From NCBI RefSeq assembly GCF_025602895.1, contig NW_026516250.1:1-64000 (forward strand): 64,000 bases of DNA, written 5' to 3'. Within the stretch, counting starts at the first letter, position 1. Every line of letters starts with the position of its first letter. The notes beneath the pieces were generated by a model. It was not told where the DNA came from. It worked only from the letters and a program-made list of their open reading frames with translations, and made no database searches. This DNA is from Polychytrium aggregatum (lineage: Eukaryota; Chytridiomycota; Chytridiomycetes; Polychytriales). Below are positions 1-64,000 of the stretch, one piece after another. The position numbers and the translations under genes were made by a program.

Positions 1-482
1 GTCCAGGCCGATGCCCTCTCGCCGACCGGGGACAATGAGAAATACAACAAGCAGCTGGTTGATTCTTTGGCATCTACCAGTCCGTCCGACACCCTGGCTT
101 GCCTCCGGCCCTCGTCTACCTTCAGGAACTAGTGGACACCTCATCGGCATTGCAGTTCAGTCCTATGCCACCAACTGAACCACCCGCCTCAACCTGGCCT
201 ACTGGAGACTCCTTCGTCGCTTCTGTGCTGCTGTCTTTCCTGCCAACGAGCACAGAAGCGACGAATGAGTCTCCTGTAGGCCAGGTTGAGGTGCGTCGTG
301 CAGTTGGTGGCATAGGACTGGACTGCAATGCCGATGAGGTAGTGACGAGCACCATCAGGCAGACGAGGGGCCGGAGGCAGGTCTGCGTGCCGAGTGGTCT
401 GGTAGTCGCCAAAGGAAGCGATCAGCTTCTGCTCGTTGTATTTCTCATTGTCCCCGGTCGGGGAGAGCGCACCGGCCTGGAC
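1..482. repeat. Large inverted duplication inside the Fanzor relic
   Basis: Positions 1-229 and about 249-482 are reverse complements of each other around a 19-base spacer (230-248). Next to the spacer, 191-229 pairs with 249-287 at 37 of 39 positions; outward matches continue through CTCATCGGCATTGCAGT (148-164) to the window edge, so the left arm may extend beyond base 1. Both arms derive from the same Fanzor coding segment (compare the intact-order version at about 19150-19420), so a piece of the gene was copied in reverse next to itself. The arms differ by scattered substitutions, so the event is not brand new. Confidence 0.85.
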
Positions 483-902
483 GATCTTGAAGCACTGGCG
501 GATGAATGCAGGGGTGGCCTGGATCTTGCCTCAGAGGTCGGGATTGAGCCACTCGTTGTACTCGTTCTTCCAGAAGAATCTATCCATGGTCTGCTTGAAG
601 CAGCTGTATTGGGGGTCGGATGTCCTGCCATCTTCCATGAGAGGGACAGCGGGGCTCTTGAGGGGCCGGTAGTTGGGACAAGCCTTGCTCGAAGCCCGAG
701 AGTGACCTGGGAGCTGGCATGAAGCAACAGACAGGACCAGTGGCCGTTGTAGCAGCAGCAGTGTCGCTCGAGGGACCGGGTTCGGTGGTGTCGACATCCA
801 TCGACTCGGCAGGAAGCTCGTGGGTGTGGGTGGCATGGCCCTGGTTGCGGAGCGTTTGGGCCTGGGTGGCCGAGAGGGACCGCCCTTGCGCTTCGGAGGC
901 AT
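1..902 (-). pseudogene. Fanzor (TnpB-like nuclease) 5' region, degenerate, copy A
   Basis: An ATG at 902 opens a frame starting MPPKRKGGPSRPPRPKR, the same start as the longer copy at 19985. The frame is broken: MDVDTTEPGPSS has slipped to another frame, a TGG-to-TGA change ends the frame after WLNPDL (near 531), and about 110 bp carrying the helix block seen in copy B as IQFEASRLLNLHILR is missing. Homology then continues through TPAFIRQCFKIVQA and ATNCTTHLNLAYRRL until it turns round in the inverted duplication. Family assignment rests on copy B and the linked RuvC-type tails of copies B-D. Non-functional. Confidence 0.62.
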
Positions 903-1150
903 GGGAACAGAGGATGCTGGATGCTTGCCAGTGGTACTGGTCAGAACAGAGACGTTTCTTTATCGTACAATAGCGCGATGATCAGATCAAGGCGAGATGA
1001 GGGAAGAAAGCAGCAGGACGAAGGTGCGGCATTTATACCCGAGAGCAGGAGCCCGTCATTGCGGGCTGATTGGGGAAGCGACCCTGTTCAAAAATCGCCG
1101 AGAGGTTCAAGACAGGGATGTGAACGGGAAAATGGCGGCTTGATTGGAGG
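903..1150 (-). promoter_or_regulatory. Conserved spacer with TATA box upstream of Fanzor, copy A
   Basis: The spacer between the transposase end and the Fanzor start is nearly identical to 19986-20216 of copy B: about 7 differences across the roughly 195 bases compared. On the minus strand it holds GGGTATAAATGCC (TATA box complement at 1031-1037), about 130 bases upstream of the ATG at 902. The likely role is promoter and 5' untranslated leader of the Fanzor gene. Its conservation exceeds that of the coding part downstream. Confidence 0.55.
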
Positions 1151-1154
1151 GAAC

Positions 1155-2071
1155 TCAACCCCAGAAGCGCATCGCTCGCTCAATCAGTCGTGGGAAGACA
1201 TCTGGAAGCACCCTCCGAACGGCAGACTCAAACAGGGTCACCATCCCGATCTTGAACCCCTCGGACGCATTCAACGCTGCTGCCTTCCTGTACTGATGCT
1301 TCACAATCCCAAAGAAGTTCTCGATGGGATTGAAGTCGGGTGAAGCAGGTGGGGTGAAGATCACTGACCATCCTCGGCGCTCGATGCAGTCCAGGACAGC
1401 CCTTGTCTTGTGCATGCTGACATTGTCCATCACAATCACAGAGTCGTCTGGGAAGCTCGCTCGCTCAAAGAACTCGACCATCGAGTGTGTCTTGAATGAT
1501 GTGGGGATGGATGTACATGCGATGCAGCACACCAGAGTGGTTGATGGCAAATGCAGCCGAGACAGACTTGTGTTTCATGTGATTGCGCTGGCGAAGCGGA
1601 GCACCCTTCGGTGAGTATCCGTAGAGAGGGAAAATGGATTTCCTGATCCCTGTCTCGTCGACAAAAACGAGCCGTCGTGGGTCGATGGAGCGGACCTGGT
1701 CCCTGAACTGTGCCACTCGCTCATCCAGTCGCTTGGACTTGTAGAGGTGTGTTGCCCTCTTGTGTGAGAGACCTGCTCGGTGGATGGCAGTGTGGCAGAG
1801 TGAGAGTGATACTTTCCTCTGGAGGATGGACTCGAGCTTGCATCGCAACACAGGACCAGTCTGGAACGGGTCCTGTTCAATCAGGGTGCGAATGACTGGA
1901 CATGCCTGCTCGAAGAAAGTGGATATGCGGGCTGGGACTCGGGGTGACTCGGTTGGCTTGTGTCCTCGGTGCCATCGATGGATGGTGCTCTTGGATACAC
2001 TGAATATGGAGGCGAACTTGCGCAAGCTGCGGAGCAGCGATGCGGAAATCGAGGGTGCTGTGCTTGGCCAT
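1155..2071 (-). pseudogene. Tc1/IS630-like DD34E transposase, frameshifted
   Basis: Cut-and-paste DDE transposase. Visible parts in order: a start MAKHSTLDFRIAA (ATG at 2069-2071); an HTH segment LRKFASIFSVSKSTIHRWHR in a second frame; the catalytic block with first Asp in LVFVDETG; then, in a third frame, VIVMDNVSMHK (second Asp) and SPDFNPIENFFGIVK (Glu). Exactly 34 residues separate the second Asp from the Glu, the Tc1/IS630 DD34E spacing. One frameshift lies near 2035-2050 and another near 1480-1500. The C-terminus ends LPDVFPRLIERAMRFWG at 1155. The triad is present but the reading frame is broken, so this copy should be inactive. Confidence 0.85.
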
Positions 2072-2138
2072 GGTTGCAATGAGTGGGTGGGTGGGTGTAT
2101 TCAGGTCACAGAAACACCCTGTCGGGTCACAGTACCAG

Positions 2139-2164
2139 GGTGTCCCGTTTTTTATTGGATTGCC
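2139..2164 (-). repeat. Terminal repeat of the Fanzor-bearing element (transposase end)
   Basis: The 26-base stretch with core TGTCCCGTTTTTTATTGG recurs as its reverse complement at 41664-41688 with almost no change, and in diverged form at 24141-24162. It sits about 70 bases before the transposase start, where a Tc1-type terminal inverted repeat is expected. Confidence 0.75.
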
Positions 2165-2366
2165 ATTATTCTCGCACGCGGACTCGTCCATCCACCGGCC
2201 GATTCCATCCGTTCTTCCTCGTGGCCTGCGTCCAGCCCCGCAGTCCCGCCGAGGTCCTTAAAACCCCCCACCGGGTCTCTGCCCAGCATTCCGCACCATC
2301 GTTCGCTCTCCGTCTCTGTCTCCCTTCTCTCGCTCTCCACAGCACCAGACACACGTCTCCCGGGCC

Positions 2367-5287
2367 ATGCGTCTCTTCAATCTCACCACCGCCAAGGTCG
2401 AGGAATACGATGTTCTCGATCCCAGCAAGCTGCCCAAGTTCGCCGCTGTCTCCTATGTCTGGGCCGATCCCAAATCGTCCTCAGCCGCCGGCTGGCAGAC
2501 CATGGCCATGCCAATCGGACCTGACCAGTCTCCCGCCCCGCAAAGCCAGCTCTCGGCTCCACCAGTCTCCCGCCAGCGGTCCTCCTCGCCGTCCCGTCTT
2601 CCCGCCCAGCCGCAGACCCAGCAGCGCCAAAGTGCCGCCACCTTCACGTCGCCCTGGAAAATCTTCAGCTGCTCGTCGCAGGAGCTTCTGGGCGCCATCA
2701 CAGCAATTAAGAAGGCGCTGACCGAGCCCTCGGATCTCAAGAATGCCAGCGAGACCATCGAGGAGCCCCCGGTTCCGAAAGCGACGCACATCTGGATGGA
2801 TGTCCTGTGCATCAACCAAGGTATGCCTCTCTGCCGTCCGTCCGACTGACGCTCCCAGATGGCTTGTCGTCCGCACCACACCTCGACTCGGTGTCCGCTC
2901 TGCCTGCGTAGAGTCTTGCAGAAGACCGCAAGCTCCATCCCCTCGCTCCACATTCACACACACACCCAGCGAGTGCTGCTTCGCTAATCTCGCATTCGTT
3001 TCTGTCTGCAGACTCACTCGAGGACAAGCAGAAAGAGGTCCAGAACATGCGATTCTACTACGGAAAGGCAGCGTGCGTCTTCACCTTCCTGGATGTCCTT
3101 GGGGTGCCGAGTCTGCCGGTGACCCCCAAGGGCCCCGCCAAGTGGTTCACACGGCTGTGGACGCTCCAGGAGTGCATTCTTCCCGACAATCTATTCATCT
3201 ACGTTGATACTCCTTCCCAGGGACCCCGGTGGCTGTCCCGATCGACGACCTGTGCTCTCATCGCCGGTCTCGGCAGCTTTGGCATTTGGTCTCCTCCCTC
3301 CGAGGAAGCTGCCACCGTCGCTGCCCAGCAGCTCCAGGCCCTGGCCATCCGCTCGCCGTCGATCCACACCATCATTCCGCTTGCCATGTGCCGCAACGTT
3401 CGATTCAAGCACGACCGCTTCTACGGCATCATGGGCCTGCTGACCGAAAAGTGGGTCAGTCACTCAAAATTCAACTACGATCTCAACAAACCCGCAGAGC
3501 ATGCTGCCTCCCAGTTTGCCCGCGCGCTGACACCCCAGGGCATCGAGGCCTTTGCCCTGTTTGCACCGTCATACGCCAACATCTCGTCGGTGCCGCAGAT
3601 TGTCAAAAGCGTCGTCAGTGCCACTGGTGGGTCCAGCGCCGAGAAGAAGCCCCAAGCCCCTCCCGTCGCTCCTGCTGCTGGCCCGGTGACCCAGCCTCCG
3701 TCGCCCATATCGCCGGCTGCAGTGCTGCCGACCATAGCCCAGGTGCAGGAGGTTGGCTCGCGAGGGCTGTCGACCCTGGTTGCCAGCGCAAGAGATTTGA
3801 CAACGTCTGCATCGGTTGCTGTCAGCACCTCGACGCCAACTACTGCACCAGTTGCGGCCAAGACAGCGACGGGGCCTCCCGCTGCCAAGACCCCAATTGC
3901 AAATCCCACAGCTGCCAAGACCCCAGTTGCAAATCCCACAACTACCAAGGCTCCTACTTCAACTTCCACAACTGCCAAGACCCCAATTGCAAATCCCACA
4001 ACTGCCAAGGCCCCAGTTGCAAATCCCACAACTACCAAGGCTCCTACTTCAACTTCCACAACTTCCAAGACCCCAGCTGCAAATCCCGCCGCTGCCAAGG
4101 CTCCAGCTGCACCGCAGGTCGCCAAACCCACTTCCACCAACCCCACGGTCAAAGCGCCGGCTCCATCAGCCAATGCGGGCAAGCCTGCAGTATCCCCGCC
4201 CTCAGCCCCCGCCCGAGCTGCAGCAACAGCCAAAGCTCCAACACCAGCACCAGCACCAGCACCAGCTACAGTCCCAGCCATATCCATCACCAAACCGCCA
4301 GTTGCTGCACCCGCCACGGCCGTTGCCCCGGCTGCCGATACCAAGCCAGGCGAGACCCAACCTGCAGTTGACAACCAGAGCCCGGACACTACGCTCAATC
4401 AAGAGTTTTCGTGGTTCGCCAAGTTCTCCACCCATTCGTATATCGTCGGAGGCGTCCCCATTGTCCTGCCGCGTGAAGAGGCCCTTTATTATCTCGAGAC
4501 GGGACAGCTCCATCAGCAACTCGGCACCGAGTCCCCCAAGAGCACCGTCAGCTACCGGGTCACCTCCCGCGGCGTCGAGCTCACCGGCACGGTGACCAAC
4601 CAGATTGCAGCGGTCCAGAACCTCGAGGGCGTTGCCACAAAGTCCTTCGAGTATATTGGCGAGCGGTTCGAGAAGGCCAACTACATTGCCGACATTGCGA
4701 TGCTCCTCGTGGGCTTCCATGTGCCGAAGCAGACGGTGCTCTGGGGACTGGGCGAGGCCGGCCGGGCCGTCCAGCAGCCCACTGAAGACCAGACAACAAT
4801 CTCGGGCGCTTGGAAGAGCTTCCGAGGCTGGGTCAAGGACACGGTCATCAAGTCCAGCATTCCTCTCCTGGAGATGCTCGACCGAGTCATCTTCTCGGGT
4901 TACTACCCGAGCATCGTTGACACCTACCAGATCTCCCTCGCCAACGGCAGCGTCCTCATCGGCCGGCTGACGCCCTCGCCAGAGCTGCTGGAAATGGCCG
5001 AGTGCCAGCGGAAACGCGAGCAGTGGGAGCAGGACGACGAAGATGCCCGGCCTGCTCCTCCCAAGCCCTTTGGCAAGAAACTGTATCTGACCTACATCAA
5101 GCGGAGTGTGTACTCGGTCACGGGCTGCGCTGAAAACAAGACCGACCTGTATACACTCTGCTGCCAAGAGGGCGAGTTTGACGGCCAGAACCTGCGGGCC
5201 CGCAAGATCGGTGTCTTCCACGCGACAGAGATCGTGTCCCCCAAGAAGACCAGCACGTTCGATATCAAAAAGGTCATCATCGTCTGA
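2367..5287 (+). CDS. HET-domain protein with long repetitive linker
   Basis: Two exons, 2367-2820 and 3012-5287 (intron GTATGC...TGCAG), give 909 residues. Residues 1 to about 310 carry HET (heterokaryon incompatibility) landmarks: FAAVSYVWAD, then WMDVLCINQ, which the intron splits before DSLEDKQKEVQNM, then WFTRLWTLQEC. About 85 low-complexity residues interrupt the domain after FAAVSYVWAD. Residues about 354-608 are an Ala/Pro/Thr-rich linker with tandem units of the type AKTPIANPTTAK. The last 300 residues are a globular region I do not recognise. In filamentous fungi HET domains signal non-self recognition and cell death; the role in a zoosporic fungus is unknown. The gene starts about 200 bases from transposon copy A. 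Confidence 0.8.
3880..4125 (+). repeat. Coding tandem repeats in the HET protein linker
   Basis: Imperfect 30- and 60-base units, such as those encoding AKTPIANPTTAKAPVANP and [16 protein letters not shown], repeat several times with near-identical DNA. Units this similar can change copy number by slippage or unequal exchange. The linker is predicted to be unstructured. Confidence 0.8.
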
Positions 5288-5837
5288 GCCATGTTGATCC
5301 TCGGCGAGGGCGCGTATGATGGTTTGTATGAAGGGCTTCAAGAATACCTGGCCGAGCAGCGAGAAGTGTGTTGGTGCGGAGCGCCGCTGCATCGGCCTTT
5401 GCTGCTTGTAGGCATCATCCAGATACTCCAAGGAAGGTGAAGCAGCCCCGCGTGCGCCCGGGTGCAGCTCGAATACACCTTCTTTTCTCTGTAATAACGG
5501 CATATGCAGGCCGACGCTGGGACGCTTGCACTGGGTCGTGGGTCGCAATCGCCACCGCCCGGGGCGGTCCACCCTCCTGGCTCACCTCTGTCCATGGTGC
5601 ATGTTGTGGGGGAGTGCAACTGATCCTGTCGCACCAACGACTGCACAAGCCCATGTCGTCTGTGGCTGGCCCCCAACAAACCACAGCCCGCTGCTCGGGG
5701 CTGTGCCTGTCCGTCTGAGCTGGTGAATGCCCGCTCCAACAGCCTCCTGTCCAGCATCTGTCTGCATCTGCCTGCACCTGCAGCCCGCCTGTGCCCGCAC
5801 CTTCGCCCGCATCTGCGTCTACGCCTGCATCTGCGTC
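5288..5837. other. Intergenic, 550 bp, no feature recognised
   Basis: Between the HET stop and the next start I see pyrimidine-rich and CTGCA-rich stretches near 5720-5830 (repeats of CTGCATCTG/CTGCACCTG) but no convincing gene or RNA. It presumably holds the HET 3' end and the next promoter. An in-frame ATG at 5727 could extend the downstream protein by 37 residues. Confidence 0.4.
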
Positions 5838-7452
5838 ATGTCGGCCCCGCCTCCCGCACTCGATCCCGCCAACGTCCAGTGGCTGCTTCACTATGGCCGT
5901 CGGTCGATTCTTCCCCGCTGCGTCAACTCCACCAACATCAAGACCATGACCTTCCCCGACAACCTGGGCGACATCCTGTACGCAAGCAACCGCTGCATGC
6001 CTCGGGCATGGATCGACAACCGCACGGCCACCAGCTACGCCTATCTTTCTGTCGTTCCCGCCGCCGGTCGCATCTATCTCAGCGACTGCGGCCGGAACTC
6101 ATCCTGTCGGGCAGGATGCACCGTCGCCGCTCAGTTCTCCACACACACCTTGGATCCGTGCACAGCCAGCTTCTTCACAGGGGCCTACAGCAACAGTGAC
6201 TATCTCTCGACCGAGTGAGTCACTGTCGGTGCGATGCTGGCTGGCCCAGGGACGCGGGATATCCCCGGATGTCGGGATTTGATGGATGGAGAGTCGCTGG
6301 ATACAGCACCGATCGATTGGGAATCGCTGGACAATATCCCTTGGCCCCTGGCATCCCCCGCTTCCAAGTGGGATGCCTGTCCATGTCGGGTCTAACTGAT
6401 TTGCATCTCATGTTCGTCTTCCTTTCCGTCTTCTCGGCTGTCGTTGCCCTCGCCTCTTGCATCGTAGCCTGTGGGACCCAAACTTCAACACACCGTATTT
6501 CGCATACATTACAAGGAGCTTTGGCGACTCGACCTGTGCCAACGTCAGCCTTGCTATTCGGAACCCCATCTACCAGAACTGCACCAAGATGCCGGACGGG
6601 AGCTACAGCGTCTACTCCAACACCGAGACTCCCGGACTGGTCTTTTGGAGTCGCAGCAGCGATGCAAACTGTTCAACCAACACCGGCGGCATATCCAGAT
6701 TCACCATCAACACCCGCTGCAGCTCCAGCCAAAGTTCTGGCCTTCTTGTTGGTGGATACGAGCAGGGTCCGCTTCTCAACGTTCCAAGCCTCAACCTTTC
6801 GGCCCGCATGCCTGCGTCACGACCACGGCCACTCCCGCCGCCATCATACCCGTCGGGATACTCACCTCCGATCGGCCTCATGGTTGGGCTTGTTGTCGGG
6901 CGTAAGTGATTTGTTGCTCGGTGGACACCGCAGTCCATCCGGGATGCCCTTTGCTCGTCTCGATAGCACGCCGCCCCGGAGCACCCGATTCTGCTCGATG
7001 TCGTTCGTATCTGACTCCACATTCCCTCACTACAACATACCCCAGCGCTGCTTCTCTCCGTCGTCATCTTCACCATTCGCAAGTTTTCAAGTCTTGGCGC
7101 TCAAAGCGCTTTCAACTTCCAGCAGTCTAATTTTGGTCCAATGGTCATCGATACCCTCCCACGCTACACGCAGCAAGGATCAGCTTCAGAAACCGAGCCG
7201 CCTCCGCCCGCAAGACCGTCACCGCCGCCATACGCAATGGACGCCGACAGCATACCCGCTGCTTCGTATGAGCTTTCCGACGTTCGGAGACAGCAGCAAC
7301 CCGCATCACTTGCACTTGACGGCGAGCCGCCAAGCTACGGCATGCTGTATTCTAGTGAAGATGGAACTGTCGCCGAGCCACCTGCTTCACCAACCGGATC
7401 GACGGACAATATCCTGCGGCCGGCAGGCGACCGCAAGTCGGCGAATGGCTAG
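5838..7452 (+). CDS. Single-pass membrane protein with Cys-rich ectodomain and PPxY tail
   Basis: Three exons (5838-6214, 6468-6901, 7046-7452) give 405 residues. The N-terminal 260 residues are Cys-, Asn- and Ser-rich with N-glycosylation sequons such as CVNSTN, GRNSSC and CANVSL. One membrane segment spans the exon 2/3 junction, IGLMVGLVVG continuing PLLLSVVIFTIRKF, followed by a Pro-rich tail with SPPPYAMD (about residue 332) and EPPSYGML (about 364). Both are PPxY motifs, which bind WW domains of NEDD4/Rsp5-type ubiquitin ligases. No clear signal peptide is visible at this start; the ATG at 5727 adds a Cys-rich stretch that is not a good signal either, so an upstream exon is possible. Family unknown. 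A surface protein sorted by ubiquitin is an inference. Confidence 0.65.
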
Positions 7453-7901
7453 CCTCAATGCAACCGTTGGTTTGGGCCAGCCCGTTTGTTATCCAGGCGC
7501 AAAGGGTCTGCGACTACTGCGCTGGCTGTCAGAAAAATACAGAGCACGCCGGAGCGGATGATGCCCCGGCGCTTCCCCGTGGGGATGATGGACAGAGAAA
7601 CAGCGGCTCCAGCCCCATTGCGTTCTGGGGACATGATTCCATGGTGATGGCAAAGGCAAACTTGGGAGGACAAAGCCGCGCCACGCGGCACCGCCACGAG
7701 CCAGCCCAATCAATATTCCCATATATGGAGGGGAGATCCATGTCGGTTTCGGCGGTGCTGTTTCGTTTTGGTTCGGTTCGTTTCGATTCGGCCAGCCCAG
7801 GCGTCCTCTGTCGCTCCTTCCGGCTCTATCGACTGCATCGACTGCATCGACACCAACAGACTGCACCTTTGCTTCATTCACCTCGAGCGCTTCCAGCCGC
7901 C
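7453..7901. other. Intergenic, 449 bp; promoter region of the next gene
   Basis: No gene recognised. Short direct repeats occur at 7768-7795 (GGTTCGGTTCGTTTCG) and 7829-7850 (GACTGCATC units). Upstream of the ATG at 7902 lies pyrimidine-rich sequence typical of a fungal 5' region. Confidence 0.4.
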
Positions 7902-10900
7902 ATGGACAATCAATACGATGCTGGTGCGCCGCCGCTTTCGTACGAAGACGAGCAGGCGCTGCGCCGATACCAGCTCGAGCAGTTCAGGGCAAACCGCCTG
8001 GCCCGAATCCAAGCGTAAGCGATCCGGTGGCCCTTGCGTCAGTTCATGTATGCCGTCCACAAGCCGGGCTGCAGCAGCTGCACCGATGTTGACTGTATGC
8101 CTTCGGCCGTGCTGCATTCCTTCGCTTTCCTCCTCCCTCCACCAGCGAAAAGCTCAAGAGCCAACGCGAGGCCCAGAGTATCTTTGCTGTGCCGAAATCC
8201 GTTCCGCATGAGCCAGTGCTGACAATGATTCATCCATGTAAGTGGGCGAAGCGAGTCGCTGCTGGCGAAAGCGTCGGAACAGCTGCTCCTGAACCGCTCG
8301 GCAGCAGAGCATGCGGGCCTTGATGGTGCAACCCACAGCGATCCAAGACCCGGATGATTGATGGCAATCTCGGTGGCAATCTCGGTGGCAATCTCGGTGG
8401 CAACCTCGATCTATCCAAGCCCTGCACATGGCGGCGCTGCTCAGATTTTCGCATGGGGCTGACCTCGAGCAACCCGATACTAACGCACGACTGCATCATC
8501 CCATCAAGCCCTCGAAACAGAGGCCCAGCCCGCCGCTCCTGATCCCAGGCCCAGTCAAACTCGCCCACCCTCGAGACCTGGAACTGGTCGTGTTCTGGCC
8601 ACCAGCAGCTCCTCGCGCAGAGCACAGTCAGCCAAGAGCGACAGTGGCTCAACGCAGATGGCTGTCGACTCACCGGATGTGGAATCCCTCTCGACAGCAG
8701 CCGGACCTCCTGTGTCTTCCAGAACCCATGGCCCTGCGAGCGAGCCGTCCATGCCCCGACCTGGAGCTTCAATTCGCGCGCCGTCAAATCCCATGACGAT
8801 GCCTCGATCCACCAGAGCGCCAAACCGCCCGGAGGCGGTCAGCCGGGCCAGCCGAGAGCCATCAAAACGACCAGCACACCAAAAAGATGCGCCAAAGCCG
8901 GTGGCATCCGCACAGGGCTTCCAGCAGCGAGGTGCCGTGCCGCAAAATGATCGCCCCAATACAGCTCGGAAGCCCCAATCCCAAACGACAGAGCCCAGCA
9001 TTGCCGTGTCGACCCAGAAGAAGGTCTTGTCGGCATCGTCCTTGCGAGCAGAGCTGTCTTCAAGCCGCCTGTTCCGTAAAGTGTTTGTAGACGATGCTCT
9101 GAGCGCTCTGCCAAGCGGATCAGCTCCCGCAACGGTGGAGTCTGGCAATATGCCGCCTCGGCCCGACCTCGCTCCGCCCCCGTTTTCACTTTCGAACCCG
9201 ATTTGCTACGAACGGTAGGCACTTTTACAGCCAGCATCCTGCTGATGCCATGCCCTGGGCTTCTATGCCCAAGCCAAGGTCGCAGCAGACTTACCTGGAC
9301 ACAGTGCCCATCCGCCACCGTGCGAATTGGGAATGCAAGACTCCGCATAGCGGGGCCTGGCTCGCCGCGAGTGCAAATGGAGCTACAGATTTCATGTTTT
9401 GCTCGTCGCTTCATTTTGCTGATGGTTTCGATTGCCTTTGTCCATGCACTTCCGCCGCTTCCCACGATGATGGATCAATGCCCAAGACCTCGCACGCCTC
9501 CCCATCTCTCCATCACAAACACCCGATGCACCCAAACGTCACCAACGTCTCGGTCGCTCTGGGAGTCCGAGAGCGACCTGGTGCCTCACCAAATCGAGGA
9601 CTGTGTGTGTGCTGCTGAAGTCAGCGAAGATGGACGGTACATCCACCAGGCAACCAGCACACGGGATCGCCTTGCATCTACATCGGCTCCATCTACATCA
9701 GCCCCGTCCCATCAGTGCACAGTTGCAGCCGACCACAGAGATGCGCAGACCGACTCTGAGTTTTTCAAGGCCCAGATGAGGTATTTGAGGCCGTGCCATC
9801 TGCATTGAACCGTCCTGCTCGCACCTGGGCACCTTTGATACACTGACCCACACTGCATGCTCTCAGAGCTTTCCCTATCGGCACATACATGCTCTCGCGG
9901 CCACTGCACTGTCAAGTGCTCCACCACGACTCTAGCAAAGTCGTCGGCGAATATCGTCTGGATGTTCCGCCGCTCGATTTGTTTGATCCGCTGGATGCTA
10001 TCGCAGCGGCAGAGGTGCGTACGAACACTGGTGCAAGGCAGATTGCATATCTTGTACTCCAAAGCCGCCATCCATCGCGATGTCGACACGGATGTTGCTT
10101 GGGCGAGTTGAGTCGTGGCGATAACCGGGGCTCCCTCCTTTGCAATCGCGAACTCACACTCACCGGTCGCACCTCGGTTTCTCGGAACGGCACGACGGAT
10201 CTTTTGGGTGTTGCCAAGCAGGCAGGAAACGTGCGTGTCGCTCGCTTGATCTTCCAAGTGCTGGCTCTCACATCCTCCAATCAAAGCACCGTGTACTTTT
10301 TCAACGGAGGAAGAGACCATCGAGTCACGTCGGCAGGGCAGTCTATCGGCCAAAAGGAAGGCATTTGGACATTGTGGGCGCTCTACGAGGAAATCTGGGG
10401 CCACGACGAGATCGCCTTGATGGTGTTTACAGAGGCCGAGAAGCGTATCCGCGACGACGAGGTAAAGCGGGGAGATGCTTTGCGGGCGATCGACTGAGCG
10501 CAGGCAGCATTGCGGAGAGGTGCCGTATGGGCCGACAAGAACATCGCCGTGATGGAGAGATGTTGACGCCGGCATCGGCAGCTGCGCTGGCACTGGCACT
10601 GGTGCTGACATCAACGTTGCGCACGTCTCCCAGGAGCGGGCAAAGCTGTCTCAGAAGCTCAACGAATTCCTTGTGCGTCTCTCTGAACGAGAGCAAGAAA
10701 AGGTCGGTCATCGCACTTTGTGCTGCACTTTGACTCCCTGGCACCAGTATGCGAGAGGCGTTGCCGTCATTTATATCACACCGTTGCCGCACCGCTACCC
10801 CAACTGTTCGCTCACGACGCCATGCATTCTGGTCGGTGCGCGTGACAGACTCCTGGCATTCATTCCTCCATCAGCTCAATGTCGAACTGGCTGGAAGGTG

Positions 10901-12319
10901 AGCGCAGTCTCGAGCAGTTTGCTTGGCGAGAGGGGGGTGACACTCGTGCCCGTGGAGTGGTGTGAATACAGCAGGAACCGTCGCCGCCGACTCGGTCTGA
11001 AGCATCCTGCACGCCTTTGTTGAGCAGAGTACGAACGAATCAAGCCTGAGCCTGAGACTGCCGCCGACGATACCCCCGAAAGCGACCCAGATCCGTTCGA
11101 CGACGAGTCGTACTACCAGGATCAACTCGGCCAGGCGCAGCTCCACGACAGGGATGGTCATGCCTCAAGTCACAGCCTGCCGCAGCAAAAAACCGGTGCT
11201 GGCATCTTCCAGCGATCGACGGATGCCAAGGCGATGGGCGACTCCTTCGTCTTGGTTTCCGATGACCTTGATCTAGACACCAATCGACGTGCCCGCCCTG
11301 TCAGACGCAGTGGTCGATTCACGGCTCCTGTGACTGACAGCGATTCGGAGCCAGAGATTCAGTCCGCAGCTCATCGAAACTTTGGAACCGCTGCCGCTCT
11401 GGACAGAACTGCTGCTGGCGGACCACAGACTGGACACACAGCCGGTCTGGCACCTCCGCGGGTCCGTTCTAACAAGGAGCCGGTTTCAGCGATTGTCAAG
11501 ACGCTTAGGCGGCTCAGCGTCGCCGACGACAGCCTGAGCATTGAAGAGCCACACGAAGACGACCTCGATGGGTTTGTCAAGATTGAGCAGTCGGGCCAGA
11601 CCAAATCAACGACCGGACAGGCGGCCGCGGGAACGCCAAGGAAGAAGCAGCTTGGCGTCAAGTTTGGTGCAGATGATGGGCAGGGAAGCTCCATCACGAT
11701 TCTGACTCCGGTCAAGGCCAAGAAGCAGCAGCGAGAAGGTACGAGCTCGGTCTAGATTGGCGCGGTGTCTGCCCAACCCGACTGATATTGACACGAGCGC
11801 GCATACCCACTTCACAGAGCTTGGTGTCGAAGAGGTCCTGACGCCAGTTCGTCGCTCTCGCCGCTTGTTTTGCGAAGCGGACTATGTGGCCTCGGTCATG
11901 GACCTGGACGCAACTCCGACGACCGCCGGACAAATCAAGCGAGAGGATGCGGCTGTGAAACAAGAGTACGATGACGGGCGACATCATGGTCCTGGACGCC
12001 TGCATGACGGCATCGGAAAGGGCAATGTTGCCAACGATGACAGCGATGGCGACGGCGACGACAATGGGGGTGAGGATGACGATGACGACATTATTGTCAT
12101 CAGCGCCTCAAAGCGCACGGGCTCAGTTGCCGATGCCCGCGATGTGGCCACTATGTTGAAGGAGCACGGCTATGCATTTGCGCCGAATGATGTAGGTATC
12201 GCGTGGCGGTTGCTCCGCTATTCCGGTCGCAGGGTGCACATGCGAATGGCGCTCGAGAGAGCAGCGTATCACAGAGCAGACCTGTACACTTCGATCCGTT
12301 GGGTCGCCCACACAGCTGA
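7902..12319 (+). CDS. CKAP2-like (cytoskeleton-associated) protein, multi-exon
   Basis: Supported exons: 7902-8014, 8146-8237, 8509-9214 (after a TACTAAC branch site), 9487-9780, 9867-10014, then less certain coding around 10285-10495 and 10590-10710, then 11028 to about 11739, about 11818-12189 and a short last exon ending near 12319 (12377 in another frame). The product is low-complexity and Ser/Pro-rich. The C-terminal part reads ITILTPVKAKKQQRE and then VLTPVRRSRRLF, MLKEHGYAFAPND. This resembles the C-terminal signature of CKAP2 family microtubule-associated proteins (LTPVRRSRRL ... RPN). An acidic run before it (DDDSDGDGDDNGG-type) is also present. Role inferred: spindle or microtubule binding. 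Exons between 10015 and 11027 need transcript evidence. Confidence 0.5.
8363..8410 (+). repeat. 12-bp tandem repeat (GGCAATCTCGGT) in an intron
   Basis: Four near-identical copies of GGCAATCTCGGT lie in the second intron of the CKAP2-like gene; the last copy has one change. No splice or coding role is apparent. Confidence 0.85.
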
Positions 12320-12806
12320 CTCTTTTGCCCGTGCTTGCTTCAAGGCCCTTGCTCCTGCCAGTCGCAAGCACCGATAATATCCGTCGCTGGCGCGGGAGAC
12401 AGCCATTGTGCATCATTGTCTATCCTCCAGCCCAGCATAAAAGCAAGCGGACTTTGCCCTCTCCACTGGCTTTGTATCCCCCATTCTGTCATCCTTATCT
12501 GATTTGTTTTTCGTTTTTTTGGCTATGCGTTGCGCATTCCGGCTGTCTCGACTGCTTGCACTAAACACCCAAGCCGAGACCTAGTGAATACTGAGTGCCG
12601 GATCATCATCGTGAGGCCGGACGGCCAATGCGTGCACCAGGACACAAGTTTGGATCTGTGTTGAATGAAGAGCGCCGAGCATCCTCCTCCTCCCATATCT
12701 CTATCTTTGCCATGGTTTGTCGGTGCAAAAGTCTGTATTTTGATGTGTGCGCATGCTCGGCGCTGCTCGAATTCCATAGAGCCCTGCTGTATCTGTTTCG
12801 CCCGGC
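12320..12806. other. Convergent intergenic region, 487 bp
   Basis: The 3' regions of the CKAP2-like gene (+) and the aminopeptidase (-) meet here. T-rich sequence at 12505-12525 (TTGTTTTTCGTTTTTTTGG) could serve polyadenylation or termination. No gene recognised. Confidence 0.4.
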
Positions 12807-15800
12807 TCAGAAGAGTTGCTGCAAAAACTCAGTGTGTGTTTTGGGGAAGGGCGGCAGTGCCTCGACGTGAGCCAGCGGCAGATGGAGACCCCGCTTGCTC
12901 TTGGGCGCTGCTGGTCCGCTCGAGCCATCGACCTTGCTCTTGGGGAGAGCCGTTGCCCGGGCCGACTTTGCCAGCTGGAACTTGTCAACGACAAAGTCCT
13001 CCAGAAGCTTGAATATCTCGGTCTGCGCCCCGCCAGCATTCATCGAGTGGTCCGAGTCCGGATAGATCTGCATCCGGTAGTTCCGGATGCCAGCCCCGGT
13101 AAGCTTCCAGACCAGGGCTGCGGTGTTTTGCCAGTGGACTGAGATAGAAGGAGACGCGAGGCAACGGAGGTGGCGTCAGTCGAATGAAATGCTGATGGCG
13201 CGCTGTTCCAGGTGCGGAGACATGACGAGAAAGCCCGCACACACGAAGGAATCGGGCTTGTTGCTGCAATCGTCTTGCACTCACCATTGTCGTCACCGGA
13301 GCCGTGGATGATCAGATAATCGGCATTTCGGAAGCCCTCCATTGAGTCGACCGAGCTCTGCTCGTATCCAGCACCGTTCATCGCCGGAGTCTTCATATAG
13401 CGCTCCGTGTACACGGAATCTGTGGCCAGCAAGCAAGGTACAGCACAGGCAAACGTGAGTGCCCCTGATCAACCGAGAGATATCGCGAAGAGACGCATCC
13501 TCGATCGAGGGATGAGCGGATTCGAAGCTGTCACGGACTACAACCAAACTCACCATAGTAATGCCAGTCCGTCACCGGCGCCACCGACACGCCAAGACTA
13601 AAGACCCTGGAGTTTGTTTCGATGACTTTGGCTGTCAGGTACCCGCCATAGCTCTGTGGAGGAGCGGAGGGAGACGACAGTGTCAGTTGCGTTGCAATAC
13701 GAGCTAGCCACGATTCATGGCAATCCTAGTTGCATTCCTAACACCCAGTGCCAGATGGTGAGCGGAAGACACTGTTTGATGGCCCAGACTCGGCCGACTC
13801 ACCCAGCCCCAGATCCCGATACGGTGCTTGTCCACCCACGGCAGTGTGGCCATGTACTTGGCAGCGGCGACCTGGTCTAGGCTTTCGTACTGGCCGAGGC
13901 TCTTGCTAACAATCGTTCGGAACGCGCGGCCCTGGAGCCCGGTACCACGACCATCGACAATCAGCGAAACCACGCCCAGGGCTGTGAACGAGTACATGAT
14001 ATCGATTCCAAAGGTTTGTTGGACCGACTGAGAGTTGGGGCCGCCATAGCTGCAAGGAGGTGTCCACGTTAGGCTCGAATAAGTCAGGATGTTGCGTGAC
14101 TTTCGCGCTGCGCTCACTGCCGGACGGAGCGGAGTGATGAGACCATCCGCGGAGGAAGGAGGCTACCGCACGTACCATTTCATCATGATGGGGTATTTGG
14201 TCTTGCCGGAGGGATCAAAGTTGTGTGGCACGATCAACTTGGCATTCATTTCTGCAATGGATCGGGGGCAGAGCGGGTCAGAACTCCGGACAGGACGTGG
14301 ACGCATTGGTCGCGAGAGTCCGTGGTGGAGGCTGCCTCATGTCAAGTCGACGCGCTTGGAGAGACCTTACCATCTCCATCTTCGTTAGTGATGGTAAAGA
14401 ACTTGACGGGTGGGAGCTGGAGATTGGAGAGTGTGCTCCGAAGTTTGTCGTTTCGGGTCAAAAAGGACGAGAATGGCTTTGGATTTGCCTCTACACACCA
14501 CACAGGGGACCAGATTTGAAAGCATGAGCAACGGACCAACAATCAGCGAGCGAAAATCGACAGCCAACCAGCGAGTGCAGTCCGCGATAGGACAGCAAGT
14601 GCTATGCATCATGTCCTTCAGCAGGGCTGACGCAGGCACCGCACCTCCGGTTCGCCTGGCTCTCTTGCTCCCGTCTCCAGACGTGCGGCTTACCATGGGC
14701 TCCCTGGACCTTGACGATCTTCGAGTACGGCACATCGGGCCCTTCGTAGGATAGCAGATAGTACTTGCACTTTGGGCTAAAGCTCACACTAAAAAACGCC
14801 TCCACGCCGACAGGCTTGGCCGGCAAGTCTCCAGGCGTGGCGTTGAAAATGGGCATGACAGGGACAAGCGTCGTCGCCGGTGGGACCGACCGCGCAGACT
14901 TGTCGGCGCCATGGGCCTTGGAGCCTTTGGCGTCGTTCTCGGCAGCGACGGCTGGAGGGGTGAGCTTCAGAGGCGTCGATCCGTCCAGATGGACGCTGTA
15001 GAGGTGGCGTTGCGTCGAGCCCTCTTGTGTGGAGAGATAGTAGATGATGCCACGATCAAAGTCGATCCCGGAGATCTGAGTCACCTCCCACGGCCCGGTC
15101 GTCAACCACGAGGTTGGCTTGTTGGCCGACACCTTGGCGTAGTAAGCAATGTGCGTGTATCCGTTCTCGTCTTCGGCAAGCTCGACGTAGCTGGGTTCAG
15201 CGCGTCCGACAGCCGACGAGGGCTCGATCACATGGAGGGGCCGCAGCTACAGTACCAGCACGGCGCCAGAGGCATCAGCACGGCGCCAGAAGCATCAGCA
15301 CAGAATCAGTACGAGAGATTTCAGAGCGCGAGCAGCATCGGCCGTACGCGGATGGAGCAACAACAGCAATAACAGTGACAACAGCAACAACAACGGACAT
15401 AGCCCTCTGGTGCCACGCTATCGCCGAGAGCTCAGAACAGACTCGTGTCATGCTGCCCACCCACCTGATTGATCCAGGCACCATCGGGCGTTGTCTCCTC
15501 CCGCACAAGCGTGCCAATCCAGGCCGGAAGACCCGAGGCCTGGTCCGTGGTGAGGCTAACCAGGAACAGTCTCTGTGTGTCCTGGACACGGTTTGTCAGC
15601 CGGACCAGGAGCCGGCTATTTTCGTCGACCCAGTTCACCTCGACAATCAGCCGGTCATCGTCTCCAAAGTTGTGGAGGGGGTCAAAGACGACGGGGAGGT
15701 CGAGCGAGCTAGCATTGGAGCTCGAGGGAGTGGCGATGTGCAGCGTGACAATCGGGTTGTGGGCACCGGCCTTGGGGTATTTGACCGAGACCTCCTTGGG

Positions 15801-18061
15801 ATACGACCCAGCACCCTTGGTTTCAAAGAGCTCGAGGTGGTACTCTGGGACGCTCGTCTCGTTGAACTTGAGATAGGCGACATGAGTGCTGTCTGGCGAG
15901 AACCAGAGGGCCGAGTGGGACGACAGGACCTCCTCTGGTATGTGTGCCGATCCGGTGCACATCCGCAGCAGCAACGTCCGAGTTAGCCATCAACACGGAC
16001 GAGTGGATATGACCAAGAGACAAATCCAGTGACAGACGAGATATGTTAGTCAAAGACAGGGGAGCTGTGCCACGCCGATTCTGTTCGTCCAGACAGCGGC
16101 CGTCCACCGAGATCGGTTCGCGGCGTTCCTTGGCTGAGAGGTCTGGCACAGGCCAACATACCTTCATAAACCCAATCCGAGATTCCGTTGATGATGTTTT
16201 TGGAGCCGTCGTGGGTGAGACGGACCTCAACCGTGGAATCGACGGTGACATACAAATCGTTGTCACGGACCCACGCCTGCACCAGGGCGGACACATGATG
16301 GATGAACAGACAGATGGATGCATGGATACATGGCAAATGCAGTCAGCACGCGAATGGAGTCAGCAACACAGCAGGCGTGATGAGCTGTTTGATTCAGATC
16401 GGCTGCATCTACTTGCCAAGTGACACGGATCCCAGCGCATCCATCCCGTTCACACACAACTTACAATCGAGTGGCCTGAGGGGCTCCACAGCGCCAAGGC
16501 AACCTTTCCGCCCCCAATTTCGTTCGGAATGTGGTGGTCGGACGACGATTGCGCCAGCTTCGTGGCAGTCTTGTCCTCGGTATCGTAGATCCAATAGTCG
16601 GCGAAGACCGAGTGTCTCCAGCCCTAGCAGCCGCAGAGGCAGTGGCGATGGGAGGGGGAGAGCAACGGACTCGTGTCAGAGGAACCACCATGGCGCCGGA
16701 TTGAAGGCTCCGGGCAGCTGCGTATGCAGTCGGCGGGATAGGCTGGCAAGTGGATCTGTCTCATCCATATTTGCTCACTTTCTCGGCGTTCGTTCCCAGC
16801 AGCAAATACTTGGCATCGGCAGAAAGTTGGAAAGTGGAATAGTAGATCGGATTGCCGTCGCTCTGTTTCAAGTTACGAGCGGCACGTGAAGCCAGCATTT
16901 GCCATTTTGAGATTGTCGGTAGCAGGTCGATTCGGTGCGATCCGCGAAAAGAAGAGTGGAATAGCCGAGGTGAGTAGCCGGTCCAGCCAAGCGACAGCCC
17001 AGGCCAAGACCGATGCTGAGCAAAGCGAGCAATCGACTCACATCCTTCAAATCTGCGGCCTTGGCCAGCGAAAGATGATAGCTGGAGTTTTCGACATGCG
17101 CCAGCGATAGGTCGCCGCTGGTCTGATTCCGCACGAGATGAGTGCCGTCGTCTCCTGTGGAAGGCCGTCAACCGCAGATCCGAACGAAAGTAAGGGCGTG
17201 AGTTTCGAGGTGAGTGGGGAGAGAGCCGTGCATGGATGACGGGGCTGTTGGGTGGGAAGGTACATGCGAGACGGAATCCTGAGCATGGCTCTTCATTAGA
17301 TGTCTTTCTTTTCCTGTCGTGCACGAGGGCGGCACTGGCGCCGGAAAGTGAGCATGGAGTCTGAGACGAAACAGTACCCGCTGTTGTCCATGTCAGCGAG
17401 GCGTAGTCCGGGAAGAGCAGCAGATCCTGGGCAGTGTCGAATCCAAAGGGCTTGCGGTGGTCTTTGGAGGGCTCGCCCAAGATGACTGAGTCGGCGTGGA
17501 TAAAGTTGACCGAGCAGATAGAGCGGCCGCAGGGCAGGCAGGCAGGCAGGCAGACAGGCGGTAGGCGGAGTGATATCGTTAGTCGATTGTACCCATCTCG
17601 TCACATCAGCAAGAAAGCTCTTGTTCAGGATGGCTCCCTTTGCCCCGAATAGCGGATGAGAGCGACGAAACACAGCGACTGGGTTCAACCTGGCTTGTAG
17701 GAGACCAGAGACCGCCGAGCTCGACCCAGAGCCAGGCCAGCGAACAAAACAGGCCAAGCAAGGCTGCATTACCATCGACCGAGCCAGAGCCCATGACGGC
17801 GCTTATGATCACAAAGACCAGCGACGCCGCCAGGAGGAACATGAGACACCATGGGTTCCGCAGGATGCGATAGATTGGGTAGTGGATCTGGGACACGGCC
17901 GGCGTAGAGGCTGCGACTCTGCGCTTGCGACGGCTCCGTTTCTTGGAGGACAGGGACGACGGCGATGGCGGCACCAGAGCGACGGACTCTTCGTCGATGC
18001 CGGACATCAGCTCGGAGAGAGGCATCCCGGCCTCGGGATCATGGTCTGCTTCGGGATCCAT
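12807..18061 (-). CDS. Dipeptidyl aminopeptidase, S9B family, type II membrane protein
   Basis: Removes N-terminal dipeptides (Xaa-Pro/Ala), acting in the vacuole or secretory pathway like fungal DAP2/STE13. Exon 1 (18061-17773) encodes an Arg/Lys-rich cytosolic tail and one membrane anchor, [20 protein letters not shown]. Beta-propeller exons follow: about 17485 downward ([16 protein letters not shown]), 17154-17042, 16862-16779, 16623-16465, 16276-16162, 15934-15465, 15246-14694, 14491-14371, 14251-14176. The hydrolase part is 14049-13803, 13653-13554, 13419-13285 and 13138-12807. The triad is complete: Ser in GWSYGGY (split by an intron exactly before Ser), Asp in HGSGDDN, His in DSDHSM. 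Most junctions keep frame; exons 2-3 (17750-17350) are uncertain. The upstream region adjoins transposon copy B. Confidence 0.88.
15257..15302 (-). repeat. 20-bp tandem repeat in an aminopeptidase intron
   Basis: The unit GCATCAGCACGGCGCCAGAA repeats about two and a half times just upstream of the exon starting at 15246, close to the 3' splice site on the minus strand. No function is evident. Confidence 0.7.
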
Positions 18062-18395
18062 GGGCGGAGGGGGGAAAGGTTGCCGGGCGAGCTTCGAGGC
18101 GGGCAGAGAGCACTGGGTGTGCTGGGATGTGGGATGGGGTGATGGAGGAAAGGTGGGAAGCTGCTCCTGCGACTCCAAGGCCGGCAAGGCGCCACTGGGT
18201 CGCCAGCCAATGAACGGCGGCAAAGGCACAACAAGGGCGGCGTGCTGTGTTGCCTTCAGCCTCGAAGAAACCTCAGCGCGCCTGGGAAGGGAATGAAGCA
18301 GCGGCACTCGGCGCACATCGACCAGGAATATGCGGGTGTGCTTCATCTCTGGAGGATGACTCGAAGCAGGTCCGCCAAGAGCGATTCGTCCATCG
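18062..18395. other. 5' flank of the aminopeptidase up to the transposon relics
   Basis: These 334 bases should contain the aminopeptidase promoter on the minus strand. G-rich runs (18060-18080) are notable. No TATA-like signal was recognised. The Fanzor relic begins at about 18396. Confidence 0.35.
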
Positions 18396-18712
18396 GTGAA
18401 CGAGGTCAACACATCCCAGGTGTGTTCACATTGTCGGGAAGCCAAGCGACTCGAGTATCCGGATATCGATACACCATGGAGTTGTCCAGAGGGTCGAGTG
18501 CATCCATCACACTCACACACCGAATGGATGCACCACACTCCCGCATCGACACATCAATCATCGCCACAGGGGATCGGCTGAGTGTATTCAAGACCAAGTC
18601 AACGAAAACAAAGATATTGCCAGCCAGGACAGGAAACAATCGCATGGCTTGTCCACCGCAGCCTACAGTAGACCAGCGGGTTTCAGGCCTCTGAAAACAG
18701 AAAGGGTGTGTC
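18396..18712 (+). pseudogene. Fanzor 3' end (zinc ribbon and RuvC tail), relic B1
   Basis: The plus strand encodes TSQVCSHCREAKRLEYPD and, after a few residues, WSCPEGRVHPSHSH, matching the zinc-ribbon of TnpB/Fanzor (CxxC ... WxCPxC; here the last Cys is Gly). The following DNA aligns with copy C: where C has the RuvC motif WDRDINAARN, this copy has slipped frame and lost it, then resumes with IDTSIIATGDRLSVFKTK against SIITTGDRPGVFKTV. A decayed terminal repeat (GGTGTGTCTCGATTGATGG) ends it near 18712. It faces relic B2 on the opposite strand, so two insertions or an inversion happened here. Confidence 0.7.
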
Positions 18713-18729
18713 TCGATTGATGGTCCCTC

Positions 18730-19985
18730 TGTGCACACAGCCGGAGGAGTGTCGAGAGCGAGCTGCTTGAGGGCCCAGTTGATCCTGGATGCCAGCTTGT
18801 TGATCTTGGCCTTGGTGGTGCCGAGCTCCGACTTGGCCGTGGTGAACCTCTTGTCGTCGGAGGGGATGCCTCGGGCAGTGAGCTCGTCCAGCTTGGCCTG
18901 GCGCTGCAACTCGGTGACTCGGAGGGCGGGCATGTCACAGTCGATCCACTTGTGGACATTGTCGACCATCTTGTCTCGGGCGAGGATTCTCACATGGTGT
19001 GAGAGGCGATGGAGGGCCCGGAAGCGGTCCTGGTCGTTGCTGTACCGAAACTCGTCCAGGACGTGGCCAAAGTCTGGATAGAGGAACTCGATATCGGCCT
19101 TGGGTGGAGTCTGCCCTGGTTTCTCGAAGAGCTCGAGACAGGCCTCGATGGCTTCGTGCTTATGCTTGTTGGCAGGGAAGACAGCAGCACAGAAGCGGCG
19201 AAGGAGTCGCCAGTAGGCCAGGTTGAGGTGGGTGGTGCAGTTGGTGGCATAGGACTGAACTGCAATGCCGATGAGGTGTCCACCAGTTCCTGAAGGTAGA
19301 CGAGGGCCGGAGGCAGGTCTGCGTGCCGAGTGGTCTGGTAGTCGCGAAAGGAAGCGACCAGATGCTCGTTGTATTTCTTGGTCTCCCTGGCCGTCGAGAG
19401 GGCATCGGCCTGGACGATCTTGAAGCATTGGCGGATGAAAGCAGGGGTGGCCTTGGAGATGACGGGGATGGGAAGATCCTGCTCGATGCACCGGAGGATA
19501 TGTAGGTTGAGCAGCCTGGATGCCTCGAACTGGATCTGGGTCATGGCTGCGACAGTAGCCTGGATCTTGCCCCAGAGGTCGGGATTGAGCCATTGTTTCT
19601 TTGCATTCTTCCAGAAGATGCCGTCCATGGTCTGCTTGAAGCAGCTGAACTGGGGGATGGATGACCTTCCATCCACGAGTGGGACGACAGAACTCTTGAG
19701 GGGCCGGTATTTGGGACATTTGCTGGTGTTGCAACGTTCGTGATCGGTGCCATCGCACTGGCGACATCGCTTGCCGGTACTCGAGGAAGTAGATGGACCA
19801 GGCTCGGTGGGATCGACATCCATTGGATCTGCAGAAGCAGTGGTGGTGAGCGACGGAGCAACAGACGACCAAGCATGCGTGGGATCAGAAGACGAACCAG
19901 AGACAGGCTCCGACTGTGACTTGGCTTTCTTGGGCCTGGGTGGCCGAGGCTGGCCATCACCGGCACCCTTGCGCTTCGGAGGCAT
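18730..19985 (-). pseudogene. Fanzor 5' half, frameshifted, relic B2
   Basis: The ATG at 19985 opens a 331-codon frame: a basic Pro-rich start, a Cys/His cluster (CRQCDGTDHERCNTSKC), FKQTMDGIFWKN, then IQFEASRLLNLHILRCIEQ and PAFIRQCFKIVQADAL. Near 19280 the homologous reading moves to another frame, GHLIGIAVQSYATNCTTHLN, AYWRLLRRFCAAVFP, and continues to ASRINWALKQLALD near 18760. The pattern (helical block with LLNLHILR, then TNCTTHLNL before a charged segment) fits the N-terminal recognition region of chytrid-type Fanzor1 proteins; this is my inference from memory of the family. The RuvC half is missing, replaced by relic B1 in opposite orientation. Confidence 0.6.
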
Positions 19986-20216
19986 GGGGACAGAGAATGC
20001 TGGATGCCTGCCAGTGGTACTGGTCAGAGCAGAGACTTTTTTTATCGTACAATAGCGCGATGATCAGATCAAGGCGAGATGAGGGAAGAAAGCAGCAGGA
20101 CGAAGGTGTGGCATTTATACCCGAGAGCAGGAGCCCGTCATTGCGGGCTGATTGGGGAAGCGACCCTGTTCAAAAATCGCCGAGAGGTTCAAGACAGGGA
20201 TGTGAGCGTGAAAATG
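19986..20216 (-). promoter_or_regulatory. Conserved spacer with TATA box upstream of Fanzor, copy B
   Basis: About 96% identical to 903-1140 of copy A, including the TATAAAT complement at 20113-20119, about 130 bases upstream of the ATG at 19985. It is the strongest DNA match between the two copies. Probable promoter and leader of the Fanzor gene. Confidence 0.55.
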
Positions 20217-20437
20217 GCGGCGTGATCGGGGTGGCTCGACCCAGGATTGGAGGGACTCAACCCCAAATCGGTGGTGACTCAACCCCAAATGCTCTCCCAT
20301 GCTCAATCAGTCGGGTGAAGACATCTGGCGATGCGAAAGTCGGTTGTGCGGCGAATGGTCATGGCCAACACGCGATGGTATTGAGTAACAAAATATTTGA
20401 TCAATGGTCAAAATCAAGGGTGTCCTGTAAGAACCCG
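20217..20437 (-). mobile_element. Internally deleted Tc1/IS630 transposase remnant, copy B
   Basis: On the minus strand a 5' end (element start near 20437, ATG near 20362, reading MTIRRTTDFRIA) is joined straight to the transposase C-terminus, which in the next frame reads PDVFTRLIEHGRAFG, matching PDVFPRLIERAMRFWG of copy A. About 0.9 kb of transposase is deleted. The 5' segment (20330-20430) also matches 41682-41765 of copy D in reverse orientation. This shows the same gene order as copy A: transposase end directly before the spacer and Fanzor start. Confidence 0.7.
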
Positions 20438-20800
20438 GCAGCACGACCTATCCAGGCGGCGGCACTTCCGCGGGAAGAAACAAGAGCGACGCTGCAACAG
20501 GGCCCAGCCAGGGCTCCAGGGACCACGCTCTTTCCGCTTCCGATGGTGTGGGAATCCAACGTCGCCCCAGGACGAGGCCGGGCCGAGGGACGACGCTGGA
20601 GGTCGAGGCCCTGTGGGTGCAAGCGCAAGGGTTGGCGGGCGTGAGGTCTGCAGCAATAGCCGATCAAGCCTCCGTCATGGTCATTCCCGTCCTCCGTCGT
20701 CTGCGGCGATATCTGTCCATTGACCACGATCGCTTTGGTCGCAAACGGCCTCGATCGCCATCGGAGTCATCTCGGTTGATCGCCTTCCACTCTGCTGCTC
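20438..20800. other. Intergenic, 363 bp, promoter region of the next gene
   Basis: Between the element end and the ATG at 20801. GC-rich, with GGGCCGAGGGACGACG-type stretches at 20560-20620. No gene, RNA or TATA-like signal recognised. Confidence 0.35.
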
Positions 20801-22288
20801 ATGGACACCCTCGCCATAACCGATCCATGGCCCTCGCCGACCGACTCCCCGACCGACTCCCCGACCGACTCCCCGACCGACTCGCAGCCGATACTGACCG
20901 ATCTGCTGTCGGCGCCAACCACCACAGGGACAATCAGCGACAGTCCGAGGCACACCCGCCAGCATACTCGCCAGCACACCAAGAGATCTTCGCGAGCTCA
21001 CCACCATCCAGCCAGTGATCATAGGACATCCCAGAGCGCATCCAGCTCCGACACTATCGCAGACAATGCAGCACTCCCCGCAGCCACAGCTCCCACTCTG
21101 TCGGCCGCCGGCTTGCCATCGTCTGGATCTGCAAGCAGCAGCAGCAGCAGTAGCGGCGGCGGCCTGTTGGCTCTGGCGACTCTCTCCAACATCCCTGCTG
21201 CTGTTGTGGCCGGAGCAACCGCACCGGCTTCCGACCCGACACCGACATTGCTGGTCTCGGCTGTTCGTCAGGCGGCCACTCCCAACAGCCACATCGTCGG
21301 CACTGCGAGCGGGGCAGCATCCGCAGCTTCACCGCCCATGATCGTCATCATCGGCTGCGCCGTGATTGCCTCCCTGGTCATCGCCACCGTATTCGCCCTC
21401 CTGTTCCGCCGACACTATCGTTCCCACCGTCCCAAGCAGCTACCAGTGTCGCTCCCAGGCACACCCACTAGGGAGCCTGCCCCGGCCCCCTCGGGCCCCC
21501 TCAGCATCCGCATTCCGCAGCGACAGGGATCAGATCACATCGACTCGCCACTTCTCAAGCCCGGCACGCTCTCGCCGTATGTCACCACTCCCGTCTCGCC
21601 CTATCCAGCTTCCCAGCCAGGAACCACGCCACTGCCGCCTCCAAAGCATCCCGACCGACTCAAGAACATCGAATTGCAGAGATCTCCGGATGCACATGGT
21701 CTCGATGCCGACCCAGACATGAACTCGTACCGCCGCTGGATAGAGGCAGGCATCGGTAACCCCGAGCGGGTGCAGGAGGTCGCCGATCTTGCCATCAAAG
21801 AAAGCCGGCGGGCATCCAAAGCCAGGGCTGCTGCTGCTGCTGTTGCTGCTGCTCCGGACCGCCGCTTCACTCCACTCGACTTGCAGGCCGTGATGGACTC
21901 GCCCAAGCCTAGCCCTGGGATCGTGCATGTTCTGAAGGCCGAGGACTTTGGCGAGTCCGACGAGCCTTCTGGCTCAGGCAGCGCTCCCAGCAGCGACGAC
22001 TTGGTTGACAGCAAGACCGACGACCTGACCCACGACAAGACCTCGGGCGACCGATCCGCCGGCATCGACCACATCAAAAAATGGGCCGCCAGTCAGGGAC
22101 TGCAGCTCCCGCGCCTTTCCTACGGACTCGCGGACATAGCACGCTATCCATCGTCACTCTACAGCTCCGATCAACTGGACACTGTCCAACGGTCGCTGGG
22201 CTTGAGAGGACTTCGCATCAGCCGCCTGGATGTGATCTCGGTGGCGAGTTCGTCGACGAAAAACAGCTCGAATAACTCGGGTTCGTGA
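20801..22288 (+). CDS. Ser/Thr/Pro-rich single-pass membrane protein
   Basis: Intronless, 495 residues, starting MDTLAITDPWPSP. An N-terminal region of about 185 residues is rich in Ser, Thr, Ala and Pro, including tandem TDSP units and a poly-Ser run, as in O-glycosylated stalks. One membrane helix follows, MIVIIGCAVIASLVIATVFA, then a basic stop-transfer FRRHYRSHRPK and a 280-residue tail with Pro-rich stretches and Ala runs (ARAAAAAVAAAP). No cleavable signal peptide is seen, so this may be a type III (signal-anchor) protein. Family not recognised. By layout it resembles fungal cell-surface stress sensors of the Wsc/Mid2 kind, but no WSC domain is present. Confidence 0.75.
   Translation: MDTLAITDPWPSPTDSPTDSPTDSPTDSQPILTDLLSAPTTTGTISDSPRHTRQHTRQHTKRSSRAHHHPASDHRTSQSASSSDTIADNAALPAATAPTLSAAGLPSSGSASSSSSSSGGGLLALATLSNIPAAVVAGATAPASDPTPTLLVSAVRQAATPNSHIVGTASGAASAASPPMIVIIGCAVIASLVIATVFALLFRRHYRSHRPKQLPVSLPGTPTREPAPAPSGPLSIRIPQRQGSDHIDSPLLKPGTLSPYVTTPVSPYPASQPGTTPLPPPKHPDRLKNIELQRSPDAHGLDADPDMNSYRRWIEAGIGNPERVQEVADLAIKESRRASKARAAAAAVAAAPDRRFTPLDLQAVMDSPKPSPGIVHVLKAEDFGESDEPSGSGSAPSSDDLVDSKTDDLTHDKTSGDRSAGIDHIKKWAASQGLQLPRLSYGLADIARYPSSLYSSDQLDTVQRSLGLRGLRISRLDVISVASSSTKNSSNNSGS
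20837..20884 (+). repeat. 12-bp coding tandem repeat (TDSP units)
   Basis: Four copies of CCGACCGACTCC encode repeated Thr-Asp-Ser-Pro at residues 14-29 of the membrane protein; the DNA units are virtually identical. Confidence 0.85.
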
Positions 22289-22634
22289 GCAGTGGGGCGG
22301 GAACTGGTCGCTGCTCTCGTTCAAACGCACTGCAGCCACCACACACCGACTTCTCTGGCCGAGTACTTTCGTGGCGATGCCCGGGCCATCCTCCGAGAGT
22401 TCAGAAACGACGGCCTCTCATGCATCTGCACCAACTGCTCGTTAATAGTATTCTGTTGCTTGTATGGGTTCACACGGGTCTGTGTAGATCAGACAGAGCA
22501 GTGGTCGCAATACTGCCAAAGTGCGGCTGTCAGAAGGCGAGGGGCAGGCGGATTCAATGCATCGACTAGTGGGATGCACATCGAAATCGATTGGTCGCCA
22601 TAATGCCCCCAGAACACTACTGTGGCGAATAGCC
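22289..22634. other. Convergent intergenic region, 346 bp
   Basis: This is the 3' region shared by the membrane protein (+) and the ankyrin protein (-). No gene, repeat or RNA recognised. Confidence 0.35.
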
Positions 22635-23669
22635 TCAGACCAGAACCGGGGAGGCCGCTGCCTTGAGAATGTCTTCAATCTCCTTGAATCCAAAGTGGGA
22701 TGCCATCCGGATAACAAACGGGTAGATCTTAACACCTTTACACACAATCAACTTGACCATCTCAACCGAGTTGCTCCGGACGGCGGCCCCAAGAGCGGCA
22801 CTGGTCCATGCGCTTGCATCGGCACCGTGCTGCAACAGAAGCTGGACGATGTCGAGGTGGCCGGACTCGGCCGCCTTGCGGATGGCAAAGTGATCCTGGG
22901 CGTGGACGTTGGTGGCTGGGATGCACTCGAGCAGGTACCGGACAATCGAGAGCTGCCCGTGAATGGCGGCGACGCACAGAGGCGAGTCCAAGTGGGCGTT
23001 TGGGTTGCCGCCGGCCTCGACAAAGAGCCGAAAGACGGGCAGTCGACCGGTCTGCGCTGTGCGGATCAGGAGCTCGTCGAGAAGCGCATGTGAGACAAAG
23101 CCCTTGGCCACCCCAGAGTTGATCGCAGAAGCAAGGTCATCCAGGTTCGACCGAGCATCGTCGGTGTCGTCTCGTTTGTCTCGGTTGCGATCCGGCTGAG
23201 AGGCAACGTACTGTAGGCAGTCTCTCCACGTCCGCTGGATCGTTTCGGGTGCATACACCGGCCAAATATTGTGCAGTGCAAGCTTCAGGACATCGAAGCG
23301 ACCGGATTGTAGCGCATACCGCAACAGCGCACCATCGCAGCTCAAGACATCGGCGCCCAGTCGGACGAGGACGGGAAGCAGGGCGTTGTAGGCCGCAAGA
23401 GTTTCCATGTCCTTCAGCGGTGGCGGCTGGCCCGACGGGGTTGGCTCTTGGCTCTGGTCTTGATCGACCGGCAGTGCCTGAGACGCAGGGCTCAACAGGA
23501 TGGACAGTGCTTGGTCGGATCCCCGCCATTTCAGCAGGTATTTTGCGACTACCGAGTCGGTGATGCGTGCCCGAATCGAACGAGAGAGCCGGAGGAAATG
23601 CAGCGGACATTCACAGTGCAGGAAAATCGCACAGACGAGTTCATTGGGGAGAGCGTCGAGATTCGTCAT
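22635..23669 (-). CDS. F-box-like / ankyrin-repeat protein
   Basis: Intronless, 344 residues. The N-terminus LDALPNELVCAIFLHCE resembles an F-box start (LPxEL...IF), which would link a target to an SCF ubiquitin ligase. Ankyrin-type repeats follow: LVRLGADVLSCDGALLRYAL, then FRLFVEAGGNPNAHLDSPLC, AAIHGQLSIVRYLLECIP, AESGHLDIVQLLLQHGADAS and AVRSNSVEMVKLIVCKGV. The start ATG at 23669 gives an uninterrupted frame. Substrate unknown. Transposon relic C lies about 230 bases upstream. Confidence 0.8.
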   Translation of the reverse strand: MTNLDALPNELVCAIFLHCECPLHFLRLSRSIRARITDSVVAKYLLKWRGSDQALSILLSPASQALPVDQDQSQEPTPSGQPPPLKDMETLAAYNALLPVLVRLGADVLSCDGALLRYALQSGRFDVLKLALHNIWPVYAPETIQRTWRDCLQYVASQPDRNRDKRDDTDDARSNLDDLASAINSGVAKGFVSHALLDELLIRTAQTGRLPVFRLFVEAGGNPNAHLDSPLCVAAIHGQLSIVRYLLECIPATNVHAQDHFAIRKAAESGHLDIVQLLLQHGADASAWTSAALGAAVRSNSVEMVKLIVCKGVKIYPFVIRMASHFGFKEIEDILKAAASPVLV

Positions 23670-23899
23670 TCTGGCATGCTGTTGCTGTGGCGGATGGGGA
23701 GGGATGTGCGATGAGCTAGTGTGGGATCACTGGCGAGCGAGGTTCAGGAAAGGTGGAGCCTGGCCGACAGGATGTGCTCGAGCTTGTGACCACACCCCTG
23801 ATCAGGGGTATGGCCACAACAGGTCTGGTGCGCGCCGTGTGTAACGCTGCAAAATATAGCACGATGAAAAATATGGAGCCACCTGTGGATTGACCAGCC

Positions 23900-24162
23900 A
23901 TGTCAGACCCTTCACCAAGAAGTGCACAGCCATACGCTGTGGGATCGAGACATCAATGCAGCCAGGAACATGATCTCGGTATGCCAGTCGATCATCACCA
24001 CAGGAGATCGGCCGGGTGTATTCAAGACTGTGCTTCCCAAACCAACCAAAACCACACGATTGCCAACGAAGACAGGAGTGCAATGCCATGGCCTGCCCGC
24101 TGGGCCTACAGTCAGTCAGCGGGCATCTGAAGCCAGGAAGTGTCCCGTTTCTTTCTGGATTG
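23900..24162 (+). pseudogene. Fanzor 3' end with RuvC motif and terminal repeat, relic C
   Basis: Encodes LWDRDINAARNM (about 23937-23972), the C-terminal RuvC catalytic motif of TnpB/Fanzor (the Asp of DRDxNAARN), then SVCQSIITTGDRPGVFK and a basic tail LPKPTKTTRLPTKTG. The element's terminal repeat TGTCCCGTTTCTTTCTGG begins at 24141, about 10-20 bases after the Fanzor end. Everything 5' of the motif is missing. The 3' end of Fanzor genes is where the guide (omega) RNA is normally encoded, so this fragment may preserve part of that region. Confidence 0.8.
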
Positions 24163-24605
24163 ACTGTAAGTATCTTGTTCATTTCGACAGTGGATGCCGG
24201 GTCGCCCATATTCTGGGCAGTCCACTTCGGGGTTGCCATCCCTCTTGGGATGGTCGATGGGAGGTGTTTGACTCCCTTGTGCAAAGTGTGTGTGTGTGAC
24301 GGCGAGAGGCTTCTCGCCTTCCCTCGGGGGTCTCTCGCCAGAGACTGCTCTTCTCGCCGACCGAGGTGGCTCCGAGAGAGCGTTTTTTCGTTTTCGCTCA
24401 TTTTTTTGGCACGGGAAAGAAATGGTGCGGTCCGTTCGCTTCTCAAAACGCTGAAGAAACGCATTTTTGCTCCATCGATCACCGCCCCGTCAGCTTGGAG
24501 CAAACCCCCGCTGTGGCACGCCAATGCATGATCGCTGCAGCTGCGCGGGTATCCACATTGCATCATATTCCAGACAATATATTCCGTTGGGCCGCAGTGG
24601 TATGT
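24163..24605. other. Intergenic, 443 bp, no gene recognised
   Basis: Contains an imperfect palindromic cluster around 24298-24360 (GGCGAGAGGCTTCTCGCC and nearby TCTCGCC repeats) and a T-rich stretch at 24385-24410. It lies just beyond the fumarase stop and could form stem-loops in its 3' region. No gene is supported. Confidence 0.4.
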
Positions 24606-26368
24606 TTACTTGGGGCCAATCATCTTCTCGGGGCGGACGTACTCGTCGAACTGCTCGGGAGTGAGCAGGCCGAGCGAGACGGTGGCCTCCTTGAGAGAGG
24701 TTCCTTCCTTGTGGGCCTTCTTGGCAGCCTTAGCGGCGTCTGCAAAGGCAAGAGGCGATCTCGTTAGGCGACGCTACAGGAATGGGTGTCTGGCAGTGGT
24801 GTCAAGAGCGGGCTGATCGGTGAAAGCGGCGACTTACTGTCGTAGCCAATGTAAGGGTTGAGGGCGGTGACCAGCATGAGCGACTCGTTCAGGAGGGAGG
24901 AGATGCGCTTCTCGTTGGCACGGATGCCGACAACGCAGTTGTCGGTGAAGGAAACGGAGGCGTCGGAAATGAGGCGGATGGAGTGGATGAGGTTGCGGAT
25001 GAGGACAGGCTTGAAGACATTGAGCTGGATGGAGCAAACAAGGAAGATCAGTGGAAGACAGGGACTAGGCGGTCGGCCGCTTGCATTGAGCAGGGTCTGC
25101 ATCCCACAGCCGAGCCCAACATCCAGGAGGAGGCGTGCAGGCTGGTACGGCACAGGAGCACAGCACAGGCTTCTAGCAGCCTGGCTTCACCCCGGCTTTA
25201 CGATGCGGCGACAAGCGCTCACCTCAAAGTGTCCCTGGCTGCCGGCAACAGAGATGGCGGTGTGGTTGCCAATGACCTGGGCGCAAACCATGGTCATGGC
25301 CTCGGACTGGGTGGGGTTGACCTGTAGACAGCAGCGCAGCGTCAGTGCACAGCATCAACTCGGCCTGCGGATGCACAAGGAAGGGCAGGCAAGTGGGACC
25401 CACCTTGCCGGGCATGATCGAGGATCCGGGTTCGTTCTCAGGCAGGCTCAGCTCGCCAAGGCCGCAGCGAGGGCCGGAGCCGAGGAGACGGATGTCGTTG
25501 GCAATCTTGTTGAGCGAGACGGCCAGGACGTTGAGGGCACCGCTGGCCTCGACGATGGCATCGTGGGCAGCAAGGGCTTCGAACTGTAGCAGGTACGCAT
25601 AGCACGGTTGTGAGCAGCATTTTCGCAACAGTGTTCAAGCCATTGCGTGCGACTCTCGGCGGTTGCTGGCCGTGTCTCCTTTGGCGACATAGCCGTACCT
25701 TGTTGGGGGCAGTCTGGAAGGGAAGGCCAGTGATGTTGGCGATTTCGGCGGCAATCTTGACATCAAAGCCCTTCTTGGTGTTCAGACCCTGTGGAATGGT
25801 TGACAGCGAGATGGGGCATTCAGCATCGCAGACAAAAGAACGCCAGTCCGCATCGGGGCACGGAGCAGGATGAGCACCACTTACGGTTCCGACGGCGGTT
25901 CCGCCCTGGGCCAGGTTGTAAAGGTGAGGCAGGGTGGCCTTGACGCGCTCGATGCCGTAGGTGACTTGCTGGGTGTAGCCCGAGAACTCCTGGCCGAGGG
26001 TCAGGGGAGTGGCATCCTGCAGATGGGTACGGCCGATCTTGATGATCTTCTCAAACTCGGCGCTCTTGGCCTTGAGGGCAGCCTCGAGCTTCTCGAGGGC
26101 AGGCAGAAGGCGGTGGTGGATCTCGACGACAGCAGCGACGTGCATAGCGGTGGGGAAACTGGTTGGCGCGGACAGCGTTACTGTTGTGCCGGGGAACTGG
26201 TCGAGCGGATCGCTTGACGGACTGGCTGCAGTCCGCTCCACCGATTCTGCGCCCATCTGTCAGTGCCCCAGTGCTATTCCCGGAGCTGCTTACGTGTCGT
26301 TGGAGGACTGGCCGTTGTTGACATGGTCGTTGGGGTGGACGAGGTTCTTGCTGCCCAGCTCGCCACCA

Positions 26369-26403
<35 letters not shown>

Positions 26404-27289
26404 AGCGTTCATGTTGGACTGGGTGCCGGAGCCAGTCTGCCAGACAACGAGGGGGAAGTGATCCAGGAGCTTGCCGTTGATGACCTGGATCGTTCGCACA
26501 ATGACGGGTCAGAATGTGTTGGCATGAATGGTGGGCAAGCCCCAAGTAGATTGCGATCCCATGGCCGGGCTGTCGGTAATCAACAGAGCCAGGCTGTGAG
26601 ACATCTCGGATCGCGTGCAGGACCCTACTTCGTCAGCAGCCTGGACGATGGCATTTCCGACTTTGCGGTCGAGGCCGGTCTCCATGTTGACGATGGCAGC
26701 AGCCTTCTTGATGACACCAAAGGCTTTGATGACGGGCTCAGGGATGCGTTCCGAGGGCCCGCCAATGTTGAAGTTCTGGAGGGATCTGCGATGTCGGATC
26801 GGGTCAGGATGTGCTGAGACAGCAGCGACGGGCCCACGAGAATATTCAGCTGGGCAGATGGATTGCTGCACTCGCTTGCCATACAAAACCTCGATTTTTT
26901 CGGCATTATGCTCACCTCTGAGTCTGAGCGCCCCAGTAGCGGTCGGCAGGGACTTGCAGCTCTCCGAAGGTGTCCCGCTCCACACGGAACTTTTGCTGCA
27001 GCCAGAATTATCGGCAGCAATAAGGCCGGCATGGACATGTTAGCAAGGGCATGGCGGGCTGTTGAGGCGGAGCAGAGTGCGAGCACGCTTGGAAATCAAC
27101 TCACCATCAGAGCCGAGCAGGAGCCGAAGCTTCTGGCGGACTGGAGTCAGCAATGATCTGTTAGCCCACCGGTGCCGCGCAACATGAGCGGAAATGCCAG
27201 CCAGCCAAGACGAGGCAGCCCACAACAGCAGCCCATGCACATACGGCTCGGACAGGGGCACACTTGATAAGGCCGACGGCACGGAGCAT
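24606..27289 (-). CDS. FUM1: Fumarate hydratase, class II, with mitochondrial presequence
   Basis: Interconverts fumarate and malate in the TCA cycle. Eleven exons: 27289-27245, 27140-27105, 26995-26916, 26785-26629, 26484-26294, 26158-25885, 25788-25699, 25583-25404, 25321-25223, 25024-24838 and 24739-24606; the sum is 491 codons (490 residues), the usual length. The first 27 residues (MLRAVGLIK..., [12 protein letters not shown]) are basic and hydroxylated like a mitochondrial targeting signal. Family motifs: [52 protein letters not shown], the catalytic-loop signature GSSIMPGK and C-terminal [18 protein letters not shown]. Transcribed divergently from CFAP65, 388 bases apart. Confidence 0.95.
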
Positions 27290-27676
27290 GGCGTTCGTTC
27301 GCTTGTTCGTTCTTTCGTTGTTCGTTCGGTGCAGTCGACGGCGCTGGAGGGCGGCGGCTCCAAGATCAAAGATACGAGTCAGCGATCGCGGCGTTCGCTG
27401 CGTTTGCGTTTTTGCGCTCGCGGCTCTGAATCACGTGGCGGCGACCCGCCACAGCCGTTCTCACGATCCGGCGGGAGCGGCAGGCCGCCGGTGCGGACTA
27501 CCTCCTGGGGGCGGCATCCTGGCGGGTGCATTTGCCAGCGGGGGCATCTGGCCGGCTCGCTGGGCTCATCGACCGGTGTTTCGCGTTCTCTCCGACTCAG
27601 CTCTGGCAATCAAGCGTATCGCCGCACCCGTGGCCTCTCATCAGTCGTCAGTTCCAAACCCCTGGCCACCAACAGA
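27290..27676. promoter_or_regulatory. Divergent promoter region between fumarase and CFAP65
   Basis: 387 bases separate the two start codons. The sequence has TTCGTTCG-type direct repeats at 27296-27328 (near the fumarase start) and a CG-rich centre. No TATA box was recognised on either strand. It must hold both promoters. Confidence 0.5.
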
Positions 27677-30600
27677 ATGATCACCACCCTCAACGATAAC
27701 AACGACGAGCACCAAGCCGGCGAGGACGTGTCGACAGGTTCGTCGGGCAAGTTTGTCGAGCTGCCCTCGCTTGGGTATGCCCGCATGGCCAACCGTGAGG
27801 TCATCCCATCGCCAAACCGCCGCGATCGCAAGCTCCAGTTCGGCATCGATTGCGCCGAGCTCGTGCACTTTACCCATTGGTACGTCATATCTATATGCCG
27901 CCTGTTGTGCTGTCGCGCCTGCATCAAAGCCTTACCAGCGCTTCGTCGCTCCCACGCATGTCTGCCACGCTCGCACCGCATGTCTGCCACGCTCGCACAC
28001 CTCTCAGCGTCGATTGCGGTCTCATCGCGTGTGTTCTGTACTGCAATGCAGGGAGCCTGGAGGAGAGCATATCAAGAGCCTCGTCGTCAAGAATGTTGTC
28101 ATGAAGACGCAAAAGATCCGGTATAAGCTGCCACAGACAAAATACTTTTCGATGGACTTTCCAGAGACCCAGACCCTCAGCGCTGGCATGAGCTGGACGA
28201 TCCCCATCACATTCCGTCCGGTCGCAAAGGTGGGTGCCGGCAACGAGTGCGTGGAAGCGGGTCGTTTCTTTGCATCGAATGCCATTAAAAATGAGTGGAT
28301 GCTGCAGATGCACCCAAAGACGCACCCTCGCGACATCGGCATGACCAGCGCTGACCGTTCCCCGTGGTGCTGTACTTGGGTACGACAGGAATGCTACAAC
28401 GACTTTATCGAGTTCTCGACGTCCTTTGGAAAGTTTAATCTGCCGGTGAAAGCAACGCTGCCCGAGCACACCCTTGAGTTTCCAGCAACAGTCGACTTTG
28501 GGCTCTGTCCTGTGCGCGAAACAGCAAGAAAGACCTTTCTGCTGAAGAACGTTGGCGAGCTCTCAAGCTACTTCGAATGGGAGATTGCTCGGCCGTTTGG
28601 TATTACGCCCCGGACGGGAACTCTGCATCCCGGCAACAGCGTCGTCGTCACCATCGAACTCTCGCCTCGGGCAAGTCTTTGGTGCCTCTGTGCTCGTGTG
28701 GACCCCGCGTTGCTGCTCCGGCATGATGCGTCTGTCTTGGCATACGCCATCGATTTTGATCTTGAGCAATAGCTGACTGGAGTATCCGTCGCATGATTAC
28801 TACGCTCCCCCCGATCTGAACCGACAACACCATACAGGATGCAAGTGTCTACACTGCCGTCTCGGTCTGCAAGTTTGGCGATCAGAATCAGTGGGAAAAG
28901 TCGCAAGTTTCACAGGGCATGACTGTCTACGGCATCGGAAAATACTCGCACCTCGCGATCGAAGGCATGAGCTCGGTCTTCGATTTTGGCGATACCTTTG
29001 TCGGCAAACCTGCCGAGCTCAAGTTTATGCTCCAGAATCTCTCCGCAGTGAGTTACGCCTTACTCATGTCTTCCATGGAGCAGCCGAACGGATTAGTATC
29101 GACTGCTCTGTTGGCTCTCGCCTCAGCGGATGTAGACCGCACAAACGCTCGCAGTGCCCGTCGATCGATCCGACTAACAAGCTTGCTGCTTGCCAGGTAC
29201 ACGCAAACTTCCGCATCCGGCATGCTGAAAAGGATGTGGATCCGTACTTTGCCTTCTCTGTCCGCTCCGGAACCATCCAGCCCAATCGTAGTCTTGAAAT
29301 CGGGGTGAGTGTAGCGGCTGTATCGCACAAGCATCCCCGCTGAAGTTGCCTCATGTCACTCAATCCCGCGGCCTCAGCCAGTAGCTCTCTTTGATTTGCT
29401 CTCGTTCCTGCTGACAAAACCGTTTGCGGTGCCAGATCACCTTTACTCCCTCTGTCGCAGGAATGGTATCGACGGACTATTTCGATATTGTGACGCTCTC
29501 GGGAAACACCATCCGCATCACATGCACAGGAAGGGGTGTCGGTGAGTGGATTTGGATGGGTGGTTGCTCGCTCCAATGCTCCCAGGACTCATGCAATGCT
29601 CCCAGGACTCATGCAATGCTCCCAGGATCGCCGATATGCTGGCTCAGCGAACAATAGGTCCTAATGCATTGATACTATGCGCCGATCACCCAGGCCCCAA
29701 GGTGACTCTCAATACAAACCTCATCAACTTTGAAGACTGCGAGGAGGGCACAAACAATCTCCGCGCAATGTACATCCAAAACCACACCAACATCCCGGCG
29801 TACTATCAGGTGAGCCGCCGGAACCGCTGGAGCCGGGCCGGATCTGTTGTGGATTCCCGAGGCTCTCCGATCCTGGGAAGACTCGCCTGCTTAGCCCGAC
29901 TTGCTGCCAAGTAATTGAGCCCATCGGACGAGCCTCGCTCCGGTCTACTAACACTGTCAACGGGGCAATGCAGTTTCTCACGGAGCAGAACAGCATCTTT
30001 AGAATCGATAAGATCTCTGGCACCATCAATCCAAACACGTCGGTCGCGCTGACGGTTCGGTTCACGCCCAAGGAGCCCATCAACTACTATCGCCGTGTGT
30101 ACTGCTTGGTAGAGCATCAAGACGGACTGGTATGTACCCAGCAGAGCATCGCGCTCAGCAGCAACGGCTATGTCAGCCGATGCGAGACTTGTTTGTCCTC
30201 GGCTCACCTGCTTTGTGTCTCAGTTTGTCGACATTATTGGGACGTGCTTCAACAGCAAACGACGCCCGGCAACCTTTGATCCAAAGCATCTTGAGAACTA
30301 CCGCGAGAGAATCAAGAACGGGCTGTGGAGCTTTGGCCCTGAGCAACTCGAGGAGGTTCGTATCGATCAGAGCGCGCTGGCCTGTGACTCGAGGATCCGT
30401 GTGGCGCTGCAGAATGACTGGACATATGCACAGTACCGTGACTGACCAGCGTCTGCGTCCGCCTGCTTGTTATACAGATGCTGAAAAGTGGCGCGATCAA
30501 GTGCATTAACGGCATACTATCATACACCGACCCGGGCCATCCTTTCACGAAACGTACGGTCTCTTTGGCTGTCGAGAAGCCACGGCCTGGGAGTTCTCGT

Positions 30601-33600
30601 TTCTGCCTGCATGCCTGCAGATGCGTATATGCATATACTAGCAAGCTAACATATTGATTCATTTGACTTGATCTTGGCGGATCTACACACGCCCAAACAG
30701 CGACACAGACTGACTCGCCATATCCTGACTCACTTGTCTCGAGCGAATACTTCTACGAGAACACGGGCGATACAATGGCCGTCAGTCTTCTCGACACCTT
30801 TGTTGATTTTGGTGCGTGTTCGCGCTATCGCCTCATCGAGAGCCAAACGATCCGAATCTCCAACAACACCAAGGGCAAAATGTCGTGTGTCTGGATCATG
30901 CCGGGCGAGACAACGGGGTAGGTGACTCGTAGCGGCGATGGCGTTGTGGCCCTGATGATGTGGCTTCAGCAAAGTCTTGATACTGGCCATCACGAACCGT
31001 CGCGAATCGGCGCGAATCAGCGCGAGCCATCGTGAATCAGCGCCAGACGCTCTTGTCTTCATAGCCCAAGCAATCTGGGACTGACTTCGTGTCATCTGTG
31101 CGACAGGGAAGAGCCCATCTTCTCGGTATCGCCATCCATCATGGACATCCAGCCAAGATGCATTGCCGAGTTCAGGGTGGACTTTCGACCCATAATGGAC
31201 AACTCTTTCTACGGAGCGCAACTCGAGTGCTTTATATACTTCAAAAGCATGCGCAACTTTCGTCTCGTCAACGAAGACACGTTCACTCCGCCATGGTGCT
31301 TGACGCCAACGATCTCTGGGTAAGGCATCGGCACACCTGCAACTCGACCCATTCTGTCCCCATCCTTGGGCTCCGATACTCACCTCGCGGCTCTCCGCTG
31401 TTCTGCTTGGCTCGTGCTATCCGCAGCAACACATTCCCTCCAGGAGAAGAGTCCTTCATCCCGAAAATCAACTTTGGCACCACTCGACTTGATTTCACGC
31501 CTTGCCATGTCGACAAATCCATATACCGCACCGTGGGCATCTTCAATGCCGGCGACACCCCTGTCAAGTTTGCGTTCATGGACAATCACCCCCACTCCAT
31601 GCTTGGCATCGGTGGTGGTGGTGCCCTGATCTCGTCAGGCGCTGACACGCCATTCTCAGTCAAGCCTCGCACTGGTCTCTTGCACAAGAATGAGTCGCAA
31701 TTGATCGTGTTCCGGTTCTCGCCGTCTGAGCAGCGGTTGTACGAGCAATCGCTGAAGTGCTTCTTCAACAGTTCGTCCGTCAACAGCTACGTATGTATCC
31801 ACGTCGCGATCGTGGACGGGGTGTGAGCTCCTGATTCCTTCGACATGCCACTGCACTGTGATCGGTTGCGTTGTTGTTCCTGGTGCTCCGAGTATACTCT
31901 GATAGTTTCGCTTGATCCTCCAGGACATACAAACAAAAGGAATAGGCTACTACCCACAGATATCGTTCGATAGCCAAAACACCATATGTTGCAAGCCCAC
32001 CTGTATCGGGGCTGTGACCAAGAAGGCGTTCTGCGTCCGAAACGACTCCCGAATCCATGTCAATTTCGAGGTTGGTGGCTCCAAGGGCCGCTCCTGTATA
32101 CTGCGGCACTGCGCGTAACAGTGTGATGCGATGCGGTATTGCTGATGTATCCGTGACTGCACAGTGGCGCTGTGGCAAATAGTCAGCAGTGGAGTCGAAC
32201 AGATGGCCATTGGATGAACACGGGTGATATGTGGCGGCAACTCGACGGCGACGATCGCTGATGTGTTTCTGAACCGATCGCTTTGCAACACTCTCAAAAC
32301 CAGTGGCGAGTTCCAAAGCAGTACTCTTCGCTTGTGACCATCACGCCTGTCCGGGGTCGTCTCTCGCCAAACTCAACCGAGACGCTGACATGCACCTTCA
32401 CCCCAATGAGCGTCAAGAACTGGACACTCAAGCTCCCATGCTACTACTATCACGAGTCGCCAGACTCTGAGACCATCATCAAGGAGTCTGGTCCCCGGCG
32501 CACAACCCTGACGGTCATCGGCCAGGGCACACTTGGACGAATCGTGTCGGAGCCCAAGGATATTGACTTTGGCGCCATCCTCGTCAACACCGTCGTCGAG
32601 AAGGAGATTGTGCTCTTCAATCGATGCGAATGTGATGTGGTATACAGCCTGGAAATCTACCGACAAGAGGCCAAGCATGAGGTCAAGGAGAGCCCCAAGC
32701 GCGCGGCCCCGGGAAGTCCAAAGTCCACGCGCTTCTCGAACGTCCACACCCTCGACGACGACTGGGCCGACGACCCTGAGGCCGAGACAGAGGTGGTTTC
32801 CGAAGACTACACCACGCCGCTAGTCAATAGCGTCAAAGGTGCGTCTCTGGGCGTTGATTTGCTTCGCTGGTCAGCGGCCCCAAATGAGCATTGTCGCTCC
32901 AAGCAACGCTGGCTCAGTGGAACTCATCCCAGGTTTCTCCAATTGTCGTTCGCTGGTTCTGCTCAGAGTCGGAGCTTGAAGTCCTCCAAACACACGCGGT
33001 TCTGCCTGCACGTTCCCATCACACTCTCAAGCTGAGGGCGTGTCTGAAAGAGCAAACGCACCAGATGTTTACGATATTCTACAGGCTGACCCGTGAGTCT
33101 CATATCCATCATACATGTGACGATGTCTCGCAGCTACTGTGGCGTTGAATCAAGCATTGGCACCAGAGTCCGATGCAACACCTGAACCAGCACATGCCAC
33201 GGCATTGTTCGCTCTTATCCCGCAACATCGTGTCTCATTCATTCTACAACCATATTTCAGTCCAGAGCCTCGAGGAAGGATATCTTGACTCCAACACACA
33301 TCTCAACACATCCATGACCATCAACATTGTGAGTGCACTCTCTGCCTGTCCGGTTGCTGCGGGCCGGCAAATGTCACTCGTTCTCGGCTCGCAAGAGCCC
33401 TAACACCCAGCATCGCTATGCAACCGATATGTCTTTCGGCCCGACTAAATATGCAGCAAAACAAGTATCATCTGTGCAACGTCTCTGCAACTGGCGTCCA
33501 TCCCTCAGTTCAGGCGACTGACATTCGCTGCGAAAGTAAGTCATCCAAGTCGTCACTCATAGGTCGAATTGGGAGGGGATTCGTGGTATCAGGCGCCGGA

Positions 33601-36600
33601 AGGAACCGCGGCAAGTGCGCTTATCTCTGCGAGCATCACCAGACATCAGCAAAACGGCCATGTGGAAGCTGTTTTCAATCGATCGCTTCAACGACATTCT
33701 GAAAGTTGTCGGCAACGACCGTGGCACACTCGAGGTACGTTTCTGGTGCATGTTGTCGTCCTGCAGGCTTCAGTCGCACCCAGCGCACGCATGCATACTC
33801 AGAGCCAAACGCACCAACCTCACTCCTGCATCCCCCCTCGCTCAACAGGCCGACATTGCGCGTGGATTCGGCGGCGAGTGTTCCTTCCCGACCGACTCGG
33901 TGCCGATTCTGTCCCCCGAAGAAATCGACGCCAATACCGTGACCTTTGACTTTGGGTCGACGCCGCTCGGGTAGGCTGCGAGAGGGCGTGTGGCCGGCGA
34001 GCTTTTGAGTGTTTTGTGGCTGTGGTATCAAATGCGATACGTGGCGGGACTGGCTTGATTTTTGCTTTACTCGATACTAATCTGAGGGTTGTCGACGAAC
34101 ACTCAGCTCGAAATCAACGGTGGTGCACATGAGCCTCAAGAACTCTGGCGTTGTTCCAGTCGAATGGGCGTTCAACTTTCCCAACGACCTTGAGGTACAC
34201 GGACTCGCCTGGCAGAGACTGTTTCTTGCTCGTAGTCGAATCAACCACCGTCGATTCGTATGCCGATGCTCACATTACAGGAATACTTTGATGATGCAGG
34301 TGGAGATCGAGCACTGGGCCGACCCTGGCGACTACACCGAGGAGCAGCTCCATCACAACCTCATTCTCGATAACAATCTCTTCACTATCACGCCAAAGGT
34401 CAGTCGCCTTGTGCACTCTTGCGTAGGGATGCCGACTCTACCGCTAATAACCTCAAGTGCCCTCGATTCGCAATGCAGTCTGGATGCCTGCAGCCAGACG
34501 AGTCCATACATGTGGTGATGACATACTCCCACGAGTTCTCAGGGTCTCATCGGCTGCCGGTGGTTTTCAAGCTCAAGAACGGGAGCTCCACCACGACTGT
34601 CTTTGGCGGAAAGGAGGTCTTGATCAAGTTCTCGGGATACTCGATCCCAAACGGCAAAAAGTTCATTCACTTTCACACCAGCCAACATACCTTTTCCCCT
34701 GTCGACATTGGAACGATGGATCCACCCGCTCAGGTGGGTGAATATGTGATGGATGAGTGCTGTTCTTGGCGGCCCAGGTTAAATCCATTCATTTGGGCAA
34801 GAAGAGTAGCTCACCGTGCAACTGATCCGCCGCCGTGTGTGCAGACCTACGAGCTCATCAACCGCGGGACCATACCACTCAACTATTCGATCGATCTCTC
34901 AGCGCTAGATTGGGTAAGAGGGGCGGTATCTTGAGTTGTCATGCCATGCTTGCTGGACCGAGACTACCTGTATCTCTGTGGGATCCCGATGTCTGCTGTG
35001 ATGCCCGAGCTGCATCAGCATCGTTTGTGGCACAGGTTTTGATTTATTCTGGTCATATCAAGCCTTGATATTCTGATCATCCGGTTTGCGCCTCTGCCAT
35101 CGCAGCTAAGAGCAGAGGGGTGCGACTTCCCCATATTCGAGTGTCGACAGTCCGGCGGCACTATCTCCCCGAATGGCATCGAGCAGATCGAGTGGATTTT
35201 CAGGCCACTCGAGGTGCGGGAGTACGAGGTGGATGTCCCTATCACTGTCGCCGACGGCAAGACAACAATGATCACATTCCGGGGATTCGGAGAACAGCAT
35301 CTGGTAAGTGTCGCCTGTGAAAGCGAGCTGATGGCCATGGACGCCGTGCTAACCCCCACGATATCACACACTATCAGCAACGTGGTACCGCCGACACCGA
35401 CAAGGAGGACCCAAAACACTATGTCGATCGCATCCCCAGTGTGCAGGAGCTGGCCATACCTGAGCAAATTGCAGTGCTGTCGTTGGTGAGCTGCAGCTTG
35501 GTGCCGAAAGCGGGTTGTTGGGCATCGTTGGGTGCACAGTTGCCAGTGACAAGCTTGGCCAAAGGGGTGATACGTTGTCTATGTGACTCGGACTCACGAA
35601 ACCGACACGTTCGCCGGGCTATCTGCGCTGTGCAATATCCATTTGCAGGAGCGAATCAATTTTGGGTACGTACCGCTTGGCTCTGTTCTCCGACAGATTA
35701 TCGTCATCAAAAACACAACCATGGATTCAGAACTGTCCTTCAAGTGGATCTTGAACAACATGCAACTGGAACAGCGAGATCGTATGTATACGTTCCTTTG
35801 CAGTGCATACTATCCCTGTGAACGCGACTGCACCCACATCCGCGAGAGCGACGACGAACCCGCGATCACGAGGATGGAGTCTCCTTTGGAAGCCTCGTGT
35901 CTGGCGCTTGAATCGACTTGTGTCTGATACGCCGTCTCGACATAGGGTTCAAAATCACTCCTTCTTCCGGCTCTTTGAAGCCGAATGAAAGTGGTGTTTG
36001 CAAGGTCGTGATTGTGCCCAGCAAAGAGCCCCGGGTGTACAACCTCAACATTGGATGCGAGATCACCAATGAAACCAAAAAGGTATGCACGAGCCTATCC
36101 ATCAACTCAATCTGTGGGGACAAGCCCATATAGGATCGCGGCTCGGTGCTCTCCAAGGCGCTGACGAATCGGCTATCGTGCTATCGACAGGCCGAATACA
36201 CCGCCAAATACGAGCAGTACGAGACGGCGGTCCGCGAGGGCAGAGAGCCGCCGTTTCTGTTCCGAAGCGACACTCGCGCCGGGAACTCTACTGGACTTTC
36301 AAGTGCCCAATCCAAGGGTGACGGGATCACAGCCCCAGGCAGCGCACGCTCAGCAAGCGATATCCGCAGAACCAAGTACAAGGCGCTGCCTCCCATCACG
36401 CCGCCCCAGACAGGCTCGCCGGGCAAGCCCGCATCGTCGCCGAATGCTCCCAACTCGACTGCCGAAGCCGGAGCCGGACAGCGGCCTTCGAAAAGCAGCA
36501 GATCCAGCAATGGCCCAAACCCATCAGAGATACCCGAGCTGCTGAGGGCCCAGTCGGGACTTTCAAGTGAGTTATTGTCTATCGCAAGCCGCGATGCAAT

Positions 36601-37708
36601 TGGCGAATGTGTTCCGGGTTTGATCGCACGGCCGCGCCGTGAGACACCAACGCAAGGCTGCGACTGTCAGCCTTATACTCACTTCGAGCAATCGCTCTCA
36701 ATCCTTTGTGGGCCACTGCTATCGGTTTCGCGCCTTGTTCATCGCCCCGCAGACTACGCCGACATTTCTCAGTACGACATGCCAATGCCGCCAACACCGT
36801 TCCTGCTCTACTTGTCGATCGTGGCCGAGTCGCTTCCGGTAAATGAGTTCAGAACCAGGTTCAGGGACTTTGACACGTATTATCACGAGAAGATGCCGTT
36901 CTACACGGAGCTCAGCTCGATGGTGCGTTGTACTTGAATTCCGCCAGTGGCCCTATTGGTGTATTGTGGCTGCAGCGCAAAGGAACGCAAAAGTCCAGAC
37001 ATTCGAGGCTCGCCGCTTTGTTCTAATGCCAAACTGCATGACGTGCCGACACGGTTCTAACGGCCTCGCTGTTGCCTATGGACGCACAGCAGTCAGAGAG
37101 CGACGACTATCTTGCTGAATCAGACCAACGCGACAGCCTTGACGCAACTCCGGAGTGTCAGGACATATGCCTATGGGCCCTTTCACAGGGACTCAATGAC
37201 ATTATCCAGGAGTTTGAGGTGCAGAACTTTATCGAGTTTGTGCACCTGGACCCACTGCCATTCCATGCACAGTTCTCCAACCAGCCTTGCAACGGGATCT
37301 ATCTGCCCGAGAGTGGTGCACATTTCAAGCGATCCAAGAGTCACCATGAGAGCGCCCTGAGCCGGTTGACGCCGGGAGGGCCTGAGGTGCCCGGATACGG
37401 GCCAACGACAGGCATCTACAACCGATGCATCGTCGAGGACGCCGAGGCAAACGTGCAGCAGGACATTCTGACGTAAGTGGCTGGGAACAGATGCCGATGC
37501 GGATGTCGGCACGGCAGTGAGCATTGACACAATAGCTGCAGCGGACACTGACACAGCTGTCTATCAACCCTGTTTGTGGCGGGGCCTCAGGTCGCCCGAG
37601 TTCCAGAATGTGTGCGAGAGCATCCTGGAGGGCACAATATTCAATTTGATCCAGGAAGCGAACGTTGACGAGTTTGAGATGACGAGGCGATACATGTCGG
37701 TGATCTGA
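27677..37708 (+). CDS. CFAP65: Cilia- and flagella-associated protein 65 (CFAP65/CCDC108)
   Basis: Axonemal protein of the central-pair/flagellar apparatus with a series of ASH/MSP-type immunoglobulin-like domains. About 32 exons, most with clear GT-AG ends; the first twelve are 27677-27879, 28052-28229, 28389-28670, 28838-29047, 29197-29304, 29436-29541, 29694-29809, 29974-30129, 30224-30355, 30478-30553, 30701-30917 and 31107-31319. Colinear family matches include FGIDCAELVHFTHW, GEHIKSLVVKN, IPITFRPVAK, LSNNTKGKM-type (ISNNTKGKMSCVW), MSLKNSGVVPVEWAF, YKALPPITPP and the last exon ending FEMTRRYMSVI at 37706. The second exon join (HFTHW + EPGGEHIK) and the exon at 32904 were set by frame and homology. 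Intron 3 starts GCAAGT (GC-AG). The gene implies a motile flagellated stage. Confidence 0.93.
29575..29630 (+). repeat. 20-bp tandem repeat in a CFAP65 intron
   Basis: The unit AATGCTCCCAGGACTCATGC occurs twice in full and a third time in part within the intron after the exon ending at 29541. The first two copies are identical. Confidence 0.85.
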
Positions 37709-38763
37709 CGTGTGGATATCGTCGCGAGCGGGCACAGCGATCTGGGCCCGACAGCCGTCACGACAGGAGGCCAATACACTTGCTGCCATGATCTGCCTTG
37801 AGGATTGCATCACATCGAGGTGGATTGCACCACAACGAAGACGAGCTGCTCCCCATGCAGACGTCCTCTGCCTTTTTGAACAGGACGTGCCAGCCGGGGT
37901 TTCACGGCCTAAGCAAACTCCGCCATTGGCACGTGTCAGCGGTTAAGCCTTTTCAGCGAGAGCGGCGTCTCTCGCCCAGCATGCAGGTGCACTGTCGACT
38001 GCGGGCTGCCCTCGCCGAGAGCCGCGAGAGAAGCAGGCGTTCTCGCTGTGTTCCTCGAATGCAAGTCGCTTTTGGTTTCTTTCACCGAGGCCAGACTCTG
38101 CCCTCCATCAACCAACACTCCTCCGGCCAGCACTCCTCCGGCCAGCTACCCGTCAGCCTCGCTGCACAGTTGCTTCTCCCCGCAGCGACTCGAACGGCGC
38201 TCTTGGTGGCTTCTCAACTGCGCATCCGCATCGCTGCCATTCTGCGCTCTCGTCTCCCCAGTCTTCCCCACCACCCAAGTCCTCCTCTCAGGGCTGGTGG
38301 ATTCCTGACCATCTAGACTCTCGCCGCCGCCACTCTTCCCACACCCTCGCGACAGCAAGCCGGCCGACAACCATGCCCAGCCCTTCTGTCACCCCAGCGG
38401 TCTCTGGAGACCTGCGTCAATGTAAATGCTGTTCCAGTTCGCTGCTCGCTTTCAAGGGAGAGATGGGGGGGGTCCGTCGGGGCGACATCGAACGCATGGT
38501 CCTGCCATCCCCAAACGGGGGGTTGGGCAATCCACCCATCGCCGTTTGGGAAATCATGCCGTGGCCGCTCGCTCGCTCGCTCGTCCGGCCCGTCTGTCCG
38601 TCAGGACCTGCTCGCCGCCATCGTTTGGTCGCTGACTATATCAGCCTGAGCCGCCCCGTCTCTGCTTCCTGTTCTTGTCCTTGCGTTTGCCTTTTGCTCC
38701 TTGTCGTTGTGATTCACTTGGTGGCTCGCAGCAAGCGACTGTGATCTCTGTCTGCTCGACGCC
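37709..38763. other. Intergenic, 1055 bp, no gene recognised
   Basis: Contains the CFAP65 3' end and the promoter of the BTB gene. Direct repeats CACTCCTCCGGCCAG occur at 38118-38146, a G-run GGGGGGG at about 38465, and CGCTCGCTCGCTCG at 38570-38585. Several short frames here lack domain or codon support. Confidence 0.4.
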
Positions 38764-40913
38764 ATGTCCACCGCCGATGACATGTCGTCTACCGATCCTG
38801 CAACGTCTGCTGACGGCGATCCCAATCTCTCCGCACCCTCTGTCGATCCAGCCAATATTGAAAAGAGCTTCACCGACGCCACAGCCAGTCCCGCAGCCAG
38901 CAAGATATCGTCCAAGGCCAAGACCCTTGCCAAGTCAGCGTCGTCAGCCTCGCTCCCGCGGGATCAGTCAGCCGTTTCAACTACGTCGTCCCTGTCGGAG
39001 GTGTCCGAGAGGAGGCTTGCACAGGGCATCGTGGGCTCGCTCACATCGCTGATTCCAAACTCGATCCAAACTTCTGTCAACACCGTTATCGGCATGAGAG
39101 AAAAGACTCGTAAGTGGTGTCGGACGGGGTGCTTCTCGTGGTGGTGAGGGTGTATTGCCTGGAGGCGAGGATGGCATGGGCATGCTAGACTCTGTTCACC
39201 AACCACCAAGCCGCTGCCACCCGCTCAAGACGGTGGCTGTCTTGGACTCATACACATGGAGATGGCAGCCTAAGCACCTCCGCCGATCACCTGCTGCTGA
39301 GCATCCTGGTCGATTGCAGCCTCGATCAATACCGCTGCGCCGCGAGTTGCTGCGACTGTGCCAGGCTCATGTTCGAACCCCTTTCTTTTCCAGCGGCGGA
39401 GTGGTATCACTTTGTGTCCGAAGGTGTCGCAAATGCTGCAGTCAGTGGTAAGCACAATAGCATGTCGGGCGGACTGGCAAAAGCGCGAGCCATGGTCCTT
39501 CCGCCTCCGCTCACAGTGCGAGCAGTTGGATCTTCCCTCGCAGTATGAGCAGTCGGATTTACTCGTGTGCTTTTTGGTCGATTGCAGCGGCGGTTGTCAT
39601 CAAAAAATCACCGATCCCTGATGCAATCGCCTCCATCACTGGCTCCACGAGCGAGGGGCCCGAGGCACCCGAGGACACGGCCGACCTCGAGCAAAAGATC
39701 ATGAACGTCAGCCAGATCCTAGTCGGCACGACGGTCGCTGCCACCGGCATCATGGCCAAGGCTGCCGTTCGTGCCGGGGCCGCTTACAAGCGCACCCCCG
39801 GATTCAGCGACAACAAAGACGTTGAGCAGCGAACCAAGCGATTCCAGAAGGTCTACGACGTGCGCGAGAAGTTGATTCGGGTGGCCGAATGTCCCGGTGC
39901 CATGCCCCTTGCGGCCCTGGTCGATGCGGCAACGCAGACAGATGACCTCGAGTTTGACGCCCATCTGATGCCTCACGAGCAGGGGCATCCCGACGATGGC
40001 GACGGTCATGATGCGGCCCTGCTCAATCCGAGTCGTGGCCTCAAGAAAAAGATCAGCGGCATCCTCATCTCGGGCGCCACGATGGTGGCGTCGTCGATTC
40101 TGGAGCGTGGGACCAATCTGGTGCTCAAGTCGCCCGGGGCTGCGGAGCCCGTTGGGTCGGCAGAAGGATCGCCCACGAGCCAGCCCACCCTGCGTAAACG
40201 TGATAGTATCGCCAGTCTGCGTAAGAAAGACAGCTCGTCGAGCCTCTCTCGCCACGGCGAATCCAAGAGCCACTTGCGGACCTTGAATGTCGGCGGGGCG
40301 GTCTTTACGACCACGGTAATGACCTTGACGGCCGACGAAAACTCGGAGTTGGCACATTGGTTTGGAGCCAAAGCGTCAACGGGCACTCCTGCGATGTCGC
40401 CCTCTGCTCAAGCCACGCCGTCGAGCCCGTCCAAGGAGCATGTTCTGGACGACGACAAGGCTGGACACCTGGTCTTGAAGGACGGTGTCTATCACATCGA
40501 CCGCGAAGGTAAGGAAGCTGCGTGGGCGGAAGCATCGCCGTACTCCCAGACTGCCACATGGTACTAACCTTATGGACATGCATTGGCATCTAGGCAAGCA
40601 CTTCCACCACGTCCTCAACTACCTGCGGCATGGCTGTCGCGTTGAAGCCGTGGAAGACGCCCTCCCGGACGATTATGTATCTCTATGCGAAATCTACGCC
40701 GAGGCAGTCTTTTACAACCTCGAGAAGCTGGCCGCCGTGGTCGAGACCAAGATGATCGAGTCCAAGACGCAGAAGCTAACGACACGGATCCGACACGATG
40801 TCTATGAGCTTGTCCTCTGCATCCTCCAACACCACATCTTCCTGAACACTCTCTTCAGCATCATCACAGGGAGCGTCATTGGCGCGCTGCTGTGGCTCAT
40901 TTTCATGTCCTAG
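38764..40913 (+). CDS. BTB/POZ (KCTD/T1-type) protein with C-terminal membrane anchor
   Basis: Four exons (38764-39109, 39394-39447, 39588-40508, 40594-40913; TACTAAC before the last) give 546 residues. The first third is Ser/Ala-rich and ends in SLTSLIPNSIQTSVNTVIG, followed by AEWYHFVSEGVANAAVS and a hydrophobic stretch ILVGTTVAATGIMAKAAV. The T1-type BTB fold begins at about residue 364, LNVGGAVFTTTVMTL, and the intron splits its conserved DGVYHIDREG/KHFHHVLNYLRHG. A C-terminal helix LFSIITGSVIGALLWLIFMS looks like a tail anchor. KCTD proteins are usually soluble cullin-3 or channel adaptors with the BTB near the N-terminus, so a late BTB followed by a membrane anchor is unusual. Role unknown. 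Confidence 0.8.
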
Positions 40914-41663
40914 ACGGGCGAGGCACCAGGAGGCATGGATAGACAGCTCTGCGCTTTCCCGGCCCCACCCTCAAGCGCAACCGCACTGAGGGACATGCCC
41001 GCAGCATGCTGCAGCCCGGTTCGCGGAGATGTCGGCTGTCGCTATCCTTTAGAGCCTCCCTTCCCTTTTGCCGTTCTCTGCTGTCTCTCGTTCAACACCA
41101 ATGCCCACAACCATGAACTGTTTCAAGCATTCGTATTTCAAATTTTGCACCACAAAGCCTCCCCTCTGCACAAGCCTGGCGCCCGACTTCAGCCCAAACG
41201 CCTTTGGTCCATTTCCCAGGGGTGGCCTCGCTCCATCTTCTCTGGCCGGCTGGCTGGCTGGCTCGTCCCCAGTAGGATAGCAACACTCGCCAGCCACACC
41301 TGCCTCGAGAACCCCTCTGCTCGTTGCTGCACATATCCTCTTGCCGTTGTCTTTGCTCGTTTGTTCCGTTACTGTTTTGCTTGCTTTTGTGTCGAACCCA
41401 TTGTGATTCCATTCCGGCGTCCTACCCCTACCTCGTACCGACTCGCTCATCCGACTCGCTCATCCGGCGCACCGAACCAACCCGGACGTCCTTCTTCCGC
41501 TGCTGCTTTCGTCACGGCGGCACATGCTCCACCCAACTCCTCTTCCTCTTTCCTTGCTCCAGATGATCTGCTCAATGTAGAAATTGATCCTCCTCCTCCT
41601 CTGTGCACTCGTGAGAATGATGATTGGTAGGCACATTGGTCAGACGTAAGGGGTGCTTTACAG
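40914..41663. other. Intergenic, 750 bp, no gene recognised
   Basis: Follows the BTB gene stop. A pyrimidine-rich stretch with GGCTGGCTGGCTGGCT at 41248-41264 and CCGACTCGCTCAT direct repeats at 41438-41464 are the only notable structures. The 231-codon frame across it has no recognisable features and is Ser/Pro/Phe-rich. Confidence 0.4.
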
Positions 41664-41964
41664 GCAATCCAATAAAAAACGGGACACCCAGGTTTTGACC
41701 ATTCATCGAATATTTTGTTACCCAATGTTATCGCGCGCTGGCCATGACCATTCGCCGGACAGTGTGGAATCGCGACGTCAATGCGGCGCGCAACATGATC
41801 ACAGTATGCAGGTCGATTGTGGAGATCGGAGAGCGACCGGCGGTCTTCACTCGGAGGCTGCCAAAGTGATCTGTTTTATTTCTTGTGGCTTTGCTTGACG
41901 CAAGCACAGCACATACTACATGTTCATGAAAACGGCTATGTTGTCCCGTTTTTTTTTTCTGAAT
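41664..41964 (+). mobile_element. 300-bp mini-element: Tc1/IS630 end fused to Fanzor tail (copy D)
   Basis: Bounded by inverted ends: left 41664-41688, containing AATAAAAAACGGGACA, and right 41942-41964, TGTCCCGTTTTTTTTTTC. The first 80 bases match, in reverse, the transposase 5' end of copy B (20330-20430), including ATGACCATTCGCCG; the element then switches directly to the Fanzor C-terminal motif. Nothing else of either gene remains. Size and ends are those of a MITE-like non-autonomous derivative that could be mobilised by a related transposase. Confidence 0.72.
41763..41869 (+). pseudogene. Fanzor C-terminal fragment, relic D
   Basis: Encodes VWNRDVNAARNM, then TVCRSIVEIGERPAVFTRR and LPK before a TGA. 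It matches the RuvC tail of copy C (WDRDINAARNM ... IITTGDRPGVF). Asp and the NAARN core are kept. Only about 35 codons survive. Confidence 0.78.
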
Positions 41965-42304
41965 AAAGTGTAGTGTATTGATCAAGGGCTCATTCGAAGG
42001 AAAGATAAGATCAGAGCAAGGGGGTAAGGAAGGCGGGGCGAATGTACATATTCAAAACTGCAGCGACTGGTGCACAAGACAGGCTTTGGTGTACCGTCGA
42101 GGGAGCACTTGGGCTCGCTTGTTGCCCAGTGAGGGCTACGAACTAGATACAGAAGGGCGATCCAAGGAGCCAAAAATTACGGAGACAGGAAAGGAGGAGG
42201 GGGTATGTCATGGGGTTCTGTGGGTGGGATGTGGTGGGGAAGCGCACCGGGTTGAAGCAGGCAATCACAACAGCAAGTACGTTGTCAGGGGCAGGTCAGA
42301 CTAG
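41965..42304. other. Intergenic, 340 bp
   Basis: Between copy D and the stop of the metalloprotease (-). Contains AATAAAG at 41963-41969 and G/A-rich sequence. No gene recognised. Confidence 0.35.
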
Positions 42305-43879
42305 TTAAACTGCACCCAGCCCCCATCCGACGTGGATCCAGTCGGATGCGTCCGCCAGCTTCTGCTGCTGCTCGCGGACGTGGTGGGGAAGGAACGTCTT
42401 GAACTTGGTCCGGAGGATCTGGTTGGCCTCACGCAGAGACCGCGGAGAGCGCTCGGGCCCAGAGAGGGCGGGGTTGGACTTGATGTGGCGGTAGAGGGCC
42501 AGGGCCGCGGGAAGGTGCTGGCGCAGGGTCGCCGCCCGAGTTTCTTCGGACGGGTGAGTGTTCTGGAGCGGCTGGATAAGGGCTGGCTGGCCGTAAGCGT
42601 CATGGTCGAGTGGCTGCTGACGATGCTGGGGCTCGGCCAGAGCGGGCTCCGGCAGGGTCTGCGGATGGAGCGAGGGTGAGTGCTCGTGGACGATGGCAGC
42701 CCATTTCTCCCAGAGTCGGACGGCATCAGTCGGATCGTAGCCAGCAAGGGCCAGCAGGTACATTCCCACGAGATCGGCCTCGAACTCGCAGGTGCGCGAG
42801 TGTGCGCTGATGATGTCGGTCTCGGTGCCGACGAGCATTTCCAGGGCGATCTGGAGAGGCCCCGAGAGAGGCGACGAGGCTTTGAGAGGGCCCTCTGTGG
42901 TCAGAGACGAGGCTGGTGTGTGCTGGTGTCCGTCGTCGTGCTGGTCATGGCCGTGGCTCGAATGATAGTGGTTGCCCCACAGCAGATCGGCCACGCGCTG
43001 GCCACAGGTCTTCTCGGCAGTGTGCATAGAAAGGACATGGGCGAGCTCGTGGCTGAGAATCACGGCAAGCTCGGCCTCGGACTCGGCGATGGCAGACAAG
43101 CCAGTGAAGACAAAGACCTGGCCCGAGGGCAGCACCAGGGCATTCGGGAGCGAGTCGTCCTGGACCAGGTGGACGGTCCACTCACGCAGATCGGAGATGC
43201 CGGCGGCCGCGACGAGCGAGTGGACGATGGATGAAACAAACTGGTGGGCCTCGTGCGTGGGTGGAACCAGTTTGTTGCCGTAGGCGCTGAGCAGCTCGGT
43301 GTAGCCCGTTTCGCCCAGGCGCTGCTCAATCGCTTCGTCAAAGAACAAGAACCGGCTTCGGCCAGTGAGCGGGTGCGGGTCGTAAGTGGCCGAGGCAACG
43401 GTGGCGACACTCGAGAATCCAAAGACGAGGAGGCCGGCAGCCCAGGGGAAGTGTTGTGCTGATTCTGAGTCGGACTCTGGGGGAAACCGGAATACAAGAC
43501 AAAAGATGAGTGGGATCAAATACTGGCTCAAGTGTGGGAGAGGCGTAAGGAAAGGCGGTGGATGTGGGCAACGAGCTAGCGGGCCAGCGGGCCAGAGACA
43601 GATCCGTGCTGCAAACGTCGCCATGTACGTACCCGAGTCTTGCTCGTGGTGCTTCTCCCAGTCGGGAAGGTTGCCGATCGAGGATGGAATCCAGTGGCCA
43701 AGGGGCGACGGTGAAGGCGAATGCGAAAGCGTGGCTAGTCGGCGTACGGGTCTCCAAAGCACGCAGGGAGAGGATGCAACCGCCATGACAGAGCTGGATC
43801 GAGGGGGGCTGAGGACGAGTCTGGGGCCATGGAAGTTCCGGGCCATTTTTGTCCAGGGCAGTTTGGAGGATGAAGACAT
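42305..43879 (-). CDS. OMA1: OMA1-type M48 zinc metalloprotease, mitochondrial
   Basis: Inner-membrane quality-control peptidase family (M48C). Two exons, 43879-43633 and 43476-42305, around an in-frame 156-base intron (GTACGT...CCCCCAG), give 472 residues. The Arg/Ser-rich N-terminus (MSSSSKLPWTKMARNFHG, VRRLATLSHS) suits a mitochondrial presequence. A hydrophobic segment HFPWAAGLLVFGFSSVATVA precedes the peptidase domain. Zinc site: HELAH (HExxH) in VILSHELAHVLSMHTAEK, third ligand in RTCEFEADLVGM. Family-typical LPNALVLPSGQVFVFTGL is present. A His-rich insert (HYHSSHGHDQHDDGHQH) lies between these motifs. If the intron were retained the frame stays open, so both isoforms are formally possible. 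Confidence 0.85.
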   Translation of the reverse strand: MSSSSKLPWTKMARNFHGPRLVLSPPRSSSVMAVASSPCVLWRPVRRLATLSHSPSPSPLGHWIPSSIGNLPDWEKHHEQDSGTYMATFAARICLWPAGPLARCPHPPPFLTPLPHLSQYLIPLIFCLVFRFPPESDSESAQHFPWAAGLLVFGFSSVATVASATYDPHPLTGRSRFLFFDEAIEQRLGETGYTELLSAYGNKLVPPTHEAHQFVSSIVHSLVAAAGISDLREWTVHLVQDDSLPNALVLPSGQVFVFTGLSAIAESEAELAVILSHELAHVLSMHTAEKTCGQRVADLLWGNHYHSSHGHDQHDDGHQHTPASSLTTEGPLKASSPLSGPLQIALEMLVGTETDIISAHSRTCEFEADLVGMYLLALAGYDPTDAVRLWEKWAAIVHEHSPSLHPQTLPEPALAEPQHRQQPLDHDAYGQPALIQPLQNTHPSEETRAATLRQHLPAALALYRHIKSNPALSGPERSPRSLREANQILRTKFKTFLPHHVREQQQKLADASDWIHVGWGLGAV

Positions 43880-44997
43880 GACGGCGAGACGATGATCGGG
43901 CTGGAGACAGGTGTGGATAGGCCAGGCGAGCTCGACAGCGGACTTGGAAAGGAGGCTTCAGCGGGCCGGTGGCTCTGAGCTTGTGGGTTGGAAGAGAAAG
44001 CGCCGCCGACGTGGGAGAGGGCGGGAAACAGATGTGTCAGCGCGGGGACCATGGCGGGGTCATGAGAGTTATATGGGGCACAGAGCCACACGTGACGTGA
44101 ATCATGCTGGCGAGGCGCGTGCCGGATTTGGAAGGAGTGAATCAGCGCTGACGCAAAGGGCGCTCACGGCGCGTCACTGGCGGTGAGTCAGAGAGAGAGA
44201 GAGAGCAGTGGCTGTGTCAGAGCGCCATTCAGCCAGCATGTGGCCAGGATGCATGTGGCCACCCAATCCGGCTGCATCCGGCTGCATCCGGCTGCATCCA
44301 GCACAGCCATGCCGCCATGCCACGTGCCCCCAGACACGCCGCTGGCTTGGCGCCCGCCCTGTCCGCATTTTCGATTGGCTGCGAGGCGGGCGGCCAATCA
44401 GCGCCGCGCGTGTCCGCGTCAGCAGGGACATGTGTCCTGCGATAGGAGCGCGGCGTGTGTGTGTGCGCGGCCAGAAATAGGCGATTGGCCCGCCACGCCA
44501 CAGCCGGACACAGCCGGACACAGCCGGACACAGCGACAGCGGCGCCGACAACTGCGACAATGCACAGGCGGAGATAGCGATGCGGCCACACACACACGCC
44601 ATCACACAGACTCACACACACACGCCAGCCCACGCCAGCACATCGGCTCCACACAGACTGCGGGGCGGCGGCCGCCCCAATCGGCCTTCCGCCCACCCCC
44701 AATCGCCCCCAAACGGCCTATTTGACTGACTCAGTCCTCCGCGAATGGCCTATTTGACTGCATCGGTCTCCATCGGTCTCCATCGATCTGCATCGGTCTC
44801 CATCGATCTCCATCGATCTGCATCGGTCTTTGTCGATCTCCATCGATCTGCCGAGTCGCTCTTCTTCCCCCTGAAGAGCCTCTGCTTCTGCTGCCGGCCT
44901 CGTCCCCCCGGTCGTTCTCTCGATCGCATCGGCTTCCGGCTGCCCATTCCCGTCCCTCCCACCTCCCTTCCCCAGACACACCGTCCTCGTCCCCGCC
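43880..44997. promoter_or_regulatory. Divergent intergenic region with several minisatellites
   Basis: 1118 bases between the OMA1 start (-) and the F-box-like gene start (+). It is unusually repeat-rich: CCGGCTGCAT three times at 44268-44300, CAGCCGGACA three times at 44501-44530, CA/CACACA tracts at 44586-44625, and GGCCTATTTGACTG twice (44716 and 44747). Both promoters must lie here. No gene recognised. Confidence 0.55.
44761..44850 (+). repeat. 10-bp minisatellite, nine units
   Basis: Nine consecutive decamers of the form CATCGRTCTS (R = A/G, S = C/G; one unit begins TGTC) lie about 150 bases before the F-box-like start codon. The alternation of CATCGGTCTC and CATCGATCTG gives a higher-order pattern. 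Confidence 0.9.
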
Positions 44998-47065
44998 ATG
45001 AGCACTCTCCCGCCGCGCAACCTGGACTCGTATCTGCCCAACGAGATCCTCAGCCATGTCTTCACATACCTGCTGGACCCCGAATACCGCATCCACCCTC
45101 TCGGCTTCCCGGAGCTGTGGGATCTCTCGTCCTCGGCGGCCTCGTCCTTTGCCGAGCTCGTGCGGCTCAGGGCCTATATGCGCCAGCTCTTCACCTGCCT
45201 CCTGGTCTGCAGGGCCTGGGCTGGCGTTGCCCAGCGCCTAATCTACAGCCACCTCTCCATCGTCACCGACAAGGACACCCTGCATCTGCTCGACAAGCTC
45301 TCGGCCGACTTTTTCGTGCCGCCCTCCATCACAGACCTGCCGCCACCGCTCCATCCTGCCCTTGCCCTTCCTTCGTGTCTGCTTCTCATCCGCTCCGTCC
45401 GCATCTCTGTCTCCAACATCAACATCGCCACCACCCGCGATCTGATCCTCAACCTGGGCTGCAACCTCACATCCCTGGTCCTCGTCGGCCGCATCTTTGA
45501 CGACAGTCCGCACTTTGACGCCATCGACGACTCGGCCCACGAAAGCACCAGCCTCGACTATCTGCTCACCTACCCCAAGCCGCTCTCGGTCTTTGCTCCG
45601 CTCTTCTCATGCAACTTTTCCCGTCTGCGCACCCTGGTCTTGCCCACATTGCCGGCCCACATGCTCTCGGGCCTCGCCAGCCTCCTGGCCACGGCCTCGT
45701 CCAAGGCTGCCGCAGGGGCTGCCTGGGAGTTTCCCGTGCTGCAGACTCTGGATCTGTCGTCTCTCGTAACCTGCTCCGACCAGATCGGCGACTTTGTCGT
45801 CACCACCTTTGTGCAGGTAAGCCCCCGTCGTCGAGGCTACTGTCGGCATCATGGCGATCATCGTGGCAGCGCCACCACGCTGTCTCGTATTCTCCATGGA
45901 ATCCATGGAATCCATGCTGCCAGCCAACGCATTGGCTCCAGGGGGGCACCATGAACATACCTGGCAGTGTGGTGGATGCGGCACCGCCACCCATTCGTCG
46001 ACGCATCTGCCGTCTGATTACTCCGATGCCACCACCATCAGCAACGAATGCCAAATGCCGCTCTTTTAACCTCCTCCTCCTCCTCCTCCTCCTCCTCCTC
46101 GGCTGCTCCTCGGATGCTCCTTTTGCCAGGCTTGCCCCAAGGTCCACTCCGTCTCGCTGCCCAAGGTTTCGACCGCCGCCCTCAAGCGCATTGTCGAAAA
46201 GGTCGGCCACCAGTTCAGCCATTTCCGCTGCCCAACCCTCAACTTGGTCGATGACGACGAAGCCCGCGAGATCCTCGGCCATCTGCCCAACCTCCGCACC
46301 TTCTTCATCGGCAACATGTCCACCTCCACCCTCGCTGTCCTTGCCGAGCTGTGTCCTGGACTCAGTGGCCTCTCTGTCGCCCGCGTCTCTGCAGACCCAA
46401 CGCTCAACCACACTTCCGAGCATCACCAGCAGCGCTGGCTCACCGCCCGTGTCGTCGCGCTCCTGCAGAGCCTCAAGCATCTCCGCATCGGCTTTTGGTC
46501 GGGCCTGAGCATTGAAACCTTCAAGGCCATCTTCCGCTACTGCTCCAATCTGCTGACTCTGGACATCTGGGACCGCGACCGCATCAGCGAGTCCAGCGTC
46601 CAGGAACTCTTTGTCTGCATCACCAACGCCTGCCCCAAGCTTGTCCAGTTCAGGGCCAGTAGCACCTGCTGGGACAGCAGCCTGTGCCCGATCGTCTACC
46701 TGGCCGCCCGCCTGGAGCATCTCCTGGTCATTGGCGAGGGCCTCCTGACCCTCAACAAGCGCGGCTATTGCAAGCAGACCAACGTGCTCTGCGAGCTGCT
46801 CGAGCGCCAGAACTGCACCGACATGCGTAGCCAGCGACTCGAGAACATTGCGCCTCCTCGCGGCACTTCGTCGACCTTCCGCCCCATCGCTTCGTCCCGC
46901 ATCGACATTGGCGTTCCCGGCGAGCCCAAGACCTCGTGGGCCGCACCCATCCGCCGTGCCTGCCGAGGCGACACCATCCTGGCTCAGGCTGTTGGTGAGG
47001 GCGATTACCTTGCCTTCCGCAACCGATTCATGCAGATCGGATCCGAGGCTTCTGTGGCCATGTGA
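44998..47065 (+). CDS. F-box-like leucine-rich protein
   Basis: Two exons, 44998-45816 and 46130-47065 (intron GTAAGC ... TTTTGCCAG with a long CTC tract), give 584 residues. The N-terminus YLPNEILSHVFTYLL and, after an insert, LLVCRAWAGVAQRLIYSHL follow the F-box pattern (LPxEIL...I; C+xW). The rest has irregular leucine-rich stretches: LRTLVLPTLP, LQTLDLSSL, LRTFFIGNMS, LKHLRIGFW, LLTLDIWDRDRISESSVQEL. Expected role: substrate receptor of an SCF ubiquitin ligase. Target unknown. Confidence 0.8.
46071..46102 (+). repeat. (CTC)n microsatellite in an intron
   Basis: About ten CTC triplets lie in the F-box-like gene intron, 28 bases before the 3' splice site, so the tract doubles as polypyrimidine tract. 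Length changes could affect splicing. Confidence 0.85.
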
Positions 47066-47754
47066 GCCGAATCTAGGGGGCAGCCTTGCCCTCAGCAAGC
47101 ACTGCACCCATGCACATCCCCGTGCTGTACATAGAAATCCCCCCCCCGAGCTTGCCACCAGTCGTTCGCCGACATGCGGTGACCAGCTCGACTCCCCCTG
47201 GCCCTGTCCCCACCCACCTCTTTGCTTTTTGGATCGTCTTTGCAATTGCCCATGCTGTGGTCTAGCGGCATTGCGACCTATCCAGTGTGCCTGAGCTTTT
47301 GATTTTGCCTCCACCTCCGCTGCTCGTTTGCCCTCATTTTGTTCACGCTGTGTGGCACTGTCTCGTGCCTCGGCGTCCTTCCCATCTCGGCCATGCCGAC
47401 AGATTCTCCATACCCCCGTGTGTGATTGTGCACCTGCGCTCTTCTCGAGCTTCTGCCCACGCAACGAAACGGGATACTCTACGTTTATCGCTTTTGTTTT
47501 TTTGGATGAGAATATATGCACATCCATCATTCGCATGGGCCTTTCTTCAAGCAGCCCTGTCCTCCGGCGCTGCGTCTTGGAGATCCGAAGCAGGGAGAGG
47601 TGGCCCAGTGTCTCTGCCTCCTTTGGTGTGGCTGCGGCAGGGCATCGACCGTGCATTGCCACCCCACCGATCTGGATATAAGCACTGCATCATCCGGTCT
47701 CCCCAAGTGCCATCCAGCCCCCTGCAAGTGCCATCCAGCCTCGTCACAACAACC
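47066..47754. other. Intergenic, 689 bp
   Basis: Contains a C-run at 47138-47146 and, just before the next gene, a duplicated AAGTGCCATCCAGCC (47705-47718 and 47726-47740). A TATAAG at about 47676-47681, roughly 75 bases before the ATG at 47755, is a promoter candidate. Confidence 0.45.
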
Positions 47755-48396
47755 ATGAGTTCCTCCGCGACCCCACACAGAAGCCAGCAGACCACGTCCC
47801 AGCGCCTCGACTACATCATCGTGCTCGACTTTGAGGCGACCTGCGGGCCGACCGTACCCAAGAGCGACTCTGAAATCATCGAGTTCCCCATGATCGTCAT
47901 CGACACCCAGCAACGAGCCGCCACGCACGAATTCCAGGTCTACGTCAAGCCCACGCTGCACCCGATCCTCGACGACTTTTGCACCGAGCTGACCGGGATC
48001 ACGCAGGACCAAGTTGATGCCGGCGTCAGCTTCGTTGAGGCCCTGGAACTCGCCCACGACTTTGTGCAGCCGTTTGTGAAGCAACGCAACCGAAGCGCCA
48101 TCCTCACCTGCGGCGACTGGGACCTCAAGACCATGCTGCCGCTCCAGGCCGAGCGCGAAGCGGTCCCAGTCGTAAGTCCCTTCGACAAGTGGATCAACAT
48201 CAAGAAGGACTTTGAGCTCGTCTACAAGACACGCAAGGCCGGCATGGTCCCCATGCTGAACCACCTCGGGCTTACCCTCGAGGGCCGGCATCACTCTGGC
48301 ATCGACGACTGCCGCAACATTGCGCGAGTTGCATTGGCCATGATGGATGATGGTCATGTCTTTGGAAAGCCCGGGACGATTCGCCAGAGATCGTAA
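47755..48396 (+). CDS. ERI1-like 3'-5' exonuclease (DEDDh)
   Basis: Intronless, 213 residues. DEDDh motifs in order: Exo I IIVLDFEATC (Asp, Glu), Exo II ILTCGDWDLKTML (Asp), Exo III HHSGIDDCRNIA (His, Asp). The spacing and EIIEFPMIVID, ELTGITQDQVD, and MLNHLGLTLEGRHHSGIDD fit the ERI1/THEX1 subfamily, which trims 3' ends of small RNAs, histone mRNA or 5.8S rRNA. The protein is a bare catalytic domain without the SAP domain of ERI1. Start taken at MSSSATPHRSQQ, the first ATG after the candidate TATA. Confidence 0.88.
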   Translation: MSSSATPHRSQQTTSQRLDYIIVLDFEATCGPTVPKSDSEIIEFPMIVIDTQQRAATHEFQVYVKPTLHPILDDFCTELTGITQDQVDAGVSFVEALELAHDFVQPFVKQRNRSAILTCGDWDLKTMLPLQAEREAVPVVSPFDKWINIKKDFELVYKTRKAGMVPMLNHLGLTLEGRHHSGIDDCRNIARVALAMMDDGHVFGKPGTIRQRS

Positions 48397-48815
48397 TACA
48401 TTTGCTGCAATTGCTGCCGCTGCTGCAACTAAAGTTGTTGGTGTTGGAGTGCACGGTCGCGAGACACTGTATATTCGACTCTCCGGACAGTACCGTACAA
48501 AGTGTGTCTTCTCGATGTCCATGGCCAGGTCGAACGAGTTGCTCGCCGCTTGTTTGGGACGGGCATCGGATGGTTTGGTGCTGCTGGGACACCGACAGCT
48601 GCCGAGCAAACGTGGAATAGATCCGTTTCAGGAGAAAGGGTGCTGGTGCAGTCTCTCGATGCCAGGCGCAACCGACGCAAGGGCCCGGCTACTCGTCGGG
48701 GAATCGAGTGAATCGCACTTCCCTCCCGAGATTCATGGCGCGCATCGTCAGCTTCCAACTTTCAATCGCCGTGTAGTTTCAGCACCCATCGCGGCTTTTA
48801 TCCATCCAAGTATCC
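48397..48815. other. Intergenic, 419 bp
   Basis: Contains GCTGCAA/TTGCTGC repeats just after the exonuclease stop (48404-48428). No gene or RNA recognised; promoter of the next gene presumed. Confidence 0.35.
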
Positions 48816-50788
48816 ATGGCGTTCCTCAGCAAAGCGTCATCGTTGTGGCGATCGCTCCTCAGCATTGACGAGCCTGCATTCGAGGCCGGCGGTGAGGCGA
48901 CACTGGACGACGCCTCGGCCATCCAGAGATACTTCAATGAAGAAGAAAACGTCCGGCCGGCCCTGGTAAGTGAATGCAAGCAGCAGCATGCCCATACCTT
49001 ATCCTCGACTGCATGGATGGATGGGTCTCTTGCGAGCGAATTGGGTTCGTGGGCCCACTCACATTCGTGCGAGGGGAACCAGGTGGCTGCCTCCGGAATC
49101 GAGTCTGTGCTCAATGCTTAAAGTGACTGCCGAACCTCGAATCGCGATCGATGAAATGCATCGCCGCACCTGTGTCCGCCACAGATGGGCGTTTTGTCGA
49201 TCAAGATCATCAGCACCACGCTCAAGCCTGGGCGGCACCACCGTAAGTCTCGACGAAAGGTGCCCAGTGGTGTCCGTTCGGCTGAGGAGGGAGCCCATCC
49301 CCGCTCGACTACAATCCCATCGCCGCGATCGCACACTAAATCGCAGAGTCGACCAGGGATTCTCACAGGATTCTGCAACAAGGCCTGCCAGATATCGATC
49401 CGCAACCTGGTCAAGCGGACCCGAGTGGTATCGTCTAACCGACAGGGCACCGTTGTCTGGGACCAGATCAAGCACTTCCCCGTCAAGGTCAGCGAGCGAC
49501 GGCTTCGATGGCGAAAGCAACTCGTCCGGCGCCGCTGTTCTGATTCGCACGCACGCTCGCTCGCTATTGCGACTCGGCGTGCCCTTGTTCATCTATCCTC
49601 TTTTATGCTCACAGGTCGTTCGAAACCGCCGACACCCTTACAATCTCGTCAACGTTTGTGTCCTGGGTCTTCGGTCAGACGAGCCCGAGGCCCAGAGCGA
49701 GCTCGGCAGCATCGCCTTTCATTTGCACGATGTGATCAAGGTACATCATCGCTGCCATGCGCTCCCCCCCCTCCTTCGACATCCCAGTTAACCGCTTGCG
49801 CCTCTTGCCAAACAGTCGAGCCCGGTCTCGGGCTTCTACGACCTCTGGAAGGGCAATGACCTGGTCGGTGAGATCCATCTGGAACTCACCTTCAACTACG
49901 GCTTCTTTGGATACGGCTACTCTTCGCAGCTGCGGGAAGAAGAGATCAAGCCCGAAGACCTTGTGCAGTACTCTTTGTTTCCCCGGATCAATCCGCGCCG
50001 AGAGTTTTGCGAACCCGGCGAGAACATCATGGTGGCCCGGGCGATGCCCCACCCGAGCTTCATCGACTTTAAGAACAAGGTTGCCCTGAGTTACGGTGGT
50101 GAAATCTTGGATTTGCTGAAGGAGATGGAGGCCGAGATCTATTCTCCCGAACAGTTGGTCAAGCAGCTCACACCGACCGCCAAAGTCCGTGATCAGGTGA
50201 GACCCGGTAGTGAGTGAGTGAGTGAGTGAGCGAGTGAGTGGGAGTCTCTCTCTTGCAACCACTGCGTCCAGTATTGGGAAACATGCATGCAAGCACTGAC
50301 AGCATTGATACTGCAAGTACTATTCCTCCGGCGACCGAGTCGCAAGACTGATCAACCTGCACAATCTGCTCGAGAAGAGCATGCATGTGAGTTCTGTTGG
50401 CTCAACACGATACCCATTCATGGCTTTGACGGTCAGGTCGGGTCGTATCATCGGCAACACCACCACCGCCTGTTGAATCATGTCGCAGTCAACTGTGTCT
50501 TCTTCATTCGCAAGATTTTGAGAACCTCGCCGCCCCTGATCCCCATCTCTCTTTCTCGGTGTTCATCACGCTTTGTGTGAACGAACGCTGTAGAATACTG
50601 AAGCCATCGCCGAAGGCGAAGAAGCGTGGGCCGAGGACGCCCTTCCACCCAAAATGTACACGCAGTTCGTCCATCCCAACTCGCACGAAGTCCGGCCCCG
50701 AGATAACATCATTTCGGCCCTGCTGGGAGGGAACATCCTCAAAACCAAGGAGTTCAGTAGCGATGAACTCGCCGACAAGAGGAAATGA
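48816..50788 (+). CDS. C2-domain-like protein
   Basis: Seven exons (48816-48965, 49185-49242, 49369-49487, 49615-49740, 49816-50196, 50318-50386, 50594-50788) give 365 residues with all phases consistent. Residues about 50-185 look like a C2 beta-sandwich: GVLSIKIISTTLK, CQISIRNLVKRTRVV, TVVWDQIKHFPV, PYNLVNVCVLGLR, LGSIAFHLHDVI and LVGEIHLELTFNYGFFG. The usual Ca2+-binding aspartates are not obvious, so lipid or protein binding without calcium is likely. The C-terminal half (EEIKPEDLVQYSLFP, FIDFKNKVALSYGGEILDLL, RLINLHNLLEKSMH) is not recognised. The intron at 50197-50317 contains a GTGA run. Confidence 0.65.
50207..50241 (+). repeat. GTGA tetranucleotide run at a 5' splice site region
   Basis: Eight or more GTGA/GCGA units follow the donor GTGAGA by about ten bases in a C2-gene intron. 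Each GTGAGT is itself a consensus donor, so alternative donors are available. Confidence 0.8.
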
Positions 50789-51322
50789 GGCGTCTCGACA
50801 GAGGATGGTGGTCCGTGTCGTTGTGTCCTTGAACGTACACACTGCGTCGATGATCCACACGATGCCCTCCAAAGCAGGGGCCATCGTTCTCTTTCGCCAA
50901 AGTTGCAAGGCACTTTGTTTCGCGTTGCGAAAAGGCTACCTGTATTGTCGTCATTTCCTTCGCCCATGCAAAAAATGCAGAATGGAGGTATTTCTACACA
51001 GTGAGTCTAGGGTGAGAGAGAGAGAGCTGAAGCGAAAGAGTAGTCGGAGCAAGAACCAAACAAGAGAAAAGAAACGGTCTCAACAAAGAGGGATAGAAGG
51101 AGAATAAAACAGGCTGTCGGGGTTCTTGAAAGTGGCAAATCAAAGTGAGTGGAAGCGGGCCAGTGCGTCTTGCCGAGCCATGGCGACAAGGGGCCCAAAG
51201 GGAGAAAAGTTCAGCAGAATCTGGGCAACGAAAGAGAAAGTAAATTGGGTGCGAATTGCGAAAGACAGCGCAGAATTTCCGCTGCTGTAAAGGTGTCGCC
51301 AAACAGAGGAACAAAATCCACG
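50789..51322. other. Convergent intergenic region, 534 bp
   Basis: Lies between the C2 gene stop and the XRN1 stop. GAGAGAGAGAG at 51009-51020 and AG-rich sequence up to 51110. No gene recognised. Confidence 0.4.
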
Positions 51323-54300
51323 TTAGGCATTGGAGGGCTCGGCTGCCGCATAGCCCTTGCCCGTGCCCCGACCGCCGCGTCCTCCGCGGCTTGAATAGCC
51401 TCCTCCGTTGTAGTCCCTGCCCGACGAATGGTACTGGCCGCCACGTCCACGTCCACGGAATCCGCCGCCACGGCCACCGCGGTAGTTTGAGCCCGAGCCG
51501 CCTCGTCGAGAGTAGTCGCCGTCGTTGGCTCGAGCATCCGCACCATCGACGGGGGCTTCGTCCACGGGCTCCTGGCCCGCGCCCGTGGACGAAGTCGCCG
51601 GTCTGTCTTCGTAGGACCGGCCCTTGGCTCCGTCGCGCGCGCCGCGGGACGCCGGATTGCCGTCTCTGGGTTTGTGCTTGCCGCTGACCAGTTCCGCCAG
51701 CTCGTTCTTGGTGCTGACGGCACCGACGCGTGGTGCAACATTGTAGGGCGAGAAGGCGCTCTCCGCATCCACAGCTCCTTCCGCAGGCTGGTTGGTCTGC
51801 AGCAGCGAGAGGATTTGCTTGGAAATGTTCTGGGCGTGCGGGTCGTGGGGAACGGGCTCGCCGCCCGCGGGTCGCGGCTGGGCCGGCAATGCTCCCTCGG
51901 GCTCCGAGCGATCGTGCGGCCGAGCCAGCGGCGGACGCTGGAGACCGATCTGCTGCGGGATAAAATGCGGCGGGGCACCGTATGGTGGGTACGGCGGGTA
52001 CTGCTGCAAATACATCGGCTGGCCATAGTTGGGGACGAGAGGAACCGGATAGCCCTGTGGAGGAGCCGGGTACGCGAATGGCTGCTGCTGGGGATGCATG
52101 CCGGGCTGAACCGGCATCATCATCAGAGGCATTGTCATCGGATGGGGTTGGCCAATGCCCATTCCATGTTGCCCATTCAACGGAGCCGCTCCAGCAGGCT
52201 GGGTGGAGGTCGGAGCCTTGGTGGTGCCCGGAGAGGGCTCGCCGATGTGCAGAACGTTCTTCAGATTTCGCGTGATTTCGCTTGTGTCGATTGCGGCCGC
52301 GCTCGTGCCCGCGGCAGGCCGCTTCTCTGCCAGATTCGCTTCGGGCTTGTTGGCGGCCGATTCATCCACAGGAACCGAGTTTCGCTTCTTGGCGACGGGG
52401 GGAGCTTTCTTGGGAGCTTCACCACGGGCGCTCGGCGGCCCATCGTACGGTCCGGCCGGGTGGTGACGGCTGCTGGGACCAGCAACTGCAGAAGCGTCGG
52501 GGGCAGGCTTTCCTCCTTTGCCGACTCCTGGCGCGGAGGGAGCAGCCGAATCCCGCTTTAGCGGCTTTGGTCCTTTGGGTACATCGCCATCGCCACCGCG
52601 AGTAAACTGTGGTGGGGGCGGCTGTCGGCTTGGAGTCTCAGCGCCGGCAAAGCGCTGACTGGTTTCTCCTGCGGCCCGGTTGGGCTGCGAGGCCGACTGC
52701 GAGCCCGTCGTCTGCGGTCGTGACGAGCCATATCCGGCATGCGCGGACTGGCGCTGGGCTGAGCTTTGCCCACCAGCTGCCTCTGCGCGTTCCGGGGTCC
52801 CAGCGGGTCCTGCGCGAGTCCAGGGGTTGATCTTGGGGGGAGGTGCCGCCTGGACCTGTTCGAGATTGATCGGCGGCTTGAGCGAGTAGGCGACATGTCC
52901 AGGCTTAGGCTGGCTCTTGGCGCCCGTGCGTGTGCCGGGTGCCGTGGGAGCTGCATGGCCGGCCGAGGCGGCAGGCTGGTATTTTTGATTTTGTGGCGGC
53001 TGTGGGTTGCTCAGATTGAGGAGGCAGTCCTTGTGCACCGACAGCCCGCGGCCTGGCGAGCAGCGCCGGTCCAGATCTTGGCCGGTCATGAAGGGTGCAT
53101 CGAATAGAATGTCGAGAGTCTTGCCGTCGATTCCAACGACAGTGCCCTTCGCACCGAGCCCCACCGAGCCCTCATCAAAAGCATAGACGACGCGATCGCC
53201 GAGACCAAAAGTTTGGTGCGAGAGACGATGCTTTGCGTGTGCTGGCTTGAGAACCGCCTGAGATCAAAAAAAAGTGCATAAGGAGGGCTGCCCGCGACTG
53301 GATGCAAAATAGCCCGCTGCGGACGTTGGCATGCTTCCCAAGATTTCACGTCGGTCCGTTGACTGTGGCGCACCTGTCGTGGGACATTCTTGACAGTAAT
53401 GTACTTGATCTTGATCGGACCTGTCGACTCGACGATCCGGTCGATTTCTTGCTCAATGTTCATGATGGTTTCCTGTCAGGCGCGGCGAGCCATGCGAACA
53501 ACGCAAGTCAGTGCCGCAGCCGGAGCGATCTTGTTGGGACTGTGCAGCAATCGAGCAAAGCCGCCATTGGGGATTCCGTGCATCGCTGTCGCAGCATACC
53601 TTGGCCAAGCTCTGAGCATCCAGGGGGGCAATGTCCAAAGACTTGACGCCGGCCTGCTTCAAGAAATCCTCCATCTCTTGGAGCTTGTCCTTGGCGATTT
53701 CCTCTGGATAAAAGTCAGTCATGACATGGAAGTCGCCCTTGGGTTTCTTGTCCAGTCCTCTGAAGAGCTCAGGGAACCGCGTCTGTCCAGGACATCGGAT
53801 GAATGGATGGTGCGGGCGGTAAGCTACGATGATTTTTGATTCCGCGTGTCCGACCAAGTCATCCAGGGCCGCTCCCTACACTGCACCAACGATCCGACTG
53901 CTACACAACAGCACATCCATAACAATGCCTTACCTTGTAGGAGATGATCAGCTCGATAGCCTTGTCGGAGTACTCCCATCCACCGCCGCTCTTGCGGGTG
54001 TATCCGATGACCTTCTTTTGCTTGCCGTCAAATTTGAGGTTCAGGCCCACGTTGTACTTTTGATCAGAGCGGGGCAGCATCACCAGGAGACTCGAGGTGA
54101 TCTTGGAGAGCGCATATGAGCCGCAGCCCACGGTCTTGGTCATTTGCCAGGCCGGGATGAAGCGGATGCTGTGGTACTCTCGTTCCGCCATTGATGTGAC
54201 AAACACAAAGTCAGATTCGTATTCGGGCTGGACGGGTTTGCGCAGTCGAATGTTGAGGAAGCTGTTCTCCTGGTAGCCAATAACCTCCGACAGCGCGCCG

Positions 54301-57300
54301 TAGTTCTGGCCTCCGAGGAAAAAGACAGGCGACTTTTCGGGAAACTCGGTCGGCAGAGGAGGGGGAGGGAGTTCCTGGAAAGGCAGTGGGAACGGGTTTG
54401 AGTCAACAGCGGTGCCACCTCCAGCGATATCGTTAGCGGTGTCACGCGGGCATCACGGCCACCGATGCCCATGGCTGCTTCGACAGCAATAGCGACGGTC
54501 ACGCACCACAAACCGAGCGTCGGGAGTTGCCACGGTGTCGACGACCAGCTGGAGCGGCACAAACTCTTCGCCCACTCTGGGCGAGTACTCCTTGACGAGC
54601 GAGCCGTCCTCCTCCAGGCGCATGCCCTTCAAGGGCCACACATAGAACATCGCCTCCACGGGACCAAGCAAGGTGCCAAAGCGCTTGCTGTAGAAATGCT
54701 CGATTCTCTCGGCAGTCTTGAAGAACTTGTCGGAGGCTTCGGGAGAGTGCGGGGTCTTGACGACGTGGGGGCGGCCAGAGGAGCCCTCAACAAGGTCGTA
54801 CTTGAAAAACTCGTCAACCATCCCCTTCACGAGCGCCTCAGTCAAGAAGGGCCAGCCTGTGACGCGGAGGTAGCGTCAGTATCGACGTGATCAGTATGCG
54901 CAAGACACGACCAACATATTCTGTCGGCTCAGGATCGCGAGCCAGTGCAGGGTTTAGCTGATTCGGCATCGGAGCGCCCACTCAAGACCGGGATCTGATG
55001 GGCCAGAGTGCGAACCACCAGCATGAAGCGCGGCATGATCCTCAGAGGGCACTCACCGACAAAGATAGATGTGCCAATCTTATCTCTGGCCACCTGGTCG
55101 AAATTGGCGCCTTGGTAGCGATTCACAGGCGTGATGACCATGCTTTCGTTGCTGTAAAACGAGGCCAGAGTGCGTAAGCAACAACAACCAGCAGAAGCGA
55201 CGTAGCTCCCGTAGGCTTTGGTCGCCGCAGTACATCTTGTGCAAAAGGAGGGCTTACTGGCTATCTGAATTGAAGACGTTGACGCCATGGAAGCCCAGCG
55301 TGGCCGTATACGTGATGGAGCCCAAGGCCGGGAAGCCAGGCACGTTGGTTCCGCCAACTTGAACGCCGGGAAGAAGTCCTTTAATAAAGCCGTGCGGGCC
55401 AAGCTCCGGTAAACTGTAGGACTCTGCTTTGCAGGTGCATGCGGTGATATCTTTGTTGTCACGGGTGGGTTGATTTGTTAGTGCGCGTACAGCATCCTGG
55501 GCGATGGCCGACCTGAATCCAGCGTACTCCGAAAGAAGCTCGGTCGACGCAATGTGACAACTGCAAATACTGCCCACACTCACTCTACTCACCGGGGAAT
55601 CGGCCAGGCAAAGGCGAGGGGAAGTGGTGAACGTGGTCCGGGTCATACTTGAAAATGACCGCGGAACCGTGTGTGTTTCGTCGCTTTTCCTCCTTGGTGA
55701 GCTGGGACTCACGCGCTACAAGAATGAAGGGAGAGACGAGCCATCAACAAAAACGCCATGCATCGCAGAAAGTGGCAGAGCACCAGTACTGGCAGCCCGT
55801 GTCGAACGACAGCGCTGTGCCGAAAAAATGCAAGTCGGAAATAGCAGCTACCTTTCATCGCCTTGAGGAGTCGCACCTCATCAATAAACGGGATCTTGAC
55901 AACGGCCTCCCAGTCGTTCTTCTTTCCGTTCAAATCGCACTCGAAATCCAGAGGGTAGAAATCGAGGATAGGTGATCCGGCATCGGTCATCAAGCTCTGC
56001 CAAAGATATATATGGTCAGTGAATTCACATTCATATGCAGACTGGCCTTCATCGGTCAGAAGACAGGACAGTATGAGGCACTGTCTTCTGACTGCTCTAT
56101 TGCCCGCAATCTCGCAAGCCCTTGGTAATTGATGCCGTGCTACCAGTTGCGCCGGATGGCCGCCCTTCCGGCACATCTCTTGTGACCACTTACTTTGAAC
56201 GCTTCTGGAATCATGCTGCGGCTGGCCGCAGGAAGAACACCCATGAGCTGCTCGAATGGAAGGAATGGGGTGCCGATGTTGAAGGTGATCTTGAGCTGGC
56301 CAATGTCGACGATATCTGATCGGTCCCCAGAGTCAGTATGCTTTGCGACCAACCTCATCTGAGGCCTTCGCATACCCCGAGTGGCGCCAGAGCAGCCTTA
56401 CCAGAGACACGGGGGGCGTAATGGTACGGGAAGAACCAAGACCACGATGGGACACCTTCGTAATAGTAGAGCATAACCCACTGCAGGCCCTCGATATACG
56501 AGGCAACCAGAGTCGCAATCTCTTCTTTCATGGCGCCGCTCTTCTCGGAGAACTCGAGCTTGGACTGCACAAGCAGAATGATTGCAGTGGGTATCAGAGA
56601 CGAGCGAGCCGGATATCCACGATCAAAACACGCGCGGCGATGGCAACGGGCAGAAGTGGGTACGGATCAGCCACCAGTGCTCGCATCGCGGTCGTATCGT
56701 TTAGCCCAGGCGTGGCAAATTGAAGACACACGCATCGGAGCAAAATGGACAGCAGGCACCTTACCCGGTAGTAGATGTGTTTCATCTTCTCAAAGTCGCT
56801 CTTGAGGCGTTCTTCAGCTGATAGCTCCAGGTCTTGGGCGACCTGCTTCTCATCGGTGATCCTCATTCCGGCGTATTTTTTGAGCACACGCTCTTGAGCG
56901 GCAGAGCTTTCTTGGTCAAACTCCTCCTCGTCGTCGTCGCCGCTCTCCTCCCATTCGATCACCAAATAGTGCTGGCCATCATCGTCTTCTGTCTCTCGAA
57001 ACTCGATGTTGTGGCGCAAACCGAGTTGCTTGACAAGCTCGATAATGAAGGCGCGATCACGGGCGGGCAGCATGGTCGAGAACTCGATTCGATCAGAGCG
57101 GCCGCGCTTGTGCACAAAGGCCTTGATCTCGTCGAAATACGCTTTCTGGCTGAGCGACATTGCTGGCGGCCAAAGAGACCGTGTTAAATCGGCATCGCCC
57201 ACACCACACAAGCTTTGCGTAGCATCGTTGTTGTGAACCGATGAATCGAGTGACGCATTTGCTCGTTGTCTGGCCACATAGATGCACAGCCCCTCTGATC

Positions 57301-59220
57301 AGCAGCATGCGGCAGATCAGATACTCGACTCACATGGCCCGTTTGTTTCATGAACCGGCTGCTGTTGGCTCGACCCTTTGTCTCCTCGGTGTCCGCGCTT
57401 CTTTTTCATCCACTTGTCATCCTGGGCCTGGCTTTCGACAAAATGCTCCCATTCGAACTGGCACAAGGTGCCCATGATCGTCTGCAGGCGATCCAGGTTG
57501 ATGTGGCCGCCATTGTTGATGTAGCCATCGAGCGTGGGAAGAACCTGCCGGTAAATTTGAAACACCATAGCCAAGGCACCTTCGTTGATATGGAGGTCGG
57601 GAAGATGTGGCAAAAAGTCGTTTCCGATGAACAGGTTGAGGAGGATAAAGTCGTCGATGATATTCTCGACACTGTAAGCAAACGGCAGGGTGTTTCGGAT
57701 GTCGGAAAACTCTCGGTCCAGATACTCGCGGAAGAGGCACAGATGCATCAGATAAAAGTTCTGTTCGCCGGGGTTGTTCGAGGACTTGCGCGACTTGCGG
57801 CCAAAGGTGACTTCCTCGCGGAGCAGCGAAAAGTAGGGCTCGTGCGTCAGCAGCCCAAGCATGATCAAGTCGGCGTCGAGTCCATACAGACAGTGGCGGA
57901 GGTTGGGCTCGTAGTTGGGCCGGGACTTTGCTAGGCGAATATACTCCATGATCTTGTGCTCGCCCTCGCCGGGAACCTCGTGTCCGGAGAGGATAACCTT
58001 GACATTGCGCCATGCGGCATCCTCGGTGATCTTCTTGTTCACAAAGTACCTGAGTTGGTCCGACAGGCGGGCCATGAACTCGGTGCCTGTACGAGACGGC
58101 AGCATAGCCATGGTCCAGTGTTGAATACAACGTGTCAGCGCAGCGGACAGATTGAACCGCAGCAACAGGGGCAGTCTGGTTGGGCCTGAGGCGACGTGGC
58201 CGCGACATCCGTACCTGGGGTGATGCAGTTGCTGTCAAATGGAGGCTCCTCGGGAAGTTCCTCGCCCCGGGCGAGTGCCTTCCTTCTGTTCTCGGCAGCG
58301 TCTTTGGCGGTTCTGAAGCGGCGGGCGCGCTGCTGGTTCATCTTTGCCCTTGGCGCACAGCCATCGACGGCCATGAAAAAGAGCTTCTTGGGCTTGATTT
58401 TGGCAAAGAGATGCTCGATGTAGTTGAAGATGCCCAAGAACATCTGCTCTTCCGTGAGACGGAAGTGGACGTCGTCGTCGTTGGAGTGGGTGCAATTGTG
58501 GATGATGCCGTTCATGTCCAGATACAGATTGTCTGCGAGTCCAGCGACGTGTCCCGTATCGACGGTTGCCCATGGATCCAATTAGATGGGATCGGATTAA
58601 ATCGGTCAAATAGGACCAGATTAGATCGGATCACATTGGTGGGCAGTCGCTCGTTAGTACATGGCTCTTGCTGCCGACCAACTTGGCCCAAACGAAGCCA
58701 GACACGCGCCGACATGCCAGACCCGACGATGTTCTTGCCGTGCCCTGGCCCTCCTCCCACGGCGTACATCCAAACGATCGATCCACCACACGGGTCATGA
58801 GCGTCAGCTGCGGGAGAGATCGAGATCGACCCACCAAACTCTGGAATTCTGTTCTCTTGGATCATTTGGCTCGTGAGAGGATATCTCTCGCTGATCCAGC
58901 GGAAGAACTATCGGACAGCGGCAGGCGGCAGAGTTCCATGCACACGAGAGGCGTGGGTGATCAGCGGGCGGTGTCATGATATCCTCAAGCCGATCAACGG
59001 CATCGAGGGTAGCTGCCTGGTCTACGAGCAGCCCCTCTCCCAACACCGCAGCGACAGGTCGTTGGTGGCGACGACAGGACGGCCGAGGGGCGAGAGAACC
59101 GAGCCAAAGGCGTGTGCTGTTGCCCAAAGCGCAGGCCCGCTCTCGGCAGGAGCCCACCGGTCAGCCGCGTTGGTTGCAGTGCAACGGTTCTGGATGCGGG
59201 TGTACCTTTGGGATACCCAT
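51323..59220 (-). CDS. XRN1: 5'-3' exoribonuclease 1 (XRN1)
   Basis: Degrades decapped mRNA from the 5' end in the cytoplasm. Sixteen exons: 59220-59206, 58907-58835, 58532-58215, 58086-57334, 57162-56765, 56564-56402, 56315-56194, 55996-55852, 55715-55593, 55450-55258, 55151-55057, 54856-54506, 54374-53934, 53782-53600, 53472-53375 and 53257-51323; the sum is 1802 codons. The first coding exon is only 15 nt (MGIPK), followed by [14 protein letters not shown]. Catalytic residues are in place: [58 protein letters not shown] and [10 protein letters not shown]. The second conserved region has [19 protein letters not shown] and [13 protein letters not shown]. The Pro/Gln-rich tail ends in an RGG/RG box ([16 protein letters not shown]), an RNA-binding addition not typical of yeast XRN1. 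Confidence 0.95.
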
Positions 59221-59825
59221 GGTTTATCTGCTGGACTGCGGCTGAGAAGCTGGACGGATGGTTGCGTTTGGCGAAGAGGAGCTGTGATCCAATGGGGGCA
59301 GTTAGCGACGATACAACGCCCACGGGCCGCGGCAGCATGCATATGTGCGCCGTCTGCTCCGATGGCCGGCCGCGATGCTCACATCGATGGCTTGTGCAGG
59401 AGGGCTGCGGGGCGGGCGTGCTTGCACGGCAGCGATCGTGAAGCAGATGGAGAGCGACGGCCATCCGGCCAGGCCCGGCACGCTAGCGAGAAGAGGTCTC
59501 GTCCGGCTGCTGCGCCTCAGCCAGGGATCTGGCCAGACAACTTTCCCACAGGACTTCTCCACCGGGCTTTCCCACCATGCACCGCCATGCGCCGACAAGC
59601 ACCGCCATCCATCGACCAAGACGCATCGCGCAGGCCGAGAGGGGGGGGCATTGCAAAGTCCGGCAACAGAATCGGATCGCACTCGGAGCAGTGGCGGCGA
59701 TCAGAAAGTACAAATTGCCGCTCGCGTGAAACTATTCTTGGCCGGTCTGCCGCTTCCCACGCTCGACCTTTGTTCGCACAGGCCCCGGTCGGAGAGAGAG
59801 AGAGCGGTCGCTTTGGGCTCAGGAT
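59221..59825. promoter_or_regulatory. XRN1 promoter region, 605 bp
   Basis: Between the XRN1 start (-) and the stop of the coiled-coil gene (-). No TATA box recognised. GAGAGAGAGAG at about 59794-59804 and a G-run (GGGGGGG) at 59640-59647. The 328-codon plus-strand frame through it lacks domains. Confidence 0.4.
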
Positions 59826-62800
59826 TTATGGTCTTTCTGTGGTCCGGGACAGGCGATAGTCTGTCGGCTCCAGCTGGAACGACAGCACCCGGGTCCGGCT
59901 GGCCCCCCGCGATCGTGGGTTGTGCTCGGTGAGCAGCGTCTCGACCTGCTTCTGGAATGACACCGATGTGCGTCGCTCCTCGTTGCGCTCACGCTCGGAC
60001 CGCTGGGCTCCCATCGAGGCTCGCCGTCGGGGCGAAGGTGACCGTCCACGATCGTCTGCCCAGGCCTTCGTTGCTGATCCTCCGGCGTTGTGCTTCTGCC
60101 GCGACTCCAGCGTCGCAATCTTGTTTTGCAGGAGCTGGTTCGAGAGCTTTATGGTCTCGAGCTCTGCTCGCAGTTCGACCTCGGCCGAGCGCGGCCGCTT
60201 AGATTGCATCAGCACCGACCGCTTTTCGATCGCCAGCATCTGCTTGAGCGACGAAATCTCGTCCTGGAGCGTGTGGATCTCTCGTTGGTGCACCTCCTGC
60301 AGCTCAAGGGTGGCCTGGTCCTTGTGCTTGTTGACCTGCTCTCGCTCGGACGACTGCATCTCCAGCCGAGCTACAATTTTGCGCAGCTTTCCATCGAATG
60401 ACTGCTTGTGGTGTGCCTCGACGTTTTGGATCTTGGTCTCCATCCGCACGATCTGCGCACGCAGCAGGCCGTTCTTCTCCTCCAGCTCGTTGCTGCGATC
60501 GATGAACTTCTTGGCGGCCTTATAGGCCACATCCATATCCTCAAACTCGCGGCGCAGCTGCGCATGTAGGGACTGCAGCTTTCGGTAGTCGACCTCGGCC
60601 TCGGCAAGTGAGTCTTTGGCCTCGCGCAGTTGCTGCTTGAGACTGCGGTCGCTTGTGATGGTGTCGAGCAGCTCCTGGGTCTTGACGTCCGAGAGCCGCC
60701 GCTGGTTCTCGAGGAAGGCGATTCGCTCTTCGAGCTTGGTGCGGACAGAGTTCATGTTGGCAATCTCGTCCTCAAGCTGCTTCTTGGCCCTCTCGAACCG
60801 GATTTCGTTGTTGCGCTTGGCCTCTCGCTCGACATAGAGCTGTGACTCGAGTTGCCGCTGCGAGTCGAGGCAGAGCTCCAGCTCGCGGCGCGGCACCTTG
60901 GATTCCTCCTCGAGCTTCTTGATATAGTCCTGCTGCTCCTGCGACCGCCGCTGGACAATCTCAAGCTTGGACAGGGTTTCCTTGTACTGCCGCGTCACCG
61001 CCTCGATGTCCCGGCCGGCCTGGTTGAAGTTTGCCTGCTTCTGTTCAAGGATGCCGACGAGGTTCTCCTTCTCGATCCGCAGCGACTCGATTTGGAGCTG
61101 GCTTTCCTTGGCACGCTTCTCGAGGTTGCCAAAGGACTCGGATCCGACCTGCATCTTGCTCTCGAGCTGAATCATGGCTTGCTCCAGGCTCTCGATCCTG
61201 AGATTGGCTTTCTTCAGCAGCAGATCCTTGCGTCCGGATGCCTCTGCGAGGGCCTTCTTCTCCTCGTCGACCTCCTTGTGTTCGTTTTGCAGCCGCTGGA
61301 GATCTCGATAGACATGATCGGCATGGTCTTGCTTCTGGCGAAGCAGGTCGTCCGTTCGGGCCTTTTCAGCCTCGCTCTGCTGTCGCAGCTGCCACACCGT
61401 GACGTTGCTGCTCTCAAGCTCGGCCGCCAGCTTGGACAGTTTGAGCTCGCCCTCGGAGAGCTGCTGCCGGAGCCGTTTGATCAGCTCATTCAGCTCGGCA
61501 ATGCGTTCGCTGCTCTGGTCCAAGGCCCTCTTGGACTGGGCGCTCTGCTCCTCGCGCGTTGCTGTTTCATGGACGAGAGCGCGTTTAGCAATCTCCGCTT
61601 CGTTTCGGCCCTTGACCAGCTCCAGCTTCAACGAATTAATGTCCTTTTCCGACTGTACTAACTTTACGTTTTGCTCGATAATATGGGCCTCGCCCTCCTT
61701 CAGGGACTTTTGCAGCTTGGCGATCTTCTGGTCCTGCTCCCGCTTGTCGTCCTCCAGGGACTTGATCTGCCCGAGAAGCGCAGACCTGTTTGTGGTCAGC
61801 TCGCCCAGCTCAGCTATCAGCTTCTGCATCTCCTTGTCTTTTGTCTGGAGGATTCGCTCGTAGCCCAGGATTCTCTCGCGCTGCTCCTCGTCAGACACGC
61901 TGGCCTTGATCCCAGCGCGCAGATGCTTGATCTCGACCTCCAGCTCTTGTGCCTTGACGTAGATCTGCAGCTTCTCCTCCTGGATCTCGTTGAGCCGCAC
62001 GTCGCGCTTCTTGATGTTGTTGCGCAAGTCTTCGTTCTGCGTCTCGAGCTCACTGATCTGCACCTTCATCGCCTGGATCGCTCGCTTGGTCTCGTCGGCT
62101 GTGTCCTCCTTGACATCCTCCATCCGGCTGTAGATGTTCTTGAGCGTCTTGTCGACACGATCCAGCAGCCCACTCTGCTCAGACTTGTAGTACGAGATAA
62201 TGTCCCGGGTCTTGCCGATGCGGTCAATGTGCACGCTCACTAGGGTCTCGACAAGCTCGCGCAGACTCGGCTCGGTGCCCATGTCGCCTTGCACCTCGGC
62301 CAAGAACTGCTTGGCGTTGACATAGTCCTTGCGTCGCTCCTCTTCCAGATCGTTTAGGATCGACACCGGCATGCTGACTTCATTCTGGATGAACGACGAG
62401 ATGCGGCCGAGCATCTGCGGCATGGGCCCCGAGAGATCCATCACCGTGAGTTGCTCGACCAGAGGCTTGGGGCTGGGCGCGCCAATGCCTTTGATATCAA
62501 AGTACGAAACCGTCTTGCTCTTGAGCTGGCGCACGGCAGCGTACACGGCCTCGGTTTTCTTGCGCTCGTCCTCGAGGCATCGGCGGAGCTTTTCGATCTC
62601 TCGGTTGAGATCCGCCGCATGTTTTTGCTGCTGGGAGCACGCTTCGTTGCTGGCCTGGAGATCCTCTTTCATTCGAACAATCTCCAGGTTCAGCTTGGCC
62701 ACGCGCTCGTCGGTCGACAGGGTGAGCTCGACTTGACTGGCCTCGTGCCGATTGACGTGGGACTGCAGTTCCGCGATCTGCTGGGTCAGCTGTCCGATGA

Positions 62801-64000
62801 GTGCCTTCTGTTCGAGGTCGTTCTTGAGATACGACGCATGCGTTTCTTTGTATATCTGTTCCTTGGACTCGTTGTCATGCTTCAGGAGCTCCACTTTGCT
62901 CTTCATTTCCACGAGCGACTTTTCTTGGGAAGAATGCACTTTCTGGATTTGGCCCATTTGCTCGCGCAGATCCCGCTCGAGCTGCTTCGAGAACTTGACT
63001 TCTTTCTCCAGGACCTCGTTCTCGGCGCTTAACACCCGTTCTCGCTCCGTGAGCGACTCCAGGGCAGCTTCTTGCTCCGCAATAGTTTTTTTCATCTTTC
63101 GCACGCTAGTTTCGTATTCCTTGATATCAGCGCGGTATATCTCGATCTGTGCTGTGTCTTGGATAATTTGCTCGTTGAGCTGGCTAAGGGTCTCCTCGTA
63201 TCCCTTTGCGTTGGCAACTTCTGCATCGTAGAGCGTTCGTAGATCCCGCAGGTTCTCCTCCAGGACGCTTAACGACTCGATCACTTGCTGGTACTCGGCC
63301 TCTCGTGCTTGCCGCAGGCTCCGCTCCTCTTCGAACTGCTCGGTCAGGAGCTTGATCTCGCCTTCATAATACAGAGCAATGTCGGCAGCCTCCTCTTTGG
63401 ACTTTGCGCTAGCGGGCCTGCTCTTGTCGTGGGATGAACCCTTGAAGGCAATGCCCTTGATTTGGTTCCGGAGAGCATCAATCTGGCGGCTGCGCGAGTC
63501 GACAAGAGTCTTCTCGGTCGCGAGCTCGTCCTTGAGGAGATCATAGTCGAGCTTGAGCTTGTTGTGCTGCTGCTGAAGTTGCTCCTTTTCATAGATCTGC
63601 TGCTGGATCTCTTGGTTCTTGTGCTGCAGCTGCGTCTTGATGGCCGAAATCTCCTTCTGGCTGGTGATCTGGCTTTCGGTCGTCTTCTGGGCTTCGCTGT
63701 TGAGGAGCCCGATGGCTTCGTTGAGCTGCTCGGTGATCTTTTTCTCTGCCCCTATTTGCGCTTGGAGCTCTTGGATCTCCTCGACAAGCTCTGAGTTCTT
63801 GAACTCGTACTCGGCAACAGTCTTTTCGAGGGCAGTCTGAGCATCCCTCTCCCTTTTGCTGCGCGCCGTGAGCTCGAGTACCTTGGCCTCGAGTTTGAGA
63901 TGGGCATCCCCGAGCATTTCCTTGAGATCCAAAGCAGGCACAGCCCTCAGGATCTCCTCCTCAGTTTTGGACTTTGCTCCATCGCTCGTGGCTGTTTCTC
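59826..64000 (-). CDS. Very long coiled-coil protein, 5' end outside the window
   Basis: An intronless frame of more than 1390 codons runs to the window edge; the upstream residues ETATSDGAKSKTEEEILRAV are in frame, so the first Met visible is not the start. Nearly all of it is heptad-rich coiled coil (Glu, Gln, Lys, Leu), in two long rods separated by a shorter non-coil segment about 480-600 residues in (VSYFDIKGIGAPSPKPLVEQ, GRISSFIQNEVSMPVSILND). The C-terminus is basic and Ser/Arg-rich (GRSPSPRRRASMGAQRS) and ends LEPTDYRLSRTTERP. Such rods are typical of centrosome/basal-body, rootlet or Golgi tether proteins; with CFAP65 nearby a basal-body role is possible but not shown. Family not recognised. 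Confidence 0.8.
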   Translation of the reverse strand, partial: ETATSDGAKSKTEEEILRAVPALDLKEMLGDAHLKLEAKVLELTARSKRERDAQTALEKTVAEYEFKNSELVEEIQELQAQIGAEKKITEQLNEAIGLLNSEAQKTTESQITSQKEISAIKTQLQHKNQEIQQQIYEKEQLQQQHNKLKLDYDLLKDELATEKTLVDSRSRQIDALRNQIKGIAFKGSSHDKSRPASAKSKEEAADIALYYEGEIKLLTEQFEEERSLRQAREAEYQQVIESLSVLEENLRDLRTLYDAEVANAKGYEETLSQLNEQIIQDTAQIEIYRADIKEYETSVRKMKKTIAEQEAALESLTERERVLSAENEVLEKEVKFSKQLERDLREQMGQIQKVHSSQEKSLVEMKSKVELLKHDNESKEQIYKETHASYLKNDLEQKALIGQLTQQIAELQSHVNRHEASQVELTLSTDERVAKLNLEIVRMKEDLQASNEACSQQQKHAADLNREIEKLRRCLEDERKKTEAVYAAVRQLKSKTVSYFDIKGIGAPSPKPLVEQLTVMDLSGPMPQMLGRISSFIQNEVSMPVSILNDLEEERRKDYVNAKQFLAEVQGDMGTEPSLRELVETLVSVHIDRIGKTRDIISYYKSEQSGLLDRVDKTLKNIYSRMEDVKEDTADETKRAIQAMKVQISELETQNEDLRNNIKKRDVRLNEIQEEKLQIYVKAQELEVEIKHLRAGIKASVSDEEQRERILGYERILQTKDKEMQKLIAELGELTTNRSALLGQIKSLEDDKREQDQKIAKLQKSLKEGEAHIIEQNVKLVQSEKDINSLKLELVKGRNEAEIAKRALVHETATREEQSAQSKRALDQSSERIAELNELIKRLRQQLSEGELKLSKLAAELESSNVTVWQLRQQSEAEKARTDDLLRQKQDHADHVYRDLQRLQNEHKEVDEEKKALAEASGRKDLLLKKANLRIESLEQAMIQLESKMQVGSESFGNLEKRAKESQLQIESLRIEKENLVGILEQKQANFNQAGRDIEAVTRQYKETLSKLEIVQRRSQEQQDYIKKLEEESKVPRRELELCLDSQRQLESQLYVEREAKRNNEIRFERAKKQLEDEIANMNSVRTKLEERIAFLENQRRLSDVKTQELLDTITSDRSLKQQLREAKDSLAEAEVDYRKLQSLHAQLRREFEDMDVAYKAAKKFIDRSNELEEKNGLLRAQIVRMETKIQNVEAHHKQSFDGKLRKIVARLEMQSSEREQVNKHKDQATLELQEVHQREIHTLQDEISSLKQMLAIEKRSVLMQSKRPRSAEVELRAELETIKLSNQLLQNKIATLESRQKHNAGGSATKAWADDRGRSPSPRRRASMGAQRSERERNEERRTSVSFQKQVETLLTEHNPRSRGASRTRVLSFQLEPTDYRLSRTTERP

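Follow-up and report, generated by a model that had tools for sequence, protein, structure and literature searches.

The window, meaning the whole 64-kb stretch of Polychytrium aggregatum DNA that was analysed, begins with a broken Tc1/IS630-Fanzor element, of which the 5′ portion is present on the minus strand (1–2164); Fanzors are related to CRISPR nucleases. Along that strand, a left inverted repeat (2164–2134) is followed by a transposase gene (2040–1158), a spacer, and the N-terminal region of a Fanzor from position 902, which bears out the series of terminal repeat, DD34E transposase, TATA-bearing spacer and Fanzor 5′ region described at 2164–1 in the initial annotation. Because the window begins at base 1 of its contig (C362), this copy has no right end. 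The terminal repeat (2134–2164) matches bases 6–36 of the intact copy L051 at 93.5%, with its outermost bases diverged. In tblastn searches, the transposase (1158–2040) was recovered in two frames, residues 18–194 at 2040–1510 (91%) and residues 194–310 at 1508–1158 (97%); the frame switch at residue 194, near position 1509, identifies it as a pseudogene. Its two pieces matched PF13358 at 1.7e-4 (below the family cut-off) and 4.9e-15. The intergenic spacer (903–1157) contains TATAAA at 1037–1032, upstream of the Fanzor ATG. The Fanzor region (216–902) is degenerate (46% over residues 1–268) and ended by the contig start. In blastn, positions 1–254 of the plus strand and the Fanzor segment at 249–520 matched the same stretch of other copies in opposite orientations. 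The contig thus starts with an inverted duplication, which may have arisen as a fold-back during assembly. The copy at 1–2164 is dead.

Three further pieces of the family lie in the window. A second minus-strand copy (20428–18721) has the same gene order and confirms the reported recurrence of transposase end, spacer and Fanzor start. Its left end (20327–20428) is 86% identical to bases 22–123 of the intact element; most of the transposase is deleted, leaving only the 3′ end, and the remainder (18721–20229) comprises this spacer-side end, the spacer and the N-terminal half of the Fanzor (residues 1–412; 91.5% over 1501 bp), for which tblastn matched residues 1–217 and 190–412. On the plus strand, 41659–41972 is a short internal-deletion derivative in which the left 100 bp are joined to the right 216 bp (96% to element bases 1–100 and 3524–3739). 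It has TA duplications at both ends and a T before the left TA. The third piece (23930–24165, plus strand) belongs to a related subfamily, here termed B to distinguish it from the main family A, and represents its right end, with a Fanzor C-terminus (66.7% amino acid identity over Fanzor residues 753–788) and an inverted repeat. The related terminal repeat originally noted at 24141–24162 lies within it.

Intact two-gene copies elsewhere in the genome

The assembly searched contained 64.7 Mb in 418 contigs, and the candidates counted here are first-look matches rather than confirmed copies. The 321-bp junction between transposase, spacer and Fanzor (880–1200) returned 393 candidates; all 40 that were scored matched over bases 1–321 or 4–321, comprising the window itself and 39 others at 95–96% identity, which places the association of the two genes beyond chance. 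Six 8-kb stretches around the best junction matches were fetched and yielded four elements of 3739–3745 bp and two that were internally deleted. Complete elements (~3.74 kb) are bounded by imperfect inverted repeats, and the four begin TA-CAGGC and end AAAGTG-TA. The two genes of a complete element share one strand, a 310-residue DD34E transposase first and a Fanzor1-type protein of 788–790 residues downstream of it. Both frames are open in L049 and L051, and the second (Fanzor) frame is interrupted in L048 and L050. Among 13 fetched distinct elements, both frames are intact in six (L049, L051, L054, L055, L057 and L058); the set is biased, seven members (L054–L060) having been chosen by Fanzor score, and 6/13 should not be taken as representative. 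TA is present at both ends in five of the six (L049, L051, L055, L057 and L058), and L054 has lost its outermost left bases. The predicted Tc1/IS630-Fanzor family with intact copies elsewhere is thereby supported, with the two genes found together in intact elements.

Profile searches placed both proteins in the expected families. The transposase matched PF13358 (DDE_3; 7e-23) and has the DD34E triad D145/D221/E256, in which 34 residues separate D221 from E256. The downstream protein matched PF07282 (1.7e-9). Its D537, followed by 178 residues, TS, the C720 finger and RD757–758, fits the published Fanzor1 motif D-X(125–275)-[TS][TS]-xx-C4 finger-RD (PMC3627910). It also has DPG at 537 and E713, with six residues before C720 of the C4 finger, and DPG with a glutamate about six residues before the finger is common to Fanzor1 and Fanzor2 (PMC10711439). 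The whole protein matched no PDB entry at E 0.01. Its last 273 residues aligned below significance with SpuFz1 (8gkh; E 0.058) and GtFz1 (9cer; E 0.71); the weak SpuFz1 alignment is collinear and stops no more than one or two residues short of each C-terminus; we treat it as a lead only. From its sequence, we infer that the protein would be an RNA-guided nuclease, the label first given to it.

A search with the Fanzor protein (P0001) gave 57 scored places of 1323 candidates, and the match was stop-free in 50. When these 57 were paired with 128 scored transposase places, 17 stop-free Fanzors had a full stop-free transposase, 14 Fanzors adjoined a shortened or stop-bearing transposase and 26 had no scored transposase; these counts include haplotype duplicates, and the class of 26 may be a scoring limit. 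Among the 128 transposase places, 32 matched only residues 1 to 261–267 of 310 (one with a stop), so that the match breaks off shortly after the catalytic glutamate E256. Since some of these shortened transposases adjoin stop-free Fanzors, a lineage with a defective transposase may have been spread in trans.

The 315-bp derivative is also multicopy. All 40 scored places of 1151 candidates matched the sequence at 41659–41972 (the window's own included), 28 from first to last base and 12 without 1 to 11 left bases by an eye count. Likewise, the subfamily B right end was matched in 40/40 scored places (again with the window's own) of 641 first-look candidates. No relative was confirmed in viral contigs, in a search from which records of the same or a very near genome may be left out. 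The contig pairs L011/L012 and L009/L010 are 98–99% identical over several kilobases, and seven of nine insertion sites were found on a second contig too. From both observations, the assembly seems to hold two haplotypes, with the sampled insertions mostly in both, and copy counts are correspondingly inflated. In L055 (3972–4187), an A element has a short subfamily B element immediately adjoining its right end, and an 11-bp direct repeat (TATTCTTCGCA) takes the place of a plain TA duplication.

Insertion sites and selection on both genes

TA was present on each side in all nine sites chosen for clean ends; L060, outside this set, has CA on the right. At left junctions matched by end pattern, TA was present in 53 of 54 distinct cases, and seven further left ends with altered termini, read by eye, comprised three with TTA and four without TA. 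The base preceding the left TA was T in 51 of the 53 distinct sites and A in the other two (p 4.5e-44), against a background of 12.3% T before TA within the window. For this count, copies with two or fewer mismatches over 14 flanking bases were merged; the merged pair L029/L138 differs at −1 (G, T) and was counted as T, and L044/L066 differs in the TA itself. The 53 include 20 short derivatives (17 distinct by eye), all of which have the T. On the right flank, the bases after TA are even, with A at +1 in 8/37. An origin of the left T within the transposon was considered and rejected, since the T lies outside the TA duplication, and inspection by eye found no longer shared duplication around the two ends.

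Subfamily B has a weaker form of the same asymmetry. Of 27 left flanks read by eye, 23 were distinct: 12 with T, three with C, two with A, two with an extra base between TA and the element end, and four with an unreadable end. Among the 17 with TA directly before the end, the T frequency (12/17) is below that in A (Fisher p 0.008) and above the 12.3% background (p 4e-8). Subfamily B is the more decayed of the two, so the difference may be one of age.

By analogy with SpuFz1 of Spizellomyces punctatus, the left-only T-TA has the geometry of a Fanzor target-adjacent motif. In that fungus, the left repeat is preceded by a conserved CA, and these two bases open CATA, the tested and required motif of SpuFz1 (PMC10432273). 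A later paper (PMC11423790) has CATA and TTAA swapped between SpuFz1 and GtFz1, and the original report is followed here. Together, the left-only T-TA and this parallel lead to a predicted target-adjacent motif of 5′-TTA.

The joined flanks of the nine sites were used to look for empty alleles. The search gave 57 candidates, of which 40 were scored; no empty allele was among these, and neither excision nor homing could therefore be observed. The presence of seven of the nine insertions on a second contig also fits plain old fixation.

Selection was assessed in 23 copies chosen by junction DNA, after removal of haplotype pairs recognised by their left flanks, and the N/S counts cover only element bases 88–1017 and 1273–2780, the second stretch being about the 5′ two-thirds of the Fanzor. 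For the transposase, N/S was 0.19 for variants present in at least two copies and 0.49 for single-copy variants; the corresponding Fanzor values were 0.27 and 0.50. Counts in the wrong frames gave 0.87–1.88, and these partly mirror the third-position signal, so they mark out the true frame and do not provide an independent neutral value. Shared stops were absent from the Fanzor frame, compared with 4 and 12 in its wrong frames, and one was present in the transposase frame. In the last third of the Fanzor, pairwise dN/dS was 0.36 and 0.21 (seven and eight copies), in a set in which EL and L051 are the same copy and haplotype pairs were retained. These data show that purifying selection acts on both the transposase and the Fanzor, and the latter looks to be maintained by natural selection. 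Stronger constraint on propagated variants is what would be expected if both genes matter for propagation, and the selection could reflect a role of the Fanzor in transposition itself. In the copies of the pairwise set, element bases 2432–2620, within the Fanzor, are ~10% divergent between copies, compared with 1–6.5% elsewhere, as if two allele types recombine.

A predicted role for the Fanzor in element retention

We read these elements as a high-copy Tc1/IS630 family that carries its own DD34E transposase and a same-strand Fanzor1-type nuclease, with Fanzor-guided retention at TTA sites, and give this reading a probability of roughly two in three. The steps proposed are as follows. The transposase would cut the element out at TA. 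The ~100-nt right end past the Fanzor stop, with host DNA beyond the element end, would be transcribed as a guide RNA, and the Fanzor and its guide would recognise the emptied donor site, or an empty homologous allele, beside 5′-TTA. Cutting there would lead to repair that copies the element back, so that correctly oriented copies at TTA would be retained. Short derivatives that retain the right end, as in the 216 bp kept from the right compared with 100 bp from the left, could profit in trans. We infer both the RNA-guided activity and the retention role of the Fanzor in this scheme. Over six stretches, folding of the putative guide RNA was modest, with z between −2.5 and +0.2, and a search of the L051 element against Rfam returned no family. 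The A and B right ends were compared for compensatory changes; the B side consisted of two sequences only, and we therefore make no claim of covariation.

The left T could instead be an orientation-dependent target preference of the transposase, reflecting inverted repeats that differ, with the Fanzor motif a co-evolved match or unrelated. The two repeats are indeed imperfect and unlike each other, and in subfamily B, which has a related left end, the T is again enriched (12/17; p 4e-8). However, Tc1-type targets are usually symmetric about TA, and the A at +1 in only 8/37 right flanks is unlike such targets. The similar left-only bases in SpuFz1 are its tested motif (PMC10432273), which also speaks against the transposase as the source of the T. 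We regard this explanation as unlikely, while still the most serious of the alternatives. Purifying selection alone names no function, and the Fanzor might be cargo that aids transposition or regulates the element in another way, for example as a DNA-binding regulator, and be selected for that rather than for cutting the donor site. Such a role appears improbable, as the three RuvC acidic residues are kept in all eight full-length fetched Fanzors, which would be needless for binding only, and the flank asymmetry has the geometry of a target motif. Finally, frameshifted and stop-bearing Fanzor copies exist, as might be found for a passive passenger whose low N/S came only from the copying of a few source elements. 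Constraint is strongest in the variants that are shared among copies and have thus been propagated (N/S 0.27, no stops), and this makes a mere passenger very improbable.

Fanzor-guided retention may extend to drive, an idea published for bacterial TnpB in plasmids (PMC11870625). Here, cutting of emptied and empty-allele sites would act as both filter and drive in a eukaryote, setting survival by a left 5′-TTA, placing insertions on both haplotypes and letting derivatives with the guide end ride along. This is a tentative proposal, to be held with less confidence than retention. The many copies, intact gene pairs, selection, guide-end derivatives and motif prediction, together with the transposase-shortened copies beside stop-free Fanzors, open the retention and drive ideas to direct testing in a eukaryote. 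Little is said to be known of what Fanzors do biologically (PMC10711439), and this family could help to reveal their role for the elements in which they reside; it is also the source of a further candidate nuclease, with TTA as its predicted motif.

Related elements

Elements of this kind have been known since 2013, when the mariner elements PGv-1 and PUl-1, with a transposase and Fanzor1, were published by Bao and Jurka (PMC3627910). They share with the P. aggregatum family a Tc1/mariner transposase and Fanzor1 in one element and TA duplications. According to that paper, PGv-1 is present as a single copy and carries a GIY-YIG nuclease in addition (PMC3627910), whereas the P. aggregatum element consists of two genes and occurs in many copies, several of them intact, and selection on its genes was measured. 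SPu-1, the carrier of SpuFz1, resembles it in its TA duplications, repeats of roughly 30 bp, conserved bases before the left end, gene-less short derivatives ("ghost" elements, comparable to 41659–41972) and, below significance, a weak C-terminal protein match. However, SPu-1 carries only the Fanzor, in 19 full-length genes (PMC3627910), whereas the P. aggregatum element has its transposase on board, and the motifs differ, CATA for SpuFz1 (PMC10432273) and a predicted TTA here. IS607 TnpB and Fanzor2 have in common with the present protein the DPG and the displaced glutamate but reside in serine-recombinase transposons (PMC10711439). The P. aggregatum family stands out for how many of its two-gene copies are intact and for the asymmetry of its flanks. 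Among the open-access titles and abstract starts listed, none described a Tc1-Fanzor family that has two genes, many copies and selection on each gene.

PF01385 was tried as a Fanzor probe and rejected; it matched a separate Fanzor2/IS607-like family and is consequently no marker for the Tc1/IS630-Fanzor element. Members of that family lie at L009 2311–3744 (minus) and 6198–7631 (plus), with similar DNA in L010–L014 and L016. Its 477-residue frame begins with ~75 residues that by eye resemble the start of IS607 TnpA, a MerR-type helix and the beginning of a serine recombinase, fused in frame to TnpB. In both L009 and L010, two IS607-like copies, 99.9% identical, are inverted in divergent orientation.
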